Below are positions 1-33,598 of a stretch of DNA of 33,598 nt, in pieces. Positions within the stretch are counted from its first letter, which is position 1. Every line of letters starts with the position of its first letter. The notes beneath the pieces are model-generated. The model made no database searches. It had not been told where the DNA came from and saw only the letters and a list, made by a program, of their open reading frames with translations. Position numbers and translations under genes: made by a program. Origin of the DNA: a virus; the IMG/VR virus record IMGVR_UViG_3300045974_000168, positions 1 to 33,598 of that record; one strand, given 5' to 3'.

Positions 1-149
1 TGATATCGACTTTTGGTGACCACTCCAACTTCTTAGCAGTGCCGACTGCAAAATCACAAGCAAGACTCTTGCCGGTTGCTGTTGGGAGATGTCGACTGTT
101 CATTGTCCATGTGATTTTCTTGTCGCCTATTTCGGAGGGACTGTGTCCT
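1..149. repeat. Left copy of terminal overlap repeat
   Basis: Bases 1-126 are identical to 33451-33576. After one extra C here (127) the match resumes to 149/33598. This is what a circular or terminally redundant molecule gives when its assembly runs past its own start. The left copy keeps the endolysin frame open (codons GAA ATA GGC GAC), so it is taken as the correct version; the right copy, at the very end of the contig, probably carries an error. Confidence 0.95.
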
Positions 150-424
150 GCGAGTTTGTACAGTTCCTGTCGGATGTGAACCATGTCCAGACCCTGAGTC
201 TTGAGGTCAGTGATTCTCTGCATAGACTTCGTCCATTCGTATTTTTTGAGCAGGGTATAAAGTTCGTCAAACGTACGGCCGACAGATGCATATGCTAACT
301 GCTCGAATCTTGACCGCAGGATACATGTGAACGTGACGGGGATGCCCTTTGCTGCACACTTGACCATCATCGCAGAGAGTCGCAGTTGCAGTTCCGGATG
401 TGCGTCTTGAATTTTTACTTGCAT
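1..424 (-). CDS. Endolysin, M15-type peptidase (N-terminal part; continues at 33450)
   Basis: Joined across the circle (424 to 1, then 33450 to 33320) the gene encodes 184 aa. It would cut peptide bonds in peptidoglycan for host lysis. The N-terminal part shows an LRSRFEQ segment and GR (residues about 37-52), like the substrate-side Arg/Gln of VanY/L-Ala-D-Glu peptidases. A SRHLP..TGKSLACDF block (about 117-134) supplies the zinc-ligand His and Asp. The third ligand, in DLPHVEL, lies in the right-end part. The H-to-D spacing is a little longer than the usual SxHxxGxAxD. ATG at 424 follows GGAGG with good spacing. It overlaps the stop of the upstream 69-codon ORF by 10 bases, suggesting coupling. 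No signal peptide or membrane segment, so export needs a holin. Family call is from motifs only. Confidence 0.85.
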   Translation of the reverse strand, partial: MQVKIQDAHPELQLRLSAMMVKCAAKGIPVTFTCILRSRFEQLAYASVGRTFDELYTLLKKYEWTKSMQRITDLKTQGLDMVHIRQELYKLAGHSPSEIGDKKITWTMNSRHLPTATGKSLACDFAVGTAKKLEWSPKVDI

Positions 425-624
425 GTGAATCCTCCGAAGATATCTGAGAAGATTGCGTCAAAATCTACTGCAGGCTTTTGAAATAAAGAATCTCCAGAAT
501 CTGAAATCATAAAGACTCCGTTATTTAAAGACCCCGTATTATTAAACCTCGGACCCTGACCATTCCTTTGCTCCCAGCCGGTTTTGTTTTTCATATTCCG
601 GGATTTTGTTTTTGATTTTTGCAT
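415..624 (-). CDS. Small ORF of 69 aa formed within repeat A; coding status uncertain
   Basis: Polar, Asn/Gly/Ser-rich peptide without a recognised domain. An AAGGA site sits 9 bases before the ATG, and its stop overlaps the endolysin start, so it could be translated and coupled to lysis. Against this, most of it lies in intergenic repeat A. The matching segment of repeat B (14470-14600) keeps a similar reading (GQGxRFxxTGSL...DSLF) but has an in-frame TGA where this copy has TGG. Either repeat B is a decayed copy, or this ORF arose by chance from repeat DNA. No function is proposed. Confidence 0.4.
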   Translation of the reverse strand: MQKSKTKSRNMKNKTGWEQRNGQGPRFNNTGSLNNGVFMISDSGDSLFQKPAVDFDAIFSDIFGGFTCK

Positions 625-857
625 TTGTTGTGTCCTTAAAAATTCGTGCAGATATATATTCTTTATCTTCTTCTATAGGATACCCGCGGTATTACCCATC
701 CATACCCGCGGGTATTGGACACGAACTCTGTAACTACCTAATTTTATTATGCATGCAATTTTCAACATATTCATCAAACATTTGTTTGACATCAATTTGA
801 TGCAATTTTTGAATTGTCCTTTTTAACAACAAAAGACGCGGGTATTGGACATGTCAT
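468..857. repeat. Intergenic repeat A (homologous to 14468-14885)
   Basis: A long imperfect repeat shared with a second locus. Shared blocks, in plus-strand order, are a segment around GACCCCGTAT (about 516-600), an AT-rich AGATATATATTCTTTATC tract (655-670), a 14-bp palindrome ATACCCGCGGGTAT (702-715) followed by TGGACA and CTGTAACTA, and CATCAAACATTTGTTTGACA (around 773-791), itself an inverted repeat TCAAACA/TGTTTGA. A further partial unit GCGGGTATTGGACA at 838-851 falls inside the 3' end of the next gene. No tRNA, transposase or good promoter is visible in it. Confidence 0.85.
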
Positions 858-1358
858 CGTTTTTTTCTGCAGTTTCGAATCATCATCCGAATGCCTGGCG
901 ATGACCGAGATGCCATAAATCAGACCCGCCACCAGCAGACTTGTCATGATTCCAGTTGCGAACTTTGCCCAGAAATCTTTGGACTTTTCCAGTGTTGCGA
1001 CTTGGTCTTGCATGCCCTTGATGACTTTGCCTTCTGCCTCTTTGTGTGCATAGAAAGCGCCTTCCAATTCCTTGAAATCCACTTCCACCCTCTGCACTTG
1101 CACTGTGCAGTGTTTGCAGTCTTCCTGTACCCGCATCAATGCAATGACGTCGACGTCATGTTTCTGCAGAGAGATATCCACCTTCTTTTCCAGTTGCCGG
1201 ATGTGTTCAATATTTGGAAGAACTGAAACGAATCCGGTCAGAGTTCCTTCCATTTTTGACATCATCTTCTCAATGTTTGAGTACTGTTCTTTAAGAACTG
1301 CGATGTCTTTCTCAAGTCCACTCAACTTTATTGCTCCGCTATAGTCATCGGCTGGCAT
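792..1358 (-). CDS. Coiled-coil protein with C-terminal membrane segment
   Basis: 188 aa, no family recognised with certainty. Residues about 12-135 are heptad-rich and highly charged, predicted coiled coil. A single hydrophobic segment follows (FATGIMTSLLVAGLIYGISV, about 135-155), then a polar tail. This layout is common in phage proteins between tail and lysis genes, so a membrane-bound lysis accessory or tail-associated role is an inference. ATG at 1358 follows AGGGG with 8-base spacing; a GTG one codon upstream is possible. It has its own promoter of the shared type at 1403-1431. The last ~20 codons run into repeat A, so the C terminus may have been replaced when that element arrived. 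Confidence 0.8.
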   Translation of the reverse strand: MPADDYSGAIKLSGLEKDIAVLKEQYSNIEKMMSKMEGTLTGFVSVLPNIEHIRQLEKKVDISLQKHDVDVIALMRVQEDCKHCTVQVQRVEVDFKELEGAFYAHKEAEGKVIKGMQDQVATLEKSKDFWAKFATGIMTSLLVAGLIYGISVIARHSDDDSKLQKKTMTCPIPASFVVKKDNSKIASN

Positions 1359-1402
1359 CACACAGTCCCCTTTTTATTTTCATGTATTCACAAACTGCAA
1401 TC

Positions 1403-1431
1403 ATTCTATATACAGACTGTGTGTGCGTCTA
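1403..1431 (-). promoter_or_regulatory. Shared-motif promoter before the coiled-coil gene
   Basis: TAGACG, 17-base spacer CACACACAGTCTGTATA, TAGAAT. The spacer matches the conserved element of five other promoters in the window. The -35 hexamer contains the TAG stop of the hub gene (1429-1431). Confidence 0.75.
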
Positions 1432-4269
1432 GTCAACTTCTGTCAGTTCAAAGACCAAAGACCCCTTGTCCCAGTCAATGCCCTTGCTCAGAACGATGAA
1501 GCGCTTCTCTTCCGTGAACCCGTAACCGTCGACAGATGCAACATACATCTCACGCCAGTCACCGCTGATGCCAGGTGTTCGACCTGTGTTGCCGTTGATT
1601 CGTGATTCATAAGCACGACCATCATGCACGACCTGCGCAAATGCTCCATATGTGTATGTCGAGTTCCACACCTGCTGAGGAACAGGCCAACTCAACTCAT
1701 TGACGTTGACGATGTCCAGCGGCTCCACATTGTAGTGATACAGAGGCGCATCCTTCGTTGTGACAGTTGCTCTGGGTGTTGCATTGTTCTTTGCCATCCG
1801 TTCAATCAGACCTTGCTGACGAGGTCCGTTGTCGTTGACATATGCCCCTGCAATCAGACAATGATTCGCAGTCAGACCAGCAGATGCTCGATACACCCTG
1901 AACTTGACGACTCCTACATTGTTTGTGTTTCTGTTGTTGATATTGAAGTTGTACGCATGAGCAGTGTTGTCGGGCGGTAATGCATACAAGTTGACCCACG
2001 CGTTGATTTTAGTGTTCCATATCTGCAGGTATGTCTCAGCACCCGCGTCTGCATTGTATAAAACCTGAACAGATGCGCTGCTTCCGTATTCTACAGCACC
2101 AATCTCATATCTCAAATCAAGACCCGGAGAGTTTGCGACTGATACTTCTTTGACGTTCCACGTTGCAAGATGATTTGCGACAATATCACCAGACCCTGCA
2201 TCTAATGTCCCCGCGACAATCGTCGCTGCAGTGACGTTGCGATTGACACCAGTACCACCAGAGATTGGATTGTTGCTGATTCCATTCCCGCATTTTTCGT
2301 ACCATTTTTTGATGCCCATCTCCCCAGTCAGAGAGATTGAGTCAGCGTTCACGAGTTCGTAACAGTATGAGTAATCCTCTGCAGACTCGCTGCCCTCGCC
2401 CCTCGCTTTTGCATTGCCGCCCCAGAATACCAACTGAATCGGATTGATATCCTTGAACCCTGCATTGACAGCGTCGAATGTGCTGACTGTTGCGTCAAGA
2501 GTCGCTGTCGCGTTTGCGTTCTCATTCCAAATCTTCAAGTGCATCTTCCCGTCAGGGTATGGAATGCAATATGCGCCGATGTACACGCAGAGTTCATTCA
2601 TAAGTTTCGACCACGCGACGGGTTTGGTCAGAGTCCTGCTGACTCCGTATCCTGCTCCGTAGTTTCGAGTCGCTGCAACTTCGTTGAACGATGTCAGGTC
2701 ATATTCATGCGAGTTGTCGATGATATCAATCAACTGCTTTATTGCTTCCACAGGATTCGCATTGAGAATCACAGGGTCAACCACCTTTGATAACATCTCG
2801 TCAGCGGCTTCCTGAGGAACCTTGAGTGATGCATACTTCTTGAAGATGTCTCTGAGTTGAAGCTCGACATATCCGTTCATGTGGTCCCACTTGTAGTCAT
2901 ACAACACCCCACTGAACAAGGGAGCGAATGAACCAGACGGCAGACCTGCGAATCCGATGTATGCTTTGATTTGCTTGTTCTTCAGGTTACCTGCAGACAT
3001 CAGACCTGACACCAGAGGAGTAATCCAGATACGAGGAGTAATTTCAGAGATGGTCGCAGGTTCAAGCAACTTGACACGCTGATTCATGGTTCCAATGCTA
3101 TCACCAATCAACAACGGTTGAACACCATTGAAGGGGATATTCGCATGAGTTCCGATGTATGTTTTGGTGTCAGTTGCGATTGTGATGTTGTTGATGACGC
3201 ATGGTTCCGTATGAGATGCAATCATCGATGTCTTCGTCTTCCAGTATCGATGAAGCGCCAACACATCGAGGTCCTGCGCAAGTTCCCAGTCGCTGAACGT
3301 CACACCATCGTCTGAATGACATATCTGATGAGAGATGCTGCCATGCTGAGGGCAGTATGAGTCGATTTGCAGAATTGGTGCAGTGATTGGAATCTCCTGC
3401 AGGTCGAGGATGTCGGTCGTCGCAGTTGCAATCATATCAATTGGACACCACTCGTTGATGCAGTATTCGGTTGCATACATCTGAAGTTTGACGGGGATGA
3501 CATGAGGAACTGCAGTCGAACCAGTCAGAGACGACCACCATGCAGATATCTCAGGTTTATATGGATATATGCTATGTGATGCATAGAATGCAGGGTCGAA
3601 TATATTGCCTGTCAGTCCGCCTTTGTAATTGCCGGCCATCCAATAGCAGGCACCCTTCCCTGCAGTTGCATATGCCCGGGAAAATATCAGGGTCTCTCCG
3701 GCATTTACCGTTACAGAATTGAATGACCACTTCTGATTAATGTCGTATACAAGAGCGCAGTTTCCGCCAATATCCACGATATCAGTCAGAACTCCAGTCG
3801 CTGAATTGTCAGTCGTCTTGCAGAGAACATTGCCCGATGCATATGAATTCCGAAATACTTCCTGTGTGATATAAAGTTCAACAGTGTATAGATTATTTGT
3901 GTCATACCGATTCGCGAATGGAATCGAAGTCGGGACAATGTACTTGCCCCTCAACGACATTGATTTGACTGTGATTGAATGTGCAATCGGGAACTGATAA
4001 TCGAACGTATTGAACCCGTACGCATAACCAGCCATCGCTTTGATTGCCCCGCCTTCGTACGTATTAGGAGCAGTTGGAAACTCACTGAATTTGATATTAC
4101 GAGGGTTTGTGTCTGCGTTTACAATCCCCCACAATACACCACCAGTCCAGTCTTCAACTGTGTTGCAGGTTGCAATCAGACCACCGGTCGACTCAATCTC
4201 TATATATGCGACCAATTCCCTCTGCTCTTTCTTCGCTGCTTCAATCCATGCGTCGTTTGCCAATGCCAT
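1429..4269 (-). CDS. Baseplate hub / host-recognition tail protein with C-terminal chitin-binding-like module
   Basis: 946 aa, last large tail gene. In siphoviruses the gene after distal tail encodes the tail hub or receptor-binding tip. Mid-protein segments (RTLTKPVAWSKLMNELCVYIG, then PDGKMHLKIW) resemble the hub/late-control fold used to cap the tail tube, which is an inference. Around residues 866-904 is a compact aromatic motif: VWNSTYTYGAFAQVVHDG, then RAYES, NGNTGRTPG and a final W. This is typical of type 5/12 carbohydrate-binding modules and suggests binding of a host surface glycan. The start overlaps the preceding stop as TAATG, so translation is coupled. The stop lies inside a promoter for the next gene. 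Confidence 0.75.
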   Translation of the reverse strand: MALANDAWIEAAKKEQRELVAYIEIESTGGLIATCNTVEDWTGGVLWGIVNADTNPRNIKFSEFPTAPNTYEGGAIKAMAGYAYGFNTFDYQFPIAHSITVKSMSLRGKYIVPTSIPFANRYDTNNLYTVELYITQEVFRNSYASGNVLCKTTDNSATGVLTDIVDIGGNCALVYDINQKWSFNSVTVNAGETLIFSRAYATAGKGACYWMAGNYKGGLTGNIFDPAFYASHSIYPYKPEISAWWSSLTGSTAVPHVIPVKLQMYATEYCINEWCPIDMIATATTDILDLQEIPITAPILQIDSYCPQHGSISHQICHSDDGVTFSDWELAQDLDVLALHRYWKTKTSMIASHTEPCVINNITIATDTKTYIGTHANIPFNGVQPLLIGDSIGTMNQRVKLLEPATISEITPRIWITPLVSGLMSAGNLKNKQIKAYIGFAGLPSGSFAPLFSGVLYDYKWDHMNGYVELQLRDIFKKYASLKVPQEAADEMLSKVVDPVILNANPVEAIKQLIDIIDNSHEYDLTSFNEVAATRNYGAGYGVSRTLTKPVAWSKLMNELCVYIGAYCIPYPDGKMHLKIWNENANATATLDATVSTFDAVNAGFKDINPIQLVFWGGNAKARGEGSESAEDYSYCYELVNADSISLTGEMGIKKWYEKCGNGISNNPISGGTGVNRNVTAATIVAGTLDAGSGDIVANHLATWNVKEVSVANSPGLDLRYEIGAVEYGSSASVQVLYNADAGAETYLQIWNTKINAWVNLYALPPDNTAHAYNFNINNRNTNNVGVVKFRVYRASAGLTANHCLIAGAYVNDNGPRQQGLIERMAKNNATPRATVTTKDAPLYHYNVEPLDIVNVNELSWPVPQQVWNSTYTYGAFAQVVHDGRAYESRINGNTGRTPGISGDWREMYVASVDGYGFTEEKRFIVLSKGIDWDKGSLVFELTEVD

Positions 4270-6062
4270 TAGTCCGCCCTCGCTTCCAACACGATTTTTT
4301 TCATCTGTCGGTCGCCACTTGATTTGATTGGTGCGCTGAACTCACTGCTGTCCTTGCTGACTGCGAACAGAGCAACGTCCTGATTCTGGGCTGGGATAAA
4401 AAAGAATGGACGCATCTTCGAGAAGCATTCCCGCGACCAGTTGAGCAACACCTGATATTCCGCATCATTAACAGACCCGAAAATCAACTCAACAGAACGC
4501 TGTACGCCTTTATAAATTGCGCCGATGATTTTGCCCTGAGGTGACTTTTTAATCTTTCCGAGAGGCTTGGTGTTGTCCGGGTCAAATTGTTCGAAGTATG
4601 GCATACCGTTCCTCATTCCGAACACAATATGAGCAACGCAGAAATCGGACGATACAGCGCTGTTGAACGTGATACGCCAGTCAGGATATGTCTGGGTATC
4701 GAAAGCCTTCCACGCGCAGATTTTGTTGTTTGCTGGGATAATATATGATGACAACACTTCCACATTCGAAGTCACAAAGTTGTCGGTCGACGCATGGATT
4801 GAGATATTAACACCCGCGAATCCTTCACCCACCATCGCCATCGAGTTCGCAGTGACTGCAGAACCATGTCGGACGGTCAGAGACTTGCCTGCTTCTTGGT
4901 TCGCGCCTTTCCAGACCGTGTCTTCGGTTGCCCATCGACAATCGTTCGCTTTGAATCCGGGATATGTGTCGGATGCATATATTGACATTGTCGAGTCATA
5001 CGAACGATAAAGGAATGCAGGATTGTCCAGATAATCAATTGATACCAGACCACCACCTTGTGGGACTTCAACGATGACTGTGTTTGTCGGGATGTCGCAG
5101 ATGATATACATCACGTCGACTTCACATTGCTGACTTCCGTTTGAGTTGAACTGAATCTTGACTCTGAATGAGTTTATCTGGTTCGATATAGTGAGGTTAT
5201 AGACGGCAGCCTCAAGTTGAGTCCTCGTCAACCATGTCCCGCTGTACAGTCCATTATTGTATGCGAATTGATATTTGGGCGTCCCACCACCTTCGATGAA
5301 GTTCTCAACGAGCTTGATGCCGTTGATTTTGGTAATAGTATCTCCAATCCACGGCAACTCTGCGACTGGTCCATCTGTTGCGTATGCAGCACCACCGATG
5401 ACTGAGAAGTTGTCTGCAGAAAGACGAACCTGTGCGCTGTATCCAGTCGAAGATATAAATCCAAAATATCCCAACTGCAGATATGTTGTGTCTGTTGTTG
5501 TAAGTTTCAGAACGTTGTCGACATAGATATTAAGGTTCGATGCGGTTCGCTCTATCTTGATTCGATACGTCACACCATTTGTCCATGTGTGACTGACTGA
5601 ACCCAGAGTCGCCGCTCCAGTGCCTTTTTTTGCCAGAGATATCGTTCCTAATCCGGTAATGTTCAACTGATAGCAGTTTGTGTTGAATGTGGTTGTCGAT
5701 GCATTAGATGCAACGCAGAAGTTAAAATATATATATAGAAGATTCGAGACAAGAGGCGTCATGTCAAACTCCATCGTCCACGTAGTCGCAGACTGCAACG
5801 CAGAAGTTGCAAGTGCTGTGATGCCACCCGTCACGTTTGCAGTATCGTTGTATTGCAACTGACCACCACTGATTGTGAACACATTCGCACGACCGGGAGA
5901 GCCTAAAATAGTCCACTGATTCGTCAGAGCAGACGAGAAGTCCTCGACAAAGGATGCAATCTTCCTCATCTTTACTCCGGCATATGGTGCAGTCGAACCG
6001 ATGACCTGCAGTTTTGCTGCATTAATTGCCCATGTGTCAACGGTCGGCATTGCGATATTCAT
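4269..6062 (-). CDS. Distal tail-like protein with LamG/concanavalin-like insert
   Basis: 597 aa following the tape measure, the usual place of the distal tail protein linking tube to tip. Residues about 36-225 form a separate beta-rich domain (VEDFSSALTNQWTI, then YRIKIERTASNLNIYVDN, then LGYFGF). It resembles concanavalin/LamG-type glycan-binding jelly rolls, with aromatic residues on predicted edges. The C-terminal third (KIIGAIYKGVQRSVELIFGS, FFFIPAQNQDVALFAV) resembles phage proteins of the distal-tail/minor-tail type. AGGAG precedes the ATG. Overlap with the next gene (TAATG) supports a single tail operon. The exact structural role is inferred from position. Confidence 0.7.
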   Translation of the reverse strand: MNIAMPTVDTWAINAAKLQVIGSTAPYAGVKMRKIASFVEDFSSALTNQWTILGSPGRANVFTISGGQLQYNDTANVTGGITALATSALQSATTWTMEFDMTPLVSNLLYIYFNFCVASNASTTTFNTNCYQLNITGLGTISLAKKGTGAATLGSVSHTWTNGVTYRIKIERTASNLNIYVDNVLKLTTTDTTYLQLGYFGFISSTGYSAQVRLSADNFSVIGGAAYATDGPVAELPWIGDTITKINGIKLVENFIEGGGTPKYQFAYNNGLYSGTWLTRTQLEAAVYNLTISNQINSFRVKIQFNSNGSQQCEVDVMYIICDIPTNTVIVEVPQGGGLVSIDYLDNPAFLYRSYDSTMSIYASDTYPGFKANDCRWATEDTVWKGANQEAGKSLTVRHGSAVTANSMAMVGEGFAGVNISIHASTDNFVTSNVEVLSSYIIPANNKICAWKAFDTQTYPDWRITFNSAVSSDFCVAHIVFGMRNGMPYFEQFDPDNTKPLGKIKKSPQGKIIGAIYKGVQRSVELIFGSVNDAEYQVLLNWSRECFSKMRPFFFIPAQNQDVALFAVSKDSSEFSAPIKSSGDRQMKKIVLEARAD

Positions 6063-6074
6063 TTCATACTCCTA

Positions 6075-8687
6075 TCAGGCAGCGCTGTCTTGCAGCGTCC
6101 TGGCGTTGAGAATAGTGTCATTGATGTTGCGGGTCAGCCACTGCCTGTCTCCGATTGCTGTATCGACATTAACGACAATCATCGGCGGGACTGCCTGTTG
6201 TGCAGTTACATCCTGCGACCCTGCTGTTCCTGCCGAACCGGGAGAGGCTCCACCAGTTGGTGCAGAGACAGACCCTGCTCCTGCTCCACCACCTGTCTCG
6301 TCCATCTCCTGACTTGATATCGTTGCAATCTGCGCAACACCTGCAGCGACAGCGGCCGCGACATAAGCAAATGACCATGGAGGACCGGGAGGTGCTGCGA
6401 GTGCCTGCGTTGCTGCCATGGCGGTATTGACGATGGCAGAGGCGATGTTGTAGGCCTTCGTCATCATGAACAACTCTTTATTTTTCTTACCAGAGAAGGC
6501 AGTGATGGCCGTCTGCAGGCTCATCATGATGTTGCCGCCTGCCTGCATGAGTTGCGTCTTCATCGCGTTTTCTTTGGCCGTTGCGTTGACGCGGTCTTGT
6601 GCTGCTTTCGCATTGAGTGCAGTCAATCGAGTCTGCTTCTGAGACTCAATCATTTCCAGCGACTGACCATTTTGACGTGCCATATCCATTTTGATACGAT
6701 ACTCGCTCTCAAGTTTGGCTTTTTCCAACTCGAATGAATTATCTGCCGCTGCTTGATACTGACCTTGCTGTTCCAATTGCAGATTCTGTGCAGCGACCCA
6801 TGCTTCATCGGTGCCCATGGCGGTCTGTTGGTTGCCCTCGAAGACATTGCGCTTGCGGTCTGTTTCGCTGCCCGCGAATGAATTGTTCTCAATCTGAGTC
6901 TGGTCATTCAAACCCTGCAGACGATTATTCAGGTCAGCGTTGTCCATGTTCGGCCGTGCATCAATCTGTGCCTGTATTGCTGCCTTTTCGGATTCGAGGT
7001 CTGCGAGTCTGAGTTCATGACGTGCACGATAGAATGTCTCGTCATTCATCATTCTCTGAGTGTGCTCCATCTCAACAGCAGACATGACGACAGAGGTCCA
7101 CGACTTCTCACTATCAAGACCACGAGAGATGGCTTCCTCATGTTTCCGGATTGCAATCTGAGTCGCCTCAGAATCAAACTGAATACTCTCCACCTTCATC
7201 TGGTCGTTGATTTTTGCGATTGATGATTTGACTTCCTGCTCAACCTTCGCAAAATCCTGTTTGACCTTGTCGATGTCAGTCAGCGAGTAGTATTTTTTAT
7301 TTTTAGGGTCAGTCATCAGAGCGAGTTGCTCGTCCATTGACTTCTTTGCTGCAGTCAGAGTCTGATTCTGAACGTCGACCTCTTTCTGCAGGTCCTGCAG
7401 TCGTGCTGCATGCTTCTTGTCGAGATATGTTCTCTCACTGATTTGACGGGTGTTGAAGTCAGCCTCTGCAGATGCCAGGATTACAGAAGAGTGCGACTTT
7501 TGCAGGTCCTGTTCGTCCTTGAATCCTTCTTTCGCCAACTCATATATCTGTTTCTTGCGATTGACTGCGTCGGTATATGCATCCTTTGCAAGGCGGTCAC
7601 GCTCGGATTTGGCGGCGTTTGCGGCTTTGGCTGCTTCCTGCTTGCGCTTCTTTGCTGCTTCTTTTTTTGCCTCTGCTGCTTTTTGTTCTGCTGCATCTTT
7701 TGCGAGGTCCTGAGTCTTGCCCTTTTTTGGTAATTCCGGAGCTTTCTTCTCTCCGTTTATCTTTCGAGCATTCTCGTCGTAGATGTCACCGATTGCTTTC
7801 AACTCTTTTTGAAAATCGCCCCACCTTGAAGGAGAGAACAAATCAGTCACAGCAGTTCCCAACACTGTCACATAATATGCTCCAGCATTCGAATATTCCT
7901 GAATCCCCCTAATACCTGCCTTGAACACTTCGAGCATGTACACTGCAGCGGGAGCAACAACCTCAGACATGGTCGGTGCGAGTGACTCGCCCAGTGCAAC
8001 ACTTGCCTCGTGGATTGCCTTGGTGGTCTTTGCCATAGCACCGGCATATGTGCCCTGCATGATGATTGCGTTGCCGGCGACCGCTTCGTGCTCTTTCATG
8101 GTGCCGGTATAGATGGCTTGGACTTTCTCGGCCTGAGTCATCTTATCTGCAACTAGATTGTGTTTCAGTGCATACTCTTCCATAATCTTGCTGATATTTT
8201 TCGTCATACCAGCTTGGTCAGACATTGCGCTGATTTCGTTCTTGATACCCTCTGACATGCCCTTGACAGCTTCGTCCATAGTCAGGTGACCCTGCCGGTT
8301 GAATGCTGCAAAATCTTTTGAGAACTCAATCATCTTCGCGGCTTTGTCTCTATCAAAGCCATAATTGAGATAATTCTGCATCGCTTTTGAAGATGCATCA
8401 ATGCTGATGAGTCCGTCGTCTGATGCCTTCTTTACAGACTTGAATGTTTCGGCAGTGGTGTTGCCAGTGTAAGCAGCAGCAGACGCCAGACCGTATAATG
8501 CCCGCTCGTATTCCTCAGCCGCTTTCAGAGAAGACTTTACACCCATTACAAGGCCAGCGAGAGACGCGCCCTCAACCAGTTTGATGGCTTGTGCAACTTC
8601 TCTCATGAGTCCGGACAGCTTTGCAGTGTTTGCTTGCGCTTCGCTGTTATTTACCCGAACATTAATATTGACGTCACGTGTTGCCAT
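6075..8687 (-). CDS. Tail tape measure protein
   Basis: 870 aa from ATG 8687 (GGGTGG upstream; a GTG at 8696 is also possible). This is the longest helical tail protein; it sets tail length and is ejected with DNA. The N-terminal ~200 residues have the alternating helix pattern of tape measures. Residues about 205-285 include hydrophobic stretches (LGESLAPTMSEVVAPAAVYML). Residues 325-700 are long Lys/Glu/Ala/Gln-rich coiled coil. A C-terminal hydrophobic segment (PPGPPWSFAYVAAAVAAGVA) is followed by a Gly/Ser linker. It comes directly after the frameshifted chaperone gene, the canonical order. No peptidase or lysozyme domain was recognised. Confidence 0.92.
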   Translation of the reverse strand: MATRDVNINVRVNNSEAQANTAKLSGLMREVAQAIKLVEGASLAGLVMGVKSSLKAAEEYERALYGLASAAAYTGNTTAETFKSVKKASDDGLISIDASSKAMQNYLNYGFDRDKAAKMIEFSKDFAAFNRQGHLTMDEAVKGMSEGIKNEISAMSDQAGMTKNISKIMEEYALKHNLVADKMTQAEKVQAIYTGTMKEHEAVAGNAIIMQGTYAGAMAKTTKAIHEASVALGESLAPTMSEVVAPAAVYMLEVFKAGIRGIQEYSNAGAYYVTVLGTAVTDLFSPSRWGDFQKELKAIGDIYDENARKINGEKKAPELPKKGKTQDLAKDAAEQKAAEAKKEAAKKRKQEAAKAANAAKSERDRLAKDAYTDAVNRKKQIYELAKEGFKDEQDLQKSHSSVILASAEADFNTRQISERTYLDKKHAARLQDLQKEVDVQNQTLTAAKKSMDEQLALMTDPKNKKYYSLTDIDKVKQDFAKVEQEVKSSIAKINDQMKVESIQFDSEATQIAIRKHEEAISRGLDSEKSWTSVVMSAVEMEHTQRMMNDETFYRARHELRLADLESEKAAIQAQIDARPNMDNADLNNRLQGLNDQTQIENNSFAGSETDRKRNVFEGNQQTAMGTDEAWVAAQNLQLEQQGQYQAAADNSFELEKAKLESEYRIKMDMARQNGQSLEMIESQKQTRLTALNAKAAQDRVNATAKENAMKTQLMQAGGNIMMSLQTAITAFSGKKNKELFMMTKAYNIASAIVNTAMAATQALAAPPGPPWSFAYVAAAVAAGVAQIATISSQEMDETGGGAGAGSVSAPTGGASPGSAGTAGSQDVTAQQAVPPMIVVNVDTAIGDRQWLTRNINDTILNARTLQDSAA

Positions 8688-8699
8688 ATCTGCCACCCA

Positions 8700-9586
8700 C
8701 TATCGCGATGCTGCCTCGCGTGCTTGGTCTTGGATTTTTTCGTTCATTCTCATGGTTGCGATATACGACGCCCATGCTCTCTCTGACTTCACAATCTTGA
8801 ATGTCTGCCTGAACCACTTCGGCTGGTCTGTGACAGCCCCCTCGAATGGCAGGTTGTTCAGACAATTGTCCTTGTTCATGCATTCATTCATCAGTTCGAG
8901 TCTTCTCCAAACCGGGCTTTTGAATAATGAATTCGGACATTCATAGATGAAGATTGTCTCTCCATCCCCATCAAGTTTTTCTTGATATTTTCTATTACCC
9001 ATCTTCGGGTTTGCAACGTTCCTGACCGGGATTACCTTCCCGACCTGCTTCTGCCAAAGTATGGTGTGCTTTCGCTTGTGCCTGTTTCTGCAATTGCGCT
9101 GTTCACGCAGTGCTTCGGGACATTTACTGCAATTGTATTTGTCCTTTTTTATGTCGCCGCAGTTTAGTTTCAGGCTGTAACGGACCGCGGCGGTAAGTTT
9201 TTTATATCAAACGCGTTCATCTGCTCGGTCGACTTGATATTCACACAGAACCAGAACACCAACTCAGACGGTGCTTCGTTCAGGAATGTGTCGAAGTCGC
9301 TGCAGAATCCGATGCCATCGATTTCTAAGTTGTCGATGCCGACGAACTTCTGTCGCATCAATGCAATCAGTTGCTCTTCGTACTTCTTGGACGCTTCCTC
9401 TGTCTCGAACTCGTCACGCAACAGCGCATAGTTTTTTGATGCTGCATCGTTCTCAAGGAATGTGAATGCACGTGTCTTGATGACAATCTGCTCTTCTGCC
9501 GGCAGGTTGCGATTGTTGCGGCCATCTGGGAGCAGATAAGGGGGAACTGCAGAATAAATGTGATTTTTTCCATTAACCTTTGCCAT
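8700..9586 (-). CDS. Tail assembly chaperone G-T fusion via -1 frameshift
   Basis: This is the long product of a programmed -1 frameshift. Translation starts at 9586 and reads 130 codons to ATA AAA AAC (9197). It then slips back one base and continues CTT ACC GCC ... to the stop at 8700, giving 295 aa. The T frame is open without a stop from the slip site to 8700. It has no good start of its own: an internal ATG at 9002 lacks a ribosome site. The T part is Cys-rich (CGDI, CSKCPEA, RNCRNRH, ECPNS, ECMNKDNC) and may bind zinc. In lambda-like tails G and G-T coat the tape measure during assembly and leave before maturation. Position directly before the tape measure fits exactly. Confidence 0.88.
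9155..9203 (-). promoter_or_regulatory. Programmed -1 frameshift signal (slippery heptamer plus hairpin)
   Basis: Heptamer A AAA AAC at 9203-9197 in the proper zero-frame phase (ATA AAA AAC). Four bases downstream starts an 8-bp stem CGCCGCGG (9192-9185) pairing with CTGCGGCG (9162-9155), with one G-U pair and a 22-base loop that contains the zero-frame stop TGA (9172-9170). Confidence 0.88.
9170..9586 (-). CDS. Tail assembly chaperone G (unshifted product)
   Basis: 138 aa, small and charged, without membrane segments. Start ATG 9586 follows AGGAG at 9-base spacing; an upstream in-frame GTG/ATG extension lies in the terminator region and is rejected. The protein is the unshifted partner of the G-T fusion and normally the more abundant of the two in siphoviruses. 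The last eight residues after the slip site are unique to this form. It lies between the tail tube gene and the tape measure. Sequence alone would not identify the family; the call rests on the slippery heptamer, the downstream open frame and gene order. Confidence 0.85.
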   Translation of the reverse strand: MAKVNGKNHIYSAVPPYLLPDGRNNRNLPAEEQIVIKTRAFTFLENDAASKNYALLRDEFETEEASKKYEEQLIALMRQKFVGIDNLEIDGIGFCSDFDTFLNEAPSELVFWFCVNIKSTEQMNAFDIKNLPPRSVTA

Positions 9587-9621
9587 GACTCGGGTCTCCT
9601 GTGCTTGTATGTAGTGGGATT

Positions 9622-9653
9622 TAAAAAAGAAGGGGATGGGATGTCCCACCCCC
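9622..9653 (-). terminator. Rho-independent terminator after tail tube gene
   Basis: On the minus strand GGGGGTGGGA, loop CA, TCCCATCCCC, then TTCTTTTTT. The stem has one G-U pair. It lies 13 bases after the tube gene stop and would reduce chaperone and tape-measure transcript relative to tube protein. Confidence 0.85.
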
Positions 9654-9665
9654 TGTCAGGTCTTC

Positions 9666-10751
9666 TTAATATGCGGCGGTTTTGTCTTTGGTCTGAACTG
9701 CAATAGGATATCCAATCGCAGGGTCAATCATGCTCTTGTACTTCATCTTGAGAGAGGGTGTCTTTCCTTCGACATCCCGCTCAGGTGCGTCTGAGGAAAA
9801 CAATGCGCGGGGGATATCAAACAGAGTCTGATATGTTTCGGTTGTGTTGATGGTCTCGAAGTTGTCGAGAATACACATCAAGGACGACATTGTGATTCCG
9901 GTCGCCAAACGCTTGAATTCTGCCGCAGAACTGAATCCGGAGGTCGGGTCGTTGTAGTCCATAGTGAAGTCAATCTCAACTTCGAACGCCTTATTTCTAA
10001 CGGTCTTCGAAGGTCCGACGATGCCATTCAAAATCGCTTTGTCGTCAAGACCATTGGTGATTTTGATGGTGAATTCGTCAGGATAGAATCTGTCCATGGT
10101 GCCAGGTGCGATGTCGGTGAAGTCGGGAGCAGTGCCAGTTCTTGCAGCACCAGCGCCGATGTACCACGCGACGCCCTGTCCGGTGTAGGGAACACGAACA
10201 GAGAACACAGGGTTCGGAGTCGCTGCTTGGTCAGGTGCACCAATCCAGTCGCCTGCGCCCTTGAGTTCGATGGTGATAGTGACGTCTTCGCCCTGCTTGC
10301 CTTTGATGGTGATTGAGAAGGGACGCTCACCTCCAAAGTCCTGAGACTTCGTGACACCCTCTTCGTCGGTGTTGGGAGAGAACAACATGGCTTGGTCAAG
10401 CAAGGGATTCCCCGCGCCGTATGGCATTCGGACAGGATACATCAGCCCTTTGTATCCATCTGTGTCGATGGTTGCGCGGACTCCGGCATGTCCCATGACG
10501 AACTTGAAGAAATCCACGAATTCCTCAGGAGAGAAAATCGCTTCAATCGAATGAGCGAATGACTGGTCTTTTCGGGTTGCAGTGGGATATCCCAGAGACG
10601 AGTTGACGCCCATGAACTGCTTCCTCACTTCATCCTTATAGTTCACTTTAGGGACAATTCCCTTTGTAACCCTGAGGAACTTATAAGCAGGTGCCCCCGG
10701 CTTTGTTCCCCTCGTTGTTTCAATTGCGTATGGCAGAAAATCAACACCCAT
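9666..10751 (-). CDS. Major tail tube protein
   Basis: 361 aa, AAGGAGG before the ATG. Starts with MGVDFLPYAIETTRGTKPGA, the form of siphovirus tube subunits (an N-terminal 'xxYAxExTxGT' segment). The rest is beta-rich with several DFTMDYNDP / EFTIKITNG strands. It forms the hollow tube through which DNA passes. Position between the tail-terminator-like gene and the chaperones, and a strong terminator directly behind, fit a highly expressed structural subunit. At 361 aa it is longer than minimal tube proteins (~150-250 aa), so an extra surface domain is likely. Family identity is inferred from position and composition. Confidence 0.8.
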   Translation of the reverse strand: MGVDFLPYAIETTRGTKPGAPAYKFLRVTKGIVPKVNYKDEVRKQFMGVNSSLGYPTATRKDQSFAHSIEAIFSPEEFVDFFKFVMGHAGVRATIDTDGYKGLMYPVRMPYGAGNPLLDQAMLFSPNTDEEGVTKSQDFGGERPFSITIKGKQGEDVTITIELKGAGDWIGAPDQAATPNPVFSVRVPYTGQGVAWYIGAGAARTGTAPDFTDIAPGTMDRFYPDEFTIKITNGLDDKAILNGIVGPSKTVRNKAFEVEIDFTMDYNDPTSGFSSAAEFKRLATGITMSSLMCILDNFETINTTETYQTLFDIPRALFSSDAPERDVEGKTPSLKMKYKSMIDPAIGYPIAVQTKDKTAAY

Positions 10752-10775
10752 GACGGGCCTCCTTGTATGTGCGTT

Positions 10776-11177
10776 TTATTGTAGAACTTCTGGAATAACG
10801 ATTTCGACTTTGCCTTTCAACTGCGACCCTTCACTGGTCTGCTTGACAGTGCTCCACCCCTTGAGGATGGTGCTTGATGCCTGACCCGCTCTTCGTGGGT
10901 CTGCTCTCAATGCTTCGTCAATGGCTTTGCATTTGTCGACAAGATTGACAGTGTCTGATTCTCTGCCGACTGCGTTCAACATCAACTTCAAATTGTATGA
11001 CCGCGACTTGATGTAGTTGCCCACTGCATAGTGATTTTGGACACCATCGTCATCAAGCAGGATGTCGATGCTATATGGTGCATTGCCAGACTCACGCTCT
11101 CTCGTCGACGTGGAATGCAACCATGTCAAGGTGCTCAACTGAGCGACAACATCTTCGAGTGCTTCTTTGAGTGCCAT
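10776..11177 (-). CDS. Tail terminator / tail completion-like protein
   Basis: 133 aa. ATG 11177 sits just after the preceding stop (TAA CATG) with AGGA upstream; a longer in-frame reading from 11225 overlaps the previous gene and is rejected. The C-terminal half (ADPRRAGQASSTILKGW, then KGKVEIVIPEV) has the pattern of gpU/HK97-gp11-type tail terminators: a conserved DPR-GG/A segment followed by a final beta strand. Such proteins cap the tail tube where it meets the head connector. The gene directly precedes the tube gene, the expected place. The call rests on this weak pattern plus order. Confidence 0.6.
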   Translation of the reverse strand: MALKEALEDVVAQLSTLTWLHSTSTRERESGNAPYSIDILLDDDGVQNHYAVGNYIKSRSYNLKLMLNAVGRESDTVNLVDKCKAIDEALRADPRRAGQASSTILKGWSTVKQTSEGSQLKGKVEIVIPEVLQ

Positions 11178-11178
11178 G

Positions 11179-11610
11179 TTATAGTGTCCTGTACCAGTCA
11201 TTCGGCTGGTCTTCGATTGGTTCATCAGCAGTCGACATCCTCATATCAAGAACAAGTGAATCATAATCTGCGCGGAACTCATTCGATTTCGTTTTGTAGA
11301 TGCCTTTATCTTCGGCCGGCTTGAGTGAGTATTCGTTGTAAATCAGAGACAATGTCCTGAACACGAGAGCCTGTTTGATTTGCATCTCAGTCATCTCGTC
11401 ATAATATGTGCCGATGTCAGCGCCATCGATGTCAGTTGCAGGAGCGAAGATATCAGCAAATGCCGTCTTGCGAATCCGGAACAGGTCGACTTTGAATAGT
11501 TCGAATGCTGCGCTGATATAATCGTCAATGGTTTTGTCGAACTGCATATAGACTTCATATGTGCCGTCCATTGCATTGACCTGTGCCGATGTTGGAAGTT
11601 TGCCAGCCAT
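11179..11610 (-). CDS. Head-tail connector region protein, unknown
   Basis: 143 aa, acidic, mostly helical by composition (DKTIDDYISAAFELFKVDLFRIRKTAFADIF), no recognised motif. GGAGG precedes the ATG, which begins one base after the preceding stop. It sits in the block between capsid and tail tube where head completion and adaptor proteins are encoded. The N-terminal helix-rich part would suit an adaptor of the gp6/gp15 type, but sequence gives no direct support. Confidence 0.7.
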   Translation of the reverse strand: MAGKLPTSAQVNAMDGTYEVYMQFDKTIDDYISAAFELFKVDLFRIRKTAFADIFAPATDIDGADIGTYYDEMTEMQIKQALVFRTLSLIYNEYSLKPAEDKGIYKTKSNEFRADYDSLVLDMRMSTADEPIEDQPNDWYRTL

Positions 11611-11611
11611 C

Positions 11612-12082
11612 TCAGACCTCCGCCACGTTGCCGGCCGACTCTTCTATTGCACATTTAATTGACACCATCTTCTGCAAAATCAGTCTCAATTCTGCATCGC
11701 CAATCAACGAATCAAGCAATGTGAATACGCCCTTTGCGATGGTGTAGTTTTTGGTCAGTGTTGCGAGTGTTTGACCAACAAAACGGACCGGGAGGTCAGC
11801 AAGGGCAGCATCAATATCTTCATACCCTGCTTCTTGCAATGCCTGCTCTGTGCCACGAGAGGCGATTTCCTTTCCGATGATATGGAGGAAGTCAGCAACG
11901 TTTGCCAGCAATGCACCCTTCTCAGTCAGCGAGAGATGATTTGTGGTTGGGTCTGATTCATTGATGCCGAACAAGTTCAGCACAGAATTCGCGGCTGGAA
12001 CTGTTTCGTTTGCATATGTGGTGAAAGACTTGGCGATGATGTCGGAACGATTAATCAGAACAGATGATTTATTGTAACTCAT
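11612..12082 (-). CDS. Head-tail joining region protein, unknown
   Basis: 156 aa, helical, Ala/Leu-rich, with hydrophobic patches but no clear membrane segment. GGAGGG precedes the start and ATGA overlaps the stop of the 57-aa gene upstream, so the two are translationally coupled. No family recognised. Location immediately after the capsid cluster suggests a virion or assembly role. Confidence 0.72.
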   Translation of the reverse strand: MSYNKSSVLINRSDIIAKSFTTYANETVPAANSVLNLFGINESDPTTNHLSLTEKGALLANVADFLHIIGKEIASRGTEQALQEAGYEDIDAALADLPVRFVGQTLATLTKNYTIAKGVFTLLDSLIGDAELRLILQKMVSIKCAIEESAGNVAEV

Positions 12083-12252
12083 TTGTCTTTCCCTCCGCCA
12101 TTGCTGCCGTTCTTTTTATCTTTGCCGGGAAACGTCTGCCCATATGAAACCCTCGAAGTCAGAATCCACTTTGGACTGACTCGTGCGTCCACTTCGTACT
12201 TCATGCAGGTTTCGCCGGTTTCGAGGTTGGTATATGATTGTAATGTTGCCAT
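12079..12252 (-). CDS. Small protein after major capsid (57 aa)
   Basis: Begins MATLQSYTNLETGE and includes VDARVSPKWILTSRV, ending in a Gly/Lys/Asn-rich tail. Small proteins with a 'D-x-R-x-S-P-x-W' segment are frequent directly downstream of phage capsid genes; their role is unknown. AGGGGGC lies before the ATG and the stop overlaps the next start (ATGA). Too short for many gene callers but the context is strong. Confidence 0.75.
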   Translation of the reverse strand: MATLQSYTNLETGETCMKYEVDARVSPKWILTSRVSYGQTFPGKDKKNGSNGGGKDK

Positions 12253-12298
12253 CTGATGCCCCCTGTCGCGTTCCTGATAAGCTGTGAGACGTGAAGTC

Positions 12299-12323
12299 GG
12301 GGGAGTCTATAGCAGACTCCCCC
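12299..12323 (-). other. Strong stem-loop after major capsid gene, without U-tract
   Basis: Perfect 10-bp inverted repeat GGGGGAGTCT / AGACTCCCCC with a 5-base loop, 19 bases after the capsid stop. No T-run follows on either strand. It may be an RNA stabiliser, a processing site or a Rho-dependent pause rather than an intrinsic terminator. Confidence 0.75.
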
Positions 12324-12341
12324 TTGTTCTACGTTCGCCTC

Positions 12342-13277
12342 TTAGGCGGTGATTGCGACGTCCTTGATGCCGGAGATACGAGCAGCGGCAAGGTCAGACA
12401 GAAGAGCAAGACCAACATACCATTCGATACGAGTACGGAATGAAGGCTTGGTTTCCAGTTCGCCCAGGTCACGAGCGTTCAGAGTGCCGTTCTGGATACC
12501 AGTCAGGCCGTCGTCACGGAAAGAGACGGGATAGATGGAGGTACATGCATCAGCGCCTGCACCGTAGTCTGCCTCAGTGAAGGGCAGGATTTCTGCGTTT
12601 GCGCCGTCCTTGCCAACTGCGAGAATTGGCAGGCCGTTGTAAGAAGTAACCTGACGACCGAAGTCATCCTTTGTGATGACGATGTTACCACCCAGAGCAG
12701 TTGACTTCGATGCCTGTGTGAACCGACGTCTCATGCCCTTGTTCATGATGAGTGCGTTCGGGTCAACAACGCGGTCGATACACTCGTCAAGCAGGATGAG
12801 GGACAGTGCGTCTCCACCACCAGTTGCGCCAGCGTGGACATGCTGACCTGCAGCGACCTTGTTCTGAATACCGTCGAACTCAAGAGGGTTCGAGGTGTGG
12901 TCGCCCTTCAAGAAGACTTTGGCGATGTTCAGAGCGAGTGCTTTAATCTTGCTGCCCTCGTTTGTGGTGCGAGCGTTCGGTCCCTGCATATCGATGATGG
13001 ACTTGTCAACGTCAACGTCGCCACCGGCGATGTACAGCGCCTCAACCTTCTGGTCTACTGTACCAGTGGACTCGACGTATCCTGCGCCAACTGCACGGAA
13101 TGCAGTGTCAGGCAGTGTCAGTTCCTTATTGAACTTGATGGCTGAACCGTTGATGTCCATCCATGGGATAGCTGCGACCAACTGGTCAGAGCCTGCGAAT
13201 GCCTGCATAACGCCGGCAAGGAATACATCGCCGTTGTTGATTGCGAGCTTGGATGCTTCTGCTAGTGTAAGTGCCAT
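12342..13277 (-). CDS. Major capsid protein, HK97-fold
   Basis: 311 aa. N-terminus MALTLAEASKLAINNGDVFLAG and the following hydrophobic IPWMDINGSAIKFNKE match the start of a widespread HK97-fold major capsid group. Later NALIMNKGMRRRFTQASK and GLPILAVGKDG are the spine-helix and P-domain type segments ('ilmn...r..'). AAAGGAG is 11 bases before ATG. It lies directly after the scaffold gene, as expected, and carries a strong stem-loop behind it. No N-terminal delta domain is fused; scaffold is a separate gene. Confidence 0.92.
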   Translation of the reverse strand: MALTLAEASKLAINNGDVFLAGVMQAFAGSDQLVAAIPWMDINGSAIKFNKELTLPDTAFRAVGAGYVESTGTVDQKVEALYIAGGDVDVDKSIIDMQGPNARTTNEGSKIKALALNIAKVFLKGDHTSNPLEFDGIQNKVAAGQHVHAGATGGGDALSLILLDECIDRVVDPNALIMNKGMRRRFTQASKSTALGGNIVITKDDFGRQVTSYNGLPILAVGKDGANAEILPFTEADYGAGADACTSIYPVSFRDDGLTGIQNGTLNARDLGELETKPSFRTRIEWYVGLALLSDLAAARISGIKDVAITA

Positions 13278-13318
13278 GACTTGTGTTCTCCTTTATCGTG
13301 TGTTTTGTGTGAGTGAGA

Positions 13319-13936
13319 TTATTGCTGTTTCTGGGGTGTTCCCGGTGCAACCCGTCCAGTCTTTACGAGGTTGTTATCTCGTGCATACTGCATCAACTGG
13401 TTCGGGTTCATCTTCTCCAGGTCTGCGGTCGACTTCTCTGCTACCTGTCGAGGATTCGGATTGTGAACTGACTTCAACAGTCCTTTGCTTTCTGCTTCAA
13501 CAATCATGTCGAGTCGCTCTTCTGCCGACAACTTCAACATGTTTGCATTCTCGAACAGTGGTTTCAGGTTCTCGGGAACGGTTGCGAGCTTGGCGTCCAA
13601 TATTTTTTGAATCTTCTGCTCTGCAATAGTTTTTGCACTCGTGCTCTCACCCTTCAATGCTTCCACCTGTGCCATCAGTTCGTTGAGACGTGTCTCAGCG
13701 TCCGCTTTGACTTCGTCCTTTTCCTTCTTGAATCCATCCCGCTTTTCTGCTGCTGTCTTGATGTCGAGTTTGAGTCTCTCATTCTCGGCGATGACAGATG
13801 CGACTTGCGCTTGCAGTGTTGCGAGAGTTTGGGCGTCCGCCCCTTTTCCGTCCTTGTTCTGGTCCCCGTCCGGTTCTCCAGTGGTGATTAATGCTCCGAA
13901 TCCACGGATTATCTTTTCACCTTTGATGCTTTTCAT
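13319..13936 (-). CDS. Capsid scaffolding protein
   Basis: 205 aa from ATG 13936 (AAAGGAG upstream; the longer reading from 14008 overlaps the preceding gene and has no site). A Lys/Glu/Ala/Gln-rich helix (about residues 40-125) predicts a long coiled coil. The C-terminal part is more ordered (ENLKPLFENANMLKLSAEERL) and ends in a Pro/Gln tail. Composition, size and position one gene before the capsid are those of siphovirus scaffolds, which guide shell assembly and then leave. No protease motif seen. Confidence 0.82.
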   Translation of the reverse strand: MKSIKGEKIIRGFGALITTGEPDGDQNKDGKGADAQTLATLQAQVASVIAENERLKLDIKTAAEKRDGFKKEKDEVKADAETRLNELMAQVEALKGESTSAKTIAEQKIQKILDAKLATVPENLKPLFENANMLKLSAEERLDMIVEAESKGLLKSVHNPNPRQVAEKSTADLEKMNPNQLMQYARDNNLVKTGRVAPGTPQKQQ

Positions 13937-13961
13937 AAGTGCTCCTTTGTGCGTTTGGGTT

Positions 13962-14396
13962 TCAGTAGTTTGTGAAGCTGTCGACCAGATGCTGCTCAAG
14001 ACTCTCACAAATCAACGTACTGACTTCTGTGTCGCTCAATTCAATGAAGGGTCGCAGTCTTTCATTCCATCCGGCTTTCGCTGCCTCAGTTGTGGAACTA
14101 AATCCCACTTGGCAGTGATTGGTGACTCCGGTCAGAACTCCGAGGTTGCCGAGCATGTTGTGTCTCTGAGTGAGGTCAACGTATGCTGTCTGATAGCCCT
14201 TCTTTGCTCTCTGTTTAACCGAGGCGGGGGAGTAAGCCTTGAAGGCTGAGTCTGCCCCCTTCCCCGACTGTGTACGTCTCACAACGGTCGCTGATACGCT
14301 TTGTCCGATTGCAGTCATCTCCGAAGATGTGAAGTCGCGGGAGCATGCTCTCAGCAGTCCTTCAATATCTTCAATTGATGTCAGCGCTCTCGACAT
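13962..14396 (-). CDS. Virion morphogenesis protein (Mu gpG / HK97 gp10-like)
   Basis: 144 aa. The segments RRTQSGKGADSAFKAYSP, VDLTQRHNMLGNL, KAGWNERLRPFIELSDTE follow the pattern of the phage virion morphogenesis / tail completion group: 'R...G.....F..YS', 'vdLT..g.ML', and 'R.F..LSd'. Members help complete the head-tail junction. Here it lies before scaffold and capsid rather than after them, an order also seen in Mu-like modules. Translation start ATG 14396 has AAAAGGAAC upstream. It follows repeat B and has its own shared-motif promoter. Confidence 0.7.
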   Translation of the reverse strand: MSRALTSIEDIEGLLRACSRDFTSSEMTAIGQSVSATVVRRTQSGKGADSAFKAYSPASVKQRAKKGYQTAYVDLTQRHNMLGNLGVLTGVTNHCQVGFSSTTEAAKAGWNERLRPFIELSDTEVSTLICESLEQHLVDSFTNY

Positions 14397-14427
14397 GCCT
14401 TAGTTCCTTTTCTCAATCAATGTGTTT

Positions 14428-14456
14428 ATTCTATTTACAGGCTGTGTGTGCGTCAA
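14428..14456 (-). promoter_or_regulatory. Shared-motif promoter before gpG-like gene
   Basis: TTGACG, 17-base spacer CACACACAGCCTGTAAA, TAGAAT followed by AAACAC. Drives the capsid module downstream of repeat B. Confidence 0.82.
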
Positions 14457-14467
14457 TAATAAAAAAT

Positions 14468-14885
14468 CAGGCTTTGAATAAAGAATCTTCGAGAATCTTT
14501 TCCTTTATTAAAGACCCCGTATCCTTAAACCTCAAACCCTGACCATTCGTTCTATCTCAGCCGGTTTTGTTTTTAATCCGGGATTTTGTTTTTCATGTTT
14601 TAAAAAAATGTGCAGATATATATATTCTTTATCTTACTCTATCCTATTGGACCGGGTATTGCCCATCCATACCCGCGGGTATTGGACATGAACCCTGTAA
14701 CTATTTGTTTTTGTTATGTATGCAAAAACCTGCATATTCATCAAACATTTGTTTGACATACTTTTTTTATGTCAAAAAATGACGGGTATTTCCTGTCCTT
14801 TTCCGTCCAATACCCGGTAGATTACCCGCGGGTATTGGACACAATCACCGTAACTATTTAATATCTTTATGTATTCAAAAACCTG
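14468..14885. repeat. Intergenic repeat B with tandem palindromic units
   Basis: Fills most of the 550-base gene-free gap between the MuF-like gene and the gpG-like gene. It repeats the blocks of repeat A and adds a second unit. Palindrome ATACCCGCGGGTAT lies at 14669-14682 and TACCCGCGGGTA at 14823-14834. Each is followed by TTGGACA, then GTAACTATTT and a TTATGTAT.CAAAAACCTG tract. Arms GTCCAATACCC (14805-14815) and GGGTATTGGAC (14830-14840) form a perfect 11-bp inverted repeat. TTTGACATA / TATGTCAAA is another 9-bp inverted repeat near 14754-14778. The remaining bases 14886-15006 show nothing recognisable. Confidence 0.88.
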
Positions 14886-15006
14886 AATGTAATTTTAGAA
14901 TATCATCATCACGCAACCAATCATTTGTGGGCTCCTTTATACCGATTGGCATAACAAAGCCCCAAACTAGCCTGTTCTATTTCATTTGTCCACTTTACTC
15001 ATGCTA

Positions 15007-15861
15007 TTAGTCGACCGGATTATCCTTGCCAGCTTCAACCCCTTCATCAGCACCCCACCCGACAGGTACTGGCAGAAGGCGATGCCTGCAGTTGTATCCG
15101 CCTCTCACCGTGAAGACGCTACCTGGTGCCTTGCCCTGCCACTTCAAACCCTGCCACGCCTCGATTTGACCCCTTGTGTAACGTTTCCCTACGCGGTCAA
15201 TGCAGAACTTGCGGCTTGTCTTCATCAATGTACCGGCATAATAGAACGCCTGCGCTGTGTCGCCACCCATTACCATCTGGTCAAGGGTCGCATTAAATCC
15301 CATGATTGCATCTTGTGCATATGTTGCCGCATACCTTGCGTGCTTCGGATTTGTTACCGCCGCACCAATGGACTCTGACATCTCTTTGAACGTCGACCCA
15401 CTCAGAACATGCTGATACAATTCCTTGTGGATTTCCTGCATCGTGAAGTCGCCGAGTGTGGTGAAGTATTCGACATCCATCTGTTGTAAGGCATGCAGGG
15501 TTCCGCTGTTGACTCGTGTCCATGGTTGATTAGGTGCAATCAGTGAGTATAGTTCTTTTGCCCTCACCACTACCTGGTCATAGTCACCAACGAACTCGGC
15601 AACAACAGAAGCATATCCAGCCTCTGCCGCTGCCGCTTTGAGGTTGTCAGCAGAGTTTAATGCCCACCCGATATTGTAATCAGATATGGCAAGGGCTCCG
15701 TCTGCGACTTCCAATTCAGCCACAAGACCCGCTATCTTTCGCTCTAAACGGGCGGCAACAATTGCAAGGTCGCTCTCGAACTTCGTCAACCTTGCAGTGA
15801 TGGCGACGTCGTTCGAGTTGACCAGTGCCTCAACCTTTGGCACTACCTTGACTTTCTTCAT
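15007..15861 (-). CDS. MuF-like phage head morphogenesis / minor head protein
   Basis: 284 aa directly after the portal gene. The C-terminal region reads FCIDRVGKRYTRGQIEAW, then GSVFTVRGGYNCRHRLLPV. This is the 'C....GK.y...........CRH.l.Pv' pattern of Mu gpF/SPP1 gp7-type proteins, which are packaged in a few copies and associate with portal. The N-terminal ~190 residues are helical and variable, as in the family. Start ATG overlaps the region of the portal stop, preceded by GGAG. No toxin domain is fused at the C terminus. Confidence 0.78.
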   Translation of the reverse strand: MKKVKVVPKVEALVNSNDVAITARLTKFESDLAIVAARLERKIAGLVAELEVADGALAISDYNIGWALNSADNLKAAAAEAGYASVVAEFVGDYDQVVVRAKELYSLIAPNQPWTRVNSGTLHALQQMDVEYFTTLGDFTMQEIHKELYQHVLSGSTFKEMSESIGAAVTNPKHARYAATYAQDAIMGFNATLDQMVMGGDTAQAFYYAGTLMKTSRKFCIDRVGKRYTRGQIEAWQGLKWQGKAPGSVFTVRGGYNCRHRLLPVPVGWGADEGVEAGKDNPVD

Positions 15862-15863
15862 GA

Positions 15864-17318
15864 TTAGGCTCCAGAGGCGGTCATTGCAGCATCAATCCTG
15901 TTCTTGGCATCAGTCAGCATCTTTGCCCCGCCGCTTTCCTTGCTGATTTCCTCAATCAGATTCTGCACGTCTTTGTCATCCCATCCGGAATTGTATTTCT
16001 GAATCAGTCTACCTTTCGAAGTGATACCAGCCGCCAACTGTTCACGGTCAACACCCCACTGCCCTTTGATGTCGACTGGCAGCGCAACGTCTTTAAACTC
16101 GCAATAGATGGTTGCATTATCCGGCAACTTGTAACCATTCGCATTTGCCAACGGCATGACGATGTTTGTATAAACTTGCTGCTCGAAGCGGTGCGCGTTC
16201 TTGCGTCTCATCTTCTGATTGACAAGGTTCCAGTTCTCCTCAACCATAACCTGAAAGCCACTGTTTGCACTGCCGCTGCCATTGTAGTCAGTAGTCAAAG
16301 ACCACTGGTCAGAGACTCGCTTGATTGTGCCATTCATCCACTCAGAGAACTCTTTGACGTTGATTGTCGGCGACTTGTACTCAAGCATAACCTCTTTAAC
16401 CATCATGTCTTGAGCAGGTTGGACAGTGGTGTCAGGACCGTCCGGCTTCCCCGCTGCTTGCCTGATATTGGACACCCTTGTAGCCAATGCCTGCCACCGG
16501 GCGCCGTGTGCATAGATGGTATCAAGCAAGTTGACGAGTTCATTCAGAGCAACCAGAGATTGCCACGGTTCGCCCTTCTGAAACACCCCAGAGCGTGGCA
16601 CAGCGGCGTCATACAGCAGCGCCATGGGAATGATGCCATTGCCCTTTGCATCTCGATAAATGTTCGGCTCAGGCTGGCTGTATGGTGTCAATCCTGTCTT
16701 TGTGCCGACATAGTCCTGCACATACTCAGGGGTATAATATGTATAGCATCTGCCTGTGCCATTTAGTTCGTGTGGAACTTCCCGTGTAATTAACACGGAC
16801 TCTGTGCGTCCAGTCTTCCAACAAACGTCGGCCGACATGTTCGAGATGTCGAGTTGATTGAAAAAGATGCTGTCATTGTCATCTCTCCACCACCCCAGAA
16901 GACCCGCTGTTTTAAGCAACCGAGCAATCTTGTCGGCTTCGGGAGTGACAGCATCAAATGAAGAGCGGTGTAGGATGTCACGATATACCGTCGTTGCGTC
17001 CTCATTCTCTGCAGTAGATACAACACCTTCAACAACAGAGGGGGTCCAGCACTCACGGACAGGGTCATCGATATAAGTCAAAGCGGTTCTCTCAATAACC
17101 ATCTTGACAATTTCTTCTGTCACATCCAAGAACTTGCGCTTTTCATAGTCGGTCACAATCTGACTCATCATCAACTTGTGGTGGTCTCTGATGTTGCCAT
17201 CCATGAAATCCTTGGCTTTGGCGGCAGAGCAGACAGGGTATGGATTCTGCACTATGTTGGTCGGCGCGTTCAGTTGGAACCCCAACTGCTTCATGTGGTC
17301 TTTCAATGACATGGTCAT
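15864..17318 (-). CDS. Portal protein
   Basis: 484 aa. Immediately downstream of large terminase and upstream of the MuF-like gene. The segments GIIPMALLYDAAVPRSGVF, PWQSLVALNELVNLLDTIY and SGFQVMVEENWNLVNQKM fit the stem/wing regions of SPP1-type portals. The portal forms the dodecameric ring for DNA entry and terminase docking. GGAGG is 9 bases before the ATG at 17318; a second ATG two codons later is too far from it. It has its own shared-motif promoter upstream. Length fits the usual 400-520 aa. Confidence 0.85.
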   Translation of the reverse strand: MTMSLKDHMKQLGFQLNAPTNIVQNPYPVCSAAKAKDFMDGNIRDHHKLMMSQIVTDYEKRKFLDVTEEIVKMVIERTALTYIDDPVRECWTPSVVEGVVSTAENEDATTVYRDILHRSSFDAVTPEADKIARLLKTAGLLGWWRDDNDSIFFNQLDISNMSADVCWKTGRTESVLITREVPHELNGTGRCYTYYTPEYVQDYVGTKTGLTPYSQPEPNIYRDAKGNGIIPMALLYDAAVPRSGVFQKGEPWQSLVALNELVNLLDTIYAHGARWQALATRVSNIRQAAGKPDGPDTTVQPAQDMMVKEVMLEYKSPTINVKEFSEWMNGTIKRVSDQWSLTTDYNGSGSANSGFQVMVEENWNLVNQKMRRKNAHRFEQQVYTNIVMPLANANGYKLPDNATIYCEFKDVALPVDIKGQWGVDREQLAAGITSKGRLIQKYNSGWDDKDVQNLIEEISKESGGAKMLTDAKNRIDAAMTASGA

Positions 17319-17341
17319 GACGATATTCCTCCAGTGTGTTT

Positions 17342-17370
17342 ATTAGATGCAGATAGTGTGTGCATGATTA
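17342..17370 (-). promoter_or_regulatory. Shared-motif promoter before portal
   Basis: TAATCA, spacer TGCACACACTATCTGCA (17), TCTAAT followed by AAACAC. The weakest -35 of the set, but spacer and trailing bases match the others. The -35 covers the TAA stop of the large terminase. Confidence 0.6.
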
Positions 17371-18657
17371 ACCGTAAGCAGCGGCGGCGCTGATGTAATA
17401 GAACAAGTAACGGGCGGCGGTCGTGATATGCTGCTCATATATCTCAACCTCCTGAGTCGAAGACCCGGGCTTGACAGAGACAATGTTCAGACCCTTATTC
17501 AATACCTTGCACTTTGCAGGATTCACCATGAATCGACGTGCCCCTGAGACTGTGCAGATGTATGCTCTCAATGCGTTCTGACATTCCTTGATGAGCGGGT
17601 TTGATGGTGGAATGAACAGAGAGATATTCGTGAACCCCAGATGCTTCATGGTCGACACTAGCTCCTGATAGTCTGACAATTCTGGACTTGACCCGCCTGC
17701 TTGACCAGATGCGTCACCATATATCCGGATATGCCGCTTTTTGTACTGTGGGAATCGCTCTGCAAATTCCTGTGCTGCTTGACGAGCAACGGCATTCTCA
17801 AGGACTATCTCGTCGACTGCATAGTATGTCTCGCCCTTCTTTATCATGACCACGCTTGATAGTGGTTTATAGTTGAAATCGTGTGCCCAGTAGATGTCGC
17901 CGACGTCGTCCATGACTTGCGTGGTGTGGTTCTTTTCGCAATAGTCAGGATAGATGCGACCTGTTGGTTGGACAAACTTGGCAAGATACTCTTGGTCATA
18001 CATCAACGTATCCATCGAGTTCTTTGCTTCCTCAATCTTTGCCGCGCTCAAGACTTCCTCTGATGTCCACGTGTGATATGAATGATATCCGCCAGGATGT
18101 TCGAGAGCATATTGACAACGCTCATACCAGTGATTTATTCCCTCTGGAACTGACTCGAATATACCTGTTGCAACCCTACCATCTGGAAACTCTGTATCGA
18201 GTGCCGGCTTGAGGTTTGCGAACCATGCGTGACTTTTCAACTTCGCATATTCAGTAATCAAGAAGTGGTTCCACTTGACACCTTCGCATCTATCTGGTTC
18301 GTCCAATCCCATAAAGTGCATCTCACATCCATTTTTGAGCGTGATGACTTTGTCAGACATTGAGATGTCTTCAATGAATGGCAGGTTGAGGATGATTGCA
18401 TCACCCCACAAAACTTTCTTGACTTGCTGGTGTGTTGGTCCACCCAGCATAAATTTGTCGTATGGTTGAGACCATGCCTTCAATGATGTCTTCTTGAGAG
18501 CGAGGTCAGTCTTGCCAGAACGTCGACCACTGTTCAGCCACTGCAATATTGCTTCGTCTTGCCAGAATGCCAACTGTGCAGGATTGAACCTGTACTGATT
18601 CCATGCGGCGGTATGCTTGAGCATGACAGCAGGTGTAAGTTTGATTTTAAGTGACAT
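17368..18657 (-). CDS. terL: Terminase large subunit
   Basis: 429 aa packaging ATPase-nuclease. Walker A SGRRSGKT at residues 43-50, Walker B plus catalytic Glu FLITE at 132-136 (followed by YAK, the usual 'EYA'). Nuclease-domain acidic residues are in WAHDFNY (D260) and IYGDASG (D315). Both domains appear intact and the length is typical. The start overlaps the small-subunit stop as TAATG with AGGG upstream. The gene follows the small subunit and precedes portal. Packaging mode (cos or headful) cannot be told by eye. Confidence 0.95.
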   Translation of the reverse strand: MSLKIKLTPAVMLKHTAAWNQYRFNPAQLAFWQDEAILQWLNSGRRSGKTDLALKKTSLKAWSQPYDKFMLGGPTHQQVKKVLWGDAIILNLPFIEDISMSDKVITLKNGCEMHFMGLDEPDRCEGVKWNHFLITEYAKLKSHAWFANLKPALDTEFPDGRVATGIFESVPEGINHWYERCQYALEHPGGYHSYHTWTSEEVLSAAKIEEAKNSMDTLMYDQEYLAKFVQPTGRIYPDYCEKNHTTQVMDDVGDIYWAHDFNYKPLSSVVMIKKGETYYAVDEIVLENAVARQAAQEFAERFPQYKKRHIRIYGDASGQAGGSSPELSDYQELVSTMKHLGFTNISLFIPPSNPLIKECQNALRAYICTVSGARRFMVNPAKCKVLNKGLNIVSVKPGSSTQEVEIYEQHITTAARYLFYYISAAAAYG

Positions 18658-19169
18658 TATTCAGACCCTGCTGTGTCTATGGGGCTGTTCGGGCCAGATA
18701 ATGGGACTCCGACACTTCCCGTATTCAAAGGATTAACGGCCGGCTTAGGAGGAACGAATATGCCCTGCTTCAACTTCGTCGCGTGGTCTTCCATCATCTC
18801 GACCAGTCTATCAACGCTGTCACTCTCAACAGCAACTGCAGGCGCTCTCCAATTGTCTCGAACCAACTTGTAACGCTCTAACCACCACGCCGAGGACTGC
18901 CACCCCTTCGCTCCTGATGCAATGCGGGAGACATGCCATGCCTCAGCCTGACAAAACGCTTTTTTTATTGCGTCGGAAAACTCCTTATATGGTTGACGTC
19001 CCTTCTCTCCGAGAGTCATCCATCCGTAGTATGTATCCTTATGAATGCCGACACATCCGCAGGCTGTCTCGATATAATTTCCACTCTTGACATATTTGCA
19101 GAGTTCTTTCGATATAGTGTCAGTAAGTTTGCCGGGACGACCGACTTTTGCTGGTTTTGTGTCAGACAT
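18657..19169 (-). CDS. terS: Terminase small subunit
   Basis: 170 aa, DNA-recognition subunit. Near the N-terminus GRPGKLTDTISKELCKYVKS and then ETACGCVGIHKDTYYGWM form the helix-turn-helix typical of this group, followed by FSDAIKKAFCQAEA and WQSSAWWLERYKLV. ATG 19169 is preceded by AGAAGGGG. An in-frame GTG at 19196 lies too far inside the previous gene and lacks a site. The C-terminal third is Pro/Asn/Gly-rich and probably disordered, contacting TerL. Overlaps terL by one base. Confidence 0.92.
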   Translation of the reverse strand: MSDTKPAKVGRPGKLTDTISKELCKYVKSGNYIETACGCVGIHKDTYYGWMTLGEKGRQPYKEFSDAIKKAFCQAEAWHVSRIASGAKGWQSSAWWLERYKLVRDNWRAPAVAVESDSVDRLVEMMEDHATKLKQGIFVPPKPAVNPLNTGSVGVPLSGPNSPIDTAGSE

Positions 19170-19171
19170 AG

Positions 19172-19705
19172 TCACCCCTTCTTGCTTTTTTCGCACTTCA
19201 CATGCTCACCACACGATGGACAGATATGATACTTGCCGGAGCCTTCGCCCTCTCCACTGCCAGATGTTTCGCCCTCAATTTCAGGAGGTGGTGCAGCGGT
19301 GAACAGCATCTGAATCTCGTCGATGTCGAATCCTGTGACTGTAATATCGGGAATGATGCCAGAGTTCAGGAACTCGAACATGTCCCTCAATCCACCCCTG
19401 TCGAATTCGTTCCCGATTTTATTCAAAGCCAGATTTAGAGCCATCTCTGCAGGCTCGTCACAATACATCACAGAACAGTCGACCTCCGTGAATCCCAGAG
19501 ACTTCAACACCTTCAATCGCTGATGTCCACCAATCACGACATGCTCCCTGCCAGGATACATATTGATAACGACTGGTTCAACCATCCCAAATGTCGCGAT
19601 TGAATTCTCAATCTTTACCCACACGTCATCGCCTTTTTTCAGCGGCTTGCGCGGGTTATATTTAGCAGGTTTCAGGTCTGATATGAGTCGGGTTTCTATT
19701 TGCAT
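19172..19705 (-). CDS. ParB/sulfiredoxin-type nuclease-domain protein with C-terminal zinc ribbon
   Basis: 177 aa. The N-terminal domain (about 1-115) has KPAKYNPRKP, SIATFGMVEPVVIN, VVIGGHQRLKVLKSLGF and ALNKIGNEF, the ParB N-terminal signature including the GGHxR motif that binds CTP/nucleotide in true ParB. No KorB-type helix-turn-helix follows; instead a Gly/Ser/Glu linker leads to YHICPSCGEHVKC. In phages this domain often precedes an adenine methyltransferase domain, which is absent here. The gene is directly upstream of the terminase genes. A packaging-linked or DNA-modification accessory role is inferred; plasmid-type partition is unlikely without HTH and ParA. Confidence 0.82.
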   Translation of the reverse strand: MQIETRLISDLKPAKYNPRKPLKKGDDVWVKIENSIATFGMVEPVVINMYPGREHVVIGGHQRLKVLKSLGFTEVDCSVMYCDEPAEMALNLALNKIGNEFDRGGLRDMFEFLNSGIIPDITVTGFDIDEIQMLFTAAPPPEIEGETSGSGEGEGSGKYHICPSCGEHVKCEKSKKG

Positions 19706-19709
19706 GTGT

Positions 19710-19793
19710 TCAGTCCTTTAGTGTCAAAACAAACCATATTCCAAATGCTGCCAAAAACAGCGTCCAGCATATTGAGGCTGTCTCTATTGACAT
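19710..19793 (-). CDS. 27-aa single-pass membrane peptide
   Basis: MSIETASICWTLFLAAFGIW then FVLTLKD: essentially one membrane helix with a short charged end. AAAAGGGG lies 9 bases before the ATG, and the ATG shares a base with the HAD gene stop (TAATG). Its stop is 4 bases before the next start, so the peptide fits the operon exactly. No function is suggested. Confidence 0.6.
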   Translation of the reverse strand: MSIETASICWTLFLAAFGIWFVLTLKD

Positions 19794-20164
19794 TAGAGAA
19801 TGCCCCTTTTTGTAAGCAATATTTGTGTCCACGCCCAGTCGACAAAAGGCCGTTCACCCTTCAACCCATCACAGAGCGGGATACCAAGTGCGGCGTCGTC
19901 AATATAAACGTGGGCGTATACCTTCGGGGATTGCGTCCACGCCTTCTGCTCCGGGTTTTCGTTGGCTCCAAGCAAAGGAATATCACGCTGTTTAAACCAG
20001 TTGACGGCGTCTTCCAATTTATAGCCGCTTCTCATGGTGTACAGTATGAGTTGGTGCCCTGCGTCAACCAGTGCCTTAAGAACTGGCTCTGCTCCGATAT
20101 AGCGGCCTATTTTAGGGTATTCATGTGTGCAACATGTACCGTCAAAATCTACTGCGATTATCAT
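19793..20164 (-). CDS. HAD-superfamily phosphatase-like protein
   Basis: 123 aa. Motif I VDFDGT (residues 5-10) with the nucleophile Asp, motif II YTMRS (42-46), then K81 and motif III IDDAALG (88-94). All catalytic HAD motifs are present in a minimal cap-less form often found in phages. Such proteins dephosphorylate small phosphates or nucleic-acid ends; the substrate here is unknown. ATGA overlap with the upstream gene. Confidence 0.85.
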   Translation of the reverse strand: MIIAVDFDGTCCTHEYPKIGRYIGAEPVLKALVDAGHQLILYTMRSGYKLEDAVNWFKQRDIPLLGANENPEQKAWTQSPKVYAHVYIDDAALGIPLCDGLKGERPFVDWAWTQILLTKRGIL

Positions 20165-20577
20165 ACATCCTCGCTTTCTGGTTCCTCTTCATACTCATAA
20201 GTAGCAATCAGCCGAAACTCAATCCCATGGTTGCCCGTCAACCTGCACACTACCCGCTTATGGAACGCCATCACCAGTGGAAACAATTTGCAGTTTAACG
20301 GTGTATCTCCCCATATGCTCCGGCTCTCGTCGTGTATGAACCCAACAACTCCGTAAAAGCTTATCTTCGCGTCTGGATACATGCCATCGTCGCTCTTCCG
20401 CATGAGTAAGATTGGCTTTATTGCCGCCCGTCGTTTCCAGTGCCGATACTTATCCTCGTCAACTTTTGCCCCCGGCGGCAACATCTTAAGCATCAGTTTC
20501 AGGCCCGGAATGTACAGCATCCAAAACCACCACTTGTACCGAATCTGCGCCACCCTATTAACTTTAATCCTTGTCAT
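20161..20577 (-). CDS. Unknown 138-aa protein
   Basis: Basic N-terminus with an aromatic hydrophobic stretch (YKWWFWMLYIPGLKLMLKML, about residues 14-33) that may associate with membrane. This is followed by a mixed domain and an acidic tail (YEYEEEPESEDV). ATG 20577 has AGGGGGC upstream. The longer reading to 20616 is rejected because that part is leader DNA. Family not recognised. Confidence 0.7.
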   Translation of the reverse strand: MTRIKVNRVAQIRYKWWFWMLYIPGLKLMLKMLPPGAKVDEDKYRHWKRRAAIKPILLMRKSDDGMYPDAKISFYGVVGFIHDESRSIWGDTPLNCKLFPLVMAFHKRVVCRLTGNHGIEFRLIATYEYEEEPESEDV

Positions 20578-20622
20578 AATGCCCCCTGTTTTTGTTTGTT
20601 TTAAAGTGAAAAACAAAGGTGC

Positions 20623-20651
20623 ATTATATCATAAAATCGTGTTATTCCGAA
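20623..20651 (-). promoter_or_regulatory. Possible promoter before 138-aa gene
   Basis: TTCGGA, 17-base spacer, perfect TATAAT. The -35 is weak. The leader shares TTGTTTTTCAC with the leader upstream of the 128-aa gene (about 21081-21091). Confidence 0.5.
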
Positions 20652-20660
20652 GGGTTAAGT

Positions 20661-21047
20661 TTATCGACATACATCAATTCTCGCAAATGGATATTGCTTG
20701 CAAGCCTTAAGATATTCATATACTGCTTTTACCAATATGTCATACGAGCCCCACCCATTATCTGGGTTGTATTTCTCGAATTTTTCCTTGTATTGTTTAA
20801 GAAAAGATAACCCGTCTGATAATGGCTGTATGAGTTGACCAGCTTGTCTGATTCCTATCTCTTCCGGTCTCCATAAACATTTATAAATGCCAGCTTCATC
20901 TGCCATCTCGCCCAGATTATGCGTGATATTTATTTCAAAGACCTGATAGGTGTCGTTAATTTCGCGATATTCATCGTCTTCTGGGTAATCTGTTGAATAG
21001 TCTGGGTCTTCTAAATCTTCAACTACAAGGCTAATGTCTAACGACAT
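20661..21047 (-). CDS. Conserved phage hypothetical protein (128 aa)
   Basis: Contains FEINITHNLGEMADEAGIYKC, LWRPEEIGIRQAGQLI and DNGWGSYDILVKAVYEYLKA. These are blocks I recognise from a widespread phage protein of unknown function ('NITHNL..MA..AGIY..lWRPEE'). Acidic N-terminus, no membrane segment. AAGGA precedes the ATG. It is encoded in the mid-region with other accessory genes. Confidence 0.78.
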   Translation of the reverse strand: MSLDISLVVEDLEDPDYSTDYPEDDEYREINDTYQVFEINITHNLGEMADEAGIYKCLWRPEEIGIRQAGQLIQPLSDGLSFLKQYKEKFEKYNPDNGWGSYDILVKAVYEYLKACKQYPFARIDVCR

Positions 21048-21107
21048 AACTTAATTCCTTTCTTTAAACGTCGGTATAGGTGAAAAACAAGTACACTTTT
21101 TGGTATT

Positions 21108-21560
21108 TTACTTAATGAGTTTTGACTTCTTTTCTTTCTCTGTTTTTGGTCTTGTTGTCTGTGCAATATCCCGCAAATTAACCAATGACCTCGCTATCTT
21201 CTCAGTCGCAATTTCCATCTGATGAGTAATGTCAGATTGCATCAAAGACGATGCAGGGTCTGGCAATTTGTGTGCTGCCTGAATTGCTGACTCCCAGAAT
21301 GGTTGTAGAATCAGATGTACAAGTTCATGCACCAATGTCCGCTCTTTGTTTTCTGCATCTTCTGACACATAGATGAGAGACGAAAGCAGTCTCATTGTGA
21401 TGGCGTTGATGCCCTGACATCCACAGTGGTCATTGTTATCAAGACGTTTTGATTTGAAGTCGAAGTCAGGCTGAGAAAGCATGAATGCTTCGACATCCCA
21501 GTCTTGCAGTCTGAGTGCTTCTTGCCACTCCACAAGCGACTGTTTAATATCAATGCTCAC
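21108..21560 (-). CDS. HExxH-type metallopeptidase-like protein
   Basis: 150 aa starting at GTG 21560, which shares one base with the upstream TAG and has AGGGGAGGGG before it; the ATG at 21617 lies inside the previous gene. The motif LVHELVHLIL (about residues 82-91) has the zinc-binding HExxH arrangement (HELVH). A third ligand may be a downstream Glu or His (MEIATEK or THQME). An N-terminal region (DHCGCQGINAITMRLL) precedes it. Small phages commonly encode such proteins; the target is unknown. Confidence 0.72.
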   Translation of the reverse strand: MSIDIKQSLVEWQEALRLQDWDVEAFMLSQPDFDFKSKRLDNNDHCGCQGINAITMRLLSSLIYVSEDAENKERTLVHELVHLILQPFWESAIQAAHKLPDPASSLMQSDITHQMEIATEKIARSLVNLRDIAQTTRPKTEKEKKSKLIK

Positions 21561-21769
21561 TATCCCCTCCCCTGCTCTTTTCGAAGGTCTCCAGTCGCCG
21601 ATTTGTTGACGACCCACCGCATCTGAAACTCACCATCAACGATTCGATATTCGACATCGTGATATAGGCCACACCCGCAACACCCGTGACCAAATTGCCC
21701 AGGTATCGAGGGGACGAACCAATCTCCATCGTTGACTTGAACTGCGTCTGTAAGTATTGCATCTGTCAT
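21560..21769 (-). CDS. Small Cys/His/Trp-rich phage protein (69 aa)
   Basis: Reads DWFVPSIPGQFGHGCCGCGL, YHDVEYRIVD, then MRWVVNKSATGDLRK. The 'W..v.......CC.CgL.H' pattern occurs in small phage proteins and suggests metal binding; function is unknown. Start overlaps the previous stop (ATGA) and AAGGA lies upstream. Its stop shares a base with the next GTG, so three genes are stacked. Confidence 0.75.
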   Translation of the reverse strand: MTDAILTDAVQVNDGDWFVPSIPGQFGHGCCGCGLYHDVEYRIVDGEFQMRWVVNKSATGDLRKEQGRG

Positions 21770-21963
21770 GATAGTGGATTCCTTATGACGTCAGTATGGT
21801 TCTTTGGACCATACATCACTTCCGGCAGATGCTCCTTGCTGTATGCAGTGACCTTTTCTTTTGTCGTATGAGACATTTTGTTCCAAGACTTTTTCAAACG
21901 TGCTTCGAGTTCTGGAACTCCTGCGGCTCTTCTCCGGACACGCTTTGCTAATTTGCCGTTCAT
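21766..21963 (-). CDS. Unknown basic protein (65 aa)
   Basis: Lys/Arg-rich N-terminus (KLAKRVRRRAAGVPELEARL) that could bind nucleic acid, then a short mixed C-terminus. GGGAGG precedes the ATG. No family recognised. Confidence 0.65.
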   Translation of the reverse strand: MNGKLAKRVRRRAAGVPELEARLKKSWNKMSHTTKEKVTAYSKEHLPEVMYGPKNHTDVIRNPLS

Positions 21964-21986
21964 ATCGCCTCCCTGCAGGGTTTGTT

Positions 21987-22193
21987 TTAGTCGTCGTTAT
22001 GACAGGCTTGCTCGACAGTGATATACCCGTCACGCTCCCAACCGATGCCCTTGAGTGCGAATCCATACGAAGACACTTCCGGCTTCATGTCTGCTCCGCA
22101 TTTCGGGCAGGGGATTGTGTTCTCTCCGTACCGAACAATTTTGTCGGTCAGGTTCAGTTCGCAGGCGTCACAACTAAAGTCTTTTAATGGCAT
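21987..22193 (-). CDS. FmdB-like zinc ribbon protein
   Basis: 68 aa. Two CxxC knuckles: FSCDACELN and CPKCGADM. The C-terminus YGFALKGIGWERDGY matches the FmdB regulatory-type zinc ribbon family end ('f.l.G.GW..dGY'). AAAGGAGG before ATG. Precise role in phage is unknown. Confidence 0.85.
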   Translation of the reverse strand: MPLKDFSCDACELNLTDKIVRYGENTIPCPKCGADMKPEVSSYGFALKGIGWERDGYITVEQACHNDD

Positions 22194-22312
22194 TTGATGC
22201 CTCCTTTGGTTTTAAATGAAGGGAGTCACGCTGTATCCCTTTACCCTGTTATGGCGTCTCTGCTGTCTGACCGTCCTGTTAAGGATAAACCATGAGCAGA
22301 GAGGGTCTCTGT
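22194..22312. other. Gene-free spacer with small hairpin
   Basis: About 120 bases without an ORF of note. A hairpin CAGAGA / TCTCTG is present near 22296-22310 on the minus strand without a T-run, just after the acidic gene stop. Confidence 0.45.
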
Positions 22313-22468
22313 CTATTCCCCTTCGTCGTCCGATTCAGCATCAGACTCTTCGTCATTAATAATGTCGTCATACTCTGACAGTTCGAGGTCTGTATACTCG
22401 TCGTCTATCTCGTCATCGTAGTCGTCAAATGCTTCTGTCAACGCTTCCATGTCTTCTATTAGACCCAT
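22313..22468 (-). CDS. Highly acidic small protein
   Basis: 51 aa if started at ATG 22468 (GAGG 7 bases upstream). Over a third Asp/Glu (FDDYDDEIDDEYTDLEL and an acidic tail). Such DNA-mimic-like composition is common among small phage inhibitors, but no target can be inferred. An in-frame ATG at 22579 would add a basic 37-residue N-terminus and overlap the RusA-like gene; its site is weak. In another frame a 31-codon ORF beginning MWPPFSLF (22520-22425) occupies the same stretch, so the start is unsettled. Confidence 0.55.
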   Translation of the reverse strand: MGLIEDMEALTEAFDDYDDEIDDEYTDLELSEYDDIINDEESDAESDDEGE

Positions 22469-22551
22469 GACCTGCCTCGTATTCTTGAATCGCTTTAAAC
22501 AGCGAAAACGGCGGCCACATCGCCGAAGCAATGCAGTCGCCGCCTGTTTCG

Positions 22552-22947
22552 TCAGAGTCTCACGATTTCCAGTTCGCATCGCGGGTTCACTTTATCCACC
22601 GACCCGAACTGATACATGACCGAAGGGATGATTTTATGGTTGTCGTCTGGAATCATTCCCAGTTCTGTCAATGCGTCACATGCGAACTTGTCAACTACTG
22701 AGCAGACATTCGAGATGTCCAGAGCGCGATTCGAAGCAGGAAAGACTGTATAAAACAGGCCGACCTTGCCGTCGAAGGGTTTCGCGTCTGCCGGCATTGC
22801 GTTTTTTACGATATCCTTAAAGATGACCTTTGCTTGATTGTTGGTCATGTGATGCAAGTTGCGATAAGTGTTCAAATTCATAAACACTTTCTTATCTTCT
22901 TTTGTTTTACGGGGTATCAGGATATGCAGTGGAAGTTCGAGTCGCAT
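22552..22947 (-). CDS. RusA-like Holliday junction resolvase
   Basis: 131 aa. After a start MRLELPLHILIPRKTK, the region FPASNRALDISNVCSVVDKF, CDALTELGMIPDDNHKII matches the RusA pattern 'D..N..k...DaL...g.i.DD', which carries the catalytic Asp residues. It would resolve branched DNA before packaging. GGAGG 4 bases from ATG. Has its own shared-motif promoter. Length is close to RusA. Confidence 0.82.
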   Translation of the reverse strand: MRLELPLHILIPRKTKEDKKVFMNLNTYRNLHHMTNNQAKVIFKDIVKNAMPADAKPFDGKVGLFYTVFPASNRALDISNVCSVVDKFACDALTELGMIPDDNHKIIPSVMYQFGSVDKVNPRCELEIVRL

Positions 22948-22972
22948 GCTGCCTCCGTTCGATAATATGTTT

Positions 22973-23001
22973 ATATTAGTTACAGATTGTGTGCGTGTCT
23001 A
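22973..23001 (-). promoter_or_regulatory. Shared-motif promoter before RusA-like gene
   Basis: TAGACA, spacer CGCACACAATCTGTAAC (17), TAATAT followed by AAACAT. One of six promoters with the same spacer element. Confidence 0.82.
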
Positions 23002-23024
23002 TAACAAAAAGAGGGTCATGACTG

Positions 23025-23369
23025 TCAGTCTACAGAAGGGACCCTCTTATAAGTTTGCGTCCTTTCCCAAATCTTATGAATGGCTAACCCGCCACCCTCC
23101 TTAATAGGTTGAATAAAATTGATGTCGACAATCTTCGACTCACCCTCCATTGTGACAATTGCTTGACATGTTCCAAACTCTTCACCGATGCAGTTGATAT
23201 CCTGCTCAGTCAGACCCATGTCTTGAGCCTCATCGTACTTGACGACCAGGACAGGGGAATCATCGTCGATGTTCTTGAACAGATGCAGTCCGGTAATGAA
23301 CTTAACGCCCAGGATGCGTTCTACTTCGCGTGGTGTTCCTTGTGGTTGTTGCTCAGTTGACTTTGTCAT
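23025..23369 (-). CDS. Unknown early protein (114 aa)
   Basis: Acidic, alpha/beta-like composition (GVKFITGLHLFKNIDDDSPV). No motif recognised. AAAAGGAG before ATG and tight spacing to neighbours support it. Its stop is 24 bases before the promoter of the next gene. Confidence 0.7.
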   Translation of the reverse strand: MTKSTEQQPQGTPREVERILGVKFITGLHLFKNIDDDSPVLVVKYDEAQDMGLTEQDINCIGEEFGTCQAIVTMEGESKIVDINFIQPIKEGGGLAIHKIWERTQTYKRVPSVD

Positions 23370-23395
23370 TTTCTTGTGCTCCTTTTTCTTTTGGT

Positions 23396-23596
23396 TTAGA
23401 AATTGTGAATTTCGAATGGCTTGTCACTCTCGCAGAACAATTTGAATTTTGCCTTGTTGATGCATTTGTCACAGGAAAGTTTACCTTCCCAAAACTTAAC
23501 GAATCCGCCAGTCGTAGTTATTTTGTCGCCACAATAACTACACCGAACCCGACATGACTGCTCTTTTCTTTTCCTAAGTCTATTTACACGGTTCAT
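23396..23596 (-). CDS. Small zinc-finger protein (66 aa)
   Basis: Basic N-terminus (NRVNRLRKRKEQSCRVR), then CSYC and CDKC, a classic four-Cys zinc knuckle that could bind nucleic acid. ATG 23596 overlaps the HNH stop (ATGA) with AAAAGGGG upstream; a longer reading to 23638 is rejected. Confidence 0.75.
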   Translation of the reverse strand: MNRVNRLRKRKEQSCRVRCSYCGDKITTTGGFVKFWEGKLSCDKCINKAKFKLFCESDKPFEIHNF

Positions 23597-23874
23597 ATCA
23601 GACCCCTTTTCCTTTTCCACGACATCCGGTGTTTCCACGGCTCGTGATTTTTAGTGTGAATGCTTCTCAAAACCAACCCAAGATTCCAGACCGCGTTGTT
23701 GCGCTTGTTGCCGTCTTCATGATGCACTACATACCCCGCAGGGACTTTTCCATGCTCTTGTGTCCAGTTGTAGATGTGTACATATTGATATTTGCCGAGG
23801 TCGCCATAATACCGCTGAATGTAGCCGTCCGCAGTAGGGACTTTGTCTTCGTCTGAGACTCGTGTTCTTGCCAT
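23593..23874 (-). CDS. HNH endonuclease
   Basis: 93 aa. VVHHEDGNKRNNAVWNL (residues 49-65) is the HNH_3-type core: HH, D of DGN, NN, and a following NL. A later IHTKNH supplies the last His. It is either a free-standing homing-type nuclease or a component used in replication/packaging; here it lies between the helicase and RusA-like genes, not beside the terminase. AAAAAGGAGG before ATG. Confidence 0.88.
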   Translation of the reverse strand: MARTRVSDEDKVPTADGYIQRYYGDLGKYQYVHIYNWTQEHGKVPAGYVVHHEDGNKRNNAVWNLGLVLRSIHTKNHEPWKHRMSWKRKRGLI

Positions 23875-23888
23875 GTCATGCCTCCTTT

Positions 23889-24968
23889 TTACATGTCAAA
23901 TGCTTGCTGAGTTTCAGGCTCCCATGACTTGTCTGCTTGCTCCATGACATCTACTGATGACGTGTAACGACTTGGTTTTGGTTTCTGCTCTCTCTCGTTT
24001 GCAGGTGCTGGAACATAGACCTTGAATCCTTGATTCCATGTGCGAAATTGAAATGTGTCTTTATCAAAAAAGAGCGGATAGTCTTCCTCCTCTCCGAATT
24101 CTTTGTTTTTCTGTATCAAGACCATGCCGTCAGGCTTCTTGTTGCCTTCATCGACAGACTTCATCATTGTGTCGTACATCAGCCGGCGCTCTTCACCTAT
24201 GAGATTCGGATTCTCAATCTCTGCAGGGTTGAATTCTTGCCGTAGTGCGTTCATCAATTGCTTGAGGTTTGTCTGTTTCTTGCGATTGCGAAACACTGTC
24301 AGAACGTTTGCAGAGATGTCGCTGATTGCTGATGCCCCACGTCCATCGTACTTTGAAGGTGGTCTCAGATAGGCGGTCTCATCTGCTGGTTTCTTTGTAT
24401 GCACTACAAGGAATGTGATGGCCTGATTGTCGCGTGTCCAATCTGCGAGGGTCGTGATGAACTCTGCCTGTGCCGCGTGGTCGTCTTCTGAGATGCCACA
24501 CAGCGTCATGTTGTCAATCACAAAGACCATCGCCCCGCGTTTGCGCATCTCAGTCATTTTCTCGAACAGTATCTTGCGGTCAATCTTGCCGGTCTGCTTC
24601 CACAATCTGATTTTGTCTTTATAGTAGTCACAGACTGCGTCAACGTGTGCATGTGACAGCACCGGCTGACAGGCGGCGATTCTGCAGATATTGCGCATGG
24701 TCTTCTTTGCCACCACTTCAAGAGATGCGATAAAAGACCTGAGTCCCAGTTCAGACAAGTGCAGTATAAGTTGATTTAAGAAGAGCGTTTTCCCGTCTCC
24801 GTTGCGGCCCTGAACAATTGTCAGTTCACCTTCAATCAAGCGAAAGATTTCCTCGCTGTCGTGGATGAACATCGGGTATCCGGGAAGTGGGCGGTTTGGG
24901 TCGAAGAGTTCTTTGACTTCTTCACGAAGCATGTCGGGGGAGAGGATGTCGTCGTGTGCGTTTGCCAT
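23889..24968 (-). CDS. DnaB/Twinkle-type replicative helicase
   Basis: 359 aa. Walker A GRNGDGKT (residues 54-61), Walker B MVFVIDN (147-153), then FLVVHTKKP and a C-terminal GASAISDISANVLTVFRN, the order seen in RecA-fold hexameric helicases of the DnaB/T7 gp4 class. No primase zinc domain or DnaB N-terminal domain is present, so primase must come from the host. It follows the replisome organizer gene, which would load it. AAAAAGGAG upstream. Confidence 0.88.
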   Translation of the reverse strand: MANAHDDILSPDMLREEVKELFDPNRPLPGYPMFIHDSEEIFRLIEGELTIVQGRNGDGKTLFLNQLILHLSELGLRSFIASLEVVAKKTMRNICRIAACQPVLSHAHVDAVCDYYKDKIRLWKQTGKIDRKILFEKMTEMRKRGAMVFVIDNMTLCGISEDDHAAQAEFITTLADWTRDNQAITFLVVHTKKPADETAYLRPPSKYDGRGASAISDISANVLTVFRNRKKQTNLKQLMNALRQEFNPAEIENPNLIGEERRLMYDTMMKSVDEGNKKPDGMVLIQKNKEFGEEEDYPLFFDKDTFQFRTWNQGFKVYVPAPANEREQKPKPSRYTSSVDVMEQADKSWEPETQQAFDM

Positions 24969-25019
24969 GGTTGGGCTCCTTTTTGGTTGTTGGGTTGATG
25001 TTGGTTGTTTGCTGTCGTT

Positions 25020-25841
25020 TTAGAACGTGCTGTCATAGATTCCAGATACAGGTGCTGGTTTGGTAAATCCCTGCTGTTTGGTTGCTGTGCCGGCTGATGG
25101 CTTGCTGTTGTAGATTTCTTCTGAGAAGAACTTCGGCAGGTGTTTCGCGAATCCTTCCAGCCACTTCTTGTCATTTGCTTTAAAGTCATTAACCTTTGCA
25201 ACCAGACTGGAAGCAACTTCGTCAATATTGTCAGGTGTCAATCCCAAAACCTTAACCTTGGCTTTGAATGCTGAAAAGCCGGGAATCCATTCGTTCCTTG
25301 CCTCTTCCGGATATGCATCCCACACTTTATTAAAAACAAACTGCAGAGACTTGTTGTCGAGCTTGGCGGTCTTTTCGGCTTTTGGCTTTGATGTTTTGGA
25401 ATCTGCTTTTTCGTTTTCAAAAGCCGGTTTTGATTCTGATTCGTGTTGTTCCTTACCCTCTGCTTCCGCTTTGTTCTTCGCCCGATATGCTCTCTTGTAT
25501 CCTGCCTGCTTAGTGCGAAAATTCTGCAGACTGTCCAGACTCTGATGCTTCTCAAAGTTCTCAATTACCCAGAACCCGCCCTCCTGATAAACCATTCCGA
25601 GGTTCTCAAATTCAGTCAGTGCTCTTGTCACGAGTTCTGTTGACATATTCGTCTCAACTGCAAGCAGTGCCGGTGTCATTGGCTTGCCATTCCCCGACAT
25701 CTTCAAGACCGCTGATGCCCCCTCCATCGCGATACCGCAGAGCATGACGAAAAAAAGGACCATGCTGTCACCGTCCTGTAAATTCCTGAGAAGTTTGATT
25801 TTGATGTCGTTCCTCATTCCAGTGTCAATTTTTACCCACAT
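25020..25841 (-). CDS. Phage replisome organizer / DnaD-like replication initiator
   Basis: 273 aa from ATG 25841 (AAAGGGG upstream). The longer reading to 25901 runs through the promoter and is rejected. The N-terminus WVKIDTGMRNDIKIKLLRNL, then LAVETNMSTELVTRALTEF and ENLGMVYQEGGFWVIENF, ending NFEKHQS, is the winged-helix Rep-organizer domain that binds the phage origin. A long Lys/Glu linker and a second helical domain follow, like DnaD-type loaders. Shared-motif promoter sits upstream. Probably recruits the helicase encoded next. Confidence 0.85.
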   Translation of the reverse strand: MWVKIDTGMRNDIKIKLLRNLQDGDSMVLFFVMLCGIAMEGASAVLKMSGNGKPMTPALLAVETNMSTELVTRALTEFENLGMVYQEGGFWVIENFEKHQSLDSLQNFRTKQAGYKRAYRAKNKAEAEGKEQHESESKPAFENEKADSKTSKPKAEKTAKLDNKSLQFVFNKVWDAYPEEARNEWIPGFSAFKAKVKVLGLTPDNIDEVASSLVAKVNDFKANDKKWLEGFAKHLPKFFSEEIYNSKPSAGTATKQQGFTKPAPVSGIYDSTF

Positions 25842-25872
25842 ATTTTTCCCCTTTCTGTTTGTAAGTCTGACT

Positions 25873-25901
25873 ATGTTAGCCGCAGACTGTGTGCGTGTCA
25901 T
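25873..25901 (-). promoter_or_regulatory. Shared-motif promoter before replisome organizer
   Basis: ATGACA, spacer CGCACACAGTCTGCGGC (17), TAACAT. Begins one base after the stop of the preceding 101-aa gene. Transcript start would lie about 30 bases before ATG 25841. Confidence 0.8.
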
Positions 25902-26207
25902 TTATTCGTTGAACTGTCCGAATGTTTCATGTTCGTATGCTTCCATTTGACGGTGCAATTTGAACCACGTTCTGTCGAGTTCTGCGACAATTTCGTCCCG
26001 AGTCAGTCCGACTGATTCCAACTCAACCTCTCCGACATCGTGCATGAACAGCATTTTTTCGAGACGTATCGCTTGGATGATATCGACTGGACTGCAATCG
26101 CTGAATGCAATCTCTACTGATGCCGCCCACGCTTCGAAGAGTTCCAACCAGTCGCCGACCGTTTGCTTGACTCCGGGGATGTAATAGTTAATTGTTGTTA
26201 CCGACAT
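25902..26207 (-). CDS. Unknown early protein (101 aa)
   Basis: Helical, acidic (GDWLELFEAWAASVEIAF, EIVAELDRTWFKLHRQME). No family recognised. AAGGAGG before ATG; start overlaps the preceding 47-aa gene. Confidence 0.72.
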   Translation of the reverse strand: MSVTTINYYIPGVKQTVGDWLELFEAWAASVEIAFSDCSPVDIIQAIRLEKMLFMHDVGEVELESVGLTRDEIVAELDRTWFKLHRQMEAYEHETFGQFNE

Positions 26208-26341
26208 GTGCTGCCTCCTTGTGTGTTGTAGATATATTCAAGAATTTCGGTCAGTGTGTTAATATCTTGAAGAGTGAGGTCGATTGAGCAGTCGTTTATA
26301 ACTGCGACAAGACTATTGATGGCTTGTTCTTTTGTCATCAT
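26198..26341 (-). CDS. Small early protein (47 aa)
   Basis: MMTKEQAINSLVAVINDCSI... predicted two short helices, no motif. Its leader AAAGGAGAAACAAA is identical to that of the 55-aa gene upstream, and start and stop overlap both neighbours (ATGA in; 10 bases out). Too short for usual ORF cut-offs but well placed. Confidence 0.6.
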   Translation of the reverse strand: MMTKEQAINSLVAVINDCSIDLTLQDINTLTEILEYIYNTQGGSTCR

Positions 26342-26505
26342 TTTGTTTCTCCTTTAGCATTAATTGGAATAAGTCTTTTATAGCAACATGGACAGAGAGG
26401 AATAGATAAGTCGTTCATATGATTTGCCATGAAAGACTTAGATATATCACCCTTCCAACTGCATCTACTGCAAGACCACTTACTCGCTGATATTAATTTC
26501 ATCAT
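26338..26505 (-). CDS. Small zinc-ribbon protein (55 aa)
   Basis: CSRC and CPCC pairs separated by 27 residues form a likely zinc ribbon. AAAAAGGAG upstream of two adjacent ATGs (26505 chosen). Overlaps the next gene by ATGA. Function unknown. Confidence 0.65.
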   Translation of the reverse strand: MMKLISASKWSCSRCSWKGDISKSFMANHMNDLSIPLCPCCYKRLIPINAKGETK

Positions 26506-26523
26506 TTTGTTTCTCCTTTTTAG

Positions 26524-26823
26524 TTACCAGTTTTTGATGGTCTCTTCCAGACCGTGAAAGTTGGTATACGTTTTTTCATGGGATGCTTTGAGTTCTCCAG
26601 TCGAGTGCTTGACGCAGAGTATTCGTGCATCATCAAACAGTGCCGCTTGTTCAATCAGTCTCCACCCCTTGCTGTCTGCCACATACGCAAAGTATCCACC
26701 ACCAACTGCTGACTTCATAAGTCGATACGAGACGCGTTTGCCATCAGCACCGGGGATGCCGCCATGATACAGTGTGTCGGTTGTCTTTCTGAACTTCGGC
26801 AGGTCCTCGTTAAGGTCGCTCAT
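26524..26823 (-). CDS. Unknown early protein (99 aa)
   Basis: Beta-rich (GKRVSYRLMKSAVGGGYFAY, GWRLIEQAALF). No recognised family. Start overlaps the preceding stop by ATGA. Confidence 0.7.
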   Translation of the reverse strand: MSDLNEDLPKFRKTTDTLYHGGIPGADGKRVSYRLMKSAVGGGYFAYVADSKGWRLIEQAALFDDARILCVKHSTGELKASHEKTYTNFHGLEETIKNW

Positions 26824-27023
26824 GCCCCCACCCCCGCATTGCGCTGATAAGCTGCAGAGAAGCGCTTGCCGAAGAGTTCGTCTGCAGCGTAGTAGTCAAG
26901 GTCACCAAATGCATCAGCGCAGGACTTGCAGATGTCGTGCTTTTCCGTTGCGTGGTCGAATGCGATGCCGGTTGCTTGCTCTCCGCAGTTCTCGCATGTT
27001 GTTGTCATGATAAGATGTGCCAT
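26820..27023 (-). CDS. Small zinc-finger protein (67 aa)
   Basis: CENCGEQA near the N-terminus and CKSCADAFG form a CxxC...CxxC knuckle, with His residues between. AAGGAGAG leader is nearly the same as that of the 74-aa gene at 27776. Function unknown. Confidence 0.75.
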   Translation of the reverse strand: MAHLIMTTTCENCGEQATGIAFDHATEKHDICKSCADAFGDLDYYAADELFGKRFSAAYQRNAGVGA

Positions 27024-27050
27024 GGTGTCTCTCCTTGTGGTTGATGTTGG

Positions 27051-27266
27051 TTAGTATCCGAAGACCTGCTTTTCTGATTGCCTGTATTTTTCTTTACGCC
27101 GCTTGTGGTTCAAGATGTTTGTATGACCGTTGTGCCAGCAGTTGCAGAACACACACCAGAACTCTTTGATGTTCTTGTGACCCGTCTGTGCCCTGCTCCA
27201 CCTTGCCGCCCCCTGTGCTTGCTTCTTGCTTTCGTACTGCACCTTTCCAGTGATGCACCCAGACAT
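27051..27266 (-). CDS. Small Cys/His phage protein (71 aa)
   Basis: Starts at ATG 27266, one base after the preceding TGA region with AAGGGGG upstream; the long reading to 27428 overlaps the previous gene and is rejected. EFWCVFCNCWHNGH is the zinc-binding type 'C..C..WH.gH' motif common in small phage proteins. Very basic C-terminus (NHKRRKEKYRQSEKQ). Confidence 0.7.
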   Translation of the reverse strand: MSGCITGKVQYESKKQAQGAARWSRAQTGHKNIKEFWCVFCNCWHNGHTNILNHKRRKEKYRQSEKQVFGY

Positions 27267-27267
27267 G

Positions 27268-27525
27268 TCAGACCCCCTTGCCGAAGATGTTGCTGACCAC
27301 CACTGCCATCTCTGCAGACATATTTGAATCGAGAAACGTTGCTTTTTCCACTGCCGACATGAAGCGCTGACCAACTTTGCCATTCGGGAACTCTCTGCAG
27401 TATGCGATGCCGTTGCGACGTGGTGCATCGAAGCGGTCGACCAAAGTTCCGTGGTCTGTGTAGACAGATACTCGTGAGGATTTGATTCCGTTTTTGGCGT
27501 TGCCTGTTGTATTTGTGATTCGCAT
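27268..27525 (-). CDS. Unknown early protein (85 aa)
   Basis: MRITNTTGNAKNGIKSSRVS..., no recognised domain. AAAGGGG before ATG; the next gene starts right at its stop. Position in the promoter-proximal part of the early operon suggests a takeover or regulatory role. Confidence 0.68.
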   Translation of the reverse strand: MRITNTTGNAKNGIKSSRVSVYTDHGTLVDRFDAPRRNGIAYCREFPNGKVGQRFMSAVEKATFLDSNMSAEMAVVVSNIFGKGV

Positions 27526-27551
27526 ATTCGACCCCTTTCATTTTTGGTTGA

Positions 27552-27776
27552 TTAGATTGCGTCCTCGATTTCGTAGCAGACAAACTGACCATCGCGCAGA
27601 TTGCCCTTGAATTTGTTGCGGTAGTAGTTGCAGTCATTCCTGAGCATCTCGACAGTGTATTCGTCCCAGATTGTAATGATTCGTCTCTGCAGCACTTCGA
27701 GCATTTCATCGTCTTTGTCGTACAGGCAGATGAGCACAGTGTCCTGGGTCTGCTCAACGTTCTCGGTGTTTTCCAT
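27552..27776 (-). CDS. Unknown early protein (74 aa)
   Basis: Acidic (IWDEYTVEMLRNDCNYYRNK), no motif. AAAGGAGAG before ATG. First coding gene after the non-coding stretch 27777-27966. Confidence 0.7.
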   Translation of the reverse strand: MENTENVEQTQDTVLICLYDKDDEMLEVLQRRIITIWDEYTVEMLRNDCNYYRNKFKGNLRDGQFVCYEIEDAI

Positions 27777-27966
27777 GGTATCTCTCCTTTGTGGTTGCTA
27801 TTGGTTGACAGATATACTTCGCTTCATCCCTTCCGTTTGTGCCTTTCCTGAGTCTTCTCGCTCCGCTTCTAACGTTTGCTCACTCAGTAGGATGGTTTAC
27901 AACCCGACCCCGTTATGACCCACCATCTAGTGGATGTCCTGCGCTTCCTCCTTTTCTGTGTTTATT
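27777..27966. other. 190-base gene-free segment in early operon
   Basis: No ORF longer than ten codons with a ribosome site. GC-rich for the region. The minus strand has several short pairings (CATC/GATG, GGTT/AACC), but I could not fit a tRNA or a known RNA. Begins with TAGAATAAACACA, the -10 trailing sequence of the shared promoters, overlapping the stop of the upstream gene, but no good -35 at 17 bases. Confidence 0.5.
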
Positions 27967-28332
27967 CTAGTTCGATTCTGTGACTGCGATATGGTCTAAA
28001 ATTTCAAGGTCATGCGCTTCTGAGTAGTTGCGGACTGGAACCTTGCTGATTGGAGTAATGGTGTGAGAGATTAACTGAATCTCTCTGCGAGTTAGAATCT
28101 TGACCGGCCCTGACAGTTTCATTGTCTGAATGACATGGTCAGTCTTGAGGATGTGCTCAATGTGATTGTCACCGATTCTGTTGTTGTGCTCTAACTCTTC
28201 CATTAATTTCTCCATCGTATTATTCCATGTTTCGGTTTGTGTCTTCCTACTTTTTGACCAGTGTTTGAGAATATTGATTCTGGCTTCGACTGAATACGTA
28301 TCTGGATTCAATCTCTCGTGTTGCAAAACCAT
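27967..28332 (-). CDS. First gene of early operon, unknown (121 aa)
   Basis: Mixed charged, helical (IEHILKTDHVIQTMKLS); no recognised family. GGGAGG before ATG. It is the first gene after the early promoter and so probably among the first expressed on infection. A regulatory role (antirepressor or Cro-like) is possible but no HTH was identified. Confidence 0.72.
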   Translation of the reverse strand: MVLQHERLNPDTYSVEARINILKHWSKSRKTQTETWNNTMEKLMEELEHNNRIGDNHIEHILKTDHVIQTMKLSGPVKILTRREIQLISHTITPISKVPVRNYSEAHDLEILDHIAVTESN

Positions 28333-28381
28333 TGTCGCCTCCCTTCACCGTTTTTTTTATTTCTTCATTCTTGATGTTTTA

Positions 28382-28410
28382 GTTATACCCCTTCACTAAG
28401 AGGTTGTCAA
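28382..28410 (-). promoter_or_regulatory. Early leftward promoter
   Basis: TTGACA, 17 bases, TATAAC. Near-perfect sigma70 site driving the early operon. It lacks the CGCACACA spacer element found in the other six. Confidence 0.9.
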
Positions 28411-28507
28411 TAACTTTTTTTCAACAAAATCGCATAGTTATCCGTTTGGTATCCCTTAAGCATTGCAAATATTGACGTTAGATATCGAAAAAAAATATTA
28501 TTCTGTG

Positions 28508-28536
28508 TTTACAATACACATAAAGTTTGATATAAT
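28508..28536 (+). promoter_or_regulatory. Regulator (lysogeny) promoter
   Basis: TTTACA, 17 bases, TATAAT, 54 bases before the regulator start and divergent from the early promoter. Confidence 0.9.
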
Positions 28537-28557
28537 TCATACCAGAAAGTGTGAATT
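28534..28557. promoter_or_regulatory. Palindromic operator over the regulator promoter
   Basis: AATTCATAC-cagaaa-GTGTGAATT: 8 of 9 arm positions match. It begins inside the -10 box and covers the start site, so binding would shut the regulator promoter, consistent with autoregulation. Confidence 0.6.
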
Positions 28558-28589
28558 GAAATATTTATTTCATTTTTTTAGGAGGTTTT

Positions 28590-29102
28590 ATGACAAGAAT
28601 CGATGCACAGAGAGAAATTGTGAAAGGTATCAAAGACCGAATCACTGAAAAAGGTTTTTCAGATGTTGCGCAGTTCTGCCGGATGTCGGGCCTTAAGAAT
28701 CACATATCGTTCGAGACTGCTCGTAGATGCTTGAATGATGTCGACCGGCCAGTTGCGCCCCTGACCCTCGCAGTTGTCATGAGACACCTTGACTATCCAG
28801 TCTCAGAGATACGGTCAGCAATGATTGCTGTCGGAGATACTGTGTTCGCGTATATGATGGAAGATAGTGCAGAACCAATGCCCATGCAAGACGCTGGACT
28901 GCTTGCTGCTGTGCAATGCATAGGGCAGATACACAACACTATATATAATGACCTGGCAGTGGTTCTCGAAGTGATGGCTGGGATGGTTGGGGTTGATGTG
29001 TCGGCTCATATATCAAAGATGAAGAAAGTCGGCAGGGCTCGGATATTGAAGAGTCAAACGGTGGCTGAGGAAAAAGTTCGGCAATTACAGATGGAAACAT
29101 AA
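28590..29102 (+). CDS. Putative lysogeny regulator (repressor-like)
   Basis: 170 aa, one of only two large plus-strand genes. AGGAGG is 4 bases before the ATG. The N-terminal ~75 residues (DVAQFCRMSGLKN, SFETARRCLNDVDRPVAP, LTLAVVMRHLDY) read like a helix-turn-helix domain of an atypical kind. There is no LexA/CI-type S24 peptidase: the C-terminal half is a helical region (QIHNTIYNDLAVVLEVMAGM) followed by a charged tail, so induction would not be by RecA-mediated self-cleavage. Position opposite the early operon and next to int makes it the repressor candidate. No close family identified. Confidence 0.65.
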   Translation: MTRIDAQREIVKGIKDRITEKGFSDVAQFCRMSGLKNHISFETARRCLNDVDRPVAPLTLAVVMRHLDYPVSEIRSAMIAVGDTVFAYMMEDSAEPMPMQDAGLLAAVQCIGQIHNTIYNDLAVVLEVMAGMVGVDVSAHISKMKKVGRARILKSQTVAEEKVRQLQMET

Positions 29103-29221
29103 ACTATTGACAGCTAAAAATTCTTGTGTCATGTTGTTGAAGTTATACCAAAAAAGAGTCATTAAGTGTCACAACGCCACTATCTGTGGCACTATCCATT
29201 GCATTTTCTTTGTTTCAGTAC

Positions 29222-29261
29222 TTGCAATGCTTAAACCGTGCCAATTTTATACCACGTGGTA
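29222..29261. other. Possible recombinase/regulator arm sites upstream of attP
   Basis: TTGCAATGCTTAA at 29222-29234 is the exact inverted copy of 28456-28468 on the other side of the regulator gene. A perfect 12-bp palindrome TACCACGTGGTA lies at 29250-29261. Slightly upstream (about 29187-29207) are direct repeats of CACTATC. Confidence 0.4.
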
Positions 29262-29306
29262 CATTTCAATTAGTTAGGTTAATAGTTACAAGTGTTTATA
29301 TAGTAA

Positions 29307-29380
29307 AGGTCCCCTCCCTGTTTCGCCCACCATATTCAAAAAAGCCTTCTAAGTCTTCGGATTCATTAGGCTTTTTTGTT
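29307..29380 (+). other. attP candidate: tRNA 3'-end-like core plus terminator
   Basis: GTTTCGCCCACCA (29320-29332) looks like the acceptor strand, discriminator and CCA of a tRNA. It is followed after a few bases by an intrinsic terminator. No complete tRNA is present. This is the usual form of an attP that restores the end of a host tRNA gene on integration, and it lies just before the integrase. Confidence 0.7.
29338..29377. terminator. Bidirectional terminator within attP
   Basis: AAAAAAGCCT and AGGCTTTTTT form a 10-bp stem around a region with a CTTCGG tetraloop. T-runs occur on both strands. Insulates int from the regulator transcript and probably comes from the host tRNA terminator. 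Confidence 0.88.
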
Positions 29381-29385
29381 TTCTC

Positions 29386-29414
29386 TTCACACTTCTTGGT
29401 ATCTATGGTACAAT
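29386..29414 (+). promoter_or_regulatory. Integrase promoter
   Basis: TTCACA, 17 bases, TACAAT; predicted start about 30 bases before the integrase ATG 29451. Confidence 0.75.
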
Positions 29415-29450
29415 GAATTGCACTTTAGGAAATTACCAAGAGGTATACTT

Positions 29451-30692
29451 ATGACAAAAGAGCATCCATTTTTGGAATTACGTGGCAAAATTTATTACTA
29501 CAGGAAAAGAGTGCCCATTGACCTGATTAAATATTTTCACAAAGACAGGTTGATTATATCTTTGAGGACTTCGAAATTCCACCTTGCAACAAAGGGAGTG
29601 AGTTTCTGGGAAGATAAGACCGAGCGTGTTTTTGCGCGGCTTAGATATGGACACTTGAGCGAACTTGATATTGCAACTCAAACTGCAGAACTGGTTCCAG
29701 AAATTAAATCAAAAAGGAAGGCCACCTTGAAACTATCGGACGCATGGGACAGATTCCAAGCCAAAAAAGGAACCAGTTGGGCACCAAAGACTGAGCAGGA
29801 GTATGGTTTTTCAAAGAGAATCTGCCTTGAGTTCTTTAAAGATTCCGACGTCAGGTCTATAAATATTGACCGGTGTTACGAATACCAGTCGTTCCTGTGT
29901 GCTCTTCCACGACGTGGAAAGGGCAACGCAGGTCTGATTGACAGCAAGACTGTCAGCAAGCACCTCAGTCGATTCAGGTCTGTCATGTCTCTGGCTATGG
30001 CGGGAGGTGCCATATCTGTGAATCCGATGGCAGTCGTCACTCAAGAGCAATCAGAAGATTCAGAAGCACCACGCATTCCATACACTAATGAAGAGATACA
30101 GTTGATTATCGAACTCGTCAAAAAGCAAGACGTGGAAAAATATCCCTCGCGCTTCTGGGTTCCAATCCTTGCGATGTATTCAGGTTGTAGGAAGGGGGAA
30201 CTGTGCCAGATGTACCCCGACAATCTTATCGAAGTCGATGGTGTTAAATGTATGAGGATAACAAACGAAAGACCTGACCAGCGCGTCAAAAACAGCGCTG
30301 CAAAACGTATCGTGCCAATGCATAGGATTCTGGTCGACATGGGGTTCTGGGACTGGGCAAAAGCAAGACCGGCTGATACAAGGATATTCACAGACCTTGC
30401 ACAGGCGAGAGACGGCTACGGCCATTCGTTCAAGTGGTTCTCTACTGCAACCAGAAAACTGGTCCCAGACGAAAGAAAGACTCTACATTCATTCCGGCAT
30501 GGTGTTTCAACAATGCTGATGGAATTGAATTTCAATTCCGTGTGGCGTGCTGACTTGCTGGGACACACTCGGCCCGGGAACCTAGAAACAGATGCAACGT
30601 ACACACACAAAACAAAGACCGAAACACTTAAGCCGATGGTCGACGCAATAACTTACGGTGAAATTGACGCAATAATATTGCAAAAAGTGTAA
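29451..30692 (+). CDS. int: Tyrosine integrase
   Basis: 413 aa site-specific recombinase. N-terminal YYYRKRVP...SLRTSK (residues 15-41) resembles the short arm-type domain of proteobacterial-type phage integrases. A core-binding region follows (about 95-200), then the catalytic domain with R247 (SGCRKGEL), a Lys at 280 or 285, H346-xx-R349 (LHSFRH), H372 (LLGHT) and nucleophile Y384 (ATYTHK). All six catalytic positions are present. ATG 29451 has AAGAGGT upstream; the ATG at 29376 lies inside the attP/promoter and is rejected. Directly follows attP, so integration cuts next to its promoter side. Confidence 0.95.
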   Translation: MTKEHPFLELRGKIYYYRKRVPIDLIKYFHKDRLIISLRTSKFHLATKGVSFWEDKTERVFARLRYGHLSELDIATQTAELVPEIKSKRKATLKLSDAWDRFQAKKGTSWAPKTEQEYGFSKRICLEFFKDSDVRSINIDRCYEYQSFLCALPRRGKGNAGLIDSKTVSKHLSRFRSVMSLAMAGGAISVNPMAVVTQEQSEDSEAPRIPYTNEEIQLIIELVKKQDVEKYPSRFWVPILAMYSGCRKGELCQMYPDNLIEVDGVKCMRITNERPDQRVKNSAAKRIVPMHRILVDMGFWDWAKARPADTRIFTDLAQARDGYGHSFKWFSTATRKLVPDERKTLHSFRHGVSTMLMELNFNSVWRADLLGHTRPGNLETDATYTHKTKTETLKPMVDAITYGEIDAIILQKV

Positions 30693-30699
30693 AGTTTTC

Positions 30700-30728
30700 T
30701 TGACTTAACTTGCTGTTTTTGCTATAAT
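30700..30728 (+). promoter_or_regulatory. Strong plus-strand promoter after integrase
   Basis: TTGACT, 17 bases, perfect TATAAT, eight bases after the int stop. Transcript would be antisense to the 55-aa gene at 30745-30912; no good plus-strand ORF lies directly behind it. Confidence 0.82.
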
Positions 30729-30744
30729 TATTACACGTTATGAG

Positions 30745-30912
30745 TTAAAAGTCTAGCTCAATATCGTGGCCTAATATCTCCAGCATTTGGTTAGTGCAGA
30801 GAGGGTGTGTCCAATATCCCGTTAAATTGGAAGAGTACGGGTCAAGGGTGTCGACAATCATGTCACAGACTGGACATTTTTCCCACCTTGAGAAGTCTAT
30901 TTTTTGGCCCAT
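30745..30912 (-). CDS. Small zinc-knuckle protein (55 aa)
   Basis: KCPVCDMIVDTL then THPLCTNQM: a likely metal site. CAGGGGG lies before the ATG. Convergent with int, and covered by an opposing strong promoter, so its expression may be controlled by antisense transcription. Not in any larger ORF. Function unknown. Confidence 0.6.
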   Translation of the reverse strand: MGQKIDFSRWEKCPVCDMIVDTLDPYSSNLTGYWTHPLCTNQMLEILGHDIELDF

Positions 30913-31059
30913 TTTTGCCCCCTGTTTAGATTACTCAGTTATTTTACACAGTGAGTAGATATTATACACGGTTTTGTTGATTTTAGAGTATAATATTTTT
31001 GAAAAAGGTGGCTCACTACAGCGTAAGAAATAATAGCTTATTATATCTGACTCAGAAAA

Positions 31060-31088
31060 TTGTACCAAGTTATACCAACAATCATAAT
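31060..31088 (+). promoter_or_regulatory. Plus-strand promoter before small membrane ORF
   Basis: TTGTAC, 17 bases, CATAAT. The spacer contains GTTATACCAA, a decamer also found at 29144-29153. Confidence 0.6.
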
Positions 31089-31129
31089 ATAAAGAGTTCC
31101 TCTTCTGGGTACTTTTAAACGGGAGAATC

Positions 31130-31336
31130 ATGGACTGTATAATAGTAATATTAAAAGCGCTGATAATAGGTCTTTTGTTTTCCCTATCAGCAGCGCTTTT
31201 TCTTGGTTATTGTTTGCGACCATTTATTCACCGGACGATTAAGCATCCATCGCCCAGATTCGCCGATGTCAATCATCAGCTACTGATAAGCCGTCCTCCC
31301 CAGACCATCTTACCTTTCAAAATTGGCACCGCTTGA
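31130..31336 (+). CDS. Possible lysogen-expressed membrane protein (68 aa)
   Basis: Good site GGGAG before ATG and a promoter 42 bases upstream. N-terminal hydrophobic helix (ILKALIIGLLFSLSAALFLG) then a basic tail. The same DNA holds a strong hairpin that ends the opposite late operon, and the 3' 60 bases overlap the metallophosphoesterase gene, so the ORF may be fortuitous. If real, a superinfection-exclusion or other membrane role would be typical for a gene in this place. Confidence 0.45.
   Translation: MDCIIVILKALIIGLLFSLSAALFLGYCLRPFIHRTIKHPSPRFADVNHQLLISRPPQTILPFKIGTA
31153..31200. terminator. Bidirectional terminator at end of late operon
   Basis: AAAAGCGCTG and CAGCGCTTTT arms with further internal pairing (ATAGG/CCTAT). 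T-rich on both sides. Lies 76 bases after the metallophosphoesterase stop. Confidence 0.8.
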
Positions 31337-32208
31337 GCGAGGAACTGCGACCCCTCCGGCTCAAACTGAGTAATGCTTAATCCCTGTTGCCAATTCGCAA
31401 CGCCTTTAATATATTCGGGGTGAAGGTCTGCCAGACATCCTCCCTCTACCCACACGTACTCACCACCCCGCTTTGTTGTGTAGTATGTGCCGATTCTGTG
31501 AGTGTGTCCGGATGCTCCGCTTGTGCCTTCCCTTGACTGCTCATTTTTGGCAGTGTAGCTGGACTCTGCCCTGACAATGTCGCCATGTTTCCACAAAAAG
31601 CCTTTGTATTCGTAATTGTCCCTGTAATCGATGCCAAGTTCTGGCAGTCCCATTACTTCCTGCAACTTTAACGCTCTGAGCCCACATAACCCTTTTGCGT
31701 CGCTCCACAAGTATTTCTGTAATCTGTCTGTATGGTTTGCCGCAAGCATGATTATTTTAGAGCCAGGACAACGCTTAACGAGGTCTGACAGCATTTCGTG
31801 GGAAAGGTCTAGCTCGTACTGCAATGACACGCCAGATGACCTATCAGGGTCTTTATTGAAGCGTGATAGTGCGTAGAAGTCGTGGACTTCGTGAATAATG
31901 ATAACCTGTGGCTTGATAGTCTCGCAAAACTTAAAGGCCACCTCTACCGCTGCCGGGTCGTGATATGGTACATGCCAGTCGTGCATTGCAACGATAGTGT
32001 GCCCCAGTTCTGCGGATGCCGGCCTGACCCACTCCCTCTGATATCCTTGTTGTGACCGGACACGTTCAAGGTACTTGCGGGTTGCGTCGGTTGTTCTGCT
32101 GAACCCTGCGAGCTCCAACTTGGCTTGTACATCGGATGGCTGTGCAAAGATATCTTGAAATATTATCTCTTGCTCTGGTTCGCTCCATGTTGATGTCCTG
32201 ATAAGCAT
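31276..32208 (-). CDS. Calcineurin-type metallophosphoesterase with N-terminal HTH-like segment
   Basis: 310 aa from ATG 32208 (AGGGGG upstream; the longer reading to 32274 crosses the terminator and is rejected). Motifs in order: HDWHVPYHD (about 76-84, metal-binding Asp/His), HEVHDF, AANHTDRLQ, and GHTHRIG near the C-terminus. Together these are the DxH/NH[ED]/GHxH signature. Residues about 20-55 (FAQPSDVQAKLELAGFSRTT) resemble a short HTH. Substrate unknown; nucleic-acid or nucleotide phosphoester is likely. It is the last gene of the late operon, past a terminator, so expression may be reduced. Confidence 0.85.
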   Translation of the reverse strand: MLIRTSTWSEPEQEIIFQDIFAQPSDVQAKLELAGFSRTTDATRKYLERVRSQQGYQREWVRPASAELGHTIVAMHDWHVPYHDPAAVEVAFKFCETIKPQVIIIHEVHDFYALSRFNKDPDRSSGVSLQYELDLSHEMLSDLVKRCPGSKIIMLAANHTDRLQKYLWSDAKGLCGLRALKLQEVMGLPELGIDYRDNYEYKGFLWKHGDIVRAESSYTAKNEQSREGTSGASGHTHRIGTYYTTKRGGEYVWVEGGCLADLHPEYIKGVANWQQGLSITQFEPEGSQFLAQAVPILKGKMVWGGRLISS

Positions 32209-32254
32209 GTGACCCCCTGATGGTGTTTGAGATGTGCCGGGGTTTTGGCCTAGT

Positions 32255-32284
32255 AATAAAAAAAAAGGGGTCAAAGACCCCTTT
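32255..32284 (-). terminator. Rho-independent terminator after putative holin gene
   Basis: AAAGGGGTC, loop TTT, GACCCCTTT, then a run of T on the minus strand; 18 bases after the 142-aa gene stop. Confidence 0.92.
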
Positions 32285-32301
32285 GGTGATTCATAAAGTT
32301 T

Positions 32302-32730
32302 TTACTGCTTGATAATGTCACCAGCACCGTCACCGTCGGCCGCATTCTGCGCCAGAAGCGGTGCAAGCGATGCGGCAATAGCAGCATAAGTGTCAACCTT
32401 CGATTGACCTTGTACGGCCTCCTGCTTCGCTTGATTGACGACGTTCACAATATCAAGGACGGGCGCTGCTGCTCCGATGACAGTTGTCATGCCTGCGGCG
32501 ATTTTTGCATTTGCAGCGATGACATCTCCGGTGTTGCTGTTAGAGCCAACTGACTGAATGCCAGATGAGGTGATTGCGCCCATGACACCAATTGTCGAAC
32601 TATCGACTGGAACCTTGCCGGTTGCCATTGCGTAACCCATACCTGCCGCCCCTGCCAGCTTCAACAGTCCAAAGATTGTTGACGTTGGGTCTGCCTTTGC
32701 GTTCTTGAAAAAATTCTTGAAAAAAATCAT
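32302..32730 (-). CDS. Putative holin or membrane-associated lysis protein (142 aa)
   Basis: Basic N-terminus (FFKNFFKNAKAD), a first weakly hydrophobic Gly/Ala segment (TIFGLLKLAGAAGMGYAMA, about 18-36) and a second one near 75-95 (IAAGMTTVIGAAAPVLDIV). Position in the lysis group favours a holin, but hydrophobicity is modest and the Ala/Gln-rich C-terminus is atypical. AAAAGGAG before ATG. Alternative: virion-associated protein. Confidence 0.6.
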   Translation of the reverse strand: MIFFKNFFKNAKADPTSTIFGLLKLAGAAGMGYAMATGKVPVDSSTIGVMGAITSSGIQSVGSNSNTGDVIAANAKIAAGMTTVIGAAAPVLDIVNVVNQAKQEAVQGQSKVDTYAAIAASLAPLLAQNAADGDGAGDIIKQ

Positions 32731-32756
32731 GACGTGTTCTCCTTTTCTTTTTGGTT

Positions 32757-33170
32757 TTATGGTGCTGTGAGAATAGTTTCTTGTCTGCGTTTGGCCGCTG
32801 CACCGCCAAAGTCAAACAGCGCATGCGCAACCCACCAGCGCCTGATTGCGCTCATTCCGTCCTCCTTGCATATAGTGTCAAGAATCTCATCTGCAAGGGG
32901 TCTCATATGCTCAGGAAGTTGACCCTGACGCATGAGTTGATACAGCGCATCATGAACGAGACTGCCCCTCATGAAATTCTTTGAGTCGATTGTTGGACCC
33001 GAAGGACCGTCCCACGCATACCCCTCTTTAATGATGAGGGTTCCGTCTTTTTTCAGAGTGATGAACCCGTGGTCAAACAAGTCCTCATCCGGATGAATGA
33101 TGATTTTTGTGGTGTACTCTTCATGCAGTTGATACTTGTATCCATCGTGATATTTGATGGTCTCTTTCAC
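32757..33170 (-). CDS. DUF1353 family protein
   Basis: 137 aa beginning with GTG 33170; AGGAGG six bases upstream overlaps the end of the 30-aa gene. The core GYAWDGPSGPTID, NFMRGSLVHDALYQLMR and a C-terminal FGG are the conserved blocks of DUF1353, widespread in phage tail/lysis regions. Biochemical role is unknown; His/Asp residues in LVHDALY suggest a possible hydrolase. Confidence 0.9.
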   Translation of the reverse strand: MKETIKYHDGYKYQLHEEYTTKIIIHPDEDLFDHGFITLKKDGTLIIKEGYAWDGPSGPTIDSKNFMRGSLVHDALYQLMRQGQLPEHMRPLADEILDTICKEDGMSAIRRWWVAHALFDFGGAAAKRRQETILTAP

Positions 33171-33173
33171 GAC

Positions 33174-33266
33174 TCACCTCCTTGATTTTTCAGCGTATGC
33201 ACACAACAGAACGAATCCGTAGAACAGCAGCAATCCAAACGCAGGGTCTTGTGGATACCATTCCAT
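33174..33266 (-). CDS. 30-aa single-pass membrane peptide
   Basis: MEWYPQDPAFGLLLFYGFVL then LCAYAEKSRR: one membrane helix with a basic end, positive-inside type. It has GGAGG upstream and is the first gene after the shared promoter at 33295. It lies between endolysin and DUF1353 genes, so a small holin/antiholin or spanin-like accessory is plausible. Too short to assign by sequence. Confidence 0.65.
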   Translation of the reverse strand: MEWYPQDPAFGLLLFYGFVLLCAYAEKSRR

Positions 33267-33294
33267 TTTGTGCGCCTCCTGCCTTGATGTGTTT

Positions 33295-33323
33295 ATAGTA
33301 TGCACAGGTTGTGTGCGTGTCAA
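33295..33323 (-). promoter_or_regulatory. Shared-motif promoter before lysis genes
   Basis: Perfect TTGACA, spacer CGCACACAACCTGTGCA (17), TACTAT followed by AAACAC. Strongest of the six; the -35 contains the endolysin stop TGA (33320-33322). Confidence 0.85.
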
Positions 33324-33598
33324 ACCACCCAAAACTTTTTCGGAAGTTCTACGTGTGGGAGGTCAGGAGTGCTCCACCTTCCACCCCACACGAGGTCGCA
33401 AGACTCAGCGATTTTTCCGACCTGCTGATAATCTGCTTCACCGTCTTTGTTGATATCGACTTTTGGTGACCACTCCAACTTCTTAGCAGTGCCGACTGCA
33501 AAATCACAAGCAAGACTCTTGCCGGTTGCTGTTGGGAGATGTCGACTGTTCATTGTCCATGTGATTTTCTTGTCGCTATTTCGGAGGGACTGTGTCCT
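33320..33598 (-). CDS. Endolysin, C-terminal part (frame broken at contig end)
   Basis: Carries the distal half of the M15 endolysin, including the zinc-binding end DLPHVEL and the Trp-rich GGRWSTP. A one-base deletion near 33576-33577 relative to the left copy shifts the frame upstream, so the gene seems to begin at an internal Met at 33553. The left copy shows the intact reading. Full protein 184 aa when 1-424 is joined at 33450. Confidence 0.85.
   Translation of the reverse strand, partial: RTQSLRNSDKKITWTMNSRHLPTATGKSLACDFAVGTAKKLEWSPKVDINKDGEADYQQVGKIAESCDLVWGGRWSTPDLPHVELPKKFWVV
33451..33598. repeat. Right copy of terminal overlap repeat
   Basis: Matches 1-149 with one missing C. Marks the circular join; unique length about 33,450 bases. 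Confidence 0.95.

Follow-up and report, generated by a model that had tools for sequence, protein, structure and literature searches.

Paired origins and dispersed sites in phages

In few phages is it known where DNA replication starts, and the prediction of an origin usually depends on repeats inside one gene. Lambda ori, a single site inside the initiator gene O, has several close iterons. Mycobacteriophage stoperators are the dispersed operator sites of temperate phages, and N15 has inverted-repeat partition sites at distant places in its genome. In SPP1 there are two origins, oriL and oriR, which are ~13 kb apart, each with direct repeats and an AT-rich unwinding element and both bound by the initiator gp38, and oriR is situated among morons, between the portal gp6/gp7 module and the scaffold gp11 (PMC6316719).

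How does the locus considered here compare? The window, by which is meant the whole 33,598-nucleotide stretch analysed, IMG/VR record IMGVR_UViG_3300045974_000168 (33.6 kb), has two distant sites with common repeats, A and B, and as in SPP1 oriL and oriR the repeats are beside an AT-rich tract, the comparison being by published description (PMC6316719, PMC3485210). B, like oriR, occupies a slot between a MuF-like gene and the scaffold, where a close relative has an R-M moron. However, oriL is inside the initiator gene 38 whereas the second site of the window is in the lysis cassette, the window iterons are palindromic, and the origin role of A and B is predicted from sequence. With stoperators the locus shares short intergenic repeated sites whose specificity differs between related phages, but the window has only two clustered arrays, an AT-rich tract and long conserved flanks. 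The likeness to N15 is in having inverted-repeat sites far apart; the differences are that no partition ATPase was found among the window proteins scanned, that an integrase is present and that there are two compact arrays. Lambda ori is picked up by the same repeat scan as A and B, though it is one site and within its initiator gene. We suggest that the two elements of this previously unseen phage are docking sites for a phage protein, most likely replication origins.

Two homologous repeats in one phage

The ends of the record are identical over ~148 nt, and the window is thus a circular assembly of a temperate phage, probably complete. A tyrosine integrase is encoded. Nearly all genes around A and B are on the minus strand. 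A (about 454-893, minus strand) and B (14449-14889, minus strand) are homologous ~440-bp direct repeats, mostly non-coding and with near-identical palindromic sites, 14.0 kb apart. They can be aligned over ~440 nt on the same strand, and self-BLAST of the window gives the pair 78% identity over 280 nt (E=3e-57), which bears out the common blocks in the same order and strand of the initial annotation. The iterons are TGTCCAATACCCGCGGGTAT, palindromes without loops. Within 2 mismatches ATACCCGCGGGTAT has 3 copies in the window, at 702, 14669 and 14822, compared with 0.05 expected in shuffles, and the three complete units (TTGGACA, 8 nt, GTAACTA) that had been counted earlier are indeed at 703, 14670 and 14823.

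Within A, all on the minus strand, are an iteron block (TGTCCAATACCCGCGGGTATGGATGGGTAATACCGCGGG) at 679-721, an AT-rich tract adjoining it at 614-678, whose 60-bp window at 623 is the eighth least stable, and a 55-bp ‘CCCG core’ at 559-613 that is conserved in all 4 of the elements compared (A, B and two of the relative). An isolated site, TGTCCAATACCCGCG at 838-852 (minus strand), the partial fourth unit of the earlier count, is identical to the B sites and perfect over 15 nt, while its flanks have diverged. B, again on the minus strand, has two iteron blocks. Block 1 (14783-14841) has a perfect inverted repeat (14805-14816/14829-14840), which is 12 bp long rather than the 11 first given, and a further AATACCCG half site; block 2 is at 14646-14688, followed by an AT-rich tract (14594-14645) and the CCCG core (14542-14593). 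Inspection of the sequence revealed a dyad, TCAAACATTTGTTTGA, in A at 774-789 and in B at 14741-14756, between the two iteron blocks there; it has the form TCAAACAATCGTTTGA in the relative’s B copy, and inside it is an IHF-like ATCAANNNNTTR. Of the 8 least stable 60-bp windows in the genome 4 are inside A or B, those of B, which start at 14850, 14582 and 14455, being ranks 1, 3 and 6. When the genome was scanned for clusters of direct and inverted 10-mers, B had the highest repeat density and A came next among separate regions.

A relative with the same sites and other iterons

A terminase search yielded one close relative, IMGVR_UViG_3300045974_000130 (G001; 35.8 kb, with terminal repeats), whose TerL is 88% identical. 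Its A copy (L065:8735-9040) is in the interval between the holin-like and endolysin genes and its B copy (L062:12256-12750) in that between the MuF-like gene and scaffold, so that in both phages the element is at the same two syntenic places only, and each genome has only two iteron clusters. The relative’s iterons are TGTCCAnTGGACA palindromes with 11-13 bp spacing, the successive sites being 13, 11, 12 and 12 bp apart, and are unrelated in sequence to those of the window. B ranks first in repeat density in both genomes; G001’s A copy, with a single iteron block, ranks 15 of 354. Low-stability DNA adjoins the repeats in A and B of the window and in B of G001, while the A copy of G001 is outside the least stable DNA. 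Among the phages searched no other carries the exact unit, a result that the initial annotation had set against its own reading, but the element itself recurs in G001.

The likeness within and between the phages was compared segment by segment, by z values from mononucleotide shuffles of four sequences with segment limits set by eye. For the iteron blocks z is 10.3 for the window pair and 15.0 for the G001 pair but 1.2-2.8 between phages, and for the AT tract 5.9 and 10.4 compared with 1.4-3.8. The CCCG core behaves otherwise: z is 11.0 for the window pair and 5.6 for the G001 pair and reaches 9.9 between phages, the core of G001’s A copy being closer to the window cores (9.8-9.9) than to that of its own B copy. 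Had the element been converted as a whole, its core would have become alike within each phage as well, whereas core likeness is about equal within and between phages; the match of the iterons is not explained in this way. In our reading, the sites of one phage-specific factor were either kept matched by selection or exchanged in a targeted manner, and A and B would then be a pair of sites at which a trans-acting protein specific to the phage binds. Of the three options raised in the initial annotation, dispersed sites for a phage protein fits best, iterons being matched within a phage and swapped between phages, although the N15 parallel drawn for it does not hold.

What else changed between the two phages? 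Integrase, TerL, HNH and the product of ORF 32757 are 77-97% identical, and the ParB_N-domain protein is 65% identical. The initiators share just 28% identity and the helicase gene of the window matches nothing in G001, from which it follows that the iterons changed along with the replication module. However, the repressor (39%) and TerS (37%) changed too and so co-change does not fix the partner protein; portal and capsid genes also differ. Three patches, 20183-20661, 23600-23875 and 32757-33170, are 81-97% identical to G001 at the DNA or protein level while the rest of the genome has diverged, which suggests recent module exchange.

Replication as the preferred reading

The reading that we favour, while giving it rather less than an even chance, is that one DNA-binding protein specific to the phage, most likely its own initiator, recognises both A and B, which act as paired origins or as an origin and a distal control site. 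The proposed partner is the product of ORF 25020-25901 (minus strand), a replication initiator or replisome organiser (Phage_rep_org_N, Pfam E=8e-14; PHROG replisome organizer). It would bind the palindromic iterons, the AT-rich tract beside them would melt, and helicase would be loaded; the second site may be a late origin, or a fork barrier when replication turns to making concatemers. Protein binding, the initiator as binder and replication start at A and B are each inferred from the arrangement of the DNA, and for the link between initiator and iterons the two phages compared amount to one data point.

Initiators of this family often have the origin inside their own gene. In the window ORF 25020-25901 ranks only 19 of 331 in repeat density, and in G001 its counterpart ranks 91 of 354, by a scan which misses TP901-1. 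On known phages that 10-mer scan places the lambda O gene second and the phi11 initiator gene eighth, but the TP901-1 rep gene has rank 32 of 373. Given that own-gene origins are common and that TP901-1 is missed, the absence of conspicuous iterons from ORF 25020-25901 and from its G001 counterpart is weak evidence. GC skew has no switch at A or B.

More tentatively, A and B may form a two-site control element whose specificity is swapped as a unit: arrays of iterons and AT tract, one in the lysis cassette and one 14 kb away in the head-gene moron slot, mutually matched and changed between close phages with the replication genes, would constitute a paired origin or a replication and late-switch system with its second site outside the initiator gene. 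With the same two sites and the iterons exchanged as a matched set, the window phage and G001 provide a natural experiment in how initiators and origins are matched and how replication modules swap; should the sites prove to be regulatory, the head and lysis genes would have a dispersed operator system of a new kind.

Gene surroundings and promoters

A is flanked by the holin-like ORF 792-1361, the 3′ end of which is overlapped by the outer end of A, and by the endolysin gene, which has its start codon at 422-424 and crosses the circular junction. The 3′ half of A is overlapped by a small ORF of 69 amino acids (415-624, minus strand), which ends in DFDAIFSDIFG, a C-terminus that G001 has conserved; of its 6 differences from G001, counted by eye, 5 are at third codon positions. 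‘Non-coding’, as the repeats were first described, is then mostly right, the exceptions being these two overlaps with A. The holin-like/endolysin interval of G001 also has its small ORF (L065:8720-8908, minus strand), the common C-terminus being DFxAIFSDIFG, and PHROG comparison gave no match for either. Two plus-strand ORFs, 606-800 and 14567-14782, with PSIPAGIGHE..CNYL in common, were considered and rejected as chance: changes in the B units are mostly nonsynonymous and the frame is absent from the relative. A tRNA search found none.

B is flanked by the gene labelled MuF-like (15007-15861) on sub-threshold Pfam matches, and by ORF 13962-14396 and the scaffold. In G001 an R-M cassette (L062:10466-12259) is upstream of the element, in the head-gene moron slot, and encodes a D12 methyltransferase together with an endonuclease of the NotI-like kind (Pfam E=2e-46); B and this cassette together give the arrangement of a site with morons between MuF-like and scaffold genes. 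The leader of the NotI-like gene has a hairpin which spans the start codon. In the window 41 nt (14922-14962, minus strand) are identical to that leader and start codon, and open a 9-codon ORF, after which B follows. From this identity directly upstream of B, the window phage probably lost the R-M cassette or kept its leader alone; the opposite order of events is conceivable.

Directly downstream of B is a consensus promoter, TTGACG-17-TAGAAT (14428-14456, minus strand), and B is therefore at a transcription-unit boundary; the earlier supposition that late operons should be continuous there was only partly right. Inspection of the G001 sequence indicates a promoter-like motif following its element also. 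The spacer motif of the promoter after B recurs at other minus-strand promoters: GAC(G/A)CRCACACA..CTG is in the -35/-10 spacers before several minus-strand units, at 1413-1429, 14438-14454, 22983-22999, 25883-25899 and 33305-33321. Allowing at most 3 mismatches it has 22 matches, compared with 7.8 expected, and may be an operator common to the phage’s promoters.

Other explanations for A and B

Could the arrays instead be operators for a phage transcription regulator, a repressor or late switch protein, at transcription-unit boundaries, in the manner of stoperators or ribbon-helix-helix tandem operators? This is unlikely, though several observations agree with it: the palindromes are loopless, with the spacing given above in G001, there is the promoter after B with its counterpart in the relative, and a putative repressor as diverged as that of the two phages could have its operators switch too. 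Moreover, TGGACA-17-TAATTT/TAATAT in A and in block 1 of B are promoter-like sites on the plus strand, the one in B being found in the promoter scan. However, the -35/-10 of the promoter after B is free of iterons, none is close to the putative repressor gene (ORF 28590-29102) or to the other minus-strand promoters, the clusters are only two, and operators alone do not account for the co-switching of the AT-rich tract.

Quite unlikely is that the repeat is neutral or selfish, an old copy of the lysis-cassette intergenic region in the moron slot which recombination keeps similar and which has no dedicated function. Direct repeats can be homogenised, and the point at which both B copies terminate, TTCAAAGCC, is as one old duplication would leave it; the A copies run on into the small ORF. 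The 3′ rest of the element is also more alike in the window pair (z 11.6) than between phages (3.3-3.9), by the same eye-set segments. But if whole elements were homogenised the core should be so too, and that of the G001 A copy is nearer to the window’s than to its partner’s; besides, iterons match only within a phage, and the site at 838-852 has stayed perfect amid diverged flanks.

Less probable again is a structured RNA in the late minus-strand transcript, whether a put-type antitermination leader or a hairpin for mRNA processing or stability, a possibility which the initial annotation had also raised. The elements are inside transcribed regions, and relative to shuffles folding has z -3.9 for B, -2.1 for A and -4.3 and -5.1 for the blocks of G001’s B, but the iteron blocks of the A copies reach only -0.8 and -1.2 and DNA folding gives similar z values. 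Nothing attains the Rfam gathering thresholds, low-scoring matches being far below. By eye, the second hairpin arm of A has lost a base without compensating change, and no compensatory changes were seen among the few sequences; loopless palindromes, in any case, suit duplex DNA.

In G001 the tandem ~11-13 bp units form two blocks with a spacer between them, much as in parC layouts, and TerS differs between the phages. Partition (centromere) sites of the parC or N15 kind, or a pac site that has been duplicated and is recognised by TerS, might therefore be envisaged, but either is highly improbable, with no ParA or ParM-type protein detected by Pfam among the proteins scanned, a tyrosine integrase present, a ParB_N-domain protein that is conserved when the sites are not, and no iterons near terS.

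Distribution

An exact match to the 19-base core was found neither in IMG/VR contigs nor among 84,980 species genomes, and blastn with B retrieved nothing from the phage collection and just 4 weak short matches from plasmids. As searches of public phage, plasmid and bacterial genome collections gave no copy of the core, a common host repeat, one of the initial suggestions, is not what it is. Nor did the searched collections yield the copies, in other genomes or at unrelated positions, that are expected of a MITE or transposon remnant. G001 excepted, the element is absent from relatives of the capsid gene (58 loci, best 51%) and of ORF 32757 (80 loci); a portal gene scan found no relative, G001 was the only match among viral contigs for the NotI-like protein and its leader, and G002, from a sister metagenome, has little in common with the window and does not have the element. 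The terminase profile has a single match in genomes, at 29%, in a deltaproteobacterial MAG. The element of A and B is real, lineage-restricted and better than chance.

A survey of 88 other viral loci found repeats of other kinds, >=60 nt long and >=2 kb apart, in 4 of them, so that dispersed repeats as such are not rare. Unrelated viral contigs have dispersed palindromic arrays of GAATTACGAATTACG units (L076:6195-6290, 9776-9870 and 3916-4011; L085:3310-3415 and 6155-6260). In L010, one of the capsid-gene relatives, an AT-rich ~60-nt AACAAAATGYAATTTTTATGYTATAAT is at four places, near 5700, 9230, 14860 and 17600, and these repeats are probably a promoter family.
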